Shown here: positions 1 to 64,000 of the stretch, piece after piece
How the letters are laid out: each line of letters opens with the position of its first letter
Position numbering within the stretch: position 1 is the first letter of the stretch
Assembly (NCBI RefSeq): GCF_900101025.1
Contig: NZ_FMUH01000001.1
Span: forward strand, 868,001-932,000
Direction: 5' to 3'
DNA length: 64,000 nt
DNA from: Klenkia marina
GTDB taxonomy: Bacteria > Actinomycetota > Actinomycetes > Mycobacteriales > Geodermatophilaceae
The notes under the pieces: model-generated
What the model saw: only the letters and a program-made list of their open reading frames with translations
The model's database searches: none
What the model was told of the DNA's origin: nothing
Made by a program: the position numbers and the translations under genes

Positions 1-645
1 CGCCACGACGACGCCGGGCTGCAGCAGGGCGCGTTCCTGGCCCTGGCCGGTGGCCCGCTGCCCTACATCGGGCAGGCCATGAGCAGCCGGCGCGCCCTCA
101 CCGCGGTGGCCGGCGGCAACCCCTCGACCAACGTCGGCGTCGACTACGCCCGCCAACTGCAGACCGCCGACCCGCAGGCCCGCCAGCTGGTGCGCGACCT
201 CTACCGCCAGGCCGGCCTCGACCTCGACGCCGACCTCGGTGCGCTCGCCGCGGCCCCGCGCATCGCCGCCGACCCCGCCGCCCGCGAGCGCTTCGCCGCG
301 GGCATCGTGTTCGACGGCCAGCTCGAGGTGCCGGTGCTGACGCTGTCGCCCACCGGTGACCAGATCTCGACCGTGGCCCAGCAGCAGTACTACGAGTCGC
401 TGGTGCGCCGGGCCGGGAGCGCGTCCCTGCTGCGGCAGACCTACACCGAGACGGTCGGGCACTGCACCTTCTCGCCGGCCGAGCAGCAGGCGGCGATCGA
501 CACCCTCGTGCAGCGGGTGGAGACCGGGCACTGGCCGGCCACCTCCGCGCCGGCGATGAACCAGCGCGCCGCCGCCCTCGGGGCCGAGCCCGCGCCCCGG
601 TTCGTGCCGTTCACCCCGCCGCGGTTCAACCGGCCGCTGGACTGA
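1..645 (+). CDS. alpha/beta hydrolase, C-terminal part (5' truncated)
   Basis: The gene enters from the left edge: the frame is open from base 1 with no stop until 645, so the true start and the nucleophile elbow lie outside the window. The visible 214 residues end with features of an alpha/beta-hydrolase C-terminus: a strand-plus-acid segment 'VPVLTLSPTGD' and, about 50 residues later, 'ETVGHCTF', where Asp and His would be the second and third members of the catalytic triad. The family includes esterases, lipases and secreted hydrolases, and the substrate cannot be told from this end. The tail after the His is Pro/Arg-rich. A PaaX-type regulator follows almost immediately on the same strand, so co-transcription is possible. 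Confidence 0.7.
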   Translation, partial: RHDDAGLQQGAFLALAGGPLPYIGQAMSSRRALTAVAGGNPSTNVGVDYARQLQTADPQARQLVRDLYRQAGLDLDADLGALAAAPRIAADPAARERFAAGIVFDGQLEVPVLTLSPTGDQISTVAQQQYYESLVRRAGSASLLRQTYTETVGHCTFSPAEQQAAIDTLVQRVETGHWPATSAPAMNQRAAALGAEPAPRFVPFTPPRFNRPLD

Positions 646-702
646 TCCGTGCTCGCCCGGCCGGTCCGGCCCGCCCACCGCGGCGGGCCGGACCGGTCGT
701 CG

Positions 703-1596
703 GTGACACTGTCCCCGGTGGACGACGTCGAGCAGCGGGCGGAGCCGGGTGAGCGCGACACCGGGGAACCGGTCGGGCCCCCCGGGGACGTCGCGCTGCG
801 CCCGGAGAGCCTGCTGCTCACCTTCTACGGCGCCCACGTGCTCGACCGCGGCCTGCTCGTCGCCACCCCCGGCCTGGTCGACGTCATGGCCCGGTTGGGT
901 GCCAGCGAGCACGCCACGCGGTCGGCGATCACCCGCATGGTGCGGCGCGGACGACTGGTCGGGCACAAGCGCGGCCGCCAGGTCTACCTGGGCCTGACCC
1001 CCTTCTCGGTGGCCGCCCTGCGCGCCGGCTACACCCGCATCTGGCAGCCCGACGCCACGGCCGACGCGCAGTGGGACGGCACCTGGACCCTGCTCTCCTT
1101 CAACCTCCCCGACACCTGGCAGCGGCAGCGCCACGAGCTGCGCACCCGGTTGCAGGGCGCCGGCTTCGGGCTGCTGCAGGGCGGGCTGTGGGCGGCCCCG
1201 GGCGCGCTCGACGTCACGGCTGCGCTCGGTGACCTCGAGGCCGCCGCGCACGTACGGGCCTTCACCGCGCACCCCACCGGCGGGCTCGACCCGGCGGCGC
1301 TGCTCGGCGAGGTGTGGGACGTGCCGGCCGCCGCCGCGGCCTACGCCGCCTTCCTCGAGCGGTGGGACGGCGGCAGCTCGGCCACCCGGTGGACCGATCC
1401 GCTGGCCCGGAAACTCGCGCTGCAGGAGGAGTGGCGGCTGACCCTGCGCGACACCCCGCGCCTGCCGCTGGAGCTGCTGCCCGACCCGTGGCCCGGGCTC
1501 GCCGCGCAGGAGCTCTTCACCCGCGAGCACGCCCGCATCGCCCCCGCCGCCCACGCCGCCGCCGACGCCCTGCTCGACACCATCCCGGAACCCTGA
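703..1596 (+). CDS. PaaX-family transcriptional regulator
   Basis: A roughly 300-residue regulator of the PaaX type, whose founding member represses phenylacetate catabolism and responds to an aryl-CoA. An N-terminal winged helix ('PESLLLTFYGAHVLDRG...SAITRMVRRGRLVG') is followed by the PaaX core with 'WTLLSFNLPDTWQRQRHELRTRLQGAGFGLLQGGLWAAP', a family hallmark. A paralogue sits at 11095-11949, and the two bracket the minus-strand transporter/P450 block. Start choice is uncertain: in-frame GTG codons occur at 649, 703 and 718, none with a good ribosome-binding site. The gene ends 9 bases before the convergent P450 stop. I infer that it senses an aromatic acyl-CoA made in this region; only the family is directly visible. 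Confidence 0.85.
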   Translation: MTLSPVDDVEQRAEPGERDTGEPVGPPGDVALRPESLLLTFYGAHVLDRGLLVATPGLVDVMARLGASEHATRSAITRMVRRGRLVGHKRGRQVYLGLTPFSVAALRAGYTRIWQPDATADAQWDGTWTLLSFNLPDTWQRQRHELRTRLQGAGFGLLQGGLWAAPGALDVTAALGDLEAAAHVRAFTAHPTGGLDPAALLGEVWDVPAAAAAYAAFLERWDGGSSATRWTDPLARKLALQEEWRLTLRDTPRLPLELLPDPWPGLAAQELFTREHARIAPAAHAAADALLDTIPEP

Positions 1597-1605
1597 CCCG
1601 GCGAG

Positions 1606-2802
1606 TCAGCAGGTCAGGCGCAGCGGCAGGGACTCCCACGACCGCAGCGTGTTGTTGAGGTGGCGCACCGGGTCGCCGGCCAGCTCCAGCGAGGTGACCC
1701 GGGCCAGCAGCGCGGTGAGCAGCGACTCCGCCTCCAACCGCGCGACGTGCTGGCCCACGCACTGGTGGATGCCCATGCCGAACCCGACGTGCCCCGACGG
1801 GTCGCGGGTGAGGTCGAAGGCGTCCGGGTCGGCCCACCGCCGGGGGTCCCGGTTGGCCGCGGCGAAGAAGACCAGCACCTTCTCCCCCGCCGGGAGCACC
1901 GCGTCACCCACCGGCACGTCGCGCACGGTGGTGCGGAAGAACGCCTGCACCGGGGACTCCCAGCGCACCGCCTCGTCGAAGGCCACCCGCACCAGCTCGG
2001 GCCGCTCGCGCAGCAGCTGCCAGGCACCGGGCGTGACGGCGAGGGCGTGCAGCACGGCCCCGATGCCGTGCACCGTGGTGTCCACCCCCGCGGTGAGCAG
2101 CGAGCGCACCACCAGCGGGGCCTGAGCGTGGGTGAGCTCGCCGCGGTCGGCGGCGGCCCAGATGTCGGCGCCGAACCCCACCGCGGCCAGGTTCTCCCGC
2201 TCGCACTGATCCGCCACCCAGCCGGCGTGCTCGGGCATCGACGCGTTGCCGGCCAGCACGAGCGGGTTGTCGGTGGGCCCGAAGGCGTTGAACGCGTGGT
2301 CGCCGTAGGGCAACAGGTGCTCCCGGCCCTCTCGCGCCAGGCCGACCGCGTCGGGGAACACCCGCAGCGGGAAGGCCGCGGCCAGCGCAGGGACGGCGTC
2401 CAGCTCGACCGTGCGCCGCCCGAGGACGTCGGCGACCAGCGCCTCGGCGTCGGCCAGCCAGTCGGCCCGGAGCCTGCGCAGCGCCCGCGGGCCGAGGACC
2501 TTCGCGAGGACGGTGCGCGGGGCGTCGTGGTGCGGCGGGTCGGCCTCCAGCAGCAGCGACGGCGGCCGCCACGGGGTCTCCGTGCGGAAGTTGGTCAGCC
2601 CCACCCCGGCCGAGGACTCGAAGGACTGCCAATCGCTGAGCGCGGCGTGCACCTCGGCGTAGCGGGCGATGGCCCAGGTGCCGTACCGCGGCAGCCGCAC
2701 CAGCGGGCCGGCGTCGCGCAGCGCGGCCTGCGCGGGCAGCGGGTCGCGCAGCACCTCGGGGTCGAAGGGGTCCAGGTCCAGGGTCGGCAGCACGGCGGTC
2801 AT
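1606..2802 (-). CDS. cytochrome P450, CYP199-like para-methoxybenzoate O-demethylase
   Basis: A 398-residue soluble P450. The heme loop 'GFGMGIHQC' supplies the thiolate Cys348, the I-helix motif is 'AGVDT' (238-242), and the K-helix ExxR is Glu277/Arg280. The sequence closely follows what I recall of CYP199A4, for example 'FPDAVGLAREGREHLLPY', 'FNAFGP' and 'NRDPRRW'. Residues equivalent to the carboxylate clamp of that enzyme are present as Arg79/Ser82 ('WRPPS') and Arg233/Ser234 ('VVRSLL'). CYP199 enzymes oxidise para-substituted benzoates and cinnamates, typically removing a 4-methoxy methyl group as formaldehyde. The partner reductase gene ends 11 bases upstream in the same direction, giving a self-sufficient electron chain. 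The ATG at 2802 matches the family N-terminus. Exact substrate is inferred. Confidence 0.85.
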   Translation of the reverse strand: MTAVLPTLDLDPFDPEVLRDPLPAQAALRDAGPLVRLPRYGTWAIARYAEVHAALSDWQSFESSAGVGLTNFRTETPWRPPSLLLEADPPHHDAPRTVLAKVLGPRALRRLRADWLADAEALVADVLGRRTVELDAVPALAAAFPLRVFPDAVGLAREGREHLLPYGDHAFNAFGPTDNPLVLAGNASMPEHAGWVADQCERENLAAVGFGADIWAAADRGELTHAQAPLVVRSLLTAGVDTTVHGIGAVLHALAVTPGAWQLLRERPELVRVAFDEAVRWESPVQAFFRTTVRDVPVGDAVLPAGEKVLVFFAAANRDPRRWADPDAFDLTRDPSGHVGFGMGIHQCVGQHVARLEAESLLTALLARVTSLELAGDPVRHLNNTLRSWESLPLRLTC

Positions 2803-2813
2803 CGCGGTTCCCC

Positions 2814-3749
2814 TCACAGGTCGAGCACCAGACGGTCCCCGCGGGAGCGGGACACGCAGACGAGCAGGCAGTCCCCCGCGGCCCGTTCGGCCTCGTCCAG
2901 GACGGAGTCGCGGTGGTCGGGGTCCCCGGCCAGCACGGTGGTCTCGCAGGTGCCGCAGGTGCCCTGCCGGCACGAGGACAGGACGTCGGCCCCGGCGGCG
3001 CGCACCGCCTCGAGCACGCTGACCTCGGGGGTCACCACCACCTCGGCGCCGGTGCGGTCCAGCACCACGGTGAACGGCTCGTCGCGCACGGGGGCGCCCT
3101 GCTCGCGGGCGACGAACCGCTCGGTCCGCAGCAGCCCGGGCGGGCAGGCCGCCTCCACCGCGTCCAGCAGCGGGGCGGGGCCGCAGGCGTAGACCCGGGT
3201 GCCGTCGTCCAGGCCGGTGAGCAGGTCGGCCAGCGGCAGCAGCCCCCGCTCGTCCTGCGGCCACTCGGTCACACGAGGGTCCTGGAGCTCGTCCAGGAAC
3301 GCCATCGAGGCGCGCGCCCGCCCGCCGTACACCAGCCGCCAGTCCGCGCCGAGCCGGCGGGCGGCGTCGACCATCGGCAGCAGCGGGGTGATGCCGATGC
3401 CGCCGGCGAGGAAGAGGTAGGAGGGCGCGGGCACCAGCCGGAACTGGTTGCGCGGCCCGCCGAGCCCGACCAGGTCGCCGACGGCCAGCTCGTCGTGCAC
3501 CCAGGCCGAGCCGCCGCGGCCAGCGGGTTCGCGCAGCACCGCGACCCGGTAGGCGTGGGCGTCCCAGCGGTCACCGCACAGCGAGTACTGCCGGGTGTCG
3601 CCGGTGGGCAGCACAAGGTCGACGTGCGAGCCGGGCGTCCAGTCGGGCAGCCGGGCGCCGTCCGGGTCGACCAGGGTGAGCGCGACGACGCCGTCGGCGA
3701 CCTGCTCCTTGGCGGCCACGCGGACGGTGGAGCGGGCGGCGGTGGTCAT
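2814..3749 (-). CDS. phthalate-dioxygenase-type reductase (flavin, NAD(P)H, C-terminal [2Fe-2S])
   Basis: A 311-residue one-chain reductase that would pass electrons from NAD(P)H through flavin and a [2Fe-2S] centre to the downstream P450. Domain order is flavin-binding barrel ('TRQYSLCGD', about 51-60), nucleotide-binding domain ('GGIGITPLLPM'), and a plant-type ferredoxin at the C-terminus with Cys260, Cys265, Cys268 and Cys298 as cluster ligands. This is the phthalate dioxygenase reductase / VanB arrangement, here serving a P450 instead of a Rieske oxygenase. A similar P450/PDR pair is known from para-alkoxybenzoate demethylation in Rhodococcus (PbdA/PbdB, from memory). It is separated from the upstream iclR by 136 bases holding a strong palindrome, so the pair may have its own promoter. 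Confidence 0.88.
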   Translation of the reverse strand: MTTAARSTVRVAAKEQVADGVVALTLVDPDGARLPDWTPGSHVDLVLPTGDTRQYSLCGDRWDAHAYRVAVLREPAGRGGSAWVHDELAVGDLVGLGGPRNQFRLVPAPSYLFLAGGIGITPLLPMVDAARRLGADWRLVYGGRARASMAFLDELQDPRVTEWPQDERGLLPLADLLTGLDDGTRVYACGPAPLLDAVEAACPPGLLRTERFVAREQGAPVRDEPFTVVLDRTGAEVVVTPEVSVLEAVRAAGADVLSSCRQGTCGTCETTVLAGDPDHRDSVLDEAERAAGDCLLVCVSRSRGDRLVLDL

Positions 3750-3817
3750 GCCGGGGATCGTGGCGGGCTGGACGTGACCGGGACCATGCCGTTCTCACCC
3801 AGCGAGAGGCGGGCCCC

Positions 3818-3890
3818 GTCGATCATGCAGAACGGCAACGGCTGCGCGCCGCGCACCGGCGTGGCGGCGTTGCCGAACTGCAAGGTCAAC
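3818..3890. repeat. interspersed palindrome family R2, copy 1
   Basis: A long imperfect palindrome. The left arm at 3818-3840 pairs with 3868-3890 at 18 of 23 positions. It shares sequence with the copy at 46252-46324: both have a GATC.TGCAGAACG left shoulder, a GGCGTGGCGGCGTTG right shoulder and the end CTGCAAGGTCAAC. It lies between the iclR stop and the reductase start, and its right edge includes the iclR stop codon. A terminator or REP-like role is inferred. Confidence 0.7.
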
Positions 3891-4614
3891 GCAGCTGGCG
3901 CCCGATCCCCCGGGCGGCCGCCCGCAGGGCCGGCACCTGGGCGCGGGCCTCGGCGTCGTTGGGCACGATCACCGCCAGCGCGGCCACCACGGCGCCCGCC
4001 GGGTCGCGCACCGGGACGGCGATGCCGCACGCGTCGGGGTGGATGTGCCCGGGGCAGAACGCCACGCCCTCCCGGCGCACCTGGTCCAGCACCGACCGCA
4101 GCCGGCCCGGCGTCCCGACGGTGGCGGCGGTGAAGGTGCGCAGCGGGCCGGCGATGGTCCGCTGCTGCAGGTCGCGGGAGGCGTGCGCGAGCAGCACCAG
4201 CCCCGACGACGACGCGTGCAGCGGCAGCCGGCCGGCGATGCGCGTGTAGTTGACCACCGCGCCGGGGGCCGACAGCCGCTCCAGGAACAGCACCTCCTCA
4301 CCGTCCAGCACGCCCAGCTGGGTGTGCTGTCCGACGACGGCGTGCAGGTCCTCCATGAGCGGCATCGCCACCTCGCGCAGGGACAGCGCCGGCGAGGCCC
4401 GGGCACCCAGCTCCCACAGCCGCAGGCCCAGCCCCACCCGGCGGTCGCTCTCGCGGCGCAGCAGCCCGAGCTCCACCAGCTCGGCGACCAGCCGGGACGC
4501 CGTCGCCACGTGCAGCCCCGAGCGACGGGCGATCTCCGAGACCCCGAGCACGGTCTCCCCCGGCCGGAACGCCTCCACCACCGACACCGCCCGGGCGACG
4601 GTGGAGCGGGTCAC
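3886..4614 (-). CDS. IclR-family transcriptional regulator
   Basis: A 242-residue IclR-type regulator. The N-terminal winged helix includes 'VLGVSEIARRSGLHVATASRLVAELVELGLL' (roughly residues 19-49) and is followed by the effector-binding domain ending in 'CGIAVPVRDPAGAVVAALAVIVP'. The start is GTG at 4614, which overlaps the TGA of the upstream CoA ligase by four bases (GTGA), so the regulator is translationally coupled to the ligase and transporter. IclR proteins commonly control aromatic catabolism and bind small aromatic acids. Sitting between the importer/ligase genes and the P450/reductase pair, it probably controls one or both units; that is inferred from position. Confidence 0.88.
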   Translation of the reverse strand: MTRSTVARAVSVVEAFRPGETVLGVSEIARRSGLHVATASRLVAELVELGLLRRESDRRVGLGLRLWELGARASPALSLREVAMPLMEDLHAVVGQHTQLGVLDGEEVLFLERLSAPGAVVNYTRIAGRLPLHASSSGLVLLAHASRDLQQRTIAGPLRTFTAATVGTPGRLRSVLDQVRREGVAFCPGHIHPDACGIAVPVRDPAGAVVAALAVIVPNDAEARAQVPALRAAARGIGRQLR

Positions 4615-6110
4615 CGCTCCGCGGCGGTGGTGCGCAGCAGCGCCCGCTGCACCTTCCCCGACGGCGTCATGGGCAGATCGTCCACCACGTGCCAGCGGCG
4701 GGGGACCTTGAACGGCGACAACCGCTCCCGGCACCACGCCTCCAGCTCGGCGGGGTCGACGTCGGACCCCGTCGGGACGACGAAGGCCACCACCAGCTCG
4801 CCCCACCGCTCGTCGGGCCGGCCCACGACGGCGGCGCGGGCCACCCCCGGGTGCTCCACCAACGTCTCCTCGACCTCCACCGGCGAGACGTTCTCCCCGC
4901 CGGTCTTGACCATGTCCTTGAGCCGGCCGACCACCTGGCAGCCCCCGGCCGCCGACATCGTGGCCAGGTCACCGGTGTGCAGCCAGCCCTCGGCGTCGAT
5001 CGCGGCGGCGGTGGCCGCCGGGTCGTCGAGGTAGCCGTCGGTGAGCCGGGCGCCGCGCACCCACAGCTCCCCGGCCTCGCCCACCGGCACGACCGAGCCG
5101 TCGGGGGCCGCGATGCGCACCTCAGTGCCCGCGATCGGCCCGCCCACGGTCCCCCGGCGCACCTCGTCGGGGTCGTCGGGCCCGCTCATCAACGCCGACC
5201 CGCAGGTCTCGGTCATCCCGAAGGTGGTGGCCAGCCGCGCGCCGAACGCGCCCTCGACGCGGTCGACGAACCCCGGCGTCACCGTCATCCCGCCCGTGAA
5301 CAGCACGCGCAGGTCGGGCAGGTCGGGCACGCCCTCGGCGACCATCAGGTCCAGCAGGGTGGGGGCGGCCGACAGCATCGAGACCCGGGACGACGCCAGC
5401 GCCTCGAGCACCGGGCCGGGCGCGAAGGGGAGCACGACGTGGTCGGCCCGGGCCCACAGCGCCCCCACCACGCCGAGCACGTTGCCGGCGGTGTGGAACA
5501 GCGGCATCGGGTTGCACCACACCCGCCCGGCCGCGGGCCCCAGCCGCTCGGCGAACGCCGCCCCGGTGGCCACCATCCCGGCGTGGCTGATCCGCACGCC
5601 CTTGGCCCGGCCGGTCGTGCCGGAGGTGAACTGCACCTGGGCCAGCGCGTCGGGCGCGACGACGGGCAGCTCCACCGGGTCGGCCAGCAGCGACCGCCAG
5701 TCGGTCACCACCGGCACCCCGCTCATCGCCGTCCCGGGGTCGGCCACCGCCAGCACCGCGCCCGAGAGGGTCAGGGCGTGCTCGACCTCCGCCGGCCGCG
5801 ACCGCGGGTTGACCGGCACCAGGGTCTGCCCGGCCAGGGCGACCCCGAGCTGCACGAGCACGGGTGCGGCGCCGTTGGTCAGGCAGGTGGCCACCCGCGC
5901 CCCGGGGCCGGCGGCGGCCAGCAGCCCCGCGGCCAGCGACGTCGCGTCGGCGAGCAGCTGCGCCGCCGTCCAGACCTCACCGGTGGCCGGGGTGCTCAGC
6001 AGGACGTCGTCGGGCCCCAGCTCCACGGCCCGGCGGAGGACGTCACCCAGGACGCCGTCCGCCGGGCCGGTGGCCGGTGCCCGCAGCTCGCTGGTGACGA
6101 GTGCGGGCAC
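4611..6110 (-). CDS. acyl/aryl-CoA ligase (AMP-binding, ANL family)
   Basis: A 499-residue adenylate-forming ligase that would make a CoA thioester from a carboxylic acid, ATP and CoA. The phosphate loop is 'QFTSGTTGRAKG' and the aromatic/adenine region 'TTFGMTETCG'. The hinge 'GRLKDMVKTGGENVSPVEVE' and the C-terminal catalytic lysine region 'PMTPSGKVQR' are all intact. The GTG start at 6110 lies 5 bases after the substrate-binding-protein stop, and the stop overlaps iclR, so it belongs to the importer operon. It is only distantly similar to the ligase at 14369-15910. The acid activated is most likely the one the ABC importer brings in, possibly an aromatic acid; this is inference from neighbours. 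Confidence 0.85.
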   Translation of the reverse strand: MPALVTSELRAPATGPADGVLGDVLRRAVELGPDDVLLSTPATGEVWTAAQLLADATSLAAGLLAAAGPGARVATCLTNGAAPVLVQLGVALAGQTLVPVNPRSRPAEVEHALTLSGAVLAVADPGTAMSGVPVVTDWRSLLADPVELPVVAPDALAQVQFTSGTTGRAKGVRISHAGMVATGAAFAERLGPAAGRVWCNPMPLFHTAGNVLGVVGALWARADHVVLPFAPGPVLEALASSRVSMLSAAPTLLDLMVAEGVPDLPDLRVLFTGGMTVTPGFVDRVEGAFGARLATTFGMTETCGSALMSGPDDPDEVRRGTVGGPIAGTEVRIAAPDGSVVPVGEAGELWVRGARLTDGYLDDPAATAAAIDAEGWLHTGDLATMSAAGGCQVVGRLKDMVKTGGENVSPVEVEETLVEHPGVARAAVVGRPDERWGELVVAFVVPTGSDVDPAELEAWCRERLSPFKVPRRWHVVDDLPMTPSGKVQRALLRTTAAER

Positions 6111-6115
6111 CGGGC

Positions 6116-7366
6116 TCAGCCGCCGTAGGAGAAGGACTCGGCGCTGGGCCCGCTGACCTGGTCCAGCAGCTCGAGGCCGGCCTCGGCGTCGCGGCTGACC
6201 TTGGAGACGAACACCGTGGTGGTGGGCGACTGCCCGACCTCGGAGTAGTCCAGGCCGTCGGGCAGCACGCCCTCGGTGTCGACCTCGCCGCCGTCACGGA
6301 AGGCCGCCACGACGCCCTCCGGCGTCAGGTCACCGGACTCGCAGGCGCCCTCGAGCGCCTGCTTGAGCAGCTCGGCCTGCACGTAGGCCAGCGGGACCTC
6401 CCAGCCCACGGCGCCGTCCGGGGCGGCCGAGGCGTACAGCTCGTTGGCCGCCTGCACGCCCGCCGAGTCCGCGTTGTCGTACGGGGAGACGCTGGTCATC
6501 GAGTAGGCGTTGGCCAGCAGCGCGTCGGCGGCCGGGGTGGTCAGCAACGAGGGGTTGAACGTCGGGTTCATCCCGATGATCGGCACGTCGGCGCCCTGGG
6601 CCGACAGCACGCCGGCCAGCGAGGCCAGCTGGGTGGGCGCCGCGGCCAGCACGACACCGGCGACGTCGGCCTGGGCCAGGGCCGATGCCTGCGCCGAGAG
6701 GTCCGTGGTCTGCGAGGTGATCTCCTGCGCCACGACCTCCAGGCCGCGCTCCTCGGCGGCGTGCTCGGCACCGGCGAGGGCGTCGCCGCCGTAGTCGCCG
6801 GTGAAGTAGACGACGCCGATCGAGGAGCCCTCGGGCACGTCGAGCTCGTCGACCATGTAGTCGACGGCGTTGGCGGCCTGGATGGCGTTCGAGGCGCCGG
6901 GCAGCTGGTTGTTCTCGTAGGCCAGCGCCGAGCCGGCCCAGCCCACGCCGCCGACGTAGACGCCGTCCTGCTCGGCCAGCGGCAGCACCGCGGCGCTGGT
7001 CGGGCCGCCGAGCACCTGCTGCAGCGCGACGACGTCGGGCGCCATCGAGCGGTACAGGGTCACCGCGCGCTGCGGGTCGTAGCCGTGGTCCTGCACGTCG
7101 ACGGTGACGTCGCGGTCGCAGATCCCGCCGTCGGCGTTCACCTGGTCCCAGTAGGCCTGGGTCTCGGTCACCTGCACCGCGGCGCCGGCGGCGAAGGGGC
7201 CGGAGAGGTCGGTGATCATGCCGATGGTGATGCCGGAGTCGGTGACGCCGTTGCCGGTGGTCACGTCGTCCCCGCCGCCGCCGGAGGCCGTCGGGGCGGT
7301 GGTGCTGCAGGCCGCCAGCGCGAGGGCTGCGGCGGCGAGCGTGGCTGCGCGGACGCGGTGCTTCAT
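6116..7366 (-). CDS. ABC importer substrate-binding lipoprotein, LivJ/branched-chain type
   Basis: A 416-residue periplasmic-binding-protein type 1 (LivJ/LivK-like) receptor. A short signal peptide ends in lipobox 'LAAC' with Cys20 as the lipidation site, followed by a Ser/Thr/Gly linker. The mature domain contains 'GITIGMITDLSGPFAAGAAVQV' near its start, typical of receptors for branched-chain amino acids and, in many actinobacteria and alphaproteobacteria, aromatic acids. It captures the ligand outside the membrane for the LivH/LivM/LivFG translocator encoded upstream. Its ATG overlaps the LivM stop as ATGA. With a P450, a CoA ligase and a hydroxycinnamate operon nearby, an aromatic acid ligand is more likely than an amino acid, but this is inference. 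Confidence 0.87.
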   Translation of the reverse strand: MKHRVRAATLAAAALALAACSTTAPTASGGGGDDVTTGNGVTDSGITIGMITDLSGPFAAGAAVQVTETQAYWDQVNADGGICDRDVTVDVQDHGYDPQRAVTLYRSMAPDVVALQQVLGGPTSAAVLPLAEQDGVYVGGVGWAGSALAYENNQLPGASNAIQAANAVDYMVDELDVPEGSSIGVVYFTGDYGGDALAGAEHAAEERGLEVVAQEITSQTTDLSAQASALAQADVAGVVLAAAPTQLASLAGVLSAQGADVPIIGMNPTFNPSLLTTPAADALLANAYSMTSVSPYDNADSAGVQAANELYASAAPDGAVGWEVPLAYVQAELLKQALEGACESGDLTPEGVVAAFRDGGEVDTEGVLPDGLDYSEVGQSPTTTVFVSKVSRDAEAGLELLDQVSGPSAESFSYGG

Positions 7367-8496
7367 CGGGTGGTCTCCTTCGACCGGGGTGGGTCACCGG
7401 CGACCGGGCGGTCGACGGCAGGGGTGGGGGCGGCTCCGGCACGGGACCCGGTGAGTCGCCCGCGGAGCCGGCCGGCAGCGCCGGCGAGGCCCCCGCGCAG
7501 GAACACCAGGACGGCGATGATCGCCAGCCCGTAGACGATGCGGGACGCGGTGGAGGGGTCCAGGCCACCGGATCCGGGAGCGGCCAGGAAGGGCAGCGCC
7601 GAGCTGTACTGGGCCAGCACCAGCGGCAGCGAGGTGACGAAGACGGCCCCGACGACGGCGCCGGCCACCGAGCCGAGCCCGCCGAGCACGATCATCACGA
7701 GGTAGTCGACCGACGCGGTGAGGCTGAAGACGTCGGGGGCGACCCGTCCGTAGGCCAGTGCCAGCATCGCGCCGGCCATCCCGGCGTAGGCCGAGGAGAC
7801 GACGAACGCCGAGCGCTTGGCCCCGGCCACGCCGACGCCCATGGCGGCCGCGGCGGTCTCGGAGTCGCGCACGTTGGCCCAGGCCCGGCCGGTGCGCCCG
7901 CTGCGGATGTTCGAGGCCAGCCAGATCGCCAGCACCGCGACCAGCACGAACAGGTACCAGAGCCGGTGCAGGCCCTCGAACTCGACACCGGCGATGGCCA
8001 GGTAGTCGGGGTCGCGGTTGCTGAAGCTGAACCCGGGCACGGCGAAGGGCTCGACCGAGCGGCCCACGAACCCCCCGGTCCAGTCGTCGAGGTTGACCAG
8101 CAGGTGCCGGACGACGAAGACCAGCCCGAGCGTGGCCAGCCCCAGGTAGATGCCGCGCAGCCGGCCGGCGACCGGGGAGAAGGCCGCCCCGACCCCGGCG
8201 GCGACGAGCGCGGCCAGCACGAGGCCCAGCAGCGGCGGCAGGCCGAGCCCCTCGACCGTGGTGGTCGACTCGCCGGTGGTGAAGGCGTAGACGTAGGCGC
8301 CGATCGCGGCGAACGCGGCGTGGCCGAGCGACAGCTGCCCCGCCACCCCGACCAGCAGGGTCAGCCCCACCGCCCCGACCGCGGTGGCCATGACGAACAG
8401 ACCGGTCTGCAGCCAGAAGTCGGTGAGCACGAACGGCAGCGCCAGGGCCACCAGCAGCAGCACCAGCCCGACGAGCTTCTTCGGGAGCTCAAACAC
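7363..8496 (-). CDS. ABC importer permease, LivM type
   Basis: A 377-residue polytopic membrane protein of the LivM family. About nine or ten hydrophobic segments are visible, starting with 'LVGLVLLLVALALPFVL', and the LivM signature 'GVAGQLSLGHAAFAAIGAYVYA' is intact. It forms the membrane channel with the LivH-type permease encoded just upstream and is driven by the fused ATPase. The start is GTG at 8496, overlapping the end of livH by 8 bases; its stop overlaps the receptor gene as ATGA. The C-terminal 40 residues are Pro/Arg-rich and probably cytoplasmic. Confidence 0.9.
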   Translation of the reverse strand: MFELPKKLVGLVLLLVALALPFVLTDFWLQTGLFVMATAVGAVGLTLLVGVAGQLSLGHAAFAAIGAYVYAFTTGESTTTVEGLGLPPLLGLVLAALVAAGVGAAFSPVAGRLRGIYLGLATLGLVFVVRHLLVNLDDWTGGFVGRSVEPFAVPGFSFSNRDPDYLAIAGVEFEGLHRLWYLFVLVAVLAIWLASNIRSGRTGRAWANVRDSETAAAAMGVGVAGAKRSAFVVSSAYAGMAGAMLALAYGRVAPDVFSLTASVDYLVMIVLGGLGSVAGAVVGAVFVTSLPLVLAQYSSALPFLAAPGSGGLDPSTASRIVYGLAIIAVLVFLRGGLAGAAGRLRGRLTGSRAGAAPTPAVDRPVAGDPPRSKETTR

Positions 8497-9382
8497 GGAC
8501 GGCCTCCTTGCTGCCCATGAGCCCCGAGGGCCGCACGAGCAGGACGACGATCATCACGACGTAGGGCGCGACCTCGCCGAACCCGGCGCCCAGGAACGGC
8601 TCCAGCTCGGCCTCGTAGCCGGTGACCAGTGCGCTGGTCAGCCCGATGAGCAGGCCACCGACCACCGCGCCGGGCACGGAGTCGAAGCCGCCCAGCACCC
8701 ACGCCGGGATCGCCGCGAAGGCGCTCAGCGCCACGGTCGGCGCGACGCCGGGGGCAGGGAAGGAGGTGAGGAAGATGCCGGCGACCGCGGCCAGGATGCC
8801 GGCCAGCGCCCAGCCGGTGGCCGCCGTCCGGGAGAGCCGGATGCCCATGAGCGAGGCGGTGGGGCCGTCGGCCGCCGCGGCCCGCATGCCCACGCCGAGG
8901 TCGGTGCGGGAGAACAGGTACCAGAGGCCGGCGAACGCGACGACCGTGACGCCGGCGGCCAGCACCCGGCCGGTGGGCAGCGTGACGTCGCCCAGGCGCA
9001 CCACCGAGGCGCCCCACGGCGCGCCCAGGGTGAGCACCTGGTTGCCGATGCGGCGGGTCAGCTCGGTGAGCAGCACGATGTCGACGCCGAGCATGAGGAT
9101 CGCCGCCGTGCCCGGGTTGGGGTCGGCCAGGTGGCGCACCAGCAGCATGTTGATGAGGACGCCGACGACGGCCGCGCCGAGGAGCCCGACGAGCACCGCG
9201 GGCCAGAACCCGATGGTGTCGTGCAGGACCGCGACCAGGTAGGCGCCCAGCAGCACGATCGAGCCGTGCGCGAAGTTGAGCACCCCGGTGGAGGTGAAGA
9301 CGATCGCGAAGCCGGCGGCGATGAGGCTCAGCACGAGGCCGTAGGACAGCCCGTTGAGCACCTGTTCCAGGAAGTAGCTCAT
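8489..9382 (-). CDS. ABC importer permease, LivH type
   Basis: A 297-residue membrane protein of the LivH family with about eight hydrophobic spans. The N-terminus 'YFLEQVLNGLSYGLVLSLIA' and the 'GVLNFAHGSIVLLGAY' loop are characteristic. It pairs with the LivM-type permease. The ATG at 9382 overlaps the stop of the ATPase gene (ATGA), and its own end overlaps the LivM start, so the four transport genes are read as one coupled unit. Confidence 0.9.
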   Translation of the reverse strand: MSYFLEQVLNGLSYGLVLSLIAAGFAIVFTSTGVLNFAHGSIVLLGAYLVAVLHDTIGFWPAVLVGLLGAAVVGVLINMLLVRHLADPNPGTAAILMLGVDIVLLTELTRRIGNQVLTLGAPWGASVVRLGDVTLPTGRVLAAGVTVVAFAGLWYLFSRTDLGVGMRAAAADGPTASLMGIRLSRTAATGWALAGILAAVAGIFLTSFPAPGVAPTVALSAFAAIPAWVLGGFDSVPGAVVGGLLIGLTSALVTGYEAELEPFLGAGFGEVAPYVVMIVVLLVRPSGLMGSKEAVRV

Positions 9383-10956
9383 GCCGCGGCGTCCCCTGCG
9401 GCCGAGGCGCCGAGGTAGGCCCGGAGCACCTCGGGGTCGCGCTGCACCTGCGCCGGCGTCCCCTCGGCGATCTTCTTGCCGAAGTCCAGCACCGTGACCT
9501 GCTCGGCCAGCCCCATGACGAAGGGCATGTCGTGCTCGACCAGCACGATCGACAGGCCGAGGTCGCGGCGCACCTGGCGGATGGTCTCGGCCATGTCCTG
9601 GCTCTCCCCGTGGGTCATGCCGGCGACCGGCTCGTCGAGCAGCAGCAGCGAGGGCCGGGCGGCCAGCGCGCGGCCCATCTCGACCCGCTTGCGGTCGCCG
9701 TAGGCCAGCGTGTGCACCGGAGTGCGCAGCAGGTGGGCGATGCCCAGCAGCTCGGCGATGCCGGCGACGGTCTCGCGGTGCTCGCGCTCCTCGCGGCGGG
9801 CGCCGGGCAGCCGCAGCGCGCCGGGCACCAGACCGCGGCGCATGAGCCGGTGCCGCCCGACGAGCAGGTTGTCCTCGACGGTGTCCTCGAGGGCGAGCGA
9901 GATGTTCTGGAACGTGCGCGCCACGCCCAGGCCGGCGACCTTGTCCGAGCGCAGCGCGGTGAGCTCGGCGTCGCCGTAGTGGACGGCGCCCTCGGTGGCC
10001 CGGTAGGCCCCGCCCAGGACGTTGACCAGCGTGGACTTGCCCGCGCCGTTGGGTCCGATGAGGGCGTGCACGGTGCCCGGCTCGACGGCGAAGGAGACCT
10101 CGGAGAGCGCGGTGATGCCGCCGAACCGCACGGTCAGGCCCTCGACCCGCAGCGTCTTGGGAGGCTCGGCGGTGGGGACCGCGGGCTCGGCCTCGACCAC
10201 CTCGGTGGCCACGACCGGGACGGCGACGCCCAGGTACCGCTCCTGCACCTCGTCGCTGGCCGACAGCTCGGCCGCCGTCCCCGACGCGGTGACCCGGCCG
10301 GTCTCCAGCACGTAGGCGGCGTCGGCGACCCGCAGGCCCATGACCGCGTTCTGCTCGATGAGCAGCACCGCGGTGCCCTGCTGGTTGATCGCGGTGACGA
10401 TCTCGCCGATCTGGTCGACCAGCAGCGGGGCGAGGCCGAGCGAGGGCTCGTCCAGCAGCAGCAGCTGCGGGCTCACCATGAGCGCGCGGCCCATCGCGAG
10501 CATCTGCTGCTGGCCGCCCGACAGCAGGCCGCCGGGCTGGTCGCGTCGCTCGGCCAGGATCGGGAACAGGTCGAACACCCGGTCGCGCGCCTCGGCACGG
10601 GCCTTCGCGTCCTTGACGGTGTAGCCACCGGCCCGCAGGTTCTCGGCGACGGTCAGGTCCCGGAAGATCCGGCGCCCCTCGGGCACCTGCACCAGGCCGC
10701 GGCGCACGACGGCGGCGGCGTCGGTGCCGGCGAGGTCCTCCCCGGCGAAACGGACGGTGCCGCCGGTGACGGTGCCGCCGTAGGGCTGCAGGGAGCGGGA
10801 GACCGCCCGCAGCAGCGAGGTCTTGCCCGCCCCGTTGGAGCCCAGCACGGCGACGACCTGGCCGGGCTCGACGGTCAGGGAGACGTCGGAGAGCGCGGTG
10901 ATCGTGCCGTCGTACACGACGTCGAGGTGCTCGACGGACAGCAGCGGTGGGGACAT
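9379..10956 (-). CDS. fused LivF-LivG ABC ATPase
   Basis: A single 525-residue protein holding both ATPases of a branched-chain-type importer, normally two genes. The first half is LivF-like: Walker A 'GSNGAGKT' (about residue 39), signature 'LSGGQ' (about 145) and Walker B 'LLLLDEP' (about 165). After an acidic, Ala/Val/Pro-rich linker (about 245-268) the second half is LivG-like, with Walker A 'GPNGAGKS' (about 301), signature-region 'LAYGDRKR' (about 417) and 'LLLLDEP'. It energises the LivH/LivM permeases. A GTG sits directly before the chosen ATG, so the start could be three bases earlier. It is the first gene of the minus-strand operon and is divergent from the second PaaX-type regulator. 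Confidence 0.9.
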   Translation of the reverse strand: MSPPLLSVEHLDVVYDGTITALSDVSLTVEPGQVVAVLGSNGAGKTSLLRAVSRSLQPYGGTVTGGTVRFAGEDLAGTDAAAVVRRGLVQVPEGRRIFRDLTVAENLRAGGYTVKDAKARAEARDRVFDLFPILAERRDQPGGLLSGGQQQMLAMGRALMVSPQLLLLDEPSLGLAPLLVDQIGEIVTAINQQGTAVLLIEQNAVMGLRVADAAYVLETGRVTASGTAAELSASDEVQERYLGVAVPVVATEVVEAEPAVPTAEPPKTLRVEGLTVRFGGITALSEVSFAVEPGTVHALIGPNGAGKSTLVNVLGGAYRATEGAVHYGDAELTALRSDKVAGLGVARTFQNISLALEDTVEDNLLVGRHRLMRRGLVPGALRLPGARREEREHRETVAGIAELLGIAHLLRTPVHTLAYGDRKRVEMGRALAARPSLLLLDEPVAGMTHGESQDMAETIRQVRRDLGLSIVLVEHDMPFVMGLAEQVTVLDFGKKIAEGTPAQVQRDPEVLRAYLGASAAGDAAA

Positions 10957-10999
10957 CACGAGCCCTCGGGTGCTAGGCGACAGTGTTCCGGGTCACGGG

Positions 11000-11045
11000 A
11001 AAGCTAGAGATGATATGGACGTCCGTCAACAACCTGTCTAGCTTT
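11000..11045. promoter_or_regulatory. inverted repeat in divergent promoter (candidate operator)
   Basis: Between the divergent livFG and paaX-type genes a perfect 9-bp inverted repeat, AAAGCTAGA (11000-11008) and TCTAGCTTT (11037-11045), is separated by 28 bases. The spacer holds a second palindrome, GGACGTCC, at 11017-11024. The block is conspicuously AT-rich for this genome. On the minus strand TTGACG and TAGCTT lie 17 bases apart, a plausible -35/-10 pair for the transporter operon. Binding by the PaaX-type regulator is inferred. Confidence 0.55.
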
Positions 11046-11094
11046 TCATCGCCAGCTGCAGGTGTGCTGGGATCTGCAGCGGACGAGGAGGCAC

Positions 11095-11949
11095 ATGAGC
11101 ACCCCGGTGGACCCGGACGACGGCGGCGGCACCGGCTCGGCACAGGGGCCCGCACACCGCCCGCAGGAGCTGTTGCTGAACTTCCTCGGCGCACTGGTCC
11201 TGGACGCCGGCCTGCCCGCGCTGCCCTCGTCGACGCTGCTGGACCTGCTGGGCGACCTCGGCGTCGGCGAGGCCGCGGCCCGGGCGACGCTGCAGCGCAT
11301 GGTGCAGCGCGACCTGCTCGCCCGCGGCCAGGTGGGCCGCACCGCCGAGTACTCGCTCACCCCGCGCATCGAAGCTGTGCTGCGCCGGGCCGACGCCCGG
11401 GTCAGCGCACCTGCCCCCTTCGACCACCCGGCCGGGGAGTGGACGCTGCTGAGCTACTCGGTGCCCGAGAGCCGGCGGGACCTGCGGCACCGGGTGCGCA
11501 CGCGGTTGACCTGGGCCGGGTTCGGCGGGGTGCGCGACGGCCTGTGGCTGGCCCCGGGCACCGTCGACGTCGCCGACGTGCTGGGCCCGCTGGCCGAGGC
11601 GGCCGAGCTCGCCGACGCCTTCTCGGCCCGCCCGCTGCCCGGCACCGACGTCGGGGCGCTGGTGCACCGGGCGTGGGACGTGCCCGCCGTCCGCGCCGCG
11701 CACGAGTCGTTCGCCGCCACCTGGAGCCGACCTCCGCGGGTGGTCGGCTCGCTGGCCCAGCTCACGCTGCTGGGCGCCGACTGGCTGCACCTGCTGCAGA
11801 CCGACCCCGGCCTGCCCGCCGAGCACCTGGGCCCGGACTGGCCCGCACCGACGAGCACGGCGGTCTACCGGCGCGCCTTCGACGCCCTGGCCCCGGCCGC
11901 CCGAGCCGCCCTCGAGCGCTCGCTGCGCGCCACCGGCCGCGTCGCCTGA
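11095..11949 (+). CDS. PaaX-family transcriptional regulator (second copy)
   Basis: A 284-residue PaaX-type regulator, paralogous to the one at 703-1596. It has a winged-helix region ('PQELLLNFLGALVLDAG...ATLQRMVQRDLLARG') and a core with 'WTLLSYSVPESRRDLRHRVRTRLTWAGFG' and 'GLWLAPGTVD'. I chose the ATG at 11095 because GAGGAGG sits at 11085-11091. It is divergent from the importer operon and shares its promoter region, which contains a strong inverted repeat, so autoregulation plus control of the importer is the simplest reading. PaaX proteins usually bind an aryl-CoA intermediate; here the CoA ligases nearby could make the inducer. Downstream it converges on the MarR gene across a hairpin. 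Confidence 0.85.
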   Translation: MSTPVDPDDGGGTGSAQGPAHRPQELLLNFLGALVLDAGLPALPSSTLLDLLGDLGVGEAAARATLQRMVQRDLLARGQVGRTAEYSLTPRIEAVLRRADARVSAPAPFDHPAGEWTLLSYSVPESRRDLRHRVRTRLTWAGFGGVRDGLWLAPGTVDVADVLGPLAEAAELADAFSARPLPGTDVGALVHRAWDVPAVRAAHESFAATWSRPPRVVGSLAQLTLLGADWLHLLQTDPGLPAEHLGPDWPAPTSTAVYRRAFDALAPAARAALERSLRATGRVA

Positions 11950-11970
11950 CCTCCGGCTCCCGCCCGGCAC

Positions 11971-12054
11971 GGATCAGCTCAGCTGATCGAACTCCGTCCT
12001 GGCTCACCGGTGTCGGTGAACCAGGACGGACGCCGGTGGACCCAGCTGATCCAC
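11971..12054. repeat. nested intergenic palindrome family R1, copy A
   Basis: Between the convergent paaX-type and marR genes. Inner arms CCGTCCTGGCTCACCGG (11994-12010) pair with 12014-12029, with one mismatch. Outer arms GGATCAGCT (11971-11979) pair with AGCTGATCC (12044-12052). The same design and much of the same sequence recur at 16393-16478. It is probably a bidirectional terminator, although no T-run follows. Confidence 0.7.
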
Positions 12055-12083
12055 GCCGAGCCCGTGGCACCCCGGCGCGACCG

Positions 12084-12512
12084 TCAGCCGGCGGCGGTCC
12101 AGATGCGGGTGAGGACGTCGCGCAGCCGGTCGCGCTCGGCCTCGGCCAGCAGGCCCAGGGGGCCCTCGACGGCGACCGCCGCGTCGCGCTCGGCGGCCGC
12201 CCGCACCTCGTGCCCGGCGTCGGTGGCCAGCACGAGCCGGGTGCGCCGGTCGGCCTCGGAGGGGCGCCGCTCCACCAGCCCGCGCCCGGTCAGCTCGTCG
12301 ACCAGCAGCACCACCTGCGAGGGGTCCAGGCCCAGCACGTCGGCCAGCTCGCGCTGGGTGACGCCCTCGGCGGCGTCGCAGGCCAGCACCAGCACCGAGT
12401 ACTGCCGCACCCGCAGCCCGTGGGCGACGAGCGCGGCGTTGGTGGCCCGGACGACGGCCCCGCTGGCCCGCGAGAGCAGGAACCCCAGGTCGTCGGTGAG
12501 CGGGTGGCCCAT
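12084..12512 (-). CDS. MarR-family repressor, CouR/PhdR-like
   Basis: A 142-residue MarR-type winged-helix regulator with 'VTQRELADVLGLDPSQVVLLVDELTGRGLVERRPSEADRRTRLVLAT' covering the recognition helix and wing. I chose the ATG at 12512 because GGAGGTG lies just upstream; another ATG at 12524 is possible. It is divergent from an operon with the gene content of the Rhodococcus Cou / Corynebacterium Phd p-hydroxycinnamate pathway, whose regulator (CouR/PhdR) is also MarR-type and is released by p-coumaroyl-CoA. By analogy it should repress the SDR-amidohydrolase-ligase-MaoC operon. A perfect palindrome over the operon's -35 element is its likely site. Confidence 0.85.
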   Translation of the reverse strand: MGHPLTDDLGFLLSRASGAVVRATNAALVAHGLRVRQYSVLVLACDAAEGVTQRELADVLGLDPSQVVLLVDELTGRGLVERRPSEADRRTRLVLATDAGHEVRAAAERDAAVAVEGPLGLLAEAERDRLRDVLTRIWTAAG

Positions 12513-12522
12513 GAACACCTCC

Positions 12523-12556
12523 ATCGTTGACAACCTCCACGATATCGCCCTACGGT
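12523..12556 (+). promoter_or_regulatory. Cou-like operon promoter with overlapping MarR-type operator
   Basis: TTGACA at 12527-12532 and TACGGT at 12551-12556 are 18 bases apart and read toward the SDR gene. The -35 lies inside a perfect palindrome GTTGACAAC (12526-12534), and flanking ATCGT/ACGAT repeats occupy 12523-12527 and 12539-12543. The palindrome also lies just upstream of the marR start, a layout suited to repression in both directions. Sites were read by eye. Confidence 0.5.
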
Positions 12557-12589
12557 CCGGGCACCACCCCCCAGCACCGAGGAGTTCGC

Positions 12590-13495
12590 GTGGAGCTGAC
12601 CGGCAAGGTCGCCGTCGTCACCGGATCGGGCCGAGGCCTCGGCCTGGCCTACGCCCAGGAGCTGGCCCGCCGCGGCGCCTCCGTCGTCGTCAACGACGTG
12701 GACGCCGACGTCGCGCAGGCCGCCGTCGAGTCCATCACCGCAGCCGGCGGCGCCGCCGTCGCCGAGGTCGTCCCCGTGGGCGGCAGCGAGGCCGCCCAGG
12801 CCCTGGTCGACCGGGCCGTGTCGGACTTCGGCCGGCTCGACGTGCTGGTCAACAACGCCGGCATCCTGCGCGACACCACGGTGTGGAAGATGACCGACGA
12901 GCAGTTCGACGCCGTCATCACCACCCACCTGCGCGGCACCTTCACCTGCACCCGCGCGGCGGCGATCCGCATGCGCGAGCAGGGCGACGGCGGCCGGATC
13001 ATCGCCATCGGCTCCCCCACCGGCCAGGTCGGCAACTTCGGCCAGACCAACTACGCCGCGGCCAAGGCCGGCATCGTCGGCATGGTGCGCACCTGGGCGA
13101 TGGAGCTGGCCCGGGCCGGCATCACCGTGAACGCCGTCGTCCCGGTGGCCGCCACGGCCATGACCGAGACGGTGCCCTTCCTCAAGCCCTACGTGGAGGC
13201 CCTGCAGAACGGCGACCCGCTGCCGCCCTACGCCCGCAAGCAGCTGGGCTTCGGCTCCGCGCAGGACGTCGCCGGCCTGGTCGCCTTCCTCGCCTCCGAC
13301 GAGGCCGCCGGCATCACCGGCCAGGCCATCGGCATCGGCGGTGACCGCCTCGCCCTGTGGACCCACCCGACCGAGACCGTCGTGGAGTTCGCCGACGGCA
13401 CCGGCTGGTCGGCCGAGGCCATCGCGGACATCTGGCCCACGACGTTCGCGGCGTCGAAGCAGACCGTCGGCCAGCAGTTCGAGCCGGAGAGCTGA
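12590..13495 (+). CDS. SDR-family 3-hydroxyacyl-CoA dehydrogenase of p-hydroxycinnamate pathway
   Basis: A 301-residue short-chain dehydrogenase. The Rossmann motif 'TGSGRGLG' is near the N-terminus, 'NNAG' follows, and the catalytic 'YAAAKAG' (Y-x-x-x-K) is intact. The last 50 residues extend beyond a typical 250-residue SDR and resemble the tail seen in peroxisomal multifunctional-enzyme-type dehydrogenases. In the Cou/Phd route this step oxidises the beta-hydroxyacyl-CoA formed by the hydratase to a beta-ketoacyl-CoA. GTG at 12590 is preceded by CGAGGAG. The next gene begins 1 base after its stop, so it is the first gene of a coupled four-gene operon under the MarR-type promoter. Confidence 0.82.
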   Translation: MELTGKVAVVTGSGRGLGLAYAQELARRGASVVVNDVDADVAQAAVESITAAGGAAVAEVVPVGGSEAAQALVDRAVSDFGRLDVLVNNAGILRDTTVWKMTDEQFDAVITTHLRGTFTCTRAAAIRMREQGDGGRIIAIGSPTGQVGNFGQTNYAAAKAGIVGMVRTWAMELARAGITVNAVVPVAATAMTETVPFLKPYVEALQNGDPLPPYARKQLGFGSAQDVAGLVAFLASDEAAGITGQAIGIGGDRLALWTHPTETVVEFADGTGWSAEAIADIWPTTFAASKQTVGQQFEPES

Positions 13496-13496
13496 C

Positions 13497-14372
13497 ATGG
13501 CCCTGCAGCTGGACCTGGACAACCTGGTCGCCATCGACGTGCACACCCACGTGCACGCCGACACCCACGGCCACAAGGCTCTCGACGACGAGCTCAACGC
13601 CGCGGCGGCGAAGTACTTCAAGGGCGACCCCTACGACCCGACCGTGCCCGACATCGCGGCGGACTACCGGGCCAAGAACATGGCCGCGGTCGTGTTCACC
13701 GTCGACATCGAGCACGCCACCGGGCACCCGGCGCTGTCCAACGAGGAGATCGCCGACCTCGCCGCGCAGCACCCCGACGTGCTCATCCCGTTCGGCTCGG
13801 TCGACCCTGCCCGCGGGGCCAAGGGCATCGCGCTGGCCCGCAAGCTGGTGACCGAGCACGACGTCCGCGGGTTCAAGTTCCACCCGTCGATCCAGGCGTT
13901 CGAGCCCAACGACCGCGCGGTCTACCCGCTGTACGAGGAGCTGCAGAGCCTCGGCGTCCCGGCGCTGTTCCACACCGGGCAGACCGGCATCGGCGCGGGC
14001 CTGCCGGGCGGGCGCGGCATCAAGCTGCGCTACTCCGACCCGATGCTGCTCGACGACGTCGCGGCCGACTTCCCCGACCTGACGATCATCATGGCGCACC
14101 CCTCGGTGCCGTGGCAGGACCAGGCGATCTCGGTGGCCACCCACAAGGCCAACGTGTACATCGACCTGTCGGGCTGGTCGCCGAAGTACTTCCCGCCGCA
14201 GCTGGTCAAGGCGGCCAACGGCCTGCTCAAGCGCAAGGTGCTGTTCGGCTCGGACTACCCGCTGCTCAAGCCCGAGCGCTGGATGAGCGACTTCGAGACC
14301 CTCGACATCAAGCCCGAGGTCAAGCCGCTCATCTTCAAGGAGAACGCGATCCGCGCCCTGGGCCTGCGGTGA
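13497..14372 (+). CDS. amidohydrolase-2 family metal hydrolase (CouO/PhdB-like beta-keto side-chain cleavage)
   Basis: A 291-residue TIM-barrel amidohydrolase. Metal-binding features include 'DVHTHVH' at the N-terminus, 'GFKFHPS' mid-protein, 'FHTG', 'IMAHPS' and 'FGSDYPLL' with the late Asp. In Rhodococcus and Corynebacterium p-hydroxycinnamate clusters an amidohydrolase of this kind replaces the thiolase and hydrolytically removes the two-carbon unit from the beta-keto intermediate (retro-Claisen chemistry), giving a hydroxybenzoate; that assignment is from memory of CouO/PhdB. It starts 1 base after the SDR stop, and its stop overlaps the ligase start (GTGA). Confidence 0.8.
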   Translation: MALQLDLDNLVAIDVHTHVHADTHGHKALDDELNAAAAKYFKGDPYDPTVPDIAADYRAKNMAAVVFTVDIEHATGHPALSNEEIADLAAQHPDVLIPFGSVDPARGAKGIALARKLVTEHDVRGFKFHPSIQAFEPNDRAVYPLYEELQSLGVPALFHTGQTGIGAGLPGGRGIKLRYSDPMLLDDVAADFPDLTIIMAHPSVPWQDQAISVATHKANVYIDLSGWSPKYFPPQLVKAANGLLKRKVLFGSDYPLLKPERWMSDFETLDIKPEVKPLIFKENAIRALGLR

Positions 14373-15910
14373 GGGACCAGGGCCTGGGCAGCTGGCCCGA
14401 GCGCCGGCTGGTCATCTCCCCCGACAAGCCCGCGCTCTGGTTCGAGGGCACGACCTCGACCTACCGCGAGCTGGCCCTCGACGTCCGGCGCACGGCGTCC
14501 GCCCTGCACGACCTCGGCGTGCGGCGCGGTGACCGGGTGGCCTGGCTGGGCGCCAACCACCCCGCCGCGCTGCACCTGCTCTACGCCTGCGGCCAGCTCG
14601 GCGCGGTGTGGGTGCCGGTCAACGCCCGGCTCTCCCCCGCCGAGGCGCGCTACGTGCTGGAGCACTCGGGTGCGTCGGTGGTCGTGCACGGCCGCGAGCA
14701 CGGGACGACGGCCGACGCGCTCGCCGACCAGCTGCCCGGGGTCGCGCACTGGGCGGCGGCCGAACCCCCGCTCGAGGGCGGGGCCGCGTCGCTGGACTGG
14801 CCGGCGCTGGTCGCCGCGGCCGAGCCGGTGCACCGCGACGAGGTGGTCACGCACGACGACGTCTGCCTGATCATGTACACCTCGGGCACGACCGGTCGGC
14901 CCAAGGGCGCCACGCTCACCCACGGCAACATGACCTGGGCGTGCCTGAACCAGGTGCTGGGCTTCGACTTCACCGGCGACGAGCGCACGCTGGGCCTGGC
15001 CCCGCTGTTCCACATCGGCGGGCTCAACGGCTCGGTCAACCCCACGCTGCTGCGCGGGGGCTGCGTCGTGCTGGTGCGCGGGTTCGACCCCGCCGGCACG
15101 CTGCAGGTGATCAGCGAGCAGCGGGTGACCTCGTTCTTCGCCGTCGCCACGATGATGGACGCGATGAGCCGGCAGCCCGGCTTCGGCACGCTCGACCTGT
15201 CGGCGCTGCGCACCGTCGCGGCCGCCGGGGCGCCGCTCCCCCTGCCCCTGCTGCGCACGTGGCTGGACCGCGGCATCACCGTGCAGCAGGCCTACGGCAT
15301 GACCGAGACCGCCCCGGCGGGCACCGTGCTCGACAGCGCCGACGCCGTGGCCAAGGTCGGGTCGGCCGGCAAGCAGCAGTTCTTCGTCGACGTGAAGGTC
15401 GTGCGCCCCGACGGCACCGAGTGCGGCCCGGACGAGATCGGCGAGGTGCTGCTCAGCGGCCCGAACGTCATGGCCGGCTACTGGGACGCCCCCGAGGCGA
15501 CGGCGTCGGCGGTGGTCGACGGCTGGTACCGCTCCGGCGACGCCGGGTCGGTGGACGCCGAGGGCTACCTCTACATCCGCGACCGCTACAAGGACATGAT
15601 CATCTCGGGCGGCGAGAACGTGTACCCGGCCGAGGTCGAGTCCACGATGCTCGAGCTGCCCGAGGTGCAGGAGGTCGCGGTCATCGGGGTCCCCGACGCC
15701 CACTGGGGCGAGGTCGGCCTGGCCGTCGTCGTCCCCACCCCCGGCACCTCGCCGGACCCCGACGCGATCCGCGCCGCCCTGCGCGAGAGGCTGGCGGGGT
15801 TCAAGGTGCCCAAGCAGGTGCAGTTCGTGACCGAGCTGCCCAAGACCGCCACCGGCAAGATCCGCAAGCCCGACCTCCGGGACACGTACTCACCGAGGAG
15901 TGACGCATGA
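14369..15910 (+). CDS. p-hydroxycinnamoyl-CoA ligase-like AMP-binding enzyme
   Basis: A 513-residue adenylate-forming ligase with an intact phosphate loop 'MYTSGTTGRPKG', 'QQAYGMTETAP', the hinge region 'RYKDMIISGGENVYPAEVE' and the C-terminal lysine motif 'KTATGKIRK'. It should activate a cinnamic acid (p-coumarate, ferulate or similar) to its CoA ester, the first step of the pathway encoded by this operon, and thereby also create the likely inducer for the divergent MarR regulator. The start is GTG at 14369 overlapping the amidohydrolase TGA; the stop overlaps the MaoC ATG. The specific acid is inferred from operon context. Confidence 0.82.
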   Translation: MRDQGLGSWPERRLVISPDKPALWFEGTTSTYRELALDVRRTASALHDLGVRRGDRVAWLGANHPAALHLLYACGQLGAVWVPVNARLSPAEARYVLEHSGASVVVHGREHGTTADALADQLPGVAHWAAAEPPLEGGAASLDWPALVAAAEPVHRDEVVTHDDVCLIMYTSGTTGRPKGATLTHGNMTWACLNQVLGFDFTGDERTLGLAPLFHIGGLNGSVNPTLLRGGCVVLVRGFDPAGTLQVISEQRVTSFFAVATMMDAMSRQPGFGTLDLSALRTVAAAGAPLPLPLLRTWLDRGITVQQAYGMTETAPAGTVLDSADAVAKVGSAGKQQFFVDVKVVRPDGTECGPDEIGEVLLSGPNVMAGYWDAPEATASAVVDGWYRSGDAGSVDAEGYLYIRDRYKDMIISGGENVYPAEVESTMLELPEVQEVAVIGVPDAHWGEVGLAVVVPTPGTSPDPDAIRAALRERLAGFKVPKQVQFVTELPKTATGKIRKPDLRDTYSPRSDA

Positions 15911-16374
15911 CCACGACCACCACGCTCGCCGAGATGCCCGGCCTCAAGGGCCAGGAGCTGGGCACCAGCGACTGGTACGAGATCACCCAGGAGGCGGTCA
16001 ACACCTTCGCCGACGCCACCGGTGACCACCAGTGGATCCACGTCGACGTCGAGCGCGCCAAGGCCGAGAGCCCCTTCGGCGGCCCGATCGCCCACGGCTT
16101 CATGACCCTGTCGCTCGCCGTCCCGCTGGCCACCGGCACCTACACGATCAGCGACTCGACGATGGGCGTGAACTACGGCCTGAACAAGGTGCGCTTCCCC
16201 GCGCCGGTGCCGGTGGGCTCGCGCGTGCGGGCCACCACCACCCTCAAGGACGTCGAGGAGGTGGCCGGCGGCCTGCAGAACACCATCTCCGTGGTCATCG
16301 AGCGCGAGGGCGGCGACAAGCCGGTCTGCATCGCCGAGTGGGTCACCCGCGCCTACGGCAAGCCCGCTTCCTGA
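15907..16374 (+). CDS. MaoC-family enoyl-CoA hydratase of p-hydroxycinnamate pathway
   Basis: A 155-residue single hot-dog MaoC-like hydratase. The hydratase-2 signature is present as 'TGDHQWIHVD...PFGGPIAHGFMTLS', where the Asp and His are the expected catalytic dyad. It would add water across the cinnamoyl-CoA double bond, feeding the SDR encoded first in the operon. The ATG overlaps the ligase stop (ATGA). The operon ends here, followed by a 36-bp perfect palindrome inside a longer nested repeat. Confidence 0.85.
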   Translation: MTTTTTLAEMPGLKGQELGTSDWYEITQEAVNTFADATGDHQWIHVDVERAKAESPFGGPIAHGFMTLSLAVPLATGTYTISDSTMGVNYGLNKVRFPAPVPVGSRVRATTTLKDVEEVAGGLQNTISVVIEREGGDKPVCIAEWVTRAYGKPAS

Positions 16375-16392
16375 CGTCCTGCCTTCTCGGGC

Positions 16393-16478
16393 GTGGATCA
16401 GCTGGGTCCACCTCCGGCCGTCCTGGCTCACCGGCGCCGGTGAGCCAGGACGGCCCCCGGTGAACCCAGCTGATCCAC
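16393..16478. repeat. nested intergenic palindrome family R1, copy B (36-bp perfect inner palindrome)
   Basis: The inner palindrome at 16418-16453 is perfect with no spacer: CCGTCCTGGCTCACCGGC followed by its exact reverse complement. The outer arms GTGGATCAGCTGGG (16393-16406) and CCCAGCTGATCCAC (16465-16478) are also perfect. It shares most of this sequence with 11971-12054, so the two copies bracket the marR/Cou-like operon. It could form a cruciform or a terminator hairpin. Confidence 0.85.
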
Positions 16479-16506
16479 GCCGCGGGCAGGTGGCAACCTC
16501 CACCCC

Positions 16507-17091
16507 ATGCGCATCGCCGTCTTCACCGGGTCGCAGCTCGGCCCGCCCTCGCACCAGCACGCCACGGCCGCCTTCGGCGAAGCCCTCGCCCGGGCCGGCG
16601 TCGGCATCGTCTACGGCGGCGGCCGGGCCGGGCTGATGGGGGTCCTCGCCGACGCGGCGCTGGCCGCCGGCGGCGACGTCGTCGGGGTCATCCCGCAGCA
16701 CCTGGTCGACGACGAGCTGGCCCACCCCGGCCTCACCGACCTGCGCATCGTGCAGACCATGCACGAGCGCAAGGCCGCGATGGCCGACCTCGCCGACGCC
16801 TTCGTGGCCCTGCCCGGGGCCGCCGGCACCCTCGAGGAGCTCTTCGAGGCCTGGACCTGGGGCATGCTCGGCCTGCACGCCAAGCCCACCCTGCTGCTGG
16901 ACGTCGAGGACTTCTGGCAGCCGCTGGTGCTGCAGCTGCGCCGCATGGTCGACGACGGCTACCTCGACGGCCGACGCCTCGACGCCCTGGGGGTGGTGCA
17001 CACCGCCGACGGCCTGCTGGAGTTCGTCGCCGGCTACCAGCACCCCGAGCGCAAGTGGGCCCGTCCGGCCGGACCGGCCGCGAGCGCCTAG
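16507..17091 (+). CDS. LOG-family (TIGR00730) nucleotide phosphoribohydrolase-like protein
   Basis: A 194-residue Rossmann-fold protein of the LOG / TIGR00730 family, whose characterised members release cytokinin bases or other nucleobases from nucleoside 5'-monophosphates. The nucleotide-binding 'GGGRAGLMG' (37-45) and 'HERKA' are present. The second signature, normally PGGxGTxxE, reads 'PGAAGTLEE' (103-111), with Ala in place of the second Gly; Glu and Thr are kept. It lies 10 bases before the flavin oxidoreductase gene on the same strand. Function beyond the family is not clear. Confidence 0.85.
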   Translation: MRIAVFTGSQLGPPSHQHATAAFGEALARAGVGIVYGGGRAGLMGVLADAALAAGGDVVGVIPQHLVDDELAHPGLTDLRIVQTMHERKAAMADLADAFVALPGAAGTLEELFEAWTWGMLGLHAKPTLLLDVEDFWQPLVLQLRRMVDDGYLDGRRLDALGVVHTADGLLEFVAGYQHPERKWARPAGPAASA

Positions 17092-17101
17092 CGTCGCGAC
17101 C

Positions 17102-18202
17102 GTGGAGCGCTGGGACGTCGTCGTGGTCGGCGGCGGACCGGCCGGGGCGGCCGCCGCCCTGTCCGCCCGCCGGCACGGGGCGTCGGTGCTGGTCCTCGAC
17201 CGCGCCGACTTCCCGCGGGACAAGGTCTGCGGCGACGGCATCGCACCCGAGGCGCTCGACGTCCTGGCCGCGCTGGACGCCGACGTCGCCGCGATCACCG
17301 ACGGGTACCCCGCGGTGCCCCGGCTGCGGCTGACCTCGCCGGCCGGCCGCACCGTCGAGCGCACGATGCACCGGCCGGCGGTCGTCGTCCCACGGGCCGT
17401 GCTCGACGGCCGGGTGCTCGACGCCGCGCTGACCGCGGGGGCGCGGCTGCGCCGGCACACGGTCCGGCGGATCACGCCCGGCCCGCACGGCGTCGACGTC
17501 GACGGCCTGCTGACCGCCGGGGTGCTGGTCGGCGCGGACGGCGCCGAGTCCGTCGTCCGGCGGGCCCTGGGCATCGGGGCCAACCGACCCGACCGGCTGG
17601 CCGTCGCCATCCGCGGGTACGCCGCGGCGGGCCAGGAGGGCGTGCAGGTCATCACCACGACCGAGCAGCGCTGGCCCGCCTACGCCTGGTCGTTCCCGAT
17701 CGGCGACGGCCGGGCCAACGTCGGGTACGGCGAGCTGGTGAGCGCCGGCGCCACCCGGGCCGGGCTGGTCGAGGGCCTGCACCGGCTGCTGCCCGGGGTC
17801 GCGCCCGAGGGCCTGCGGGCGCACCGGCTACCGCTGTCCACCGGCCGGCCGCGGCAGCCCGACGGCCGGGTGCTGCTGGCCGGCGACGCCGCGTCGCTGA
17901 TCAACCCGCTGACCGGCGAGGGCATCTTCTACGCGGTGCTCTCCGGGGCGCTCGCCGGCGCGGCCGCCGCCCGCGGGGCAGAGGCCGGACGCACGCTGCG
18001 CCGGGCCCTGGCCGCCCGGCTGGGCACCCACCTGCGGCACTCGACCGCGGCCTCGCGGCTGAGCAGCCGACCGTGGCTGATGGACGCCGCGTTCGGTGCC
18101 GCGGCGGGCGACCAGCGGGTGTTCGACGAGGTGGTGGCCCTCGGCCTGGCCGACGGCCGGCTCACCCCGCGCACGCTGCTGCGCGCCCTGCGCCCGGGCT
18201 GA
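17102..18202 (+). CDS. geranylgeranyl-reductase-family FAD-dependent oxidoreductase
   Basis: A 366-residue flavoprotein. The N-terminal FAD-binding 'VVVVGGGPAGAAAALSARRHG' is followed by 'RDKVCGDGIAPEAL', the loop typical of the geranylgeranyl reductase family, and by 'GADGAESVVRRALG'. The second FAD contact is 'VLLAGDAASLINPLTGEGI'. Family members reduce isoprenoid chains (menaquinone, phytol or lipid precursors) or act as monooxygenases. The GTG at 17102 is 10 bases after the LOG gene. No neighbour fixes its substrate. Confidence 0.8.
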   Translation: MERWDVVVVGGGPAGAAAALSARRHGASVLVLDRADFPRDKVCGDGIAPEALDVLAALDADVAAITDGYPAVPRLRLTSPAGRTVERTMHRPAVVVPRAVLDGRVLDAALTAGARLRRHTVRRITPGPHGVDVDGLLTAGVLVGADGAESVVRRALGIGANRPDRLAVAIRGYAAAGQEGVQVITTTEQRWPAYAWSFPIGDGRANVGYGELVSAGATRAGLVEGLHRLLPGVAPEGLRAHRLPLSTGRPRQPDGRVLLAGDAASLINPLTGEGIFYAVLSGALAGAAAARGAEAGRTLRRALAARLGTHLRHSTAASRLSSRPWLMDAAFGAAAGDQRVFDEVVALGLADGRLTPRTLLRALRPG

Positions 18203-18226
18203 GCGGGGCGCGGGTCCGGCGGCCGC

Positions 18227-18268
18227 GGTCAGGCGGCGATGGTCAGGCGGCGATGGTCAGGCGGCGAC
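18227..18268. repeat. 14-bp tandem repeat, three units, over the end of a GGDEF gene
   Basis: GGTCAGGCGGCGAT is repeated head to tail at 18227-18240, 18241-18254 and 18255-18268 (last unit with one change). The third unit contains the stop codon of the minus-strand GGDEF gene, so the repeat appears to be a duplication of that gene's 3' end. Confidence 0.85.
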
Positions 18269-19282
18269 GGCGAAGCGGTCGCGGCCGGCCCGCTTGGCGC
18301 GGTACAGCGCGGCGTCGGCGGCGGCGTACAGGGCCGACAGGTCGCCGGCGTCCGAGGGGGCGTGCGCAGCACCGACGCTGATCGTCAGCGCCAGCCGCGC
18401 GCCCCCGGCGAGGGCCAGCGGCGCGGCCCGGACGGCGGCCACCAGGTCCGCGGCGCGGGCCGCGACCCCCTCGCGGGCGCAGCCGGGCAGCACCATCACC
18501 AGCTCGTCGCCGCCGAGGCGCCCGACCACGCAGTCGTCGTGCCGCACCTGGCTGCGCAGCACGTCGGCCAGGTGCACCAGCGCGTCGTCGCCGACCAGGT
18601 GGCCGTGCGCGTCGTTGATCTGCTTGAAGCCGTCGACGTCGACCATGAGCAGGGCCACCTGACCGCGTCCGAGCGCCGTCCCCAGCGCGGTGTCCAGCGC
18701 ACGGCGGCGCAGCAGCCCGGTCAGCCCGTCGGAGCTGGCCTGCTCGTGCAGGACGGCGAAGGCCTCGTCGCGGCGGTCGGCCGCGCGCGCCAGCACCACC
18801 GCGACGGCCAGCATGGCCGACCCGACGACGACGGCGTCGGTGAACCCCTGCGAGGTCGGGTTCATGGCCACGGTCGCCGCGCCGGACGCCAGCACGCCGA
18901 ACACCGCCGTGAGCAGCGCGCCGAGACGGCGCAGCTGGGTCGCGCCCAGCAGCAGCGGCACGATGAGGAAGATCTGGGCCGACGCCGAGACGTCGCCGGT
19001 GAGCACGTTGGTGGCCGCGACGACCGCGCAGCCGAACACCGGGACGGCGAACGTGGCCCCGGCGCGGTCGAGGCGCTCGGCGTCCCCGCGTGCCAGCCCC
19101 CACGTGAGGCCGAACAGCAGCAGCGCGACGGCCACGCACGCGGCCATCTGCGCGGGGGCGAGCAGCGGTGGGAGGAACAGGGCCCAGGGCAGCAGCACCA
19201 CCCCGCTGAACCCGGTGAGCGTCGCCGCGGCGCGCGCGGCCGCGACCGGCTCACGCGCCCTCAGTCCCCCCGGTACCTGCAC
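18257..19282 (-). CDS. membrane-bound diguanylate cyclase (GGDEF protein)
   Basis: A 341-residue protein with about six hydrophobic segments in the first 190 residues, an unnamed membrane sensor region, followed by a GGDEF domain ('SSDGLTGLLRRRALDTAL...VDVDGFKQINDAHGH'). The active-site motif is 'GGDEL' within 'RLGGDELVMVLP', an uncommon last residue. It should make cyclic di-GMP from GTP at the inner face of the membrane if active. An 'RxxD' is present but sits one residue further from the motif than the standard inhibitory site. It is a paralogue of the protein at 26097-27167. Start at GTG 19282 is tentative. Confidence 0.82.
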   Translation of the reverse strand: MQVPGGLRAREPVAAARAAATLTGFSGVVLLPWALFLPPLLAPAQMAACVAVALLLFGLTWGLARGDAERLDRAGATFAVPVFGCAVVAATNVLTGDVSASAQIFLIVPLLLGATQLRRLGALLTAVFGVLASGAATVAMNPTSQGFTDAVVVGSAMLAVAVVLARAADRRDEAFAVLHEQASSDGLTGLLRRRALDTALGTALGRGQVALLMVDVDGFKQINDAHGHLVGDDALVHLADVLRSQVRHDDCVVGRLGGDELVMVLPGCAREGVAARAADLVAAVRAAPLALAGGARLALTISVGAAHAPSDAGDLSALYAAADAALYRAKRAGRDRFAVAA

Positions 19283-19340
19283 AGCTCGACCATCGGCCGG
19301 TGCGCGCCCCGGCCGCAGGCCGCCTCACCCGGTCGGGGGA

Positions 19341-20285
19341 TCAGACCCCGGAGTTCAGCTTGCGGTAGGCGGCCGGCGGTTGGCCGTACTGCGCCCGGAA
19401 CAGGCGGTTGGCCGCCGCGGGGTTGTCCAGGCCCCAGCGGCGGGCCAGCCCGGCGACCGTGTAGGTGGTGAGCGAGGGGTCGAGCAGGTCGTGCCGCAGG
19501 TGCTCCAGGCGCCGCTCGCGCACGAACGAGGACACGGTGCTGCCGTTGCCGGCGAACACCGCGCGCACGTGCCGCACCGACACGTGGTGCGCCGCGGCCA
19601 CCTGCTCGGCGTCCAGCCCCGGGGTCTGGATCCGCTCCTCCAGCCACTGCGTGTACAGCCCGAACGGGTCGGTGGCCGGACGCGGGCCCGCCGGGGCCAC
19701 GCCCTCGTCGACGACCGCGCGCACCAGCGAGTGGATGGCGTCGGCGCAGTGCAGCTTGCCGCCGGGCCGCAGGGTGTCCCGCGACTCCGCGCAACCGCGC
19801 AGCAGGCCGGCCAGCAGCTCCCCCGCCGTCCCGGTGGCCGTCATGTCCCCGGCCAGCAGACCGGACACCGACTGGGTGTCCGTCCCGATCCGCAGGAACC
19901 GCAACCGGCACACCAGCCAGCGGTGCGCCCCGGGGGTGGTGATCCGGTAGGGGGCGTGCCCGTGGAAGAAGGTGAAGTGGCCCTCGCCCAGCACGACCGA
20001 CCGGCCGACCTGCTCCAGGGCGACCTCCCCGCCCAGGCACATGCCCACCACCAGCCCGGCCCACGGCGCACGCTGGCGCACCGCGGGCTCGACCGACACC
20101 CCCTGGTCGCCCTCGAACAGCGCGAAGTCCAGGTCGCCGAACTGCCACGCGGTCATGCTCAGCGTGGCGCCCGGCCCGCCCCACGACAGCTTGATGTCGT
20201 CGGCGGGGATGCCGGCCGGCCCCCGGTCGAACGCCTCGCCCTTGCCCAGGTAGCCGGCCAGCCGGGTGGGCGCGGTGCTGGTCAC
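19341..20285 (-). CDS. AraC-family transcriptional regulator
   Basis: A 314-residue regulator. The N-terminal half looks like the AraC-binding-domain-2 type sensor ('GEGHFTFFHGHAPYRITTPGAHRWLVCRL'). The C-terminal 100 residues hold the two helix-turn-helix units ('LDAEQVAAAHHVSVRHVRAVFAGNG' and 'YTVAGLARRWGLDNPAAANRLFRAQYGQPPAAYR'). The GTG start overlaps the upstream DUF3237 stop (GTGA), so it is the last gene of the six-gene amidase/ABC operon and probably its activator. Related sensor domains occur in regulators of nitrile and amide use; that link is only suggestive. Confidence 0.85.
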   Translation of the reverse strand: MTSTAPTRLAGYLGKGEAFDRGPAGIPADDIKLSWGGPGATLSMTAWQFGDLDFALFEGDQGVSVEPAVRQRAPWAGLVVGMCLGGEVALEQVGRSVVLGEGHFTFFHGHAPYRITTPGAHRWLVCRLRFLRIGTDTQSVSGLLAGDMTATGTAGELLAGLLRGCAESRDTLRPGGKLHCADAIHSLVRAVVDEGVAPAGPRPATDPFGLYTQWLEERIQTPGLDAEQVAAAHHVSVRHVRAVFAGNGSTVSSFVRERRLEHLRHDLLDPSLTTYTVAGLARRWGLDNPAAANRLFRAQYGQPPAAYRKLNSGV

Positions 20286-20746
20286 GCCGGCGGTGCCAGC
20301 ACCTCGAAGACCTCGATCGTCGTCGCCTCTGGCGTCACCCGCGCCCACCCCAGGAACAGGCTGTCCAGCAGCCACCGGTGCTCCTCCACGTCGGTCCGGA
20401 AGGTCGGGCTGGTGGGGAAGTACGAGGGCACCTCCTCGCCGTCCGCGGGGCGGCCGGCCAACCCGGTGTTCAGGATGTCGATGATGGTGCCCGCCGCGGT
20501 GCGGATCTGGTAGCGCGCCTCGACCAGCACGCTGCCGTCGGGCCGGAACACCGCCCAGTCCGCGCCGCCGTCGAGCACCTCGCCGTCCAGACCGGCGCCG
20601 GTGACGGTGCCCCCGGTGATCGGGATGACCTGCAGAACGCCGCCGACGACGTCCCCGACCCGGCGGTAGGGGCCGACCTCGGCCCGGATGGAGAACCGGT
20701 GCACCAGACCCGGGGCGCTCGCCGGGCCGCTCACGGGGGCGCTCAC
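20282..20746 (-). CDS. DUF3237 family protein
   Basis: A 154-residue protein matching the DUF3237 pattern: 'RVGDVVGGVLQVIPITGGTVTG', 'GADWAVFRPDGSVLVEARYQIRTAAGTIIDILNTG' and 'FRTDVEEHRWLLDSLFLGWARV'. No signal peptide or membrane segment is seen. The biochemical role of DUF3237 is not established as far as I know. It is encoded between an ABC permease and an AraC regulator with 4-base overlaps on both sides, so its function is tied to whatever the amidase/importer operon handles. Confidence 0.8.
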   Translation of the reverse strand: MSAPVSGPASAPGLVHRFSIRAEVGPYRRVGDVVGGVLQVIPITGGTVTGAGLDGEVLDGGADWAVFRPDGSVLVEARYQIRTAAGTIIDILNTGLAGRPADGEEVPSYFPTSPTFRTDVEEHRWLLDSLFLGWARVTPEATTIEVFEVLAPPA

Positions 20747-21786
20747 CGGGACCGACGCAGTCGACCCAGGCCGGCGACGCCGACCGCGAGCAGGAGGGCG
20801 GCACCGGAGAACACCTGGCTGACCCAGGCCGGGGACCCGATGAGGGTCAGCCCGCTGGTGCTCACGGCCAGGAAGAGCACGCCGATCACGGTGCCCAGCA
20901 CTGAGGGCCGCCCGACGTCGATGACGATCGTCGACAGCAGGACGGCGGTCAGCGCGGGGAACAGCATGGTCATGCCGTTGTCCGCGGTGGCCGCGCCCTG
21001 GCGGGCCAGCAGCAGCACGCCGGCGGCCGAGGCGACCAGCCCCGAGAGCACGAACGCCGACAGCTGCACCCGGCGGACGTCGACGCCGACCAGCCGGGCG
21101 GCCGCCGCGTTGGACCCGACGGCGAACAGCCGTCGTCCGAACGCGGTCTGGGCCATCACGAACCAGCAGACCGCGGCCAGGACCACCGAGACCACGACGA
21201 TGCTGGGCAGCCCGGCCCAGCGACCGGACCCGACCGCGGTGAGCGAGGGCGAGATGCCCTGGGTGATCTGCAGCCCGCCGGTGTAGGCGAAGATGCCGCC
21301 GCCGAGCAGGGTCGCCGTCCCGAGGGTGGCGATGAACGGGTTCATCTGCAGGTAGGCGACCAGCACGCCCTGCAGGCCGCCGATCAGCACGCCCGCGAGC
21401 AGGGCCAGCCCGATCGCGACCGGCAGCGGGAACTGGTGAGCGCTCATCGCCGCCGCGGTGATCACCGAGCAGGTCGCCGCGACCGCGCCGACGGAGAAGT
21501 CGAAGAACCCGGCCGCCATGGGGAACAGCAGGGCCAGCGCCACGGTGAGCGTGACGGCCTGGTTGGCGGTGAGCGCCAGCCAGTTGGCCGGGCTGCGGAA
21601 CGCCTCGCCCGAGGCCGGGGCCAGGGAGAAGAAGGCGACGACGCCCAACAGCACGAGCACCAGCCCGTACCGCTCGACGAGGGCCCCGACCCGCACCGGG
21701 GGGCGGGCGGCCGGCGGGGGCGTCGGCGCGGGGGTGGGCACGTCGGGCACGGCGGCGGCCGCCGTCGGTTCGCTGGTCATGGTCAT
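20743..21786 (-). CDS. ABC transporter permease, sugar type (RbsC-like)
   Basis: A 347-residue membrane protein of the RbsC/XylH group. After a Pro/Ala-rich cytoplasmic N-terminus of about 40 residues there are roughly nine or ten hydrophobic spans, with the family marker 'GVLVAYLQMNPFIATLGTATLLGG' and 'FAVGSNAAAARLVGVDV' in the cytoplasmic coupling loop. Two adjacent ATG codons are possible; I use the first, which overlaps the ATPase stop (ATGA). It forms the translocation channel for the receptor at 23341-24510. Confidence 0.88.
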   Translation of the reverse strand: MTMTSEPTAAAAVPDVPTPAPTPPPAARPPVRVGALVERYGLVLVLLGVVAFFSLAPASGEAFRSPANWLALTANQAVTLTVALALLFPMAAGFFDFSVGAVAATCSVITAAAMSAHQFPLPVAIGLALLAGVLIGGLQGVLVAYLQMNPFIATLGTATLLGGGIFAYTGGLQITQGISPSLTAVGSGRWAGLPSIVVVSVVLAAVCWFVMAQTAFGRRLFAVGSNAAAARLVGVDVRRVQLSAFVLSGLVASAAGVLLLARQGAATADNGMTMLFPALTAVLLSTIVIDVGRPSVLGTVIGVLFLAVSTSGLTLIGSPAWVSQVFSGAALLLAVGVAGLGRLRRSR

Positions 21787-23348
21787 CGGGGGTCCTGTCG
21801 GTCGGGGGTCTCGGTGTGGGCGGCGTGCGCGATGACGTCCTCCTGCAGCTGCGCGCCGGTCAGCTCGGTGCGCAGCCGCCCGCCGCCCACCACCAGCACC
21901 CGGTCGCACAGGGCGGCCAGCTCGGCGAAGTCGGAGGAGACGACGAGCGCGGCCCGCTCCCCCTCTGCCACGTGCCGGCGCACCAACGCGTGGATCTCGC
22001 GGCGGGCCATCGCGTCGACGCCCTGGCTGGGCTCGTCCAGCAGCAGCACGCGGGGCTCGGTCCAGGTGGTGCGGGCCAGCACCGCCTTCTGCTGGTTGCC
22101 GCCCGAGAGGGCGGCGAAGGGGACGTCGGCGTGCGCGGCCCGCACGGCGTACCGGGCGGCGGCGGCCATCGCCGCCTTCTTCTCCGCCCGCCGGGCGACC
22201 CCCCACGGCCGCACGAACCGCGGGTAGGCGATCGCCGAGACGTTCTCCCACAGCGGCCGGTCGGCGAAGGCTGCCTCCCGGGCGCGGTCCTCGGGGACGT
22301 ACGCGATGCCGTCGGCCAGTGCTGCCCGCGGGCTGCGGTGGCCGACCGTGCGCCCGCCCAGCTCGAGCGTGCCGGCGGTGCGCGGCAGCTGGCCGGACAG
22401 AGCGCGCAGCAGGCGGCTGCGCCCGGACCCGAGCAGCCCGGCCACGCCGACCACCTCGCCGGGGTGCAGGTCCAGGTCCACCGGCCCGACCCCGGGGAAC
22501 TCCAGGCCACGGGCCCGCAGCACGGGGTCGCCTTCCCGGTCGGGGGCCGGGTGCGGCACGGCGAGCGCCTCGGCCGAGGCCGCGCCGGTCATCAGGGTGA
22601 CGATGGCCGCCTCGTCGAGGCCCTCGACCGGGCCGCTGTAGGCGACGGTGCCGTCCCGCAGCACGGTGAGGTCGTCGGCCACGGCCAGCACCTCGGGGAT
22701 GCGGTGGCTGACGTAGACCACCGCGTGCCCCTCGGCCCGGCGGCGGCGCAGCTCGGCGAGCAACCCGTCGACCTCGTGCCGCGGGAGGCTCGCGGTCGGC
22801 TCGTCGAGCACCAGCACCAGCGGCCGGTCGGCCGCGCCGCCCTGCAGGGCCCGGGCGACGGCCAACAGGGTGCGGTCACCCGGGCGCAGCTCGCGCACCC
22901 GGGCGCGGGGGTCGATCGCCAGACCGGCGTCGGCCAGCTCCTGGGCGGTGCGCCGGCGCAGCGCCCGCCAGCCGACGATGCCTCCGCGGCCGGGGAAGCC
23001 GTGCACCAGGGCCATGTTCTCCGCGACGGTGAGGTCGTCGACCAGGCCGAGGTCCTGGTGCACGAACCGCAGCCCCGCGGCGTGCGCCGCTGCCGGGCTG
23101 AACCCGTCGGCGGGGTGCTGGGTCCCGCCGACGGTGATCGTGCCGCCGGGGTCGGCGGAGTACACGCCGGCCACGATCTTCAGCGTGGTCGACTTGCCCG
23201 ACCCGTTGCCGCCGAGCAGGGCGTGCACCCGGCCGGCCCGCACCTCGAGGTCGACCCCGCGCAGCACGGGGACGCCGTCGAAGGTCTTGCCCACGCCGGA
23301 CAGCCGCAGGGCGGTGTCCGGCGGGGCCGCGACGGCGGTGTCAGACAC
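21783..23348 (-). CDS. ABC transporter double ATPase, sugar type (RbsA-like)
   Basis: A 521-residue protein with two ATP-binding cassettes, as in RbsA/XylG. The first has a full Walker A 'GGNGSGKST' (46-54), Walker B 'VLVLDEPTAS' and a degenerate signature ('RELRPGDRTLL' in place of LSxGQ). The second has the Lys-less 'GLLGSGRS' loop normal for this subfamily, 'ALSGGNQQK' and 'VLLLDEPSQG'. It energises the RbsC-like permease. GTG at 23348 overlaps the receptor stop by 8 bases. Confidence 0.88.
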   Translation of the reverse strand: MSDTAVAAPPDTALRLSGVGKTFDGVPVLRGVDLEVRAGRVHALLGGNGSGKSTTLKIVAGVYSADPGGTITVGGTQHPADGFSPAAAHAAGLRFVHQDLGLVDDLTVAENMALVHGFPGRGGIVGWRALRRRTAQELADAGLAIDPRARVRELRPGDRTLLAVARALQGGAADRPLVLVLDEPTASLPRHEVDGLLAELRRRRAEGHAVVYVSHRIPEVLAVADDLTVLRDGTVAYSGPVEGLDEAAIVTLMTGAASAEALAVPHPAPDREGDPVLRARGLEFPGVGPVDLDLHPGEVVGVAGLLGSGRSRLLRALSGQLPRTAGTLELGGRTVGHRSPRAALADGIAYVPEDRAREAAFADRPLWENVSAIAYPRFVRPWGVARRAEKKAAMAAAARYAVRAAHADVPFAALSGGNQQKAVLARTTWTEPRVLLLDEPSQGVDAMARREIHALVRRHVAEGERAALVVSSDFAELAALCDRVLVVGGGRLRTELTGAQLQEDVIAHAAHTETPDRQDPR

Positions 23349-24510
23349 CCCAGGCTGCCCGGTAGTCGGCCGCGTAGTCGACCGGGCCGGTGTACCACTC
23401 GCCCTCGGCGGGGAGGTTGTTCTCGGCGTCCACCAGCTGCTCGCCGAGGCCGGAGTCGACCACCTGCTCGCCGGCGAAGGCCCGCACGAGACCGTCGACA
23501 CCGGCGTAGGAGAGCCAGCCCAGCGACTGCCCGACGCACATCTCGATGCCGCCGCCGGTGTGCAGGTAGCCCACCGAGTCACGACTGCACTCGCCACCGG
23601 CGACGGCCAGGTCGGTGGTGGCCGAGGTGGTCAGCGCCTGCTGGATGCCGGCCTGCAGCATGAAGTCGACGTCGACGGCCACCGCGTTCGCCTCGGGGTG
23701 CTGCAGCATCGCCGTCTCGAACTTCTGCCGGAGCACGGGGATGTCGGCCGGGGTGATCACGACGGTGCCCACGATCTCGCACCCGCTGCACTCGGCGATG
23801 CGCTCGTTGAACGCGTCGGCCAGGTACTCGCCGAACGCGACCCCGCGGAACTCGACGTGCACGACCTTGGCCGCACCGCCCGTCTGGGCCACCACCCAGT
23901 CCGCGCGCAGCTGACCGGACTTCTGGTAGCTCTCGGCGATCGTGGCGCCGCCGACGAAGGGCACCGTGACGTCGAACATCGGCTGCCCGCCGCCCTGGGT
24001 GGGGTCGTCGCAGTCGAACGAGGTCAGCGAGGCGATGAGCACGCCGGCCGCCTTGGCCTCGGCGAGCGCCTGGGCCACCGGGGCGCAGTCGATGGATTCG
24101 AGCACGATGGCGTCGGCACCGGCCGCGACGGCTTGCCGCACGCACTTGGCCCAGGCCCCGTCGGTGTTGTTCTGCCCGTCGCACACCTCGGTGCCCCAAC
24201 CCAGCGACTGCGCCGCCTCGACGGTGGAGTCGGTGAGGTAGGCGAGGTTGGCCACCTGCTGGAAGGCGGAGAGCACCCACACGGTCTTGCCCTCGGCCAC
24301 GGCCGGGGCGTCGGTCGGGGGCTGGGTGCTGGTGCCCTCGTAGGCGGCGTCCACCGCGGTCATCGCGTCGGCGGCGGCCTGGCTGGAGGCGCCGTCGCCA
24401 CCACCGGAGCCGCCGCCGTCGGTCGACGACGAGCAGCCGGTGAGCACGAGGGCACCGGCGAGCGCGGCGAGCAGGCCGCGCCCGAGGGGGGACAGGAAGG
24501 AGCGCTTCAT
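23341..24510 (-). CDS. ABC substrate-binding lipoprotein, sugar-type (periplasmic binding protein 4 like)
   Basis: A 389-residue receptor. Signal peptide with lipobox 'LVLTGC' near residue 26, then a long Gly/Ser linker and a two-lobed type-1 binding domain ('KTVWVLSAFQQVANLAYLTDSTVEAAQSLGW'). The mature part contains several Cys residues ('VCDGQNN', 'AKCVRQ', 'SIDCAP', 'FDCDDP', 'ECSGCE'), more than usual for sugar receptors, possibly disulfides. It is encoded 26 bases after the amidase gene in the same direction. The ligand is unknown; sugar-type receptors of actinobacteria also bind purines, autoinducers or aromatic amides. Confidence 0.85.
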   Translation of the reverse strand: MKRSFLSPLGRGLLAALAGALVLTGCSSSTDGGGSGGGDGASSQAAADAMTAVDAAYEGTSTQPPTDAPAVAEGKTVWVLSAFQQVANLAYLTDSTVEAAQSLGWGTEVCDGQNNTDGAWAKCVRQAVAAGADAIVLESIDCAPVAQALAEAKAAGVLIASLTSFDCDDPTQGGGQPMFDVTVPFVGGATIAESYQKSGQLRADWVVAQTGGAAKVVHVEFRGVAFGEYLADAFNERIAECSGCEIVGTVVITPADIPVLRQKFETAMLQHPEANAVAVDVDFMLQAGIQQALTTSATTDLAVAGGECSRDSVGYLHTGGGIEMCVGQSLGWLSYAGVDGLVRAFAGEQVVDSGLGEQLVDAENNLPAEGEWYTGPVDYAADYRAAWGV

Positions 24511-24536
24511 CGGGTTCCTCTGGGTGGGTGGGCGGA

Positions 24537-25946
24537 TCAGGCGAACGCGGGCGGGAGGGACGTCGTCCAGCCGAAGGCGGGCTCGACGGAGGCGGCCAGG
24601 CGCACGAGCGTGGCCTCGTCGAAGGGGCCGCCGACCAGCTGCGCGCCGACGGGGATGCCCTCGGGGGTGCGGTGCACCGGCAGGCTGATCGCCGGCAGCC
24701 CGGCGATGTTCACGAACGAGGTGAACGAGATCATCTGGTTCTCGGCGACCCGGGGTCCCTCGGGGTCGGCGTTGGCCTCCTCCAGCACCGTGCCGATGGG
24801 CGGGGCGACCGTGGCCATGGTCGGGGTGAGCAGCACGTCCCAGTCGCGGCCCCACTGCGCGTTGACCGCGCGGGTCTCGATCTGCAGCAGGGCGTCGACC
24901 GCCGCGTACTCCCCCGCGTGCCGCTCGCGGCCGCGGGCCATGCGGTGCTGGATGTAGGGCTCGGCCAGCGAGGCGTCCTCGTAGGGCAGCACGAGCAGCG
25001 AGGCGTTGACGATCACGTCGAGGTACCCGCGGACGGCCGGCTCGGAGTACCCGTGCAGGGTCGCCGGGACGACGACGTGGCCCAGCCGCTCGAGCTCGGC
25101 GGCCAGCCGCTGGGCGGCGAGCACGCACTCGGGGTCGACCGGCAGCCCGGTCGGGGCCTCGGTGAGCAGGCCGATGCGCAGCGGGGCCTGGTCCCGGCCG
25201 ACCTCCTCGGCGAAGGGCCGCTCGGGCTGCGGTGCGGAGTACCAGGCCAGCGGGTCGAAGGGGCTCAGCACGTCGAGGAACGCGGCGGCGTCGAGCACCG
25301 AGCGGGTGATCATGCCGTCGGTGACGCCGTGGTCCCAGGCGCCGACCAGCTGGGGCACCCGGCCGCGGGAGGGCTTGAGGCCCACCGTGCCGCAGCACGA
25401 CGAGGGCATGCGGATCGAGCCGCCGCCGTCGGAGGCCTGCGCCGCCGGGGCGAGGCCCGCGACCACCGCGGCCGCCGCCCCGCCGGAGGAGCCCCCGGCC
25501 GTGCGGGACAGGTCCCACGGGTTGGCGGTCCTGCCGTAGCGCCGGTTGTCCGACACCGACATGGGGCCGAGCTCGGGGCTGTTGGAGCGGCCCATGAACA
25601 GTGCACCCGCCCGGCGCAGCAGACCGATGCAGAGGTCGTCCTCGGTCTGCACCTGGTCGCTGAAGCCCAGCGAGCCGCGGGTGTTGGGCTGCCCGGCGGC
25701 GGTGGTCAGCTCCTTGACCGGGATCGGGACCCCGAGGAACGGGGGCAGGTCGCCGCCCTCGGCGACCTGCTTCTCGGCGGCGCGGGCGTCGGCCATCAGG
25801 CGCTCGTCGTCGCGCCAGACGATCGAGTTGACCGGGCCGTCGAGGCGGTCCACCCGGTCCAGGTAGTACTCGGCCACCTCCACCGGGCTGACCTCGCTGC
25901 GGCGGATGGCGGCCGCGAGCGCGGTCGCCGTCGTCGTGGGTTCCAT
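24537..25946 (-). CDS. amidase (amidase-signature family)
   Basis: A 469-residue amidase-signature hydrolase. The Ser-cisSer-Lys triad is visible as Lys in 'IPVKELT', the cis-Ser in 'GGSSGGAAAAV' and the nucleophile in 'SDGGGSIRMPSSCCG'. The C-terminal 'FTSFVNIAGLPAISLPV' is also typical. It cleaves an amide to an acid plus ammonia, and no substrate is evident. ATG at 25946 is preceded by CGAGGAG. It is the promoter-proximal gene of a run that continues with an ABC importer, DUF3237 and an AraC regulator, suggesting uptake and hydrolysis of one amide compound or of the products it releases. Confidence 0.87.
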   Translation of the reverse strand: MEPTTTATALAAAIRRSEVSPVEVAEYYLDRVDRLDGPVNSIVWRDDERLMADARAAEKQVAEGGDLPPFLGVPIPVKELTTAAGQPNTRGSLGFSDQVQTEDDLCIGLLRRAGALFMGRSNSPELGPMSVSDNRRYGRTANPWDLSRTAGGSSGGAAAAVVAGLAPAAQASDGGGSIRMPSSCCGTVGLKPSRGRVPQLVGAWDHGVTDGMITRSVLDAAAFLDVLSPFDPLAWYSAPQPERPFAEEVGRDQAPLRIGLLTEAPTGLPVDPECVLAAQRLAAELERLGHVVVPATLHGYSEPAVRGYLDVIVNASLLVLPYEDASLAEPYIQHRMARGRERHAGEYAAVDALLQIETRAVNAQWGRDWDVLLTPTMATVAPPIGTVLEEANADPEGPRVAENQMISFTSFVNIAGLPAISLPVHRTPEGIPVGAQLVGGPFDEATLVRLAASVEPAFGWTTSLPPAFA

Positions 25947-25950
25947 GGGT

Positions 25951-26033
25951 GCTCCTCGCTGGTCGTGGCGAGGAGCATGGCGCGGCGCAGGTCACATGTT
26001 CTTGCTCGTCCCGTCAGTTCTCTTGCACGGGAC
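25951..26033 (-). promoter_or_regulatory. upstream region of amidase operon: AraC-type direct repeats and hairpins
   Basis: Upstream of the amidase start are two TTGCnCG half-sites (26002-26008 and 26023-26029) spaced 21 bases apart, the two-turn spacing usual for AraC-family sites, plus GTCCCGT/ACGGGAC arms (26008-26014 and 26027-26033). A perfect 9-bp inverted repeat GCTCCTCGC/GCGAGGAGC (25951-25959, 25968-25976) covers the ribosome-binding site and could hide it in mRNA. Roles are inferred. Confidence 0.45.
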
Positions 26034-26096
26034 GGCAGGAATCATGACGCAGGCCACACCATCAGCACGGGGCGCGGCGGGCAGCGAGGACAGCGG

Positions 26097-27167
26097 TCAG
26101 CCCGCAGCCACCGCGAAGCCGTCGCGTCCGGCTCGCTTGGCGGCGTAGAGCGCGGCGTCGGCCGCCGAGTACAGGGTGCGGACGTCGACGGCGTGCTCGG
26201 GGGCGTGCGCCACCCCGACGCTGACGCTCAGCGGCACCGTGGTCCCGTCCTCCAGCACCAGCGGGGTGCCGCGCACCGCGGCGACGAGGTCGCCGGCGCG
26301 GGTACGGGCGACGTCCACCGGGCAACCGGGCAGCAGCACCGCCAGCTCGTCGCCGCCGAAGCGGCTGACCACCGCGTCGGTGCTGCGCACGGCAGCGGCG
26401 AGCACCGACCCGACGTGCCGCAGGACGGCGTCGCCCACCGGGTGCCCGTGCCGGTCGTTGACCGCCTTGAAGTGGTCGAGGTCGACCAGCACCAGGGCGG
26501 TGCCGGCCTCGGCCACGGCGGTGGACAGCGAGGCGGCCAGTGCCGCGTCGAGCACCCGCCGGTTGACCAGGCCGGTGAGGCCGTCCACGGCGGCGGTGCG
26601 CTCGAGCTCGGCCAGCAGCGCGGCGATGTGCTCCATCCCGTGCACCACGAAGACGGCGAGGATGACCAGGCACCCGCAGACCAGCGCCACGTCGACCCAG
26701 AACTCGGGCGCGCTCGCGTCGGCCGAGGTGATGAGCAGGACGGCGACCGACGCCGCGCAGGCCAGCGTCGTGGCGGCGATGGCCACGGCACGGCGGAACA
26801 TGCTGCTGGCGTAGATCACCGGCAGGCCCAGCAGGATGGCCCAGGCGTGCAGGGTGCCGGCGAGGAGCACGGTGCTCACCGCCACGGCGGCGGTCGCGGT
26901 GAGCACCGCGGAGGCGACCACCAGGTCACCGGCGACGGTGCGCGCGGGGACCACCCACACGGCGGCGGCGTGCACCGCGAGGGTGGCGGTCAGCACCCAG
27001 CCCACCCAGGACCCGGCCGCGGCGGGCAGCACGACCAGCGTGAGGGCCAGCAGCGCCGCGCCGCTGAGCAGCAGGGGGGCAGCGACCAGGCGGGTCAGAC
27101 CCGGGCGCACCGGGCGCAGCCACGGGACGCCGGGCGCACGGCGGCGCGGGGCGTCGGCGAGGGGCAC
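26097..27167 (-). CDS. membrane-bound diguanylate cyclase (GGDEF protein)
   Basis: A 356-residue protein with about six hydrophobic spans ('LVAAPLLLSGAALLALTLVVL' through 'VALVCGCLVILAVFVV') and a C-terminal GGDEF domain ('AAVDGLTGLVNRRVLDAAL', 'VDLDHFKAVNDRHGH'). The catalytic loop is 'RFGGDELAVLLPGC', again GGDEL. It is closely related to the protein at 18257-19282, including the C-terminal 'YAAKRAGRDGFAVA'. It should make cyclic di-GMP, sensing something in or at the membrane. GTG at 27167 is the best start I see; none has a strong ribosome-binding site. It is divergent from the helicase gene. Confidence 0.82.
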   Translation of the reverse strand: MPLADAPRRRAPGVPWLRPVRPGLTRLVAAPLLLSGAALLALTLVVLPAAAGSWVGWVLTATLAVHAAAVWVVPARTVAGDLVVASAVLTATAAVAVSTVLLAGTLHAWAILLGLPVIYASSMFRRAVAIAATTLACAASVAVLLITSADASAPEFWVDVALVCGCLVILAVFVVHGMEHIAALLAELERTAAVDGLTGLVNRRVLDAALAASLSTAVAEAGTALVLVDLDHFKAVNDRHGHPVGDAVLRHVGSVLAAAVRSTDAVVSRFGGDELAVLLPGCPVDVARTRAGDLVAAVRGTPLVLEDGTTVPLSVSVGVAHAPEHAVDVRTLYSAADAALYAAKRAGRDGFAVAAG

Positions 27168-27344
27168 GGGCGGGACATCGGCGCAGCTCGGCGGGGACTT
27201 TCGGGCATGGTGCCGTTCCTCACCCCCCGGAGGGTGGTCGGTGTGGCACGGTGGAGGAGGGCACAGAACGGCCGTGGCCGCTGTTGCCCCTGGCAGGTCC
27301 CGAGCGCACCACTGCGCCGACCGCCCCCGGACCCGAAGGACACC

Positions 27345-29339
27345 GTGACACCTCCCTCCCCCACCGCCCGCCGCCGGGTGCGCACCCCCGGTGACCGCAC
27401 CTCGGCGCAGGCCACCCGCAACCGCGCCGAGCGCACCGCCCAGCAGACCTGGGTCGACGGCGCCGAGCCGGCCCTGCCGGTGCGCACCGCCCGGCCCGAG
27501 CACGTGGTCTTCCACCTCGGCCCGACCAACTCGGGCAAGACCTACGAGTCGCTGCAGGCCCTCGCGGCCGCCGGCTCGGGCGTCTACGCCGCCCCGCTGC
27601 GCCAGCTCGCGCACGAGGCCTACGCCAAGCTCACCGCCCAGCTCGGCCCGGGCAAGGTGGGTCTGTCGACCGGCGAGGAGGAGATCGACCCGCACGCGCC
27701 GATCGTCTGCTGCACGGTCGAGAAGGCCCCGCCGCGCGGTGAGCTGCTGGTGCTCGACGAGTCGCACTGGGTCGCCGACCCCGACCGCGGCCACCACTGG
27801 GCCCGGCTGCTGCTCACCGGCGAGTACCGCGAGATGCACCTCATCTCGGCCGCCGAGGCGTTGCTGCTGCTCAAGCCGCTGGTCGCCGATGCCGAGCAGG
27901 TCGTGGTCGTCAACCACAAGCGGCTCTCGCGCCTCGACGTCCTCCCGGCCCCCGTCAAGCCGGCGCAGGTGCGCGAGCAGACCCTGGTCGTGGCGTTCTC
28001 GCGCAAGACCGTCTACTCGGTGGCCGCCCAGCTCGACCCGCACCGCAGCGGCAAGGTCGGCGTCCTCTACGGGGCGCTGCCGCCGGCGACCCGGCGCGAC
28101 GTCATCGCCCGGTTCACCCGCGGCGAGCTCGAGGTGCTGGTGACCACCGACGTCATCGGCCACGGGATCAACGTGCCGGCCACGACGGTGCTGTTCGCCG
28201 AGACGCAGAAGTTCGACGGCACCGAGATGCGCCCGCTGCGCACCTGGGAGGCCGCGCAGATCGCCGGCCGAGCCGGGCGCTACGGGCTCACCGGTCACGG
28301 CCAGGTCGGCGTCCTGGGTGGCATCGCCGGCCTGAAGCCGATGCCGTCGCTGGTCGCCGCCGGCGCGGCCGTCGCGCGCGGCGACGTCATGAGCGACCTG
28401 CCCAACCGCAAGCCGCGGCTGCGCCCCGAGCTCGAGGACCTCGGCGCGTTCGAGGCGGTCGACCTGCCCGAGGCGCTGATGCGCTGGTCGGTGTGGGCCC
28501 GCACGGCCACCCGCACCGAGGCGATGACCCCCGACGACGTCAGCGGCCTGGTGCTGCGGGTGCACGCCCTGCTGCCGATGCTGCGCGGCCCGCTGGCCAC
28601 CGACCTGTGGACGGTCTGGCGCCTGGTCAACCTGGCCATCGACCACGACCCGCCGCGCAAGGTGCGCTGGCTGGCGCTGGCCCGCGCCGCCCTGCAGCAC
28701 CAGGCCGGGCTGGCCGTGTCGCGCGAGCTCGTGCTCCCCGCCGTGCCGCGCGGCACGACCGTGCAGGAGTACGAGGCCGCTGCCGCGCAGGCCCGCGAGG
28801 CCCAGACGCTGCTGCGGTCGTTCCCCGGCGTCGCCGGGCTGACCAGCGAGGACGCCGCCGAGGTCGAGGAGCTCTGCGCGAACCGGATCACCGAGCTGCT
28901 GCCCGACGCGATCGCCCTCACCGGCGCGGCGCGGTGCACCTCGTGCGGGGTCGGCATCGCCCCCTGGTTCACCACCTGCCGCGACTGCGGCACCCGCCCG
29001 TCGGGCCGGCCGTCGTCGGACCGCCGCCCGCCGCGCGCGTCGTCGGGCCGCTCCGGGGGGACGTCGTCCGGCCGGGGGGCCGGAGGGACGTCGTCCGGCC
29101 GGGGTGCCGGAGGGACGTCGTCCGGCCGGGGTGCGGCTGCGTCGTCCGCCGGCCGGGGGGCCGGGGGACGGAAACCGCGGAAGTCCGACGTCGGGGCCGG
29201 CGGCCGCACCGACCCGAACGCCTTCGACCGCAGCGCGCGGGGCCGGGGCTCGGACGCCGGCCCCCCGCACGGCGACTCCGCCCGCCCCAAGCACCGCCGC
29301 CGCGGGCGCTCCGCCGGCGGCCCCACCGGCGCCCGGTAA
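27345..29339 (+). CDS. Suv3-type DExH RNA helicase with zinc ribbon and RG-rich tail
   Basis: A 664-residue superfamily-2 helicase whose closest recognisable relatives are mitochondrial Suv3 RNA helicases. Walker A 'FHLGPTNSGKTY' (GPTNSGKT at 59-66) is the Suv3 form, followed by 'GVYAAPLRQLAHE', 'TGEEE', 'VLDESHWVADPDRGHHW' in place of the DEAD box, 'VVAFSRKTVYSVAAQL', 'GVLYGALPPATRR', 'TTDVIGHGIN' and 'QIAGRAGRYG'. After a helical domain a CxxC...CxxC zinc ribbon lies at Cys531/534/545/548, then a basic, Gly/Arg/Ser-rich tail of about 110 residues with SSGRGAGGT repeats. AAGGA precedes the GTG start. It probably remodels RNA; its partner nuclease is unknown. Confidence 0.88.
   Translation: MTPPSPTARRRVRTPGDRTSAQATRNRAERTAQQTWVDGAEPALPVRTARPEHVVFHLGPTNSGKTYESLQALAAAGSGVYAAPLRQLAHEAYAKLTAQLGPGKVGLSTGEEEIDPHAPIVCCTVEKAPPRGELLVLDESHWVADPDRGHHWARLLLTGEYREMHLISAAEALLLLKPLVADAEQVVVVNHKRLSRLDVLPAPVKPAQVREQTLVVAFSRKTVYSVAAQLDPHRSGKVGVLYGALPPATRRDVIARFTRGELEVLVTTDVIGHGINVPATTVLFAETQKFDGTEMRPLRTWEAAQIAGRAGRYGLTGHGQVGVLGGIAGLKPMPSLVAAGAAVARGDVMSDLPNRKPRLRPELEDLGAFEAVDLPEALMRWSVWARTATRTEAMTPDDVSGLVLRVHALLPMLRGPLATDLWTVWRLVNLAIDHDPPRKVRWLALARAALQHQAGLAVSRELVLPAVPRGTTVQEYEAAAAQAREAQTLLRSFPGVAGLTSEDAAEVEELCANRITELLPDAIALTGAARCTSCGVGIAPWFTTCRDCGTRPSGRPSSDRRPPRASSGRSGGTSSGRGAGGTSSGRGAGGTSSGRGAAASSAGRGAGGRKPRKSDVGAGGRTDPNAFDRSARGRGSDAGPPHGDSARPKHRRRGRSAGGPTGAR
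29055..29150 (+). repeat. 27-bp coding tandem repeat in the helicase tail
   Basis: Inside the 3' end of the helicase gene a unit encoding the nine residues G-G-T-S-S-G-R-G-A is repeated about three times nearly perfectly (GGACGTCGTCCGGCCGGG core), followed by a decayed fourth unit. The copy number is likely to vary between strains. Confidence 0.75.
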
Positions 29340-29357
29340 CGCCCGCCGCCCCACTGT

Positions 29358-29411
29358 GCAGTTGCGGTCGCCGACACGCGGCGACCCGCCGCGCCGGACG
29401 ACCGCAACTGC
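29358..29411. terminator. convergent-gene hairpin (inverted repeat GCAGTTGCGGTCG)
   Basis: A perfect 13-bp inverted repeat, GCAGTTGCGGTCG at 29358-29370 and CGACCGCAACTGC at 29399-29411, with a GC-rich 28-base loop. It lies between the convergent helicase and DDAH genes. No T-run follows, so a bidirectional terminator is likely but unproven. Confidence 0.55.
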
Positions 29412-29433
29412 GCACTCGCGCCCGGGGGCGACC

Positions 29434-30273
29434 TCAGCGCAGTCCGCGCAGCTCCTGGGTGCAGCACTTGACGCTGCCACCGGCCTTGACCAGCTCGTCG
29501 AGCTCGACGGGCACCGGTTCGAAGCCGGCGGCGCGCAGGTCGGCGGCCAGCCCGGTGGCGGTGGCCGGCAGCACCACGTGCCGGCCGTCGGAGACCGCGT
29601 TGAGGCCGAAGGCCAGGGCATCGGCCTCCGAGGCCTCGACGGCGTCGGGGAACAGTGTGCGCAGCACCTGCTGGCTGCCGGTCGAGAAGGCCCCGGGGAA
29701 CCAGGCGACGGTGGTGTCGTCGAGCACGGCCAGGCAGGTGTCGAGGTGGTAGAAGCGCGGGTCCACCAGCTGCAGCGAGACCACCGGCAGCCCGAACAGC
29801 TCCTGGGCCTCGGCGTGCGCGGCGCGGTCGGTGCGGAACCCGGTGCCGGCCAGCACGAGGTCGCCGACCACCGCGAAGTCGCCCTCGCCCTCGTTGGTGT
29901 GCACCGGCTCGTGCACCTCGACGCCCAGCTCGGCGAGCAGGCGCCGGTGCTCGGCGGCCTCGGGACGGCGCTCGGGGTGGGTGAACCGCGCCCCGAGGGC
30001 GCGGCCGCCGACGACCGTGGCCCCGTTGGCCGCGAAGACCATGTCCGGCAGGCCGGCGACCGGCGGCAGCAGCTCGACCCGGTGACCCAGGCCCTGGTAG
30101 GCGGCGACCAGCCCGGACCACTGGCCCATGGCGAGGTCGCGGTCCACGGGCACGGCGGGGTCCATCCACGGGTTGAGCACCGAGACCACCTCGAAGTGGG
30201 TGGGCGGGCACATCACGTAGTGCCGGGTGCGCGCGGTGCGCACCACCTCGGGGGCCGGCTGCAGGACGGTCAC
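29434..30273 (-). CDS. ddaH: dimethylarginine dimethylaminohydrolase-like amidinotransferase-fold enzyme
   Basis: A 279-residue member of the DDAH / arginine deiminase-like superfamily, which hydrolyses the guanidino group of (methylated) arginine to citrulline. Features seen: 'DMVFAANGATVVGGRALGARFTHPERRPE', 'GEGDFAVVGDLVLAGTGFRTD', 'FYHLDTCLAVLDDTTVAWFPGAF' with the catalytic His, and a C-terminal 'GGSVKCCTQEL' in which Cys270 or Cys271 is the nucleophile. The start is GTG at 30273. It is divergent from an Lrp-type regulator 126 bases away, a common actinobacterial pairing for arginine/ornithine metabolism. Whether dimethylarginine or arginine is the substrate cannot be settled here. Confidence 0.82.
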   Translation of the reverse strand: MTVLQPAPEVVRTARTRHYVMCPPTHFEVVSVLNPWMDPAVPVDRDLAMGQWSGLVAAYQGLGHRVELLPPVAGLPDMVFAANGATVVGGRALGARFTHPERRPEAAEHRRLLAELGVEVHEPVHTNEGEGDFAVVGDLVLAGTGFRTDRAAHAEAQELFGLPVVSLQLVDPRFYHLDTCLAVLDDTTVAWFPGAFSTGSQQVLRTLFPDAVEASEADALAFGLNAVSDGRHVVLPATATGLAADLRAAGFEPVPVELDELVKAGGSVKCCTQELRGLR

Positions 30274-30399
30274 GGATCACCTCTCGTCGGACGGACGGCG
30301 ACCATCGTGCGGTGCGGCCCGCACGCAGTCGATCCCCGTCGAATGCGTCTGCACGACGATCCGTTGCGTACAGAGCGCCCGTGGTGCAATGCTTGGCGC

Positions 30400-30843
30400 A
30401 TGGACGTCGACGACATCGACCGCGGCATCGTCGTCGCGCTGCAGCGCGACGCCCGGGCCACCTTCGCCGAGATCGGTGCCGAGGTGAACCTCAGCGCCCC
30501 GGCGGTGAAGCGGAGGGTCGACCGGCTGCTGGCGTCGGGGGCCATCCGCGGGTTCACCGCGGTGGTCGACCCGGTGGCGCTGGGTTGGTCGACCGAGGCC
30601 TACGTGGAGGTGTCGTACTCCGGGGTGGTCTCCCCGCGTCGGCTCACCGAGGACTTCAGCGGTGTCCCCGAGGCGGTCAGCGCCTGGACCGTCTCGGGGG
30701 TCCCCGACGCCGTGGTGCAGGTGCAGACCCGCGACGTCCGGCACCTCGAGGAGGTGCTGCAGCGCATCCGCGGCCTGCCCGACGTCACCGGCACCCAGAC
30801 CGAGATCGTGCTGTCCCGCCTGTTCCGGCGCACCCAGGACTGA
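30400..30843 (+). CDS. Lrp/AsnC-family transcriptional regulator
   Basis: A 147-residue Lrp/AsnC protein with an N-terminal helix-turn-helix ('MDVDDIDRGIVVALQRDARATFAEIGAEVNLSAPAVKRRVDRLLASGAIRGF' in outline) and a RAM ligand-binding domain ('AWTVSGVPDAVVQVQTRD'). These regulators usually sense amino acids. It is divergent from ddaH and probably controls it in response to an arginine-related amino acid. The 126-base spacer contains TTGCGTACAG-like AT-richer stretches but no symmetrical site I would defend. Confidence 0.87.
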   Translation: MDVDDIDRGIVVALQRDARATFAEIGAEVNLSAPAVKRRVDRLLASGAIRGFTAVVDPVALGWSTEAYVEVSYSGVVSPRRLTEDFSGVPEAVSAWTVSGVPDAVVQVQTRDVRHLEEVLQRIRGLPDVTGTQTEIVLSRLFRRTQD

Positions 30844-30927
30844 TCCGGCCCCGGAGCACCCCCGGGCGGACTTGAACCATGAAGTGGACCTCGGCCGGGT
30901 CCGCCGGCCGCCGAGGGGGTCGTCGTC

Positions 30928-31512
30928 GTGTCCGCTGCTGCACACGTCCGGGACGAGCAGGACCGGAGCCGCGTCGGCCGGCCCCGCGACCCGGCCGCGA
31001 CCTCGCGGGTGGTCGAGGCGACCCAGCACCTCCTGGCCACCCGGGGGGCGTGGATCACCGTCGACACGATCGCGGCGCACGCCGGGGTCGGCAAGGCCAC
31101 CATCCACCGCCGGTGGCCGACGATGGTCGACCTCCTCGCCGCGGCGGTGCGGGCGACCGACCCCCTGCCTGTCGCCCCGGGCAGCCCGGGCAGCGCCCGG
31201 GCGCAGCTGACCGCGCTCCTGCGCCGGCTCACCGAGTCGCTGCTGCAGGCCGAGCTGGTCGTCGCGGCCGCCCTCACGCGCTCGACCCGCGAACCGACCC
31301 TGCACGAGGCGGCCGAGCAGGTCCTGCTGGTCCCCCTCCGGGAACGCGTCCGGGCCGCCTGCGGCAGCGAGGCCGCGACCGCCGTCACCGCGGTGGAGGG
31401 GCTGTGGGTCCGCCGGTACCTGCTGCCGGTGGCGCTGTTGGCCGACGCCGAGGTCGACGGCCTGGTCGACGTCGTCCTGCAGGCTCCTGGCCCCGGCCTC
31501 CGTGCCTCGTGA
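30928..31512 (+). CDS. TetR-family transcriptional regulator
   Basis: A 194-residue TetR/AcrR-type repressor. The helix-turn-helix is at about residues 25-65 ('VVEATQHLLATRGAWITVDTIAAHAGVGKATIHRRWPTMVDLLAAAV'); the rest is an all-helical ligand domain with no recognisable specificity. The GTG start is preceded by GAGGGGG. It is alone: upstream is the Lrp gene on the same strand with an 84-base gap, and downstream it converges on a LacI-type gene 12 bases away. The target is unknown. Confidence 0.85.
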   Translation: MSAAAHVRDEQDRSRVGRPRDPAATSRVVEATQHLLATRGAWITVDTIAAHAGVGKATIHRRWPTMVDLLAAAVRATDPLPVAPGSPGSARAQLTALLRRLTESLLQAELVVAAALTRSTREPTLHEAAEQVLLVPLRERVRAACGSEAATAVTAVEGLWVRRYLLPVALLADAEVDGLVDVVLQAPGPGLRAS

Positions 31513-31524
31513 CCCCTGCAGGGC

Positions 31525-32541
31525 TCAGGTGCTGCCCCGCACCACGATCCGCGCCGTGTCCACCGCGATGCGCCCGGGCAGCGGCCACGCCGGGTCGGCG
31601 ACCGCCGAACGGATGATCTCGGTGAACCGGTCGATGAGGGCGCCGAGGTCGGCGCGGACCGTCGTCAGCGCCGGCCGCACGAGGGTGCCGATCGGGAAGT
31701 CGTAGGCGCCCACCACCGCCAGGCTGCCCGGGACGGCGATGCCCAGCCGGTCGGCCGAGGAGACCACGAGGGCGGCCACGTCGTCGTCCATGGTGGCCAC
31801 CGCGGTGACCTCGGGGTGGTCCCGCAGCCACGTGACTAGCGCCTGCTCGGCCGCGTCGGGGTCGGTCGGCACGTCCAGGACCGGGATCTGCGCCTGGCCC
31901 GCGTCCGCCATCACCCGCAGCAGCGCCGAGGCCCGGCCGAGGTCGGTGGCGGAGGGGTGCTCGCGCGCCCAGCGCACCAGGCCGATGCGGTCGTGCCCGC
32001 GGTCCCGCAGGTGCTGGGCCTGGGTCGCCCCGAACTCCCCGGACCCGAACTGCACCTGCCAGGGACGGAGGTCACCGGTGCCGGCGATGCCCACGACCAC
32101 CCGCACCCCCGAGCCCTGCAGCGACGCGACGACGTCGTCGTCGACCGGGGTCAGGGCGACCACGCCGACCGGGTCAACAGTGCGCAGCAGCTCGGCCAGC
32201 CGGGAGGTGCCCAGCGGGGCCGGCTGCAGCAGCAGGGACAGCCCGACCGCGGACAGCGAGGTGGCCAACGTCGCCATCAGCGCGCTGAAGGTGGCGGTGT
32301 AGCCCGTGTCCGGCACGAGCCCGACGACGACGTCGGAGCGCCCGACGCGCAGCGACCTGGCGGCGGCGTTGGGCCGGTAGCCCAGCCGCGCCGCGGCGTC
32401 CAGCACCCGGCGGCGCGTGCTCTCGGGGATGCTCTGGCCCGGGGTGTCGTTGAGGACGTAGCTGACCGTGGCCGCCGAGACCCCCGCCTCCCGGGCCACC
32501 ACCGCACCGGTCACCCGGGGTCGGCGCGGTGGTTGCTCCAC
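31525..32541 (-). CDS. LacI-family transcriptional regulator
   Basis: A 338-residue LacI/GalR-type regulator with an N-terminal HTH and hinge ('VTGAVVAREAGVSAATVSYVLNDTPGQSIPESTRRRVLDAAARLGYRPNAAARSLR' in outline) and a sugar-receptor-like sensor domain. I chose the GTG at 32541; a longer form from GTG 32559 is possible but adds a Cys/His-rich stub not typical of the family. No sugar-utilisation genes adjoin it, so the regulon lies elsewhere. The 244 bases upstream (32542-32785) hold no gene I can support. Confidence 0.85.
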   Translation of the reverse strand: MEQPPRRPRVTGAVVAREAGVSAATVSYVLNDTPGQSIPESTRRRVLDAAARLGYRPNAAARSLRVGRSDVVVGLVPDTGYTATFSALMATLATSLSAVGLSLLLQPAPLGTSRLAELLRTVDPVGVVALTPVDDDVVASLQGSGVRVVVGIAGTGDLRPWQVQFGSGEFGATQAQHLRDRGHDRIGLVRWAREHPSATDLGRASALLRVMADAGQAQIPVLDVPTDPDAAEQALVTWLRDHPEVTAVATMDDDVAALVVSSADRLGIAVPGSLAVVGAYDFPIGTLVRPALTTVRADLGALIDRFTEIIRSAVADPAWPLPGRIAVDTARIVVRGST

Positions 32542-32785
32542 GCATTCACTGTGGCACACGTGACGGTGTCGGGGCAGGTCAGGCGCCCGGGCGGGTCCAA
32601 CTGCATCCCCGCGCCGGACCGGCGTCGTGCACCGACCGCACAGGCAGCTCCCGTTCCGCGGGACGTCGAGACGGTCAGCCCGTCCATGTCCGGTTCCTCC
32701 ACCTGCCGACAGCCCCGGGTGACGGGTGGAGCGGAGGGGTGCCGCGGCGCAGGTCGGGTGCGCCCGCGCCGCGGCAGGGGCCTGG

Positions 32786-33238
32786 TCAGGCGGTGACGCT
32801 GACGCTCCAGGTCACGCCGAAGCGGTCGGTGAGCATGCCGAAACCGGCGCTCCACGCGGAGGCGGCCAGCGGCTCGACGACCGTGGCACCGACGGCCAGC
32901 GCGTCCCAGTACCCCTGCAGCTCCTCCAGACCGGCGGCCCCGATTGAGACGAACAGCGCCTGGTCGGTGATCGTGGTGCCGTTCTCCCGGCGGGTGGACC
33001 CCCCGCCCACGAGCGGACCGGCGCTCTCCCCGGGGACGTCGTAGCCCATGACGCGGAAGCCGTCCTCCGCGGCGACGAGACCGAACACGACCTTGTCGGC
33101 GCCGGGCACGTCGGCCGGCATCCCGAAGTCGGCGTAGGTGTTCACGACGAGGTGCCCGCCGAACACGGACCGGTAGAACTCCAGCGCCTGCCGGGCATCT
33201 CCGCGGAAGTTGAGGTGGGTGGTGGTCTGGATGGTCAT
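32786..33238 (-). CDS. VOC-superfamily (PhnB/YjdN-like) protein
   Basis: A 150-residue vicinal-oxygen-chelate fold protein of the PhnB-like group: 'MTIQTTTHLNFRGDARQALEFYRSVFGGHL' at the start and 'DRFGVTWSVSV' at the end are typical. Such proteins are often annotated as glyoxalase/bleomycin-resistance or 3-demethylubiquinone methyltransferase-like, usually without known substrate. It is divergent from a WYL-domain regulator, and the 99-base spacer holds a near-perfect 19-bp palindrome, a common gene pair in actinobacteria. Confidence 0.85.
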   Translation of the reverse strand: MTIQTTTHLNFRGDARQALEFYRSVFGGHLVVNTYADFGMPADVPGADKVVFGLVAAEDGFRVMGYDVPGESAGPLVGGGSTRRENGTTITDQALFVSIGAAGLEELQGYWDALAVGATVVEPLAASAWSAGFGMLTDRFGVTWSVSVTA

Positions 33239-33296
33239 CGCTGCTCCTAGGTGATCTCGGCCCGATCGGCTCGATGCACCTAGTCTCGACCCCGTA

Positions 33297-33315
33297 TAGG
33301 TCAGTTACTGTCCTA
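33297..33315. promoter_or_regulatory. 19-bp palindrome in the VOC/WYL divergent promoter
   Basis: TAGGTCAGTTACTGTCCTA is palindromic at 8 of 9 pairs around base 33306. It lies in an AT-richer stretch between the two divergent genes, 23 bases before the WYL start. It is a strong candidate for the binding site of that regulator. Confidence 0.55.
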
Positions 33316-33337
33316 GACCTGATCGAGAGTGGAGGAC

Positions 33338-34378
33338 ATGACGACGGCATCGCGCCTGCTCGACCTGTTGTCCCTGCTGCAGACCCGCCGGGACTGGCCG
33401 GGTTCGCTGCTCGCCGAGCGACTGGGCACCAGCGACCGCACCGTGCGGCGCGATGTCGACCGGCTGCGCGGGATGGGCTACTCGATCCGGGCCACCATGG
33501 GGCCGGACGGCGGCTACCGCCTGGACGCCGGGGCCGAGCTCCCCCCACTGCTGTTCGACGACGACCAGGCGGTCGCGGTGGCCGTCGCCCTGCAGGCCGC
33601 TCCCGCCCTGGGGGCGGGGATCGGGGAGGCCGCCGTCCGCGCCCTGGCCACCGTCCGGCAGGTCATGCCCTCCCGGCTCCGGCATCGCCTGGACGCCCTG
33701 GAGGTCACCGTGGTCGGTCGCCCCGGAGAGGCCCCCCGGACGGCGGTCGCCCTCGACGTCCTGGTCGTGCTCGCCAACGCGATCCGCGACCGGGAGACGC
33801 TCCGCTTCGACCACCCCCCACGCGGCGCCGGCGAGGTCGACGAGCAGCCCCCGCCCCCGCCGCGCCGCACCGAACCCCACCACCTCGTCACCTCGAACGG
33901 GCGGTGGTACCTGCTCGGGTGGGACCTCGACCGCGCCGACTGGCGCCTGTACGGCGTCGACCGCGTACGCCCGCGCACCCCCAACGGACCACGCTTCACC
34001 CCGCGCACGGTGCCCGGCGGCGAGGTCGACGAGTTCGTGTCCGCCCGCTTCAAGGGTGCGGACACCGACGCGTGGCCCTGCCGCGGCTCCGTCGTCCTGC
34101 AGCTGCCGGCCCGCGAGGTCCTACCCTTCGCCGGCGACGGCACCGTCACCGCCGTCGACGAGCACAGCTGCCGCCTCGAGTCCGGCTCGTGGTCCTGGGG
34201 AGCCCTTGCTTCCTCCTACGGCCGGTTCGCGGCGCCCATGGAGGTCGTCGGTCCACCCGAGCTCGCGGCCGCCTTCGCGACCCTCGCCGACAGGTACCGG
34301 GCAGCCGCGAGGGTGGTGGACGACCAGGCAACAGCGGAGGGCGAGGGATTCGAACCCTCGAGGAGCGTGAACCCCTAG
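33338..34378 (+). CDS. YafY-type HTH/WYL-domain transcriptional regulator
   Basis: A 346-residue regulator with an N-terminal HTH_11 ('SRLLDLLSLLQTRRDWPGSLLAERLGTSDRTVRRDVDRLRGMGYSI') and a WYL domain whose core reads 'RWYLLGWDLDRADWRLYGVDRV', followed by a WCX-like region. The ATG at 33338 has GGAGG just upstream. It is divergent from the VOC gene. Its last 15 codons, ending 'GEGFEPSRSVNP', are not regulator sequence: they are the antisense of the 3' half of tRNA-Ser, and the stop lies inside the 51-bp attachment repeat that bounds the genomic island. Confidence 0.87.
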   Translation: MTTASRLLDLLSLLQTRRDWPGSLLAERLGTSDRTVRRDVDRLRGMGYSIRATMGPDGGYRLDAGAELPPLLFDDDQAVAVAVALQAAPALGAGIGEAAVRALATVRQVMPSRLRHRLDALEVTVVGRPGEAPRTAVALDVLVVLANAIRDRETLRFDHPPRGAGEVDEQPPPPPRRTEPHHLVTSNGRWYLLGWDLDRADWRLYGVDRVRPRTPNGPRFTPRTVPGGEVDEFVSARFKGADTDAWPCRGSVVLQLPAREVLPFAGDGTVTAVDEHSCRLESGSWSWGALASSYGRFAAPMEVVGPPELAAAFATLADRYRAAARVVDDQATAEGEGFEPSRSVNP

Positions 34379-34383
34379 CAGTT
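34333..34383 (-). repeat. attL: 51-bp direct repeat, 3' half of tRNA-Ser
   Basis: Identical over 51 bases to 44914-44964. It corresponds, on the minus strand, to tRNA-Ser(UGA) from the anticodon loop through the 3' end. The rest of the tRNA is absent here: past 34383 the anticodon arm sequence diverges and the D arm and acceptor 5' strand are missing, so it is a tRNA fragment left by site-specific integration. Confidence 0.9.
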
Positions 34384-35045
34384 CCCAAGAATGCTGATGC
34401 TTCTCACGCGCCCTGGGTGAAATGGGGAATCGCAGCTCAGCGCGCTGCGGCTTCCACCGCTGGCGACCGCTTCTGACTCCTTCTCGCCATCCCCACGGGC
34501 ACGTAGCGGGCACGGAACGCGGGCGGCGAAGAGGCCGCCGAGCTGGGCTCACGCGGCGACACTCGTTCGAGGTGCACCCGGCCGCGGGCACGAGACGCAG
34601 CTGTGGCGCGGCCCAGAGCGGGCAAAGCAAGCCCACGCGGTCAGCCCCCAGTGGGCACCGCGACACCGTGTCACCGGCCCAGCCCTCTGTTGCTCATGAG
34701 GTTGCGGGTGGTCCGATATCGGTAACCCTCGAAGAGCTGACACGTCACCCGCTCGAGGCTCCGACGCCAATCGTGCGCCTCGCTCACGGGTTTCGGTCCC
34801 GCCACCGCAGCGATGAACCTGGCGTTTTGTGACCTGCGGTCGATCTGACCAGTGTCGTGTCACAAACGGGGGTTTCTGGACGTCGACGATGACGCCTGAC
34901 TACACGCGTCGTCGCGGCAACCCGCTCGGCCGACGAGCCTCCGCGATGGATGCTGACCGATCCGCGAGCCCACGAAGCCAACCCTCACCACCTGCTGGCC
35001 GACCACCAGCAGTCCTGACGCCGGGTGGACGACAAGTCGCCCATG
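34384..35045. other. non-coding left end of the island
   Basis: No convincing gene in about 660 bases; the short frames present lack family signatures. The base composition is visibly poorer in G+C than the rest. One nested inverted repeat stands out: TTTGTGAC (34826-34833) pairs perfectly with GTCACAAA (34859-34866), enclosing GGTC/GACC. This may be the decayed remains of integration functions or a recombination site. Confidence 0.6.
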
Positions 35046-35065
35046 GGTACCCTGGTGGGGTATCC
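35046..35065 (+). promoter_or_regulatory. CsoR-like copper operator
   Basis: GGTACCCTGGTGGGGTATCC is an imperfect palindrome of the GGTAnCC/GGGGTATCC type recognised by CsoR copper sensors, with arms on either side of a short centre. It lies 22 bases before the DUF6153 start. The csoR gene is not in the window, so control would be in trans. Confidence 0.55.
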
Positions 35066-35086
35066 GCCGGTGGCAGGAGGTGTGGC

Positions 35087-35524
35087 ATGAGGGCTCGGCT
35101 GGGCTGGGCGCTGCTCCTGCTCGCCGCCGTCTTCGCCGTGCACGGCCTGCAGTGCATGGCCGCCGAACCCACAGCGGACGCCTCACCCAAGCACGGCGTC
35201 GTCGCCATGCAGATGGCACTCGCCGATGGCCACGCATCCCCTGAGGGCGCCGAGGCCGCGCCGCACGTCGTCCCGTCCGCCCACGCTGCGAGCGGGGACG
35301 TACCCGCGGGCCACTCGGCCGCGATGCACGCGCTGATGGTGTGCCTGGCCGTCCTCGCAGGCGGCATCGGTGTCGCGCTGGCCGCACTGGCGGCCTGGCT
35401 CGCGCGTGGCCGAGCCCGCTCCATGACCCGGCGTGCAACGACCGCGGTGCGCGCCGTCCTCGATCGGCATCGACCGTCCCTCCCTGCCCCGGAGTTCGCG
35501 CGTCTCTGCGTGCTGCGGATCTAG
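35087..35524 (+). CDS. DUF6153-like small membrane protein of copper clusters
   Basis: A 145-residue protein with an N-terminal hydrophobic segment ('LGWALLLLAAVFAVHGLQC'), a His/Met-containing outer region ('KHGVVAMQMALADGH', 'GHSAAMHALMV'), a second membrane span ('VLAGGIGVALAALAAWLA') and a basic tail that ends 'PAPEFARLCVLRI'. This layout and the terminal LCVLRI match the actinobacterial DUF6153 family as I recall it. AGGAGG precedes the ATG. It sits directly before the DUF305 lipoprotein and CopB genes behind a CsoR-like operator, so a periplasmic copper role is likely; its biochemistry is unknown. Confidence 0.75.
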   Translation: MRARLGWALLLLAAVFAVHGLQCMAAEPTADASPKHGVVAMQMALADGHASPEGAEAAPHVVPSAHAASGDVPAGHSAAMHALMVCLAVLAGGIGVALAALAAWLARGRARSMTRRATTAVRAVLDRHRPSLPAPEFARLCVLRI

Positions 35525-35629
35525 GCCGAACGCCGCTGCGCCCAGCCTTACGGCTGACGGCGCCCGCTTTCGGCCACATCCGCTCGGGCCGAGCCCTGCG
35601 CTCGGCCACCCAATCCTCAGGAGACGATC

Positions 35630-36253
35630 GTGCGTTCCACCCTGCCCACCCGCACCACCCACCGCCGCACCGTCCGGCTGGCCGGCGTCCTGCTGGCCGG
35701 CGGCCTCGCCCTCGCGGCCTGCTCCAGCGGCGACGACCAGCCAGCCGCCAGCAGCTCGGTGCCGGCCCACGCCACCTTCAACACCGCGGACGTGACGTTC
35801 GCGCAGGACATGGTCCCCCACCACGAGCAGGCCGTCGAGATGGCCAAGATGGTCCCCGACCGGTCGACCAATCCGCAGGTCCTCGACCTGGCCCAGCGGA
35901 TCCAGGCGGCCCAGGGCCCGGAGATCGACACGCTCAACGGCTGGCTGCAGGACTGGGGCGTCGCCTCCGACGAGGAGGACGGCGGGCACTCCGGCATGGA
36001 CCGCTCCGGCATGGGCGGGATGATGAGCGCGGAGGACATGTTCGCCCTCCAGGACTCCTCCGGCACCGACTTCGACCGCATGTGGCTGCAGATGATGCTC
36101 GAGCACCACACCGGTGCGGTGGGCATGGCGCAGACCGAGATCGCCGACGGCGAGGACCCCGACGCCGTCGCGATGGCCCAGGACATCAAGACCCCCCAGA
36201 GCGCGGAGATCACCGAGATGGAGCAGCTGCTCCAGGACCTGTCCACGCAGTAG
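35630..36253 (+). CDS. DUF305 lipoprotein (copper-associated)
   Basis: A 207-residue lipoprotein. Signal peptide with lipobox 'LALAAC' near residue 33, then two ferritin-like DUF305 repeats marked by 'FAQDMVPHHEQAVEMAKMV' and 'WLQMMLEHHTGAVGMAQTEI'. The His-His and Met residues in these helices are thought to bind copper. A Gly/Met-rich linker ('SGMDRSGMGGMMSAEDM') separates them. GTG at 35630 follows CAGGAG. It lies between DUF6153 and the copper ATPase. The likely job is extracytoplasmic copper binding or delivery in copper stress, inferred from the family and neighbours. Confidence 0.85.
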   Translation: MRSTLPTRTTHRRTVRLAGVLLAGGLALAACSSGDDQPAASSSVPAHATFNTADVTFAQDMVPHHEQAVEMAKMVPDRSTNPQVLDLAQRIQAAQGPEIDTLNGWLQDWGVASDEEDGGHSGMDRSGMGGMMSAEDMFALQDSSGTDFDRMWLQMMLEHHTGAVGMAQTEIADGEDPDAVAMAQDIKTPQSAEITEMEQLLQDLSTQ

Positions 36254-36350
36254 GTCCTCCGGTGGCCGGGGGCGTGCGCGTCCCCGGCACCGGAGCTCCG
36301 CCGTCGGCCGGTCGGCGACCCCCGCCGCCGAGTTCCTCGGCGACTGGTCA

Positions 36351-36404
36351 GGTATACCCCCCCGTGGTATACCGGAGCGTGTACGGCATACCCCCCCTAG
36401 GTAT
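36351..36404 (+). promoter_or_regulatory. two CsoR-like copper operators before copB
   Basis: Site 1 (36351-36373) has GGTATACCCC and GTGGTATACC arms matching at 9 of 10 pairs around a C-run. Site 2 (36386-36405) has ATACC/GGTAT arms around CCCCCTA. Both fit the CsoR pattern of TATAC-type arms flanking a G/C-run and lie just upstream of the copper ATPase start at 36419. Tandem sites suggest tight copper-dependent control. Confidence 0.65.
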
Positions 36405-36418
36405 CAGGGAAGGCCACC

Positions 36419-38479
36419 ATGGCGACCGACCACGCGCACGCCCCCGCCGCCCACGGCGACACCCACGAGGGCGCTCACTACGGGGCCCACGACGCGCACT
36501 CCCACCATGGGGGGCACGGGGACCACGTGGCGATGTTCCGCCGCCTGTTCTGGTGGAACCTGCTGCTGGCGGTGCCCACGGTGGCGCTGTCGACGATGTT
36601 CGCCTCGATCATCGGCTACCCGCTGCCCGGGGTGACCTGGGTCGGGTGGGTGTCACCCCTGCTGGGCACGGTCATCTACCTGTGGGGCGGGCGCCCCTTC
36701 CTCACCGGCGCCGTGTCGGAGATCCGGGCCCGGCAGCCGGGGATGATGCTGCTGGTCGCGCTGGCCATCACCGTCGCCTTCGTCGCGTCGTGGGCGGCCA
36801 CGCTGGGGCTGGTCCGCCACGGGCTGGACTTCTGGTGGGAGCTGGCCCTGCTAGTGGTGATCATGCTGCTGGGCCACTGGGTGGAGATGCGGTCGCTGGC
36901 GCAGACAGCCTCGGCGCTGGACTCCCTGGCCGCGCTGCTGCCCGACGAGGCCGAGCGGCTGCGCGACGGACAGCTGGAGACCGTCACCCCCGACCAGCTG
37001 GTGGTCGGGGACGTGGTCCTCGTGCGCCCGGGCGGGCGCATCCCGGCCGACGGCCGCGTGGTCGACGGGTCGGCCGCGGTGGACGAGTCGATGATCACCG
37101 GTGAGTCCCGGGCCGTGCGCCGCGACGTCGGCTCGACGGTGGTGGCCGGCACGGTCGCCACCGACTCCGGCATCCGGATCGAGGTCACCGCGACCGGCGA
37201 GGACACCGCCCTGGCCGGCATCGGGAAGCTCGTCGCGGACGCCCAGGCCTCCGGCTCCCGCGCCCAGCGGCTGGCCGACACCGCCGCCGGGTGGTTGTTC
37301 TGGTTCGCCCTCGGCTCCGGGGTGGTCACCGCGATCGTGTGGTCGCTGCTCGGGTCCCCCGACGAGGCCGTCATCCGCACCATCACCGTGCTGGTCATCG
37401 CCTGCCCGCACGCCCTCGGGCTGGCCATCCCCCTGGTCATCTCCATCGCCACCGAGCGCGCCGCCCGGGCCGGCGTCCTGGTGAAGGACCGGGTCTCCAT
37501 GGAGGCCATGCGCTCCGTGGACACCGTGCTGTTCGACAAGACCGGCACCCTCACCCTCGGCCGCCCCACCCTCACCGCGGTCCAGCCAGCCGACACCGGC
37601 GCCGACGAGGAGCAGGTGCTGGCCTGGGCCGCGGCCGCCGAAGCCGACTCCGAGCACCCGCTGGCCCGCGCCGTCGTCCGAGCCGCCGCCGACCGGGCGG
37701 TGACCGTGCCGGCCGCGACCGGCTTCACCTCGTCGCCGGCCGTCGGCGTGCAGGCCACCGTCGACGGGCGCACCGTCGCCGTCGGCGGGCCGGCCCTGCT
37801 CGAGCAGACCGGCGCCCACGAACTGCCCGTCGCCGACCAGTGGCGTCAGGACGGCGCGATCATCCTGCACGTCCTAGTCGACGACCAGGTCGCCGGAGCC
37901 CTGGCTCTGGCCGACGAGGTACGAGCCGAGTCCCGGGCCGCGGTCGACCAGCTGCGCGCCCGCGGCGTCGAGGTCGTCATGATCACCGGCGACGCGCAGG
38001 CGGTGGCCGCCTCGGTCGCCGGACAGCTCGGCATCACCCGCTGCTTCGCCGGAGTCCGCCCCGAGGACAAGTCCGCGACCGTCTCCGCGCTGCAGGACGA
38101 AGGACGCCGCGTGGCGATGGTCGGCGACGGCGTCAACGACGCCCCCGCACTCGCCCAGGCCGACGTCGGCATCGCCATCGGGGCCGGCACCGACGTCGCG
38201 ATCGCCTCCGCCGGCATCGTGCTAGCCAGCGAGGACCCCCGCTCGGTCGTCTCGGTCATCGACCTGTCGACCGCGACCTACCGCAAGAGCATGCAGAACC
38301 TGGCCTGGGGAGCCGGCTACAACCTCATCTCCGTCCCCCTCGCCGCCGGCGTCCTCGCCCCGATCGGCTTCGTCATGCCCATGTCGGCGGGAGCCCTGCT
38401 CATGTCCGCCTCCACCGTCGTCGTCGCGCTCAACGCCCAACTGCTCCGCCGCCTCAATCTCCACCAGCGACCCTCCTGA
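36419..38479 (+). CDS. copB: CopB-type copper-translocating P1B-ATPase
   Basis: A 686-residue heavy-metal P-type ATPase. The N-terminus (1-37) is His-rich (HAH, HSHHGGHGDH) instead of carrying CxxC heavy-metal domains. The membrane metal motif is 'ACPHALG' (Cys329-Pro330-His331), the CPH form that defines the CopB/P1B-3 subgroup. The phosphorylated Asp373 is in 'DKTGTLT', and 'SEHPLA', 'TGES' and 'GDGVNDAPAL' are intact. It should export copper (or silver) from the cytoplasm. A G+C-rich Shine-Dalgarno AAGG precedes the ATG, and two CsoR-like operators sit immediately upstream. Loss of the CxxC domains is normal for CopB. Confidence 0.92.
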   Translation: MATDHAHAPAAHGDTHEGAHYGAHDAHSHHGGHGDHVAMFRRLFWWNLLLAVPTVALSTMFASIIGYPLPGVTWVGWVSPLLGTVIYLWGGRPFLTGAVSEIRARQPGMMLLVALAITVAFVASWAATLGLVRHGLDFWWELALLVVIMLLGHWVEMRSLAQTASALDSLAALLPDEAERLRDGQLETVTPDQLVVGDVVLVRPGGRIPADGRVVDGSAAVDESMITGESRAVRRDVGSTVVAGTVATDSGIRIEVTATGEDTALAGIGKLVADAQASGSRAQRLADTAAGWLFWFALGSGVVTAIVWSLLGSPDEAVIRTITVLVIACPHALGLAIPLVISIATERAARAGVLVKDRVSMEAMRSVDTVLFDKTGTLTLGRPTLTAVQPADTGADEEQVLAWAAAAEADSEHPLARAVVRAAADRAVTVPAATGFTSSPAVGVQATVDGRTVAVGGPALLEQTGAHELPVADQWRQDGAIILHVLVDDQVAGALALADEVRAESRAAVDQLRARGVEVVMITGDAQAVAASVAGQLGITRCFAGVRPEDKSATVSALQDEGRRVAMVGDGVNDAPALAQADVGIAIGAGTDVAIASAGIVLASEDPRSVVSVIDLSTATYRKSMQNLAWGAGYNLISVPLAAGVLAPIGFVMPMSAGALLMSASTVVVALNAQLLRRLNLHQRPS

Positions 38480-38528
38480 GTCAGGTCGCGACGCCTCGGG
38501 TTTCGGTCGCAGTTCTGGGCTGCATCTC

Positions 38529-38549
38529 GTAGGACCGAATACCGGGGTT
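38529..38549 (+). repeat. intergenic sequence shared with 42710-42729, copy 1
   Basis: GTAGGACCG, then ATAC and CGGGGTT, occur here just after copB and again at 42710-42729 just after the CDF gene, with one substitution and one indel; weaker similarity extends about 30 bases upstream of both. The pair encloses the chromate/ArsR/CDF block. Confidence 0.5.
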
Positions 38550-38566
38550 CGTGGTCGTCGCGAGGG

Positions 38567-40024
38567 TCAGATGACGGGCAGCCCGGCGAGGCCGGCGGCG
38601 AGGCCGAGGAGTGCACAGATGCCGAGGGTCTTCAGCACCGACAGCTTGACCCGGAACAGCAGGACCGCCGCGACGACGGTCAGGACGACGGCGACCGGCC
38701 GCAGGGTGCTGACGTCGGGTAGTTCGAGGGCGATGGGTCCCCAGCTGACGCGACTGCTGTCGGCGAAGAGGGTGTGCACGGCGAAGTAGACGCCGAGGTT
38801 GGCGATGACGCCGACGACGGCGGCGGTGATGCCGGTGAGGGCGGCGGACAGCGTGCGGTTGCCGCGCAGCCGCTCCATGTAAGGAGCGCCGAGCAGCACG
38901 AACAGGAAGCTGGGCACGAAAGTCACCCAGGTGACCAGCAGCGAGGCCAGGACGGCGGCCACCCACGGGTCCAGGTCGCCGGGGGCCCGGTAGGCGCCGA
39001 GGAACGCGACGAACTGCACGACCATGATCAGCGGCCCGGGTGTCGACTCGGCCAGCGCGAGGCCGCGGACCATTTCCCCCGGGGACAGCCAGCCGTAGAC
39101 GGTGACGGCCTGCTGGGCGACGTAGGCGAGCACGGCGTAGGCGCCGCCGAAGGTGACCACCGCGGCGCCGGAGAAGAACAGGCCCTGCTCGGTCAGGGTG
39201 GAGTGGGCGCCGGTGAGCACGGCGACGATCACCAGCGGCACGCCCCAGGCGATGAGCCCGACCACCAGGGTGCGCAGGGTGCGCCCGGCGGAGGGGGTCT
39301 CGGTGTGCAGGGCGTCGTCGGAGATGACCGGCGGTGGACCGTCGTCGACGGCGGCGGCCTTCCTCCGCTCGCGCAGCAGCCCGGGCCGGAACCGGCCCAT
39401 CGCCCACCCGGCAGCACCGGCCAGGGCGACGACGACCGGGAACGGCGTACCGAAAAGCGTGAGTGCCACGAAGGCCGCGACTGCGATGGCGACCAGAGCC
39501 GGGCTGGTGAGTGCCTTCTTCCCGACCCGGGTGACGGCCTGGGCGACCACGGCGAGCACCGCGGGAGCCAGGCCGGCGAAGACAGCGAGGACGGCGGTGG
39601 TGGTGCCGAAGGCGACGTAGATCGCCGACAACACGAGCAGGGCGAGCAGGCCGGGCAGGACGAACAGGCCGCCGGCGACCAGGCCGCCGCGGGTGCCGTG
39701 CAGCAGCCAGCCGACGTAGGTGGCGATCTGCTGGGCCTCGGGTCCGGGCAGCAGCATGCAGTAGTTCATCGCGTGCAGGAACCGGCGTTGCCCTATCCAG
39801 CGCTTCTCCTCGACCAAGGAGCGCTGCATCACCGCGATCTGCCCCGCAGGACCGCCGAAGGTTTGCAGCGAGATCAGGAACCACGCCTTCACCGCAGCCG
39901 AGAACGGGACGGTGGTCTGCCCCGTCGGGCTGCCCGACCGGGGTGCGCCGGGTACCCGCGCGGGGTCTGGGGTCTGCGCGGTGTCCGGCGTCGCGGCCGG
40001 GGGCGTAGCGGGATCGATGGTCAC
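38567..40024 (-). CDS. chrA: chromate transporter ChrA (long, two-domain CHR family)
   Basis: A 485-residue membrane protein of the CHR family. Both CHR halves are present: the first starts 'FLISLQTFGGPAGQIAVMQRSLVEEKRWIG...LLPGPEAQQIATYVG' and the second has 'FFSGAAVVTFGGAYAVLAYVAQQAV...STPGPLIMVVQFVAFLGA'. ChrA exports chromate, lowering its uptake through sulfate routes. The start is GTG at 40024 with GAGGAA just upstream; longer frames are out of keeping with the family. It lies 46 bases downstream of the chrB C-terminal gene in the same direction and converges on copB. Confidence 0.9.
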   Translation of the reverse strand: MTIDPATPPAATPDTAQTPDPARVPGAPRSGSPTGQTTVPFSAAVKAWFLISLQTFGGPAGQIAVMQRSLVEEKRWIGQRRFLHAMNYCMLLPGPEAQQIATYVGWLLHGTRGGLVAGGLFVLPGLLALLVLSAIYVAFGTTTAVLAVFAGLAPAVLAVVAQAVTRVGKKALTSPALVAIAVAAFVALTLFGTPFPVVVALAGAAGWAMGRFRPGLLRERRKAAAVDDGPPPVISDDALHTETPSAGRTLRTLVVGLIAWGVPLVIVAVLTGAHSTLTEQGLFFSGAAVVTFGGAYAVLAYVAQQAVTVYGWLSPGEMVRGLALAESTPGPLIMVVQFVAFLGAYRAPGDLDPWVAAVLASLLVTWVTFVPSFLFVLLGAPYMERLRGNRTLSAALTGITAAVVGVIANLGVYFAVHTLFADSSRVSWGPIALELPDVSTLRPVAVVLTVVAAVLLFRVKLSVLKTLGICALLGLAAGLAGLPVI

Positions 40025-40070
40025 GGTGATTCCTCGTGGCCGTGGGCAGCTGCCCGGGTACGGGAGGGGG

Positions 40071-40511
40071 TCAGGCGGGTTCATGGCCGCGCAGCAGCCG
40101 CTGGCGGTGGTAGGCGTGCAGGCCGTCGAACACGGCATCGGTGACCGCGAGGGTCTGCTCGTCGGTGCCGCTCATCGACAGCCCCCGCACCACGGCGTCC
40201 ATGCCCGGCGCCTCGGGGGCGTCGAATGCGTCGTCGTCGAGGTCGGCCACGTGCACGATCTCCGCGATCCGCCACAGCACCGGGTCGTGCAGCTCGTGCA
40301 CCCGCAGCAGGGTCTCGAAGGTGCAGTCCTCCCCCCGGTGCCCGAAGCCGACGCCGGGGACGTCGAACAGCACCAGGTCCGGCGGCAGCGCGGTCGGGTC
40401 GGACCAGTCCTCCAGGAAGACGAACTCGGCCGCGGGGTCGATGTGCCGGCGGATCAACCACGCGCAGGCCGCTCGGTCGATGTGCACCCCGGCCCGGGTC
40501 GCCCACCTCAT
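40071..40511 (-). CDS. chrB: ChrB C-terminal domain protein (chromate resistance)
   Basis: A 146-residue protein that equals the C-terminal half of ChrB: 'RAGVHIDRAACAWLIRRHIDPAAEFVF', 'GVGFGHRGEDCTFETLLRVHEL' and 'VADLDDDAF' are typical. ChrB proteins sense chromate and activate chrA, or support chromate resistance. Here the two ChrB domains are separate polypeptides; this ATG overlaps the stop of the N-terminal gene by four bases (ATGA), so the halves are made together. Separate N- and C-terminal chrB genes also occur in Arthrobacter, from memory. Confidence 0.82.
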   Translation of the reverse strand: MRWATRAGVHIDRAACAWLIRRHIDPAAEFVFLEDWSDPTALPPDLVLFDVPGVGFGHRGEDCTFETLLRVHELHDPVLWRIAEIVHVADLDDDAFDAPEAPGMDAVVRGLSMSGTDEQTLAVTDAVFDGLHAYHRQRLLRGHEPA

Positions 40512-41029
40512 GCCCGGCTCGTCGAGCCGGTGCCGGTCTGCGTGACGGGCAGGGTGCCACCGGCGGAGCGGCCGAGCTCGGCTACGGCCCGTTCGGCGTC
40601 GTCGCGCTGGGGCGGTGAGGTGAAGTCCCGGCGGGTCACTGCTCGCAGCTCACGGCGCACCCGCCGGAGCTCTCGGGTTCGGTCTTCCTCGGCCAGCTCT
40701 GCTGCCTCGTGGGCGGCGACGGTGAGGGAGTCGTACTCGGCAGCGCGTGCGGCGGCCATCTCGGCCAGCAGCTGCTGCTCGTGCTCTGCCGTCAACGCCC
40801 GGGCCAGCCATACCCCAGCGCGACCGCCGGCGGCCACCACGTCAGCGGCGATCCACTCGAGCTCCTCGCGGGTGCGGGCGTCTGCGGGCAACCCGACGAC
40901 CCCGTCGCCGAAGGAGGCCACGCCCATGCGGCGAAGCCGACGCCAGACTGTGGTCCGAGGCCCTGAGGGCTCGCGCGGGAGGCGGTGGCTGAGCACCACC
41001 CATTCGCGGTCCGTCGTCTCGCTGGTCAC
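40508..41029 (-). CDS. ChrB N-terminal domain protein
   Basis: A 173-residue protein corresponding to the ChrB N-terminal domain: 'EWVVLSHRLPREPSGPRTTVWRRLRRMGVASFGDGVVGLP' is diagnostic. The middle is a long Ala/Glu/Arg-rich helix, and the last 30 residues are low complexity. I chose GTG at 41029, since the only earlier in-frame initiator is TTG. It is the first gene of the chrB-N / chrB-C / chrA run and is divergent from the ArsR gene, 84 bases away. It probably acts with the C-terminal protein as a chromate-responsive regulator. Confidence 0.8.
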   Translation of the reverse strand: MTSETTDREWVVLSHRLPREPSGPRTTVWRRLRRMGVASFGDGVVGLPADARTREELEWIAADVVAAGGRAGVWLARALTAEHEQQLLAEMAAARAAEYDSLTVAAHEAAELAEEDRTRELRRVRRELRAVTRRDFTSPPQRDDAERAVAELGRSAGGTLPVTQTGTGSTSRA

Positions 41030-41113
41030 ATCCAGATGCAACCACAGTTGCCTTCAGGTCTGCACAGCTGGGGTGCGCCTCGACCCACCACGCTTCTGCC
41101 TTGGTATCCGCGT

Positions 41114-41509
41114 ATGCGTGCGGAAAGCAGGGATGTACGGCCGGTGCTGCCGGCTGAACAGGTCGACCTGGCAGTGGAGACCTTTCGAATGCTGTCCGAC
41201 GCGACCCGCATCCAGCTGCTGTGGGCGCTGATCGGGCAGGAGCTGTCGGTCAACGACCTGGCCGCACGGGTGGGCAAGACCCCCGGGTCGGTGTCCCAAC
41301 ACCTGGCCAAGTTGCGGATGACCCGCCTGGTGCACACCCGCCGAGAGGGCACGCAGGTGTTCTACCGGCTGGAGAACGACCACATCACGCAGCTGATCAC
41401 CGATGCGGTGCACAACGCCGACCATCTGGTGTCCGCGAGCCCTGACCACCACCGCGCCGAGGCCGGCGTCCGGGCGTTGCCCACCGCCGAGGGTGGTGCC
41501 ACACGATGA
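41114..41509 (+). CDS. ArsR-family metal-responsive repressor
   Basis: A 131-residue ArsR/SmtB winged-helix protein: 'VETFRMLSDATRIQLLWALIGQELSVNDLAARVGKTPGSVSQHLAKLRMTRLVHTRREGTQVFYRL'. No Cys-pair arsenic site is present; instead the last helix has 'NDHITQLITDAVHNADH', a His/Asp-rich set in the place of the alpha-5 zinc/cobalt/nickel site of CzrA/NmtR-type sensors, and a 'DHH' tail. The CDF exporter follows with an ATGA overlap, so it should derepress that gene when zinc-type metals are high. The ATG at 41114 starts the conserved region; longer versions are unlikely. Confidence 0.85.
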   Translation: MRAESRDVRPVLPAEQVDLAVETFRMLSDATRIQLLWALIGQELSVNDLAARVGKTPGSVSQHLAKLRMTRLVHTRREGTQVFYRLENDHITQLITDAVHNADHLVSASPDHHRAEAGVRALPTAEGGATR

Positions 41510-42678
41510 CCACGCCGAGCAGGTACAACAACCCCGACCCAGGTCGGCGCGAGCACACCGACGGGCATGAGCCCCGCACGACAAGCGACCACGGCCACGC
41601 CGCCGGCCACGGCCACGACACCGGCCACGGCACCGGCACCGGCACCGGCACCGGCACCGACCACGGACACCTCGAGCACGGTCACGAGCACCCATCGGGC
41701 ATCCGCGGATTCATCCTCGGCCTGATCAAGCCGCACAGTCACGACTCTGCCGACTCTGCGGACTCCGCGCTGGAGGCCAGTGCTGAGGGCATCCGGGCGC
41801 TGAAGATCAGCCTGGTCGTGCTGCTGCTGGCCGCGCTCGCCCAGGCTGTGGTGGTCTGGTTCACCGGGTCGGTCGCCCTGCTCGCCGACACCGTGCACAA
41901 CTTCTCCGACGCCCTGACCGCTGTCCCTCTGTGGATCGCGTTCATCCTCGGTCGGCGCGCGGCGTCCCGGCGGTACACCTACGGCTACGACCGCGCCGAG
42001 GACCTCGCCGGCATCTTCATCGTCGCCATGATCGCCCTGTCAGCTGTCCTGGCCGGTTGGGAATCGGTCCGCCGGCTCATCGACCCCCAGCCCATCACCA
42101 ACGTGGGCGTCGTGATCACTGCCGGCCTCATCGGCGCTGCGGGCAACGAGCTCGTGGCCCTCTACCGCATCCGGGTCGGGCGCCGCATCGGCTCAGCCGC
42201 CCTCGTCGCCGACGGCCTGCACGCCCGCACCGACGGCCTCACCTCGCTCGCCGTTGTCATCGGCGCGATCGGGGTCGCCGCAGGCTTCCCCCTTGCCGAC
42301 CCGATCGTCGGCCTGGTCATCACCGTAGCCATCCTCATCGTCCTCAAGGGCGCCGCCCGCGACGTGTACCGCCGGCTCATGGACGCCGTCGAACCCGAGG
42401 TCCTCGACGCCGCCGAAACCAGCATCCGCGCCACCCCCGGGGTGCTGGACGTCGAGCGACTGCGGGTGCGCTGGACCGGCCACCGGATCCGAGCCGAGGC
42501 CGCCGTCACCGTCGACGCCCAGCTCACCGTCACCCAGGGCCACGACATCGCCGTCGACGTCCACCACCGCCTGCTCCACGACGTCCCCGAGCTCATCGAT
42601 GCCACCGTGCACGTCAGCCCAGCCGCCCACGGGGCCGACCCGCATCACGTCCTGGCCCATCACCACGTGCCCAACTGA
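41506..42678 (+). CDS. CDF-family cation efflux protein
   Basis: A 390-residue cation diffusion facilitator. The first 77 residues are His-rich and low complexity (HGHAAGHGHDTGHG, then a GT run from six GGCACC-type repeats and a 9-base DSA repeat). Six membrane spans follow. Transport-site motifs are His131/Asp135 ('HNFSD') and His239/Asp243 ('HARTD'), the HxxxD pair typical of Zn/Co/Cd exporters. A cytoplasmic domain and a terminal His cluster ('DPHHVLAHHHVPN') close the protein. Translationally coupled to the ArsR gene, it exports zinc-type cations by proton exchange. The hexanucleotide repeats could vary in number. Confidence 0.9.
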   Translation: MTTPSRYNNPDPGRREHTDGHEPRTTSDHGHAAGHGHDTGHGTGTGTGTGTDHGHLEHGHEHPSGIRGFILGLIKPHSHDSADSADSALEASAEGIRALKISLVVLLLAALAQAVVVWFTGSVALLADTVHNFSDALTAVPLWIAFILGRRAASRRYTYGYDRAEDLAGIFIVAMIALSAVLAGWESVRRLIDPQPITNVGVVITAGLIGAAGNELVALYRIRVGRRIGSAALVADGLHARTDGLTSLAVVIGAIGVAAGFPLADPIVGLVITVAILIVLKGAARDVYRRLMDAVEPEVLDAAETSIRATPGVLDVERLRVRWTGHRIRAEAAVTVDAQLTVTQGHDIAVDVHHRLLHDVPELIDATVHVSPAAHGADPHHVLAHHHVPN

Positions 42679-42709
42679 AGGTTTCGAACCGGGTTGGGGA
42701 ATCGACTCG

Positions 42710-42729
42710 GTAGGACCGCATACGGGGTT
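42710..42729 (+). repeat. intergenic sequence shared with 38529-38549, copy 2
   Basis: GTAGGACCG then CATA and CGGGGTT, just after the CDF stop; the counterpart follows copB. See the first copy. Confidence 0.5.
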
Positions 42730-42990
42730 TCCTGGTCGGTACTCGTCGGAACCACCGTCATCCCCGTCGAGCACCGCCGCGGACCCGGTGGCACCGGCAC
42801 GCCGACCACCTGATCGAGCGGGTCGGTGCTGGCCGAGGCGGTTCTGCAAGCCGATGTCGGAACGGGTAGGCAGCCCGGTTGCGTCGGCTCCTGCACCGGG
42901 GTTCGCGGCCATCGACAGTCGACCCACGTCGCCGTCGTCGACGCCGCCGGGTGCCCGGCGGTCTCCCGGACGACGTACGTGCTGCTCAGA

Positions 42991-43013
42991 GCGGAGGGCG
43001 AGGGGCTCGAACC
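42991..43013 (-). repeat. degenerate tRNA-Ser 3'-end fragment (third att-like site)
   Basis: Matches 21 of 23 bases of the acceptor/T-arm end of tRNA-Ser(UGA) in the same orientation as the two perfect copies, then diverges. It may be an old attachment site of a second element, or a fragment of another serine tRNA. Confidence 0.6.
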
Positions 43014-43178
43014 GTGCCGACCCCGACGCCACGTGGGCCGCCGCCCAGGCCGCGGTCGAGGCGGTCGCGGCGTCCATCGGGCACGACCGGGCGCCGGCAG
43101 CAGCGGTACGGGTGAGGTGGACCCACGGGCCCGGTGCCCCGTCGCCCCTCGTCTGCCGATACCACCCTCGTGGTGCAG

Positions 43179-44864
43179 ATGGACCGTCGCAGGCGGACTT
43201 CGTGGTTGGCCCTCCTCGTCGTGGTCTGGTCGGTGCTGATCGGCCTCGTCGCGCACCCGGTGAGCGCCGCCCCCGTGGGGGTGCCGGTCGGAGGAGCCGC
43301 CGGCACCGTGGTCGCCTGGGGGAACACCGCCGGAGGGCACGCCACCGTGCCCCCCGGGCTCTCGGACGTCTCTGCGGTCGCCGCCGGCGACGCCCACACC
43401 GTGGCGCTGCGGTCCGACGGCACCGTCGTGGCCTGGGGGTGGGACTTCTACGGGCAGGCCACCGTCCCGGCCGGGCTGACCGGCGCCGTCGCCGTCGCCG
43501 CCGGCGGCAGCCACACCCTGGCGCTGAGGTCCGACGGCACCGTGCTCGCCTGGGGCGACAACAGCTACGGGCAGACCACCCTCCCGGCCGGGCTCACCGG
43601 CATCACCGCCATCGCCGCCGGCACCACCCACTCGGCGGCCGTGCGGTCCGACGGCACCGTCGTCGCCTGGGGGAGCAACCTCGCCGGGGAGACCACCGTG
43701 CCCGCCGGGCTGACCGACGTGGTCGCCGTCGCCGCCGGGGGCCTGCACACCGTCGCGCTGAGGTCCGACGGCACCGTCGTCGCCTGGGGGTTCAGCGCTC
43801 AGGGGCGGACCAGCGTGCCGGCCGGGCTGACCGACGTCACCGCCATCGCCGCCGCCGGCGACAGCCAGCACACCCTGGCACTGCGGGCCGACGGCACGGT
43901 CGTCGCCTGGGGCGTGGACGACTACGGGCAGGCCACCGTCCCGGCCGGGCTCGACGGCATCACGGCCATCGCCGCCGGCCGCTTCCAGTCCGTTGCGTTG
44001 CGGGCCGACGGCACCGTCGTGGCCTGGGGCGACAACCGTTGGGGGCAGGCCACCGTGCCGGCCGGTCTCAGCGGCGTCACGGCCATCGCCGCCGGCCGGG
44101 TCCACGTGGTGGCCCTGCGGCGGCAGTCCCCGGTGCTGACCGCGTCGACCCCGCCCGCGACCGGGACGGCCGGCGTCGTCTACGCCGGGTACGCCTTCGC
44201 GGCGACCGGCACACCGGCGCCCACCTTCACCGTCGACACCGGAGCCCTCCCGGCCGGCCTCGCACTGTCCCCCGCCGGGCTCCTCTCGGGTACCCCCACC
44301 ACCGCCGGCGTCGCGACCTTCACCGTCCGGGCCGGCAACGGCATCGGCAGCCCGGCGGTCAGCGCGCCGGTCACCATCACCGTCGCCCCCGCACCCGTCA
44401 CCAGCCCTCCGGTGACCGGTCCCGCGCCGTTCAGCCCACCGGCCACCCCACCGACCGGCGACGGCACCCTCGTCGTCACCGGCACCACCGGCGTCGCGAC
44501 CACCACCGCCGCGGCCGGCACCACCACCGTCCTGAGGGCCGACGGCTACGCCCCGGCCACCACCGTCACCTTCGTGGCCTACTCCACCCCCACCGTCCTG
44601 GGCACCGCCACCGCCGACCACGCGGGGACGGCCACACTGCCCGCCGTCGTCCCGGTGACGCTCGCCGTCGGCACCCACACCCTCGTCGCCTTCGGCACCG
44701 CCCCCGATGGCAGCTCCCGCGCGACCACCGCCACCATCACCGTCACCCCGGCCGAGCTCGCCGACACCGGCGCCGACCTCGACGCCCTCCCGGTCGGCCT
44801 GGTGCTCCTCCTCGCCGGGTCTGCCGCCCTCGTCCTGACCCGAGGACGCAGCGCCACCGCCTGA
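43179..44864 (+). CDS. secreted RCC1-repeat wall protein with Ig-like domain and LADTG anchor
   Basis: A 561-residue exported protein. A signal peptide likely ends after Ala30. Seven RCC1-like blades follow (about 42-325), each with 'GTVVAWG', 'G(Q)ATVPAGL' and 'AIAAG..HTVALRSDG', which should close a seven-bladed propeller. Next is a putative Ig-like domain (about 328-415, 'GLALSPAGLLSGTPTTAGVATFTV'), a Thr/Pro linker and a second beta domain. The C-terminus has 'LADTG' (527-531), a membrane span and 'TRGR', a sortase-E-type wall anchor. The start is the ATG before 'DRRRRTSW'. Ligand unknown. It is the last gene before the tRNA-Ser attachment site. Confidence 0.85.
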   Translation: MDRRRRTSWLALLVVVWSVLIGLVAHPVSAAPVGVPVGGAAGTVVAWGNTAGGHATVPPGLSDVSAVAAGDAHTVALRSDGTVVAWGWDFYGQATVPAGLTGAVAVAAGGSHTLALRSDGTVLAWGDNSYGQTTLPAGLTGITAIAAGTTHSAAVRSDGTVVAWGSNLAGETTVPAGLTDVVAVAAGGLHTVALRSDGTVVAWGFSAQGRTSVPAGLTDVTAIAAAGDSQHTLALRADGTVVAWGVDDYGQATVPAGLDGITAIAAGRFQSVALRADGTVVAWGDNRWGQATVPAGLSGVTAIAAGRVHVVALRRQSPVLTASTPPATGTAGVVYAGYAFAATGTPAPTFTVDTGALPAGLALSPAGLLSGTPTTAGVATFTVRAGNGIGSPAVSAPVTITVAPAPVTSPPVTGPAPFSPPATPPTGDGTLVVTGTTGVATTTAAAGTTTVLRADGYAPATTVTFVAYSTPTVLGTATADHAGTATLPAVVPVTLAVGTHTLVAFGTAPDGSSRATTATITVTPAELADTGADLDALPVGLVLLLAGSAALVLTRGRSATA

Positions 44865-44913
44865 CCCCTGGGCGGCGTCCAAGCCGCACCGGGCCAGGTG
44901 GCTGCGCCATGGA

Positions 44914-44964
44914 AGCGGAGGGCGAGGGATTCGAACCCTCGAGGAGCGTGAACCCCTAGCAGTT
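44914..44964 (-). repeat. attR: 51-bp direct repeat within intact tRNA-Ser
   Basis: Second perfect copy of the 51-bp repeat (first at 34333-34383). It covers the tRNA from the anticodon loop to the 3' end plus two bases beyond, so integration at this point leaves the tRNA gene whole on the right. Confidence 0.9.
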
Positions 44965-45002
44965 TTCAAGACTGCCGCCATCGGCCACTAGGCGAGCCCT
45001 CC
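44916..45002 (-). tRNA. tRNA-Ser (anticodon UGA)
   Basis: An 87-nt serine tRNA on the minus strand. The acceptor GGAGGG (from 45002) pairs with CCCTCC near 44917, with G as discriminator at 44916. The anticodon loop CUUGAAA puts UGA at 44966-44968, the variable arm is long as expected for class II tRNAs, and the T-loop GGUUCGAAUCC is canonical. No CCA is encoded. Its 3' half is the island attachment site. Confidence 0.95.
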
Positions 45003-45094
45003 CGGCCCGGGCAGCCTAGCCCGCCGCCGGATCGGCACCCGGCCGTCGACGCACGGACGACCGGGCGTCACCCCGCCCGGCTCTGCTGGGCACC

Positions 45095-46225
45095 ATGCGC
45101 GTGGCACTGGTCTCCGAGACCTTCACCCCGGCGGTCAACGGCGTCGTCACCTCGGTCCTGCGGGCCGCCGACCACCTCGCTCTGCGCGGGCACGAACCGG
45201 TCGTCATCGCCCCCTCGGGCACCGACTACGAGACCCGGTGCGGTGCCGTCGTCGCGGTGCACGCCGTGCGGTCGGTGCGACTGCCGCGCTACCGCGAGCT
45301 GCCGCTGGCCGCCCCGACCGGCGAGGTCGGCGAGCTGCTGGACCGCGTGCGCCCGGACGTCGTCCACCTGGCCTCCCCCGCCGTCCTGGGCTCGACCGCC
45401 GCCCGGGCGGCGCAGCAGCGCGGCATCCCGGCGGTCGCGGTCTTCCAGACCGACCTGGCCGCCTACGCCGGCCGGTACCGGGTGCCCGGCGGCTCCGGCA
45501 CGACCTGGCGCTGGCTGCGCGCCCTGCACGACCGAACGGCGCTGACCCTCGTGCCCTCCTCGGCGACCATGGCCCAGCTGCGCCGGCACGGCATCGGCCC
45601 GCTGGCGCTGTGGGCCCGCGGCGTCGACCTCGAGCAGTTCGCGCCCCGGCACCGCTCGTCGGCCCTGCGCGCCCGGTTGGCCCCGGGCGGCGAGCTGCTG
45701 GTGGGCACCGTGGCCAGGCTGGCGGTGGAGAAGCGGTTGCACCTGCTGGGCCCGCTGTCGGAGCTGCCCGGGGTCCGGCTGGTCGTGGTCGGGGACGGTC
45801 CGCAGCGGCGCGCGCTGCAGCGGGCCCTGCCCCGGGCGGTGTTCACCGGGCGGGTGGTCGGGCCCGAGCTGGGCGCACTGGTCTCCTCGCTCGACCTGCT
45901 GGTGCACCCCGGTGCCGACGAGACGTTCTGCCAGGCGGTGCAGGAGGCGCTGGCCGCCGGCGTCCCCGCCCTGGTCGCGGCGTCGGGCGGGCCGCTGGAC
46001 CTGGTGCGGCACGGCGAGAACGGCTGGCTGTGGGCCGGTGACGACCCCCATGTGCTGGCCGCGCTGGTCGAGGGCCTGCGCGACGACCCGCTGGCGCTGC
46101 GGGCCGCGGCAGGCCGGGCGCGCGCCTCCGTGTCGCACCGCACGTGGGGCCGCCTGGGCGACGAGCTGGTCGGCCACTACGACCGCGTGCTCGGCCGCGC
46201 GACGGTGCACCCGCTGGCCGCCTGA
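45095..46225 (+). CDS. GT4 glycosyltransferase, probable GDP-mannose-dependent mannosyltransferase
   Basis: A 376-residue GT-B fold, family GT4 enzyme. The N-terminal 'VALVSETFTPAVNGVVTSVLRAADHLALRGHEPVVIAP' and the C-terminal donor site 'LLVHPGADETFCQAVQEALAAGVPALVAASGGPLDLV' (with the ExxxxxxxE arrangement) match actinobacterial alpha-mannosyltransferases of the MgtA/PimB type that decorate phosphatidylinositol or glucuronosyl-diacylglycerol lipids. It acts at the cytoplasmic face of the membrane. It stands alone beside the tRNA, outside the island. Donor and acceptor are inferred from family. Confidence 0.85.
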   Translation: MRVALVSETFTPAVNGVVTSVLRAADHLALRGHEPVVIAPSGTDYETRCGAVVAVHAVRSVRLPRYRELPLAAPTGEVGELLDRVRPDVVHLASPAVLGSTAARAAQQRGIPAVAVFQTDLAAYAGRYRVPGGSGTTWRWLRALHDRTALTLVPSSATMAQLRRHGIGPLALWARGVDLEQFAPRHRSSALRARLAPGGELLVGTVARLAVEKRLHLLGPLSELPGVRLVVVGDGPQRRALQRALPRAVFTGRVVGPELGALVSSLDLLVHPGADETFCQAVQEALAAGVPALVAASGGPLDLVRHGENGWLWAGDDPHVLAALVEGLRDDPLALRAAAGRARASVSHRTWGRLGDELVGHYDRVLGRATVHPLAA

Positions 46226-46251
46226 CCCCGCCCGCCCTCCCCTGCCCCCTC

Positions 46252-46324
46252 GTTGATCTTGCAGAACGACAACGCCGCCACGCCGGTGGACGGCGTGGCG
46301 GCGTTGCACATCTGCAAGGTCAAC
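46252..46324. repeat. interspersed palindrome family R2, copy 2
   Basis: Inner arms AACGCCGCCACGCC (46271-46284) and GGCGTGGCGGCGTT (46292-46305) are perfect; outer arms GTTGATCTTGCAGA (46252-46265) and TCTGCAAGGTCAAC (46311-46324) match at 13 of 14. It lies between the convergent GT4 and wall-protein genes and is related to 3818-3890. Likely a terminator or REP-type element. Confidence 0.75.
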
Positions 46325-46379
46325 AGCAGACGGCCCCGCCCCCCGGGTGGGGGACGGGGCCGTCGTCGGGTCGGGCAGG

Positions 46380-47654
46380 TCAGACGGTGGTGCTCCGGCG
46401 ACGACCGCCCAGCACCAGGCCGGCGCCGGCCAGCACGACCAGGCCACCGCCGACCGCGACCGGGACGGCGTCGAAGCCGGTGACCGCGAGGGTCGCCTGA
46501 CCGCCGCTCACCGTGACCGTGATGACCAGGTTGCGGACGTTGCCGTCCTTGTCCACGCCGGTCGCGACCAGGTGGTGGGTGCCGTTGACCAGGTTCGCCG
46601 GCACGGTGACCGTGGCGGTGAAGGTGCCGTCGGAGGCGACGACCGCGCTGCCCAGGTCGACCGGGGTCGAGAACATGGTCAGCCGGACCACGGAGCCCGC
46701 CAGGAAGCCGTCGCCCTTGAGCACGACCTGCGTGCCGGCGGTCAGGGTGGAGATCGGACCGGCCGGGCCCTGGATGTCGCCGTCGTCCTTCGTCGGGACG
46801 GCGGTCGGCGCCGGGGCGCTGACGGCACCGGAGCGCACGGACGCGCGCTCGCCGCCGTTGAACTGGGTGTCGAAGGCGATGATGGAGATCCCGTAGTCAC
46901 CCGCGGTGGGCAGCGCGAACGTGCACGTGTGCACCGTGGGCTCGACCTCGCACTCAGGCCCGCCCGACTGCGCCCCGTCCTCGCCCCAGCTGACGCCGTA
47001 GGAGGCGATGCCGTACGTGCCAGGCGAGGTCGGGTCCGCCCAGGTGACCGTGACGCCGGTGAGGCTGCGGGTCACCTGCACCCCGGTGACCGGGCCGACC
47101 TTCTTGTAGGCGGGCGCGGTGACGCCGTTGCTGGGGTCGCTCGCGCCCGATGCGTTCACCGCCCGCACCTTGGTCGTGTACTCCACGCCGTTGGTCAGGC
47201 CGGTGACGGTGCCGTACGTGCGGTTGTTCTTGACCTGCACATCGCTGAGGGGGGCCCAGTGCGCGCCGTTGTCGATCGTGTACTCGAACGACGTGGCCAG
47301 GTCCGGTGCCACGCTCTGGTCGACGAAGTTGTAGCGCAGCCCGCCGTCGATGCCCTCGGGGAAGCCGTTCAGGTAGGGGGCGGCCGGGGCGGCGGCGGCG
47401 ACCTCGCCGCCCGGTGCCGTGGTGTCGGAGGACGTGGTGCCCGACGGGCTGCTCTCCGAGGACGGGCTGGACTCCGCCGGGGCGGTGCCGTCGACCGGGG
47501 GCAGCGGCAGCTGGGGCAGCGGCTCGATGATGGAGGGCGCCGGGGCGACCTCGTCACCGGCGAGGGCGATGCCGGGCATCGCGAGGGTGGAGAGGCCGAC
47601 GACACCGGCGGCGGCGAGCCCCAGCACACGGCGGGACACGAGGGACGAGCGCAT
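46380..47654 (-). CDS. secreted fibronectin-type-III-like wall protein with LAVTG anchor
   Basis: A 424-residue exported protein. A signal peptide ('VLGLAAAGVVGLSTLAMPGIALA') precedes a Ser/Pro/Thr-rich segment (about 40-90), then two beta-sandwich domains of fibronectin-III type ('SFEYTIDNGAHWAPLS...VTGLTNGVEYTTKVRAVNASGASDPSN' and 'VTGVQVTRSLTGVTVTWADPTSPGTYGIASYGVSW') and a third Ig-like domain ('TAGTQVVLKGDGFLAGSVVRLTMFSTPVDLG'). The tail has 'LAVTG' (389-393), a hydrophobic span and 'GGRRR', again a sortase-E-type signal. The last Ig-like domain resembles the one near the end of the RCC1 protein. No enzymatic function is evident. Confidence 0.82.
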   Translation of the reverse strand: MRSSLVSRRVLGLAAAGVVGLSTLAMPGIALAGDEVAPAPSIIEPLPQLPLPPVDGTAPAESSPSSESSPSGTTSSDTTAPGGEVAAAAPAAPYLNGFPEGIDGGLRYNFVDQSVAPDLATSFEYTIDNGAHWAPLSDVQVKNNRTYGTVTGLTNGVEYTTKVRAVNASGASDPSNGVTAPAYKKVGPVTGVQVTRSLTGVTVTWADPTSPGTYGIASYGVSWGEDGAQSGGPECEVEPTVHTCTFALPTAGDYGISIIAFDTQFNGGERASVRSGAVSAPAPTAVPTKDDGDIQGPAGPISTLTAGTQVVLKGDGFLAGSVVRLTMFSTPVDLGSAVVASDGTFTATVTVPANLVNGTHHLVATGVDKDGNVRNLVITVTVSGGQATLAVTGFDAVPVAVGGGLVVLAGAGLVLGGRRRSTTV

Positions 47655-47771
47655 GGAGGGAACTCCCCGAGATGCCCGGGACGCCGGGTGACGGCGTCAC
47701 CTTCTGGACGCACCGATCCCATCGGCAGCTTGGGAGCCCCCTGTGACCACTCCGGCGTCCTCCTCCACGCA

Positions 47772-47813
47772 AGTCCGTCCTCCTCCAGCAACTCCGGTGG
47801 AGGAGGACGGACT
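47772..47813. repeat. 16-bp perfect hairpin (CCGTCC/GGACGG family)
   Basis: AGTCCGTCCTCCTCCA (47772-47787) pairs exactly with 47798-47813 across a 10-base loop. It lies between the wall-protein start and the htdX stop. It shares the CCGTCC...GGACGG frame with hairpins at 11994, 16418 and 60051. Probably terminates the htdX operon transcript. Confidence 0.65.
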
Positions 47814-47852
47814 CTCGTGCACCCCCCTGATCGACGATGAGCAGGCGAGGGG

Positions 47853-48707
47853 CTACAGGGGGCGGACGGTGGCGAGCACGTGGTCGGTGCCTGCCTTCGC
47901 ACCGCGGACGGCGAGGTCCCAGCCGCCGTCGCGCTGGCCTGTCGACAGGGTGACCGTCGAGGGCAGGAACAGCGGCTTCCGGAACGAGACGTCCATCGAG
48001 TACGACCCGGGCAGCCGGCCACCCAGCGCGGCCAGCGCCCGGGCCTTGACCCACATGCCGTGCGCGATGGCCCGCTTGAACCCGAACGCCTTGGCGGTCA
48101 GGCCCGAGAGGTGGATCGGGTTCACGTCGCCCGAGACCTTGGCGTACCGGCGCCCGGCGTCGTCGGGCACCCGCCACACCGCGGCCTGCGCGACGTCCCC
48201 GATCTCCAGGTCCGGGACGTCGGGCACCGGACCTGCGGGCGCGTACGCTCCCCGCGCCAGGTAGGTCGAGCGGCCGCGCCACACCTCGTCACCGCGCGAG
48301 CGCACCGAGGCGACCAGGTCGACGGTCGCGCCGCTGCGGTGCGGGGCGAACCGGTCGGCCCACACCTCGAGGTCCAGCTTCTCCGACACCGAGACCGGCC
48401 GGACGACGTCGACCCGGTTGCGCACGTGCACCAGCCCGGGCAGGGCCAGCGGGAACGACCGGTCGGCCATGAGCGCGACCTGCAGCGGGAACGTGAGCAC
48501 GTGCGGGAACGTCGGCGGGAGGGTGTCGCCGAACCGGAACCGGCAGACCTCGGCGTAGTCGGCCACCTGCTCCGGGTCGACCTCGACGGCCACCCTGGTC
48601 AGGTGGGTGTCGGGCAGCGAGCCACCCCGGCCGCGCGCGGTCAGCGCGGCCTGGGCGAACAGCTTCCCCATCGACGGCGCCGAGGGGAGGACGACGGGCG
48701 TACCCAT
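47853..48707 (-). CDS. MaoC/HtdX-like 3-hydroxyacyl thioester dehydratase
   Basis: A 284-residue double hot-dog protein. The C-terminal MaoC motif 'YAKVSGDVNPIHLSGLTAKAFGFKRAIAHGMWVKA' carries the Asp/His dyad; the N-terminal half is a non-catalytic hot-dog. Its ATG overlaps the FabG stop by one base. The order thiolase, FabG4-type reductase, HtdX-type dehydratase equals the mycobacterial Rv0243-Rv0242c-Rv0241c genes (from memory). It would hydrate/dehydrate (R)-3-hydroxyacyl and enoyl thioesters in fatty-acid turnover or elongation. Confidence 0.85.
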   Translation of the reverse strand: MGTPVVLPSAPSMGKLFAQAALTARGRGGSLPDTHLTRVAVEVDPEQVADYAEVCRFRFGDTLPPTFPHVLTFPLQVALMADRSFPLALPGLVHVRNRVDVVRPVSVSEKLDLEVWADRFAPHRSGATVDLVASVRSRGDEVWRGRSTYLARGAYAPAGPVPDVPDLEIGDVAQAAVWRVPDDAGRRYAKVSGDVNPIHLSGLTAKAFGFKRAIAHGMWVKARALAALGGRLPGSYSMDVSFRKPLFLPSTVTLSTGQRDGGWDLAVRGAKAGTDHVLATVRPL

Positions 48708-50059
48708 CAGGCGCCCAGCAGGTTCTGGCCGCAGACCCGCAGCACCTGGCCGTTGACCCCGGCGCTGGCCGGCTGGGCCAGCCACGCGATGGCCTCGGCG
48801 ACGTCGACCGGCAGACCACCCTGCTGCAGCGAGTTCAGCCGGGCGCCGACCTCGCGGGTGCCGAACGGCATCTTCGCGGTCATCTCGGTGACGATGAACC
48901 CGGGCGCGACCGCGTTGATGGTGGCCCCGCGCGAGGCGAACTCCGGCGCCCACGAGCGCACCATGCCGATCACGCCGGCCTTGGACGCCGAGTAGTTGGT
49001 CTGCCCGCGGTTGCCGGCGATCCCGGACTGCGAGCTGACCGCGACGATCCGCGCGCCGGGCTTCAGCGCGCCCTCGGCGTCGAGCAGGGCCTGGGTCATG
49101 TCCAGCTGCGCCTGCAGGTTCACCGCGAGCACCGAGTTCCAGCGGGCGGCGTCCATGTTGACCAGCAGCTTGTCGCGGGTGATGCCGGCGTTGTGCACGA
49201 CGACGTCCACCCCGCCGTGCCGCTGCACGACGTGCTCGACCAGGCGCTGCGCGGCGTCGGGGGCGGTGATGTCCAGCTGCAGCGCCGTCCCGCCGATGCG
49301 GTTGGCCACCTGGGCCAGCGCCTGGCCGGCGGCCGGGACGTCGACGGCGACCACGTGGGCGCCGTCCCGACCGAGGACCTCGGCGATCGAGGCGCCGATG
49401 CCCCGGGCCGCCCCGGTGACGACGGCGACCTTGCCGGCCAACGGGGTGGACCCGCCGTCACCGGAGGGCACGTCGGCGGCGCTCAGCGTCACGGTCTGGC
49501 CGTCGACGTAGGCCGACCGGCCGGACAGGAAGAACCGCAGCGGCCCGGGCACCGATGCCTCGGCGCCGGCGGGCACGTACACGAGGTTGGCGGTGGCGCC
49601 GGCCCGCAGCTCCTTGGCCAGCGACCGCACCAGGCCGTCGAGGGCCTGCCGGGCCGCGGCCAGCGCCGGGGACGGCGCCTCGCCGGGCACCTCGCCCAGG
49701 ACGACGACCCGGCCGTTGGTGCCCAGCCGCTTGACCGCGGGGGCGAGGAAGTCGTGCGCGGCGGCCAGGTCGGCCGGGGTGGTCACGCCGGTGGCATCGA
49801 GGACGACGGCGGCCACCTTCGCGCCCTTCTCCCCGTCGGCGGTGACCGGGGAGAGCACGGTGACGCCGTCCTCCTTCAGCACCGACTCGACCTCGGCGCG
49901 CAGCCGGCCCTCGCCGGCCGAGCCCACGAGGGCCGGGCCGTCGAGCAGCGGCTGCCCGGGTGAGTAGCGGCGCAGCCGCACGGGCCGGGGCAGGCCCAGC
50001 TGCTTGGTGATCGTGCTGCCGATGCCGGAGTTGGCGAAGTCGCGGTACCAGTCGCTCAT
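48707..50059 (-). CDS. FabG4-like high-molecular-weight 3-oxoacyl-thioester reductase
   Basis: A 450-residue SDR of the FabG4 (HMwFabG) type. The first 200 residues form a flavodoxin-like domain lacking a catalytic site ('MSDWYRDFANSGIGSTITKQLGLPRP' start is typical). The second half is a full SDR with 'TGAARGIG', 'HNAGITRDK' and the catalytic 'YSASKAG'. It reduces 3-oxoacyl-CoA/ACP using NADH. It lies between the thiolase (14 bases upstream) and the HtdX-like gene (one-base overlap) in one operon. Confidence 0.88.
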   Translation of the reverse strand: MSDWYRDFANSGIGSTITKQLGLPRPVRLRRYSPGQPLLDGPALVGSAGEGRLRAEVESVLKEDGVTVLSPVTADGEKGAKVAAVVLDATGVTTPADLAAAHDFLAPAVKRLGTNGRVVVLGEVPGEAPSPALAAARQALDGLVRSLAKELRAGATANLVYVPAGAEASVPGPLRFFLSGRSAYVDGQTVTLSAADVPSGDGGSTPLAGKVAVVTGAARGIGASIAEVLGRDGAHVVAVDVPAAGQALAQVANRIGGTALQLDITAPDAAQRLVEHVVQRHGGVDVVVHNAGITRDKLLVNMDAARWNSVLAVNLQAQLDMTQALLDAEGALKPGARIVAVSSQSGIAGNRGQTNYSASKAGVIGMVRSWAPEFASRGATINAVAPGFIVTEMTAKMPFGTREVGARLNSLQQGGLPVDVAEAIAWLAQPASAGVNGQVLRVCGQNLLGA

Positions 50060-50073
50060 GGCGGTGTCCCTTC

Positions 50074-51348
50074 TCAGCTCTCGAGGATGGCGACGACGCC
50101 CTGGCCGCCGGCCGCGCAGATGGAGATGAGCCCGCGCTTCCCGGGCCCGAGCTCGTGCAGCATCTTGGCCAGCGAGGCGACGATCCGGCCGCCGGTGGCG
50201 GCGAACGGGTGCCCGGCGGCCAGCGACGAGCCGTTGACGTTGAGCTTGGACCGGTCGATCGGGCCCAGGGGCGCGTCGAGACCCAGCTTCTCCTTGCAGA
50301 ACCCCGGGTCCTCCCATGCCTTCATGGTCGAGAGCACCGTCGAGGCGAAGGCCTCGTGGATCTCGTAGAGGTCGAAGTCCTGCAGCGTCAGGCCGTTGCG
50401 GGCCAGCATCACCGGCATGGCGTAGGCCGGGGCCATCAGCAGGCCCTCCCCGCCGTGCACGTAGTCGACAGCGGCGGTCTGCGCGTCCACCAGGTGCGCC
50501 CACACGGGCAGGTTGTGCTCGGCCGCCCACTCGTCGCTGCCGAGCAGCACCGCGGAGGCGCCGTCGGTGAGCGGGGTGGAGTTGGCCGCGGTCATCGTGG
50601 CGCCCTCGCCCTTCCCGAACACCGGCTTGAGCGTCGCCAGCTTCTCCAGCGACGAGTCGGGGCGCAGGTTGTCGTCGCGGGTCAGGCTCAGGAACGGGGT
50701 GACCAGGTCGTCGAAGAACCCGCGGTCGTAGGCGGCGGCCAGGTTGTGGTGGCTGGCCACGGCGAGCTCGTCCTGGGACTCGCGGCTGATCTCCCACACC
50801 TTCGCGGTCTGCGCGGCGTGCTCGCCCATCGACAACCCGGTGCGGGGCTCGACGTTGCGCGGCTGGTCGGGCACGAGCTGGCCCGGCCGGATCCGGCCCA
50901 GCAGCTTGAGGCGGTCGGGCAGGGTCTTGGCGTTGTTCGCCGCGATCAGCACCTTGCGCAGGTCGTCGTTGACCGCCAGGGGCGCGTCGGAGGTGGTGTC
51001 GGTGCCCCCGGCGATGCCGGACTCGATCTGGCCCAGAGCGATCTTGTTCGCCACCAGGACGGCGGCCTCGAGGCCGGTGCCGCAGGCCTGCTGCACGTCG
51101 TAGGCCGGGGTGGACGGCGACAGCTGCGAGCCCAGCACGGCCTCGCGGGTCAGGTTGAAGTCGCGGGCGTGCTTGAGGACGGCGCCGGCGACGACCTCGC
51201 CGACCTGCTCACCGGCCAGACCGTGCCGGGCGACCAGCCCGTCGATGGTGGCGGTGAGCATGTCCTGGTTGCTCGCGCGGGCGTACTTCTTGTTCGAGCG
51301 GGCGAACGGGATGCGGTTCCCGCCGACGATCGCTGCCTTGCGGGTCAT
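50074..51348 (-). CDS. acetyl-CoA acyltransferase (thiolase, FadA2-like)
   Basis: A 424-residue thiolase. The acyl-accepting Cys89 is in 'QQACGTGLEA'; 'YEIHEAFA', 'GHPFAATGGR' and the second cysteine loop 'CAAGGQG' are all intact. It resembles mycobacterial FadA2, including the position before fabG4 and htdX. It cleaves 3-ketoacyl-CoA or runs in reverse. It is first in its operon and divergent from a TetR gene with a shared 64-base promoter holding a perfect operator-like repeat. Confidence 0.9.
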   Translation of the reverse strand: MTRKAAIVGGNRIPFARSNKKYARASNQDMLTATIDGLVARHGLAGEQVGEVVAGAVLKHARDFNLTREAVLGSQLSPSTPAYDVQQACGTGLEAAVLVANKIALGQIESGIAGGTDTTSDAPLAVNDDLRKVLIAANNAKTLPDRLKLLGRIRPGQLVPDQPRNVEPRTGLSMGEHAAQTAKVWEISRESQDELAVASHHNLAAAYDRGFFDDLVTPFLSLTRDDNLRPDSSLEKLATLKPVFGKGEGATMTAANSTPLTDGASAVLLGSDEWAAEHNLPVWAHLVDAQTAAVDYVHGGEGLLMAPAYAMPVMLARNGLTLQDFDLYEIHEAFASTVLSTMKAWEDPGFCKEKLGLDAPLGPIDRSKLNVNGSSLAAGHPFAATGGRIVASLAKMLHELGPGKRGLISICAAGGQGVVAILES

Positions 51349-51387
51349 GGGGGCCTCCGGGGCGCGCTGGGTGGCGTTGTCGGTACC

Positions 51388-51406
51388 GACGGTATCAGGT
51401 ACCGTC
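51388..51406. promoter_or_regulatory. TetR-type operator in fadA2/tetR divergent promoter
   Basis: GACGGTA (51388-51394) and TACCGTC (51400-51406) form a perfect inverted repeat with a 5-base centre, next to CGGTACCG (51381-51388). TTGTCG (51377-51382) and TACCGT (51400-51405) are 17 bases apart, placing transcription start almost on the tetR ATG, so that mRNA may be leaderless. The operator would block both directions. Confidence 0.6.
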
Positions 51407-51412
51407 GTTCAC

Positions 51413-52129
51413 ATGAAGTCGGAGGCGGTGACCCCGCCCACTCCAGCCAGCACCGTCCCGCGACGGCGCGACCGCCGCGACTCCAGGTGGGACGAGCACC
51501 GCCGCGCCCGCCGCGAGCAGCTGGTCGCCGCCACCGTCGCGGCGGTCGGCGAGCACGGCCCCGGGGTCGGCATGGAGCACATCGCCGCCGCCGCCGGCAC
51601 CAGCAAGACCGTCGTCTACCGGCACTTCGCCGACCGCGGCGAACTGCACCTGGCCGTCTGCGCCCGGGTGGCCGAACAGCTGCTCGACGCCCTGCGCGCC
51701 GCGATGACCAGCACCGACAAACCGCGGCAGATGGTCGCCGCGGCCATCGACACCTACCTGGCGTTCATCGAGGCCGACCCCGAGCTGTACCGGTTCGTCG
51801 TGCACGCCCCGGCCGAGCGCGAGCCCGGCGCCGACCCCATCGCCGGGCTGTCGGAGCTGGTGGGCGACCAGGCCACGGCACTGGTCGCCCTCGCCCTCGA
51901 GCAGGCCGGCCGGCCCGTCGCCGCCGCCGAGCCCTGGGGCCACGGCCTCGTCGGCCTGGTCCGCGCCGCCGGCGACCGCTGGCTCGGCGGCAGCGCCCCC
52001 ATGCCGCGGGCCGAGCTCACCGCCCACCTCACCGATCTCGCCTGGGCAGGCCTGTCCGGCGTCGTCCAGCCCCGCACCACCACACCCCGCACCACCACGC
52101 AGCGCCCCACCACGGAGGGATCCCGATGA
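51413..52129 (+). CDS. TetR-family regulator of the fatty-acid block
   Basis: A 238-residue TetR protein. A basic N-terminal stretch precedes the helix-turn-helix ('VAATVAAVGEHGPGVGMEHIAAAAGTSKTVVYRHFADRGELHLAV'). The ligand domain carries 'YLAFIEADPELYRFVVHAP'. The C-terminus is a Thr/Pro/Arg low-complexity tail ('RTTTPRTTTQRPTT'). It overlaps the acyl-CoA oxidase-like gene by four bases and faces the fadA2 operon, so it probably represses both, with an acyl-CoA as inducer; that role is inferred. Confidence 0.85.
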   Translation: MKSEAVTPPTPASTVPRRRDRRDSRWDEHRRARREQLVAATVAAVGEHGPGVGMEHIAAAAGTSKTVVYRHFADRGELHLAVCARVAEQLLDALRAAMTSTDKPRQMVAAAIDTYLAFIEADPELYRFVVHAPAEREPGADPIAGLSELVGDQATALVALALEQAGRPVAAAEPWGHGLVGLVRAAGDRWLGGSAPMPRAELTAHLTDLAWAGLSGVVQPRTTTPRTTTQRPTTEGSR

Positions 52130-54180
52130 CCAGCACGCAGCAGTCCCTGACCCCGGTCGACCCCGCGCGCCTCACCGAGGTGCTCGACGGCCGGTGGGCG
52201 CACGTGCGCCGCGACGCCCGCGACCAGCTCGGCGAGCAGAAGTACGCCCCGGTGTACGGCGAGACCGGTGCCGAGGCCCGCGAGCGCATCACCGGCCTGC
52301 TCAAGGACCTCGCCGCCACCGGCCGCACGCGGCTGGGCTTCCCGAAGGCCTACGGCGGCGAGGAGGACTCCGGCGCCTCGGTCACCTCGATCGAGATGCT
52401 GGCCTACGGCGACCTCTCGCTCATGGTCAAGGCCGGGGTGCAGTGGGGCCTGTTCGGCGGCGCCGTGCAGCTGCTGGGCAGCGAGCGCCACCACGAGGCC
52501 TACCTGCAGAAGATCATCGACGCCGACCTGCTCGGCTGCTTCGCGATGACCGAGACCGGCCACGGCTCCGACGTCCAGCAGCTGCGCACCACCTGCACCT
52601 ACGACCCGGCGACGCAGACCTTCGACCTGCACACCCCGCACGAGGCCGCGCGCAAGGACTACATCGGCAACGCCGCGAAGGACGGCCGCATGGCTGTCGT
52701 CTTCGCACAGCTGGTCACCCAGGGCCAGCGGCACGGCGTGCACGCCTGGCTGGTGCCGATCCGCGACGAGGCCGGCAACCCGGTGCCCGGCGTGACCATC
52801 GGGGACGACGGCCCGAAGGCCGGGCTCAACGGCGTGGACAACGGCCGGCTGAGCTTCGACCACGTCAGCGTGCCGCACGACATGCTGCTCGACCGCTACG
52901 GCCAGGTCGCCGAGGACGGCACCTACACCTCGTCGATCGAGAACGAGACCCGGCGCTTCTTCACCATGCTCGGCACCCTCGTGCGCGGCCGCGTGAGCGT
53001 CGGCGGCTCGGCCGGCTCGGCCACCAAGCTGGCCCTGCAGATCGCCACCCGGTACGGCGACCAGCGGCGCCAGTTCGCCGCCCCCGGCGAGGACCGCGAG
53101 ATCGTCATCAACGACTACCTCGTGCACCAGCGCAAGCTCCTGCCGGCGCTGGCCAAGAGCTACGCCCTGCACTTCGCCCAGGAGGAGCTCACCTCCACCA
53201 TGCACGACGTGCAGGGGGCTGCGGACGTCGACGAGGTCGCCCAGCGCGAGCTCGAGTCCCGCGCCGCCGGGCTCAAGGCCGCCAACACCTGGCACGCCAC
53301 GGCCACCATCCAGATGTGCCGCGAGGCCTGCGGCGGCGCCGGGTACCTGGCGGAGAACCGGCTGCCGGCCCTCAAGGCCGACACCGACGTGTTCACCACC
53401 TTCGAGGGCGACAACACGGTGCTGCTGCAGCTGGTCGCCAAGGGGCTGCTCACCGGCTACCAGGACTCCTTCGGGTCGCTGGACAGCTGGGGCAAGGCGC
53501 AGTTCGTCGCCGACCTGGTCAAGGAGACGGTGCTCGAGCGCACCGCCGCCCGCGGCCTCATCGCCCGCCTGGTCGACGCCGTCCCCGGTCGCGACGAGGA
53601 GGTCTCGCTGCTGGACCGCGGTTGGCAGCTGAAGATGTTCGAGGACCGCGAGAAGCACACCCTCGAGGGGGCGGCCAACCGCCTGCGCAAGGGCGCCTCG
53701 AACAAGGAGAACCGACTGTTCGACGTCTTCAACGACGTCCAGGACCACGTGCTGCGGACGGCGACCACCCACATCGACCGCGTGGTGCTGGAGGCGTTCG
53801 TCGCCGCCGTCGACCGCACCGCCGACCCGGCGGCGAAGGCGCTGCTGGCCAAGCTGTGCGACCTGTACGCGCTGAGCACCATCGAGGCCGACCGCGGCTG
53901 GTTCCTCGAGCACGGCCGGCTCACCCCGGCCCGGTCCAAGGCGGTGACCAGCGCGGTCAACGCCCTGCTCAAGGAGCTCCGGCCGCACATGCGCACGCTG
54001 GTCGACGGGTTCGCCATCCCCGACGCCTGGGTGCAGTCGCGCATCGTGCGCGAGGAGGGCCCGCGCCAGGACGCCATGGCCGCCGAGGACGCGCGGGTGC
54101 GCGCCGTCCACGGGGAGGGCTCGGCCGTCGACACCCCCGACGCCACGGCCGTCGACCTGGAGATGGCCCCCGCCCAGTAG
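52126..54180 (+). CDS. acyl-CoA oxidase/dehydrogenase-family flavoprotein (ACOX-like)
   Basis: A 684-residue protein longer than ordinary acyl-CoA dehydrogenases (about 380-610) and with the layout of acyl-CoA oxidases. 'CFAMTETGHGSDVQQLRTTCTYDPATQTFDLHTP' and 'VVFAQLVTQGQRHGVHAWLVPIRD' are ACOX hallmarks, followed by 'MCREACGGAGYLAENRL' and 'TTFEGDNTVLLQLVAKGLL' with the catalytic Glu, and the extra C-terminal helical domain. It introduces the 2,3-double bond into acyl-CoA; whether electrons go to oxygen or to ETF is not evident. GGAGGGA precedes the ATG, which overlaps the tetR stop. Confidence 0.87.
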   Translation: MTSTQQSLTPVDPARLTEVLDGRWAHVRRDARDQLGEQKYAPVYGETGAEARERITGLLKDLAATGRTRLGFPKAYGGEEDSGASVTSIEMLAYGDLSLMVKAGVQWGLFGGAVQLLGSERHHEAYLQKIIDADLLGCFAMTETGHGSDVQQLRTTCTYDPATQTFDLHTPHEAARKDYIGNAAKDGRMAVVFAQLVTQGQRHGVHAWLVPIRDEAGNPVPGVTIGDDGPKAGLNGVDNGRLSFDHVSVPHDMLLDRYGQVAEDGTYTSSIENETRRFFTMLGTLVRGRVSVGGSAGSATKLALQIATRYGDQRRQFAAPGEDREIVINDYLVHQRKLLPALAKSYALHFAQEELTSTMHDVQGAADVDEVAQRELESRAAGLKAANTWHATATIQMCREACGGAGYLAENRLPALKADTDVFTTFEGDNTVLLQLVAKGLLTGYQDSFGSLDSWGKAQFVADLVKETVLERTAARGLIARLVDAVPGRDEEVSLLDRGWQLKMFEDREKHTLEGAANRLRKGASNKENRLFDVFNDVQDHVLRTATTHIDRVVLEAFVAAVDRTADPAAKALLAKLCDLYALSTIEADRGWFLEHGRLTPARSKAVTSAVNALLKELRPHMRTLVDGFAIPDAWVQSRIVREEGPRQDAMAAEDARVRAVHGEGSAVDTPDATAVDLEMAPAQ

Positions 54181-54190
54181 CCCACGCCCG

Positions 54191-54252
54191 GGGTATCGGA
54201 AGCTCCACCTCCTCGATCCACCCCGATGGGCGGGGTAGAGCTTCCGATACCC
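54191..54252. terminator. 15-bp perfect inverted repeat after the ACOX-like gene
   Basis: GGGTATCGGAAGCTC (54191-54205) pairs exactly with GAGCTTCCGATACCC (54238-54252), starting 10 bases after the stop. The 32-base centre is itself able to fold. A terminator between the ACOX-like and TRIC-like genes is likely, though no T-run is present. Confidence 0.6.
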
Positions 54253-54275
54253 GGGGTGGGCGGGAGGATGACGCG

Positions 54276-54974
54276 GTGAGCGCCGCTGCCGACGTCCTGC
54301 GCATCCCGGTGGCGGTGGACCTCGCCGCCGTCGTCGTCGGAGCCCTCACGGGTGGCCTGCTGGCCGCCCGTGAGGGCTTCGCGCTGTCCGGCGTGCTGCT
54401 GCTCGGGGTCACCGGTGGTCTGGGCGGCGGTCTGATCCGCGACGCGCTCATGGGCGTACCGGCCGTGGCGCTGACGAACCCGGCCTACCTGCCCGCGGTG
54501 GGGATCGCGGCGATGATCACCTTCTTCTTCTCGGGCTGGCTCAACCGCACCACCGGCCTGCTCAACACCCTCGATGCCCTGAGCCTGGGCTTCTTCACCG
54601 TCATCGGCGCGCAGAAGGCCCAGCTGGCCGGGCTGCCGGTGGCCAGCGTCGTCTTCCTCGGGGTGGCCACCGCGGTGGGCGGCGCGGTGATCCGCGACGT
54701 GCTGCTCGCCCAGCGGGCCGACATCGTCCAGCCCGGGCCGTACAACGCCGTCGCCGCGCTCATCGGCGCCTCGGTGCTGGCGGTGCTGTCCGGGCCGCTG
54801 GACCTCCCGCTGCTCCCGGTCGCCGGCATGACCATCGCGCTGGTGGCCGGGCTGCGGCTGCTGTCGGTGCACCGGGGCTGGTCCGCGCCGGTCGCCATCG
54901 ACCTGCCCCTGCAGGCCCGCACCCGCTGGACGCAGCGCCGCAGCCGCGGCGGCCCTCCCGATGACCCGGAGTAG
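54276..54974 (+). CDS. TRIC-like cation channel family protein (UPF0126)
   Basis: A 232-residue membrane protein with about seven hydrophobic spans and the duplicated UPF0126 motif: 'GVTGGLGGGLIRDALMGVPAVALTNPAYLPAVG' and 'VATAVGGAVIRDVLLAQRADIVQPGPYNAVAALIG'. Prokaryotic homologues of TRIC channels carry this repeat and conduct potassium or other cations. The GTG follows GGGAGG. It stands alone between the ACOX-like gene and a GGDEF-EAL gene. Confidence 0.85.
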   Translation: MSAAADVLRIPVAVDLAAVVVGALTGGLLAAREGFALSGVLLLGVTGGLGGGLIRDALMGVPAVALTNPAYLPAVGIAAMITFFFSGWLNRTTGLLNTLDALSLGFFTVIGAQKAQLAGLPVASVVFLGVATAVGGAVIRDVLLAQRADIVQPGPYNAVAALIGASVLAVLSGPLDLPLLPVAGMTIALVAGLRLLSVHRGWSAPVAIDLPLQARTRWTQRRSRGGPPDDPE

Positions 54975-55068
54975 CGGAGCGATCACTCCCTAGAGGGATG
55001 CGTCGTGCACGACCCACCGGGAGGATGACCCCGCCGGCATCCGGGCCGGAGTCGCAGGAGGAGACCTC

Positions 55069-57372
55069 ATGGAGCGGGGACACCGCGCGGCCGGACCACC
55101 CTCGTGGGCCGTCCTGGCCTCCGTCGCCGTCGTCCTCGCCTACCTGGCCGCCCTCGCGCTCTCGCCCGCCGACGTCTTCGAGCGCTACACCTCCAACCTC
55201 GTCCAGGCCGCGGCCGGGCTGGTCGCCGCCGTCCTCGCCGCGCGGCGGGCGCGGGTCTCGACCGGGCGCTCCCGCTGGTCGTGGGCCTGCCTGGCCGCCG
55301 GCACCGGCGCCTGGACAGCCGGGCAGGGCTGGTGGTGCTGGGTGCAGGTCGTGCAGGGCGGCGAGGCACCCTTCCCGTCGGTCGCCGACGTCGGGTTCGT
55401 GGCCTTCCCGCTGCTGGCCGGGGCCGCGCTGCTGCTGCAGCCCACCGCCGACGGCTCGGTGGGCCGGGTCCAGCGGGGCCTGGACGCCGCCATGACCTCG
55501 GCCGCCGTCGGCCTGGTCAGCTGGGAGACCACCCTGGGCGCCGTCGTGGCCACCAACACCGGCGACGACCTGCTCACCGGTGCGCTGCTCGTGGGCTACC
55601 CGGTGCTCGACGTCCTGCTGGTCGTGCTCGGCGTGCTCACCCTCGCCCGGGCCACCGGCGACCGGGTGCCCACCGCGCTGGTGGTGCTCGGGCTGCTGGC
55701 CTTCAGCGTCTCCGACAGCGCGTTCGCCTACGTCGCGGCCGCGGGGAGCTACGACGGCAACCTGCTCGACCTCGGCTGGGTCAGCGGTTTCCTGCTGATC
55801 GGGCTGGCCGCGCTGCGCACCCCGGCGGCCCCGGGGACGGCGAGCACCCAGCGCGAGCGCGCCCGGCGGATCTCCCGGGCCGACTTCCTCCCCTACGTGC
55901 CGGTCGCCGCGGCGCTGGCGATCACCACGATCCTGGTGGTGGCCGGCCGCACGCTGAACCGCTGGGAGCTGCTCACCGCCGGCGTCGTCATCGCGCTGCT
56001 GCTCACCCGCCAGTACGTGGCCCTGCGCGACAACGGCCGGCTCGCCCTCGAGCTGGCCACCCGCGAGGCGGAGCTGCGCCACCAGGCCTTCCACGACGGG
56101 CTCACCGGGCTGGCCAACCGCGCACTGTTCCTCGACCGGCTCGCCCACGCCCTGGCCCTGCACGCCCGCGACCTGCGCCCGGTCGCCGTGGTCTTCCTCG
56201 ACCTCGACGACTTCAAGGTCGTCAACGACACCCTCGGCCACGCCGTCGGCGACGAGCTGCTGGTGCGGGTGGCCGAGCGGCTGACCGGCGCCGTGCGCAC
56301 CGGGGACACCGTGGCCCGCCTGGGCGGCGACGAGTTCGCCGTCCTGCTCGAGGACGGCGGCGACCCGCTGCCGATCGCCGCCAAGGTCGCCGACGCCCTG
56401 GTCCCGCCGTTCACGCTGGCCGGGGACGTCGTCGACGTGCACGCCAGCGTGGGCATCTGCGAGCTGTCCCCGCACGACGCACCGCTGGCCGCCGACGAGC
56501 TGCTGGCCCGCTCGGACACCGCCATGTACGCGGCCAAGCGCTCGGGCAAGGACCGCATCGTGTCGTGGTCGTCGGGCATGAGCCTGGCCGAGCTGCAGGA
56601 CGAGGAGCTGCGGGCCGCCCTGCGCGCCGCCATCGACGACCGCAGGGTGCGGCTGGCCTACCAGCCGATCGTCGAGCTGGACACCGGCCGCGTGATCGGC
56701 CTGGAGGCCCTGGCCCGCTGGCGGCACGAGGGCCGGGATGTCCCGCCCGACGTGTTCATCCCGCTCGCCGAGCGCACCGGCCTCATGACGGCGCTCACCG
56801 CCGACCTGCTCGAGACCGCCTGCGGCCGGTTGTCGGCCTGGACGATGCGGCGCGCGGAGCCGCTGGCCGTGCACGTCAACGTGGCCCCCAGCCAGCTGGT
56901 CGCACCCGGGTTCGTCGGCACCGTCGCCGCGCTGGTCGCCCGCTACCGGCTCCGTCCGGGCGGCCTGGTGCTGGAGATCACCGAGTCGGGCATCTTCGCC
57001 GACCTCGACGCCGCCCGGCGGACCGTCACCGAGCTGCGCCAGCTCGGCGTCGGGGTCTCCCTCGACGACTTCGGGGTCGGCTACTCCTCGCTGGCGCAGC
57101 TGAACTCCATGCCGCTGGACTCGGTCAAGATCGACCGCTCGTTCCTGGCCGGCATCGACACCGACCCCCGCCAGGCCACCTTCCTGCACGCGGTGCTGCG
57201 GTTGGCCGAGGAGATCGACCTCCCGGTCGTCGCCGAGGGCGTCGAGCGGCCCGCCCAGCTCACCCTGCTGCGCGCGCTGGGCTGCCGGCACGCCCAGGGC
57301 TACCTGCTGGGCCGTCCGGTCGACCCCTCACTGGTCCCGGGCCTGCTGGGCGGGGTCCCCGTCCCGGTCTGA
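55069..57372 (+). CDS. membrane GGDEF-EAL cyclic-di-GMP enzyme
   Basis: A 767-residue protein. About nine hydrophobic spans occupy the first 320 residues, a sensor region without known signature. The GGDEF domain starts 'HDGLTGLANRALFLDRL'; it has an intact 'RLGGDEF' and an 'RTGD' inhibitory-site motif five residues before it. The EAL domain is complete: 'GLEALARW', 'ITESG', 'SLDDFGVGYSSL', 'KIDRSF' and 'VAEGVE'. It may both make and degrade cyclic di-GMP. The ATG follows AGGAGGAG. The next gene, an EAL protein lacking catalytic residues, begins 61 bases downstream. Confidence 0.9.
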   Translation: MERGHRAAGPPSWAVLASVAVVLAYLAALALSPADVFERYTSNLVQAAAGLVAAVLAARRARVSTGRSRWSWACLAAGTGAWTAGQGWWCWVQVVQGGEAPFPSVADVGFVAFPLLAGAALLLQPTADGSVGRVQRGLDAAMTSAAVGLVSWETTLGAVVATNTGDDLLTGALLVGYPVLDVLLVVLGVLTLARATGDRVPTALVVLGLLAFSVSDSAFAYVAAAGSYDGNLLDLGWVSGFLLIGLAALRTPAAPGTASTQRERARRISRADFLPYVPVAAALAITTILVVAGRTLNRWELLTAGVVIALLLTRQYVALRDNGRLALELATREAELRHQAFHDGLTGLANRALFLDRLAHALALHARDLRPVAVVFLDLDDFKVVNDTLGHAVGDELLVRVAERLTGAVRTGDTVARLGGDEFAVLLEDGGDPLPIAAKVADALVPPFTLAGDVVDVHASVGICELSPHDAPLAADELLARSDTAMYAAKRSGKDRIVSWSSGMSLAELQDEELRAALRAAIDDRRVRLAYQPIVELDTGRVIGLEALARWRHEGRDVPPDVFIPLAERTGLMTALTADLLETACGRLSAWTMRRAEPLAVHVNVAPSQLVAPGFVGTVAALVARYRLRPGGLVLEITESGIFADLDAARRTVTELRQLGVGVSLDDFGVGYSSLAQLNSMPLDSVKIDRSFLAGIDTDPRQATFLHAVLRLAEEIDLPVVAEGVERPAQLTLLRALGCRHAQGYLLGRPVDPSLVPGLLGGVPVPV

Positions 57373-57433
57373 CCTCCCCCCTGCGGGGGACGCCGGGGTC
57401 AAGGCCGGCGCACCGGGCGACGATCCCCCGGGC

Positions 57434-58498
57434 GTGACCGACCTGTTCGAGCCCACCCGCCGCGCCGACTGCCGCCCGCTGCTGGCCGACCCCGACGACC
57501 TGGCCGTCGTGCACTCCCCCGTGCTCGACCTCGTGTCCGGTGAGGTCACCGGCTGGTCGGCCGCCGCCCGCTTCCCCGGTACCGCCACCCCCGACGTCTG
57601 GTTCGCCGCCGCGCACGACGCCGGCCTGGCCGCCCCGGTGCAGGCCCTGCTGCTGCAGAACGCCCTGGCCACCCGCCCCGACGGCGGCCGGGTGCACGTG
57701 CCGGTCGACCCGTGGCTGCTCGGCGCCCCGGTGGTGCACGCGGCCCTCGACGTCCCCCTCGACGGCGTCGTGCTCGAGCTCACCGACAGCAAGGTGGACG
57801 ACGACGCGGCCCTGCTGCGCCGCTGCGCCGTGCTGCGCGAGCGCGGTGCGGCGGTGGGTGCGCCGGCCCCGCTGGTGGCCCGTGTGCCCCAGCTGCCGGT
57901 GGACGTCGTCGTCCTGCCCGCCGACCTCGTGGCCGGGCTGGCCGGCGACCCCCGGCGCACCGCCGTGGCAGCCGGGGTGCTGGCCTACGCCGAGCGGGCC
58001 GGCGCCACCGCGCTCGCCGACGGCGTCGAGACCGACGCCGAGCTCACCGGCCTGCTCGACCTGGGCGTGCACGCCGCCCGCGGCTGGCTGGTGGGCCACC
58101 CCGCCGACGGCTACGGCCCGGCCGCCGCCCGGGTCGTGCGGGCGCTGCACGCCCGTGCCCGCACCGCCGACCTGGACCGCACCCTCGCAGGCCTGCTGCG
58201 CCCGGTGCGCACCTGGTCCCCCGGGCGCGACGACCGGCAGCTCACCCCGCCGGTGCTCGTCCTGGACGACGCCGGGCACCCCTCGGCGCTCTCGCTCGTG
58301 GACAGCCGGACCGGCGCCTGGTTCGAGGCGCCGGCCACCCTGGTGCTGACCGCCGACACCCCCGTCGACGAGGCGCTGCGCCGGGCCCTGGGCCGTCGTC
58401 CGGCCCTGCGCTTCGACCCGGTGCCGGTGCTGGACGGCGGCCGGGTGGTCGGTCTGGTGCGGGTGGAGGACATGGCCGCGGCAGCGGTCGTCGGGTAG
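57434..58498 (+). CDS. catalytically degenerate EAL-domain protein with CBS-like C-terminus
   Basis: A 354-residue soluble protein. The first 240 residues align with an EAL domain, but the active site is gone: the EAL motif is 'SAA' within 'GWSAAARF', the DDFG loop reads 'APAPL', and only 'ELTDSK' and 'ADGVETDAELTGLLDLGVHAARGWLVGHP' keep the fold's outline. The last 85 residues ('PPVLVLDDAGHPSALSLVDSRTGAWF...VDEALRRALGRRPALRFDPVPVLDGGRVVGLVRVEDM') resemble a CBS-like pair. It follows an active-looking GGDEF-EAL gene on the same strand and could be a cyclic-di-GMP receptor or a protein-binding partner. Its final codons lie in a 25-bp tandem repeat. Confidence 0.8.
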   Translation: MTDLFEPTRRADCRPLLADPDDLAVVHSPVLDLVSGEVTGWSAAARFPGTATPDVWFAAAHDAGLAAPVQALLLQNALATRPDGGRVHVPVDPWLLGAPVVHAALDVPLDGVVLELTDSKVDDDAALLRRCAVLRERGAAVGAPAPLVARVPQLPVDVVVLPADLVAGLAGDPRRTAVAAGVLAYAERAGATALADGVETDAELTGLLDLGVHAARGWLVGHPADGYGPAAARVVRALHARARTADLDRTLAGLLRPVRTWSPGRDDRQLTPPVLVLDDAGHPSALSLVDSRTGAWFEAPATLVLTADTPVDEALRRALGRRPALRFDPVPVLDGGRVVGLVRVEDMAAAAVVG

Positions 58499-58539
58499 CG
58501 CCGCGGCAGCGGTCGTCGGGTGGCGCCGCGGCAGCGGGG
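58476..58539. repeat. 25-bp tandem repeat over the end of the degenerate EAL gene
   Basis: The unit CCGCGGCAGCGGTCGTCGGG plus five bases occurs at 58476-58500 and 58501-58525 with one difference, then partially at 58526-58539. The first unit contains the stop TAG, which reads TGG in the second. The repeat runs up to the stop of the convergent aldo/keto reductase gene. Confidence 0.85.
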
Positions 58540-59460
58540 TCAGGCCGAGGCGGCGTCGAGGGCGTCCCGCTCGTCGTCGGTGAGCCGCAGGTCGAGCATC
58601 GGCAGCAGGTCGGCCAGCTGCTCGACCGAGCGGCCGCTGGCGATCGGGGCGACCACCGTGGGCCGGTCGGCCAGCCAGCGCAGCGCCACCGCCGAACCGG
58701 TGGTGCCGTGCGCGTCGGCGACCTCGGCCAGTGCGGCCAGCACCCGGTCACCCTTCTCGCCCACGTAGGCCGAGGCGCCCTTGGCGCGCGGCGAGTCGAT
58801 GCTCTCGCCGGCCCGGTACTTGCCGGTCAGGAAGCCCTTGGCGAGCGAGAAGTAGGGCAGCGTGCCCAGCCCGCGGTCGGCGACGACGGCGCGCAGCTCG
58901 TCCTCGTAGGCCGCGCGCTCCATGAGGTTGTAGTGCGGCTGCAGCGCGACGTAGGGCGCCAGCCCCTGCTCGCGCTGGATGGCCAGCGCCTGGTTCAGCC
59001 GGGCCGCCGAGTAGTTCGACGCCGCGACGTGGCGCACCTTGCCGGCCTGCACGAGCTCGTCGAAGGCGGAGAGCGTCTCCTCCAGCGGCGTGGTCTCGTC
59101 GTCGTAGTGGGCGTAGTAGAGGTCGATGTGGTCGGTCTGCAGGTTGCGCAGCGACCGCTCGGCGGCGGCCCGGATCTCCGGGGCGCTCAGCGGGTGCTCC
59201 TTGTCCCCCGGCGAGGCCTTCGTGGCCACCACGAGCCGGTCGCGCCCGTGCTCGACGAGCCACCGGCCGAGGATCTGCTCGGACAACCCGTTGCCGTACA
59301 TCTCGGCCGAGTCGACGAACGCCGTCTGCGTGCTGGGCACCGCGTCGACGAAGCGGTCCAGCAGCGCGTGCGAGGTGGCCTCGTCGGCGGTCCACCCGAA
59401 CACGTTGCCGCCGAAGCAGAGGTCGCTGACGGTCAGGTCGGTCCCGGGGAGAAGTGGCAT
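58540..59460 (-). CDS. aldo/keto reductase
   Basis: A 306-residue TIM-barrel oxidoreductase of the aldo/keto reductase superfamily. The catalytic tetrad can be placed at Asp in 'FVDSAEMYGNG', Tyr in the same loop, Lys in 'VVATKASPG' and His in 'DLYYAHYDDETTP'. The C-terminal NADPH pocket region reads 'PIASGRSVEQLADLL'. It resembles the general-stress YhdN/Tas-like group of broad-specificity NADPH-dependent carbonyl reductases. It converges on the degenerate EAL gene, and no pathway partner is adjacent. Confidence 0.87.
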   Translation of the reverse strand: MPLLPGTDLTVSDLCFGGNVFGWTADEATSHALLDRFVDAVPSTQTAFVDSAEMYGNGLSEQILGRWLVEHGRDRLVVATKASPGDKEHPLSAPEIRAAAERSLRNLQTDHIDLYYAHYDDETTPLEETLSAFDELVQAGKVRHVAASNYSAARLNQALAIQREQGLAPYVALQPHYNLMERAAYEDELRAVVADRGLGTLPYFSLAKGFLTGKYRAGESIDSPRAKGASAYVGEKGDRVLAALAEVADAHGTTGSAVALRWLADRPTVVAPIASGRSVEQLADLLPMLDLRLTDDERDALDAASA

Positions 59461-59664
59461 GGGTCAACCATAAGGAGGGCCGACGGGTGCCGCAGAGGGG
59501 TGCATGGGCCTCCTGGGGCCAGAAAAGCCTGTCGATCCGGGCCTGCGACTGGCCAGACCGCGTCCCGGCATGGCAACGTGCCGGGGGTCCCTGACCGGCG
59601 ACCGCGTCGGCCAGACCGCCCGCGACGGGGTCGGACCCCGTGCGGATGCCCCGAACCCGGGGAG

Positions 59665-59685
59665 GGCCCGCCGTCCCGGCGGGCC
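59665..59685 (+). promoter_or_regulatory. leader hairpin upstream of the HU gene
   Basis: GGCCCGCCG (59665-59673) and CGGCGGGCC (59677-59685) form a perfect 9-bp stem with a 3-base loop, 25 bases before the HU start and clear of its ribosome-binding site. The 250 bases before HU (59461-59710) hold no other gene. A regulatory or terminator-like role is possible. Confidence 0.4.
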
Positions 59686-59710
59686 GCGCAGACCACCGAG
59701 AGGAACCGCT

Positions 59711-59998
59711 GTGAACAAGGCCGAACTCGTCTCCGCCGTCGCCAAGCGTGCCGACGTCCCCGCCAGCACCGTCGACTCCGTCATCGCCGCCCTCGGCGAG
59801 GAGTTCGTCGAGGCCCTCACCCGCGGCGACAAGATCGCCATCGCCGGGCTGCTCACCCTCGAGCGCACCACCCGCTCGGCCCGCACCGGCCGCAACCCGC
59901 AGACCGGTGAGTCGATCGAGATCGCCGCGGCGAACACCGCGAAGCTGACCGCCGGCTCGAACCTCAAGAAGGCCGCCGCCGCCGTCCCGGTGAAGTAG
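59711..59998 (+). CDS. HU-family DNA-binding protein
   Basis: A 95-residue histone-like protein: 'NKAELVSAVAKRADVPASTVDSVIAALGEEFVEALTRGDKIAIAGLLTLERTTRSARTGRNPQTGESIEI' in outline, with the conserved beta-arm Arg/Asn/Pro residues ('GRNPQTG') that insert into the minor groove. Unlike mycobacterial HupB it has no long Lys/Ala-rich tail. GTG at 59711 follows GAGAGG. It compacts and bends DNA in the nucleoid. Monocistronic, with a hairpin before it and another after it. Confidence 0.92.
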   Translation: MNKAELVSAVAKRADVPASTVDSVIAALGEEFVEALTRGDKIAIAGLLTLERTTRSARTGRNPQTGESIEIAAANTAKLTAGSNLKKAAAAVPVK

Positions 59999-60050
59999 AA
60001 GGACCCCTCGCTGCCGATGCGCAGCGTCGATCAGGTCCCCTGATCGAACT

Positions 60051-60086
60051 CCGTCCCCCTCCACGAGATCTGGTGGAGGGGGACGG
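60051..60086. terminator. 14-bp perfect hairpin after HU (CCGTCC/GGACGG family)
   Basis: CCGTCCCCCTCCAC (60051-60064) pairs exactly with 60073-60086 across an 8-base loop. The 17 bases CTGATCGAACTCCGTCC that lead into it (60040-60056) also lead into the R1 hairpin at 11983-11999. Probably terminates the HU transcript. Confidence 0.65.
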
Positions 60087-60124
60087 ACCCTTGTGGGGGG
60101 AGACGGGTCCCCGTCGGACCCCCG

Positions 60125-61357
60125 GTGCAGGATGCGGATGTGCTCACCGTGGAGAACGACCCCGCCGCCGCCGGACTCGACGCGACCCGCCTGGCCCGGC
60201 TCGACGCCCGGCTGGCCCGCTGGGTCGACGGCGGGCAGCTGCCCGGGTTCCTGGTCACCGTGTCCCGCCACGGCGACCTCGTGCACGTGGGCGCCCGGGG
60301 CCACCGCGACGTCGAGGCCGGCCTGCCGGTCACCCCGGACACGATCTGGCGCATCTACTCGATGACCAAGCCGGTCACCTCCGTCGCGGCGATGTCGCTG
60401 TACGAGGAGGGCGCCTTCGAGCTCACCGACCCGATCAGCCGGTGGCTCCCCGAGTTCGCCGAGCCGCGCGTCTACGTCGCCGGCAGCTCCGCCCGCCCGG
60501 TCACCGAGCCGGCCACCGAGCCGATCCGCATCTGGCACCTGCTCACCCACACCGCCGGGCTCACCTACGGCTTCCACCACACCCACCCGGTCGACGCCAT
60601 GTACCGGGCCGCCGGGCACGAGTGGGGCACCCCACCCGGCGCCGACTCCGCCGAGGTCAGCCGGCAGTGGGCCGCGCTGCCGCTGGTCTTCCAGCCCGGC
60701 AGCGAGTGGAACTACGGCGTCTCCACCGACGTGCTCGGCCGACTGGTCGAGGTGGTGGCGGGCAAGCCGCTCGACGAGGTGTTCGCCGAGCGGGTGTTCG
60801 GGCCGTTGGGCATGACCGAGACCTCGTTCGGCCTGCGCCCGGACGACGACCCGGCCCTGCTGGCGCGCCTCTACGCCCCGGGCCTGACCCCCCTGGCCGC
60901 CTTCGAGCCCGCCGCGAAGCAGAAGCCGGCGTTCCTGTCCGGCGGCGGTGGGCTGGTGTCCACCGCCGGTGACTACCTGAAGTTCGTCGAGATGCTGCGC
61001 GCCGGCGGGGCCGCCCCCGACGGCCGACGCGTGCTGGGCTCGCGCACCGTCGCCCACATGGTGCGCAACCACATCCCGGGCGGTGCCGACCTCGAGACCT
61101 ACGGGCGACCGCTGTTCGCCGAGACGCCCCTGCGCGGGGTCGGCTTCGGGCTGGGCTTCTCGATGGTGCTCGACCCGGCGCGCTACGGCACCGTCGCCTC
61201 GGTGGGCGACTACTCGTGGGGCGGGGCGGCGTCCACGGCGTTCTACGTCGACCCGGTCGAGGACCTCGTCGTCACCTTCTACACGCAGCTGCTGCCCTCC
61301 AGCACCCTGCCCATCCGCGGCTACCTGCGGTCGCTGGTGCACCAGGCGCTGCTGTAG
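60125..61357 (+). CDS. beta-lactamase-fold serine hydrolase (family VIII esterase-like)
   Basis: A 410-residue serine hydrolase of the class C beta-lactamase / family VIII esterase fold. The nucleophile motif SxxK is 'YSMTKPV', the second motif Y-x-S/N is 'WNYGVST' and the third is 'SWGGAAS' in place of KTG. There is no signal peptide, so it acts in the cytoplasm, as is usual for EstB-like esterases and 6-aminohexanoate hydrolase relatives. The substrate is unknown. GTG codons at 60125, 60140 and 60149 are all possible starts. It converges on the glutaminase gene with 1 base between stops. Confidence 0.83.
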   Translation: MQDADVLTVENDPAAAGLDATRLARLDARLARWVDGGQLPGFLVTVSRHGDLVHVGARGHRDVEAGLPVTPDTIWRIYSMTKPVTSVAAMSLYEEGAFELTDPISRWLPEFAEPRVYVAGSSARPVTEPATEPIRIWHLLTHTAGLTYGFHHTHPVDAMYRAAGHEWGTPPGADSAEVSRQWAALPLVFQPGSEWNYGVSTDVLGRLVEVVAGKPLDEVFAERVFGPLGMTETSFGLRPDDDPALLARLYAPGLTPLAAFEPAAKQKPAFLSGGGGLVSTAGDYLKFVEMLRAGGAAPDGRRVLGSRTVAHMVRNHIPGGADLETYGRPLFAETPLRGVGFGLGFSMVLDPARYGTVASVGDYSWGGAASTAFYVDPVEDLVVTFYTQLLPSSTLPIRGYLRSLVHQALL

Positions 61358-61358
61358 C

Positions 61359-62306
61359 TCACAACAGCGAGAGCCCCAGCCGCTCGCTCAGCAGGTGCAG
61401 GGCCGCACGTCCGGCACGGGAGTTGCCCGCCGCGTCGAGCGGGGGCGACCACGCGCACACCCCGAACCGGTTCGGCACGTCGCCCATGACCGCCCCGGCG
61501 ACCCCGCTCTTGCACGGGAACCCGACGTCGTAGGCGAACTGGCCGGCGGCGTCGTAGGTACCGCAGGTCAGCATGACGGCGTTGACCCGGCGGGCCAGCG
61601 GCTCGGCCAGCACCCTCCGACCGGTGCGGGGGTCGACCCCGTCCGACGCCAGGAACCGCGACGCCCGGGCCAGCTGCCGAGCGGTGACCTGCAGTGCGCA
61701 CAGCTGGGCATAGGCGTCGACCACCTCGGCCGGCGGGTGGTGGAAGTTCCCGTACGAGCTCATCAGCCACGCCATGGCCGTGTTCAGGTCGGCCCCCTCC
61801 CGCTCCTCCGCCAGCACCGAGGGGTCGGGTGCCAGCCGCTCGCCGACCAGGTCCGAGAGCAGGTCGGCGACGGCGTCCCGGGCGGCGTCCGCCGAGCCGG
61901 TGGCGCCGACCAGCACGTCGCACACGACCACCGCACCGGCGTTGATGAACGGGTTGCGCGGGATGCCGTGCTCGCGCTCGAGCTGCACGAGCGAGTCGAA
62001 CGGGTCACCCGAGGGTTCCCGGCCCACCCGTGCGAACACCTCCTCGCCGACCAGCCGGAGGGCCGCGGTCAGCGAGAACACCTTCACCACGCTCTGCACC
62101 GGGAACCCGACGTCGGCGTCCCCGGCCACGTGCTCGGTCCCGTCGAGCTCGCACAGGGCCAAGCCGAAGTGCTCCGGACCGATCCCGGGTTCGTGCACCT
62201 GGTCGTCCTCGGCGAGCGGGCGGGCCTCGGCGGCCACCCCCTCGAGGGTGTGGGTGAGGTCGTCGGGCAGGTCGTCGGGATGCGGGGGCACACCCGAGGC
62301 TGTCAC
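61359..62306 (-). CDS. glsA: glutaminase A
   Basis: A 315-residue glutaminase with a beta-lactamase-like fold, converting L-glutamine to glutamate and ammonia. Active-site features: 'FPVQSVVKVFSL' (SxxK serine and lysine), 'GIPRNPFINAGAVVV' (substrate Asn), 'SYGNFHHPPAEVVDAY', and 'GFPCKSGVAGAVMG' (KSG motif). Length matches the family. GTG at 62306 is the start. It stands alone between a serine hydrolase and a thioesterase gene. Confidence 0.93.
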   Translation of the reverse strand: MTASGVPPHPDDLPDDLTHTLEGVAAEARPLAEDDQVHEPGIGPEHFGLALCELDGTEHVAGDADVGFPVQSVVKVFSLTAALRLVGEEVFARVGREPSGDPFDSLVQLEREHGIPRNPFINAGAVVVCDVLVGATGSADAARDAVADLLSDLVGERLAPDPSVLAEEREGADLNTAMAWLMSSYGNFHHPPAEVVDAYAQLCALQVTARQLARASRFLASDGVDPRTGRRVLAEPLARRVNAVMLTCGTYDAAGQFAYDVGFPCKSGVAGAVMGDVPNRFGVCAWSPPLDAAGNSRAGRAALHLLSERLGLSLL

Positions 62307-62420
62307 GGACGGGGGCCGTCAGCTGGTCGAGCTGGTGGTGACCGGGGCCCGTCCCCCCGACCCGGGGCGGGATCCGGTCCCGTAGCCGGGCCCCCGCACC
62401 GTCGCGGCTACCGTCCGGGC

Positions 62421-62846
62421 ATGGCCGCCACCGGGTTCCACACCGCCGACGAGCTCAACGACCTGCTGCCGGGCACCCTGCCCGGGCTGGTCGGGGTGGT
62501 CGTGGACACCCACGAGACCGGCCGGCTCACCAGCCACCTCGACGTGCGGCCCGAGGTGCTCGCACCCAACGGCTACCTGCACGCCGCGACGGTGGTCGCA
62601 CTGGCCGACACCTCGTGCGGGCTGGCGACCCGCGCGCTGCTGCCCGAGGGCGCGACCGGGTTCACCACGATCGAGCTGAAGAGCAACTTCCTCGGCACGG
62701 CGCGCGAGGGGCGCATCGACTGCGTGGCCAGCAACGTGCACGCCGGCCGCACCACCCAGGTCTGGGACGCCGTCGTCACGAACGCGGCCACCGGCTCGAC
62801 CACCGCGCTCTTCCGCTGCACGCAGCAGGTGCTCTGGCCCCGCTGA
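62421..62846 (+). CDS. PaaI-type hot-dog thioesterase
   Basis: A 141-residue hot-dog-fold thioesterase of the PaaI/YbgC-like group: 'NGYLHAATVVALADTSCGLATRALLPEG...TTIELKSNFLGTAREGRIDCVASNVHAGRTTQVWDAVV' shows the catalytic HxxxxxxxD region and the strand order. Such enzymes hydrolyse aryl- or acyl-CoA, often to recycle stalled CoA. An AMP-binding ligase of the 4-coumarate type begins 59 bases downstream, so the pair may manage one acyl-CoA pool. Confidence 0.87.
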   Translation: MAATGFHTADELNDLLPGTLPGLVGVVVDTHETGRLTSHLDVRPEVLAPNGYLHAATVVALADTSCGLATRALLPEGATGFTTIELKSNFLGTAREGRIDCVASNVHAGRTTQVWDAVVTNAATGSTTALFRCTQQVLWPR

Positions 62847-62905
62847 CGGCACCGGATCGGCGGGTGTGAGACTGGCGTCACGTCCACCCCCAGGAGGAGA
62901 ACCCC

Positions 62906-64000
62906 GTGGTGCTCGCCAGCCGCTTCCCCGACGTCGAGATCCCCGACGTCGCCGTGCCCGCCTACGTGCTGGCCCGCTCGCGCGAGCTGGGTGACGCCCC
63001 GGCGCTGGTCGACGGCCTGACGGGCGAGACCATCACCCACGCCCAGCTGGTCGGGTACGTCGACCGGTTCGCCGCCGCCCTGCACGCCCGCGGCCTGGGC
63101 AAGGGCGACGTCGTCGCGGTCTTCTCCCCCAACACCATCTGGTTCCCGGTGGTCTTCCACGGCATCGCCGCGGCCGGCTGCGTGATGAGCCCGATCAACT
63201 CGCTCTACACGCCCGACGAGATCGCGTTCCAGCTCAGGGACTCGCGGGCGAAGCTGCTGGTCACCGTCTCGCCGTTCCTCGACCGCGCCCGCCCCGCGAT
63301 GGTGGCCGCCGGCGTCACCGACCTCGTGGTGCTCGACGGCGCCGAGGGGGCCGACAGCCTGCGCGACCTGCTCACCACGCAGGCGCCGTCGGTGGACCCC
63401 GACCTCGACCCGGCCACCGACCTGGTCACGTTGCCCTACTCCAGCGGCACCACCGGGCTGCCCAAGGGCGTCATGCTCACCCACCGCAACCTGGTGGCCA
63501 ACGTGGCGCAGACCCGGCCGCTCATCGACCTGGCCCCCGACGGCGAGCGGATCATCGCCGTCCTGCCGTTCTTCCACATCTACGGCCTCACCGTGCTGAT
63601 GAACCAGGGTCTGCAGTGGGGCGGCGCGGTCATCACGCTGCCGCGGTTCGACCTCGAGCAGTTCCTCCGGGCCATCCAGGACCACGAGGTGACCCGCGCG
63701 TTCGTGGCCCCGCCGATCCTGCTGGCGCTGGCCAAGCACCCGCTGGTCGAGCAGTTCGACCTCTCCAGCCTGCGGTCGATCAACTCCGGCGCCGCCCCGC
63801 TCGACGAGTCGTTGGCGCTGGCCGCCCAGAGCCGGCTGCGCGAGCTGGCCGGCACCGGCGACGAGGGCGTCACCGTCGCGCAGGGCTACGGCATGACCGA
63901 GCTGTCGCCGGTCAGCCACACCACGCCCGACCGCGGGCTCAGCCCGGTCGGCGACCCCGACGTCCCGAAGGGCTCGGTCGGCTACGCCCTCCCGGGCACC
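62906..64000 (+). CDS. 4-coumarate-CoA-ligase-like AMP-binding enzyme (3' truncated by window)
   Basis: An adenylate-forming ligase open to the right edge; 365 residues are visible of the usual 520 or so. It has 'LPYSSGTTGLPKGVMLTHRNL' (phosphate loop), 'LPFFHIYGLTVLMNQGL' and 'QGYGMTELSPVSH', the pattern of 4-coumarate-CoA ligases and related fatty-acyl ligases. The C-terminal hinge and lysine lie beyond the window. GTG at 62906 follows GGAGGAG. It is the third ligase of this superfamily in the window and may act with the upstream thioesterase. Confidence 0.87.
   Translation, partial: MVLASRFPDVEIPDVAVPAYVLARSRELGDAPALVDGLTGETITHAQLVGYVDRFAAALHARGLGKGDVVAVFSPNTIWFPVVFHGIAAAGCVMSPINSLYTPDEIAFQLRDSRAKLLVTVSPFLDRARPAMVAAGVTDLVVLDGAEGADSLRDLLTTQAPSVDPDLDPATDLVTLPYSSGTTGLPKGVMLTHRNLVANVAQTRPLIDLAPDGERIIAVLPFFHIYGLTVLMNQGLQWGGAVITLPRFDLEQFLRAIQDHEVTRAFVAPPILLALAKHPLVEQFDLSSLRSINSGAAPLDESLALAAQSRLRELAGTGDEGVTVAQGYGMTELSPVSHTTPDRGLSPVGDPDVPKGSVGYALPGT

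Follow-up and report, generated by a model that had tools for sequence, protein, structure and literature searches.

We confirmed that one gene of Klenkia marina encodes a helicase of the Suv3 type, which carries a CxxC-CxxC ribbon and an arginine/glycine-rich tail at its C-terminal end. The gene lies in a window of 64,000 nucleotides, by which we mean the whole stretch of DNA that was analysed, and its translation gave 664 codons from a GTG start with no internal stop. A likely ribosome-binding site, AAGGA, is found 4 nt upstream of the GTG at position 27345. The host genome is 4.2 Mb and is assembled in 14 contigs. A preliminary description of this DNA had named a series of five helicase motifs, and all of them were found in this frame at residues 59-66 (GPTNSGKT), 109-112 (TGEE), 239-247 (GVLYGALPP), 268-276 (TDVIGHGIN) and 305-312 (QIAGRAGR). 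Motif II of the Klenkia helicase is DESH, as opposed to the DExQ that gives Pfam's Suv3 domain its name. The actinobacterial host proposed in the same description agrees with the closest named match, Klenkia terrae (94% over the core), the other close matches being from Geodermatophilaceae. The features of the gene are collected in Table 1.

Table 1. Features of the helicase gene and one neighbour, in window positions.
Feature	Position	Strand	Basis
Whole gene, compact Suv3-type helicase, 664 aa plus stop	27345-29339	+	reading frame, domains, orthologues
Likely ribosome-binding site, AAGGA	27336-27340	+	sequence reading, unscored
N-terminal 49 aa with little conservation, modelled at low to middling confidence, without Suv3_N Pfam match	27345-27491	+	
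RecA-like domain 1; Walker A GPTNSGKT (27519-27542), motif II DESH (27756-27767)	27492-27944	+	PF22527 at residues 52-190; model
RecA-like domain 2; motif VI QIAGRAGR (residues 305-312)	27945-28334	+	PF00271 at residues 210-314; model
C-terminal helical domain, predicted Suv3-type fold, no Pfam match	28335-28931	+	predicted structure
CxxC-x10-CxxC ribbon (C531, C534, C545, C548)	28935-28988	+	cysteine conservation
R/G/S-rich tail, 116 aa	28989-29336	+	composition, selection, gene-call control
27-bp in-frame tandem repeat, about 4.4 copies, within the tail	29053-29170	+	
Neighbour, divergent GGDEF diguanylate cyclase	26097-27200	-	annotation; no functional partnership claimed

The assignment to the Suv3 type was examined by sequence and by predicted structure. 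The Pfam search gave a match to DEXQc_Suv3 (PF22527; E = 9.6e-33, 113.4 bits against a curated cut-off of 27), a match to Helicase_C (PF00271; E = 6.6e-13, 49.3 bits against a cut-off of 23.5) and a sub-threshold match to DEAD; at E up to 1 all matches were inside residues 52-314 and no Pfam family was matched by the rest of the chain. Both PF22527 and Helicase_C were matched in 18/18 aligned family members. The families Suv3_N, Suv3_C_1 and SUV3_C, which we take to be the names of the sequence domains of Suv3 proper, were absent among the three Pfam families listed for the Klenkia helicase (E up to 1) and among the 19 listed for the 18 family members. The closest relatives by sequence in the PDB were Suv3 chains (6f4a, 7w1r, 3rc3 and 9vc8, human SUPV3L1 included) with Ski2/Mtr4 far behind, and the match to 6f4a_B had an E-value of 5.3e-45 when a single sequence was used and 3.4e-89 with the family profile.

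The AlphaFold2 model, calculated from a family alignment of 40 rows, had a pLDDT of 89. When the whole model was searched with Foldseek, human and yeast Suv3 filled the first four places (best E = 4.5e-30, human Suv3), and superposition with VIA-align gave Z 34.1 for 3rc3 (4.5 Å, 494 residues), Z 33.5 for 6f4a (2.8 Å, 416 residues) and Z 33.0 for the RNA-bound 3rc8 (3.2 Å, 462 residues, within model residues 36-540). The next family was Hel308 (Z 19.4), and Ski2/Mtr4 reached Z 17-18 as compared with 34 for Suv3. Since the alignment to 3rc8 takes in 462 residues out of the 505 between 36 and 540, at least about 155 of the 199 residues of the C-terminal domain must be included in the alignment. 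Given that the two RecA domains could carry much of a whole-chain score, the C-terminal domain was also folded by itself (residues 326-552, pLDDT 90.5). Foldseek again ranked Suv3 first (probability 1.00, E = 0.016), no match being under 0.001, and VIA placed Suv3 first with Z 8.2, 8.1 and 7.7 and 6f4a at 6.8, all of them modest scores, the Z values to be read with the tool's warning that a Z of about 8 in helical proteins may reflect a common arrangement; the unrelated entry 9cc4 had Z 6.9 over 71 residues. From this ranking together with the whole-chain alignment, the C-terminal domain is taken as a diverged Suv3-type helical domain, recognisable in the predicted structure only.

Two trees of the helicase core were compared. 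The first had 51 rows and included six HelY-type rows, HelY being the name that we assume for the Ski2-like paralogues L002 and L003; Hel308, eukaryotic Ski2 and L003 were not among the rows. In the second tree the HelY rows and the long-branched L007 were left out. In the 51-row tree the Suv3-type proteins were split from the six HelY-type rows by a branch with 100/100 support and the 11 Geodermatophilaceae rows formed one clade (99/100). The actinobacterial proteins formed a single clade in the second tree (99/96); this clade was not recovered in the 51-row tree, yet it was not rejected there (p-AU = 0.25). The eukaryotic Suv3 proteins, the Bacillota copies and two exceptional alphaproteobacterial copies grouped together in the second tree (97/98). 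A clade uniting the eukaryotic and actinobacterial rows was rejected in the 51-row tree (p-AU = 0.016). With the HelY rows present, the test rejected a grouping of eukaryotic Suv3 and the long alphaproteobacterial form (p = 0.009); with these and L007 left out, it did not (p = 0.19). Long branches meet in both trees, so that any reading of the origin of mitochondrial Suv3 from them is tentative.

Sequence, predicted fold and tree thus all bear out the Suv3-type helicase of the preliminary description. Its likening of the protein to mitochondrial Suv3 held as far as the type is concerned and did not hold beyond it: with DESH as motif II, without a Pfam match to the N- and C-terminal Suv3 families, and standing apart from the eukaryotic rows, the Klenkia helicase is not mitochondrial-type Suv3 proper but a member of a separate group.

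The ribbon follows directly after the C-terminal domain with the spacing C531-x2-C534-x10-C545-x2-C548, and the four cysteines, already noted in the preliminary description, were kept in at least 90% of the 40 rows of the family alignment (26 of which are Geodermatophilaceae). The ribbon was present in 57/57 Geodermatophilaceae loci, in 6/7 other actinobacterial loci (the Agromyces locus L094 being without it; four of the seven come from the survey of 296 Actinomycetota genomes for PF22527) and in 7/8 Bacillota loci, the exception being L100, which has a changed frame. Four long alphaproteobacterial copies (L105-L108) all lacked it. L113 has it and L111, L116 and L117 lack it; of the loci on viral contigs L146 and L147 had it while it was not visible in the other four frames, some of which are cut by the contig end. 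Pfam matches of the ribbon to DZR were weak (3/18 members, best E = 0.024). Judged from the cysteine pattern, the ribbon may bind zinc. A single clade of ribbon-bearing proteins was rejected (p-AU = 0.0056), so the ribbon is either ancestral with subsequent losses or arose more than once.

The tail of the Klenkia helicase contains 22% R+K, 26% G and 17 RG/GR steps, and the part of it that was modelled (residues 554-572) had a pLDDT under 50. Among close relatives the tail is 85-116 aa long and its last 54 or so residues are conserved. Tails that were neither cut nor masked were available for 51 of the 57 Geodermatophilaceae loci (L046, L047, L053, L060, L069 and L072 being left out) and were 33-107 aa long, with six or more RG/GR steps in 49 and five in the other two. 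Among the loci compared an R/G tail was seen in Geodermatophilaceae only: the other actinobacterial copies and the Bacillota copies stop 3-24 residues past the ribbon or the last matched residue, except for L004, in which another 131 residues follow without being rich in Gly, and L100 with its changed frame. Given that the ribbon is common to distant compact relatives and that the tail is confined to one family, these are two separate features.

Two further analyses bear on the tail. When genes were called by a simple method in the family loci and in the window, a procedure that found 42 of 58 helicase copies and missed the window's own, at least six RG/GR steps in the last 60 aa were found in 39/42 helicase copies and in 0/321 other genes called (the nearest other gene listed had five), and under a stricter cut, by which R+K+G had to fill 50% or more of these 60 aa, the numbers were 9/42 and 0/321. 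The R/G tail is therefore not a by-product of a GC content of 75%. Secondly, dN/dS was estimated by simple pairwise counts over aligned codons between the window copy and six close orthologues, of which four are named Klenkia, one is from a genome of the same genus as the window and one is from Modestobacter sp. Leaf380. The values were 0.52-1.07 for residues 1-45, 0.06-0.22 for the RecA part, 0.25-0.43 for the C-terminal domain, 0.14-0.51 for the ribbon, 0.17-0.52 for the middle of the tail, which in the Klenkia copy is a 27-bp tandem repeat, and 0.04-0.31 for the last 54 aa. The low values in the tail indicate that it is translated and constrained by purifying selection, so that the basic Gly/Arg/Ser tail of the preliminary description is a real part of the protein.

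To place the gene among bacteria, genomes were surveyed for PF22527 at E = 1e-12 or better. It was found in 5/296 sampled Actinomycetota genomes (Klenkia's own included), in 3/348 genomes of the phylum of the Oscillospiraceae copy (that copy's own included) and in 2/199 genomes of the family of the Leifsonia copy, of which one is its own and the other (L115) is HelY-type by sequence, as compared with 72/115 sampled genomes of the alphaproteobacterial class. Among 60 scanned relatives, consisting of 36 genomes of the same family and 24 genomes that belong to the same order but to other families, 21/36 Geodermatophilaceae (own genome included) and 0/24 of the others had an orthologue scoring above 800 bits, so that the gene, patchy in its occurrence, is a family-level accessory gene. 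The raw count of 47/60 matching genomes overstates the distribution, as all but the 21 have about 41-52 bits and were HelY-type paralogues where inspected. Ten of the 15 helicase-negative family genomes are at least 90% complete, and one of these (G305) is a single contig. A genome scan with one query sequence, which favours close relatives, gave 73 loci: 57 of the Geodermatophilaceae type (72-94% identity to the Klenkia helicase; one of these records bears an unverified Bacillus title), three from other actinobacteria, eight from Bacillota, four from alphaproteobacteria and one HelY-like proteobacterial locus. Relatives were also found in six viral-contig loci (two with the ribbon), in one phage record and in 38 plasmid records. 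No plasmid record held a single stretch covering 80% of the query. Of the 38, 15 were listed, and six of these label the related gene 'helicase-related protein', meaning that relatives are already present in databases as sequences.

The five annotated neighbours in the window are the divergent GGDEF cyclase, a DDAH-type hydrolase, an Lrp/AsnC regulator, an amidase and a LacI-type regulator, and none of them is a decay enzyme. Neighbourhoods were compared among 45 Geodermatophilaceae loci longer than 12 kb, with flanks that reached no further than 6 kb, and annotation covered ten flanking proteins, half of them from the window and half from L042, L048 and L061. No widely shared operon partner emerged, as none of the ORFs flanking five reference loci had matches in more than 16 of the 44 remaining loci, and without a widely conserved neighbour nothing links the helicase to a decay enzyme. 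Both in the window and in four genomes of the same genus (G296, G298, G300 and G301), about 0.4 kb or less separates the helicase core match from a divergent GGDEF gene, and GGDEF matches, some of them several kb off, occur in the flanks of 10/57 family loci (L038-L043, L067, L079, L083 and L091). The flank of L038 also holds the window's TetR-like and LacI-type genes, and amidase matches at 31-40% occur in the flanks of three loci. In G302, a helicase-negative genome of the same genus, no clean empty site was seen, and since this genome is in 260 contigs the assembly may have a gap here. Its best match to the cyclase has 47% identity, where second copies in the genus have 42-52% and helicase-linked copies 53-72%. 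Nuclease genes with RNB (PF00773) were found in 16/21 helicase-positive and 9/15 helicase-negative family genomes, which gives no partner signal.

We propose that the protein is a compact Suv3-type RNA unwindase that aids 3'-5' RNA decay, with the ribbon and the tail adding grip, and we give this reading a probability of about one half. The two RecA domains would hydrolyse ATP and move 3'-5' along single-stranded RNA, the Suv3-type helical domain would close the ring round the strand, and the ribbon and Arg/Gly tail would add affinity for RNA or ribonucleoprotein. Structured RNA opened in this way would let a 3'-5' exoribonuclease (PNPase or an enzyme of the RNase II/R type) proceed, and the helicase would be a dispensable helper rather than a core factor. 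The polarity, the preference for RNA and the exonuclease partnership are suggested by analogy with the biochemistry of Suv3, while RNA binding or condensation by the tail is suggested by its composition. In proposing a role in RNA decay or at the ribosome and a possibly condensate-forming tail, the preliminary description went further on function than the data do. R/G tails can also serve in binding DNA or protein. Neither the preference for RNA nor the polarity is assured, given that rice SUV3 was described to unwind DNA in both directions and to bind both DNA and RNA (PMC4207899). The DESH motif II, unlike that of Suv3, counts against this reading.

Three other explanations have to be weighed against RNA decay. 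The protein could be a helicase of the ribosome or of rRNA maturation, in which the ribbon and the R/G tail dock on rRNA, with the motor remodelling pre-ribosomes or mRNA-ribosome complexes that have stalled; the model for this is provided by Ski2-type relatives acting on the eukaryotic ribosome. Ribosome-binding proteins commonly have small ribbons and R/G tails, and entries titled as Ski complexes on 80S and 40S ribosomes were among the Foldseek matches. We nevertheless regard this as unlikely, as none of the five annotated window neighbours is ribosomal and the absence of the gene from 15/36 family genomes, of which 10 have a completeness of 90% or more, ill suits a core ribosome factor. 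A role in genome maintenance, as a DNA or R-loop helicase with a tail that binds nucleic acid non-specifically, would fit the activities described for rice SUV3, the rank of Hel308 as the next fold match, and the DNA polymerase A-type gene of L048, which is located some 2 kb downstream and is matched in 11/44 other loci. The Suv3 match is, however, far above that to Hel308 (Z 34 as against 19), and a minority of copies have the polymerase gene nearby, which is not among the five annotated window neighbours, so that we hold this role to be quite improbable.

The patchy spread across phyla and the relatives on viral contigs, in a phage record and in plasmid records would also be expected of a helper in defence or takeover that came from a mobile element or phage and settled in one family. 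Against this, the PADLOC matches were partial, covering RecA2 only, and pointed to helicases of the HamB/DpdF type and the like (best 44.6 bits), the ten neighbouring proteins scanned (window, L042, L048 and L061) included none of phage or defence type, and the 11 Geodermatophilaceae rows form one clade, and we consider such an origin very improbable. The RNA unwindase described above remains our preferred reading. A broader idea, which we put forward as speculation with a small chance of being right, is that the compact ribbon-ended helicases of Actinomycetota, Bacillota and viral contigs are an old free-living bacterial lineage which, rather than the long alphaproteobacterial form, stands on the source side of mitochondrial Suv3, and that in Geodermatophilaceae this lineage acquired the R/G tail and thereby became a helicase of RNA granules or one tethered to the ribosome.

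If it is active as proposed, a compact Suv3-type helicase in free-living Gram-positive bacteria would widen the range of possible drivers of bacterial RNA turnover, and the Klenkia protein, as a small bacterial form in which the mechanics of Suv3 can be studied, gives a testable lead on a helicase that has had little notice outside mitochondria. The helicases associated with bacterial degradosomes are described as being of the DEAD-box type, and yeast Suv3 unwinds 3'-5' from a short 3' tail and depends on the exonuclease Dss1 (both PMC5818665). Suv3 has been described from eukaryotes and from purple bacteria or Rhodobacter (PMC5818665, PMC4207899 and PMC4551930), and SUV3 is also the subject of a review (PMC10253155). 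Among the literature matches listed, judged by title and abstract opening in a collection that leaves most subscription journals outside its coverage, no paper on a Suv3-type helicase in Actinomycetota or Bacillota was found.

The Klenkia protein can be set beside four known systems. The Ski2/HelY type shares the SF2 DExH core and is represented by two paralogues in the Klenkia genome (L002 and L003), but the identity is 31-32% over part of the core only, and L002 with five other rows is on the far branch of the tree (100/100). The long alphaproteobacterial Suv3-like helicase, which is probably the purple-bacterial Suv3 of the literature, has the RecA core in common with the Klenkia protein (38-39% identity over the core, L105-L108) and differs in its length of about 830-870 aa with a long C-terminal part, in having DEIQ as motif II in the three copies scored and in lacking the ribbon (4/4). 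The compact form of Bacillota, including Oscillospiraceae (L098-L104, L109 and L113), is about 530 aa in intact copies, L113 having a long N-terminal addition, and resembles the Klenkia helicase in its CxxC-CxxC ribbon end and in identity (29-42%), whereas it has DEAQ in 7/7 copies scored, carries no R/G tail and groups with eukaryotic Suv3 and not with the actinobacterial copies. Motif II also varies within the actinobacteria, with DESH in 38 and DEAH in 19 of the 57 Geodermatophilaceae loci and DEVQ in four and DEAH in three of the seven other copies. With mitochondrial Suv3/SUPV3L1 (3rc3, 3rc8, 7w1r and the yeast mtEXO 6f4a) the Klenkia protein shares both RecA domains, the motif series and a predicted helical C-terminal domain of the Suv3 type, the whole chains superposing at VIA Z 28-34. 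It differs from the mitochondrial protein in having DESH where that has DExQ, in giving no match to the Suv3 N-terminal domain, in a C-terminal domain too diverged for Pfam, in the added ribbon and R/G tail and in its separate position in the tree. The compact bacterial form also bears on the question of where mitochondrial Suv3 originated.

Genes near the helicase were compared between loci (coordinates in the table). A divergent GGDEF diguanylate cyclase gene beside the helicase was also observed in four further genomes of the genus, and the best copy of the cyclase in the same-genus genome that lacks the helicase was 47% identical. For the DNA polymerase A-type gene at the Blastococcus locus (L048), matches were found at 11 of the 44 other family loci.

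Genes located near the helicase in the window and at a Blastococcus locus
Gene	Coordinates	Strand	Position relative to helicase
GGDEF diguanylate cyclase	26097-27200	-	adjoins window helicase, divergent transcription
DNA polymerase A-type	L048:9703-11649		3' (downstream) of Blastococcus copy

A Geodermatophilaceae-type copy (L092, 78% identical) comes from a record whose title reads unverified Bacillus sp. AZ43; this genome is probably mislabelled.

One actinobacterial copy (L004, genome G220) carries about 130 extra residues beyond the ribbon that are not Gly-rich and are possibly another added domain, and the ribbon of an Oscillospiraceae copy (L100) is lost via a frame change when compared with the otherwise very similar L101. 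The Bacillota-type copy L113 has the ribbon at its C-terminal end and a long additional N-terminal region of about 370 aa (stop-to-stop frame) ahead of the helicase core.

Compact Suv3-type helicases with a C-terminal CxxC-CxxC ribbon were also present at two of the six viral-contig loci (L146 and L147, from IMG/VR), and Salicola phage SCTP-2 contains a related gene annotated as hypothetical.

With PF22527 (DEXQc_Suv3), the long form common in Alphaproteobacteria scored about 87-108 bits, far below the Bacillota-type copies (174-219 bits, n = 4) and an extra copy present in 2 of 115 alphaproteobacterial genomes (164-183 bits); the loci named for the high scores are L116 (G955), L117 (G930), L111, L113 and L098. 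In the helicase-core tree built without the HelY-type rows and L007, eukaryotic Suv3 clusters with these high-scoring copies, both Bacillota-type and extra alphaproteobacterial (support 97/98).
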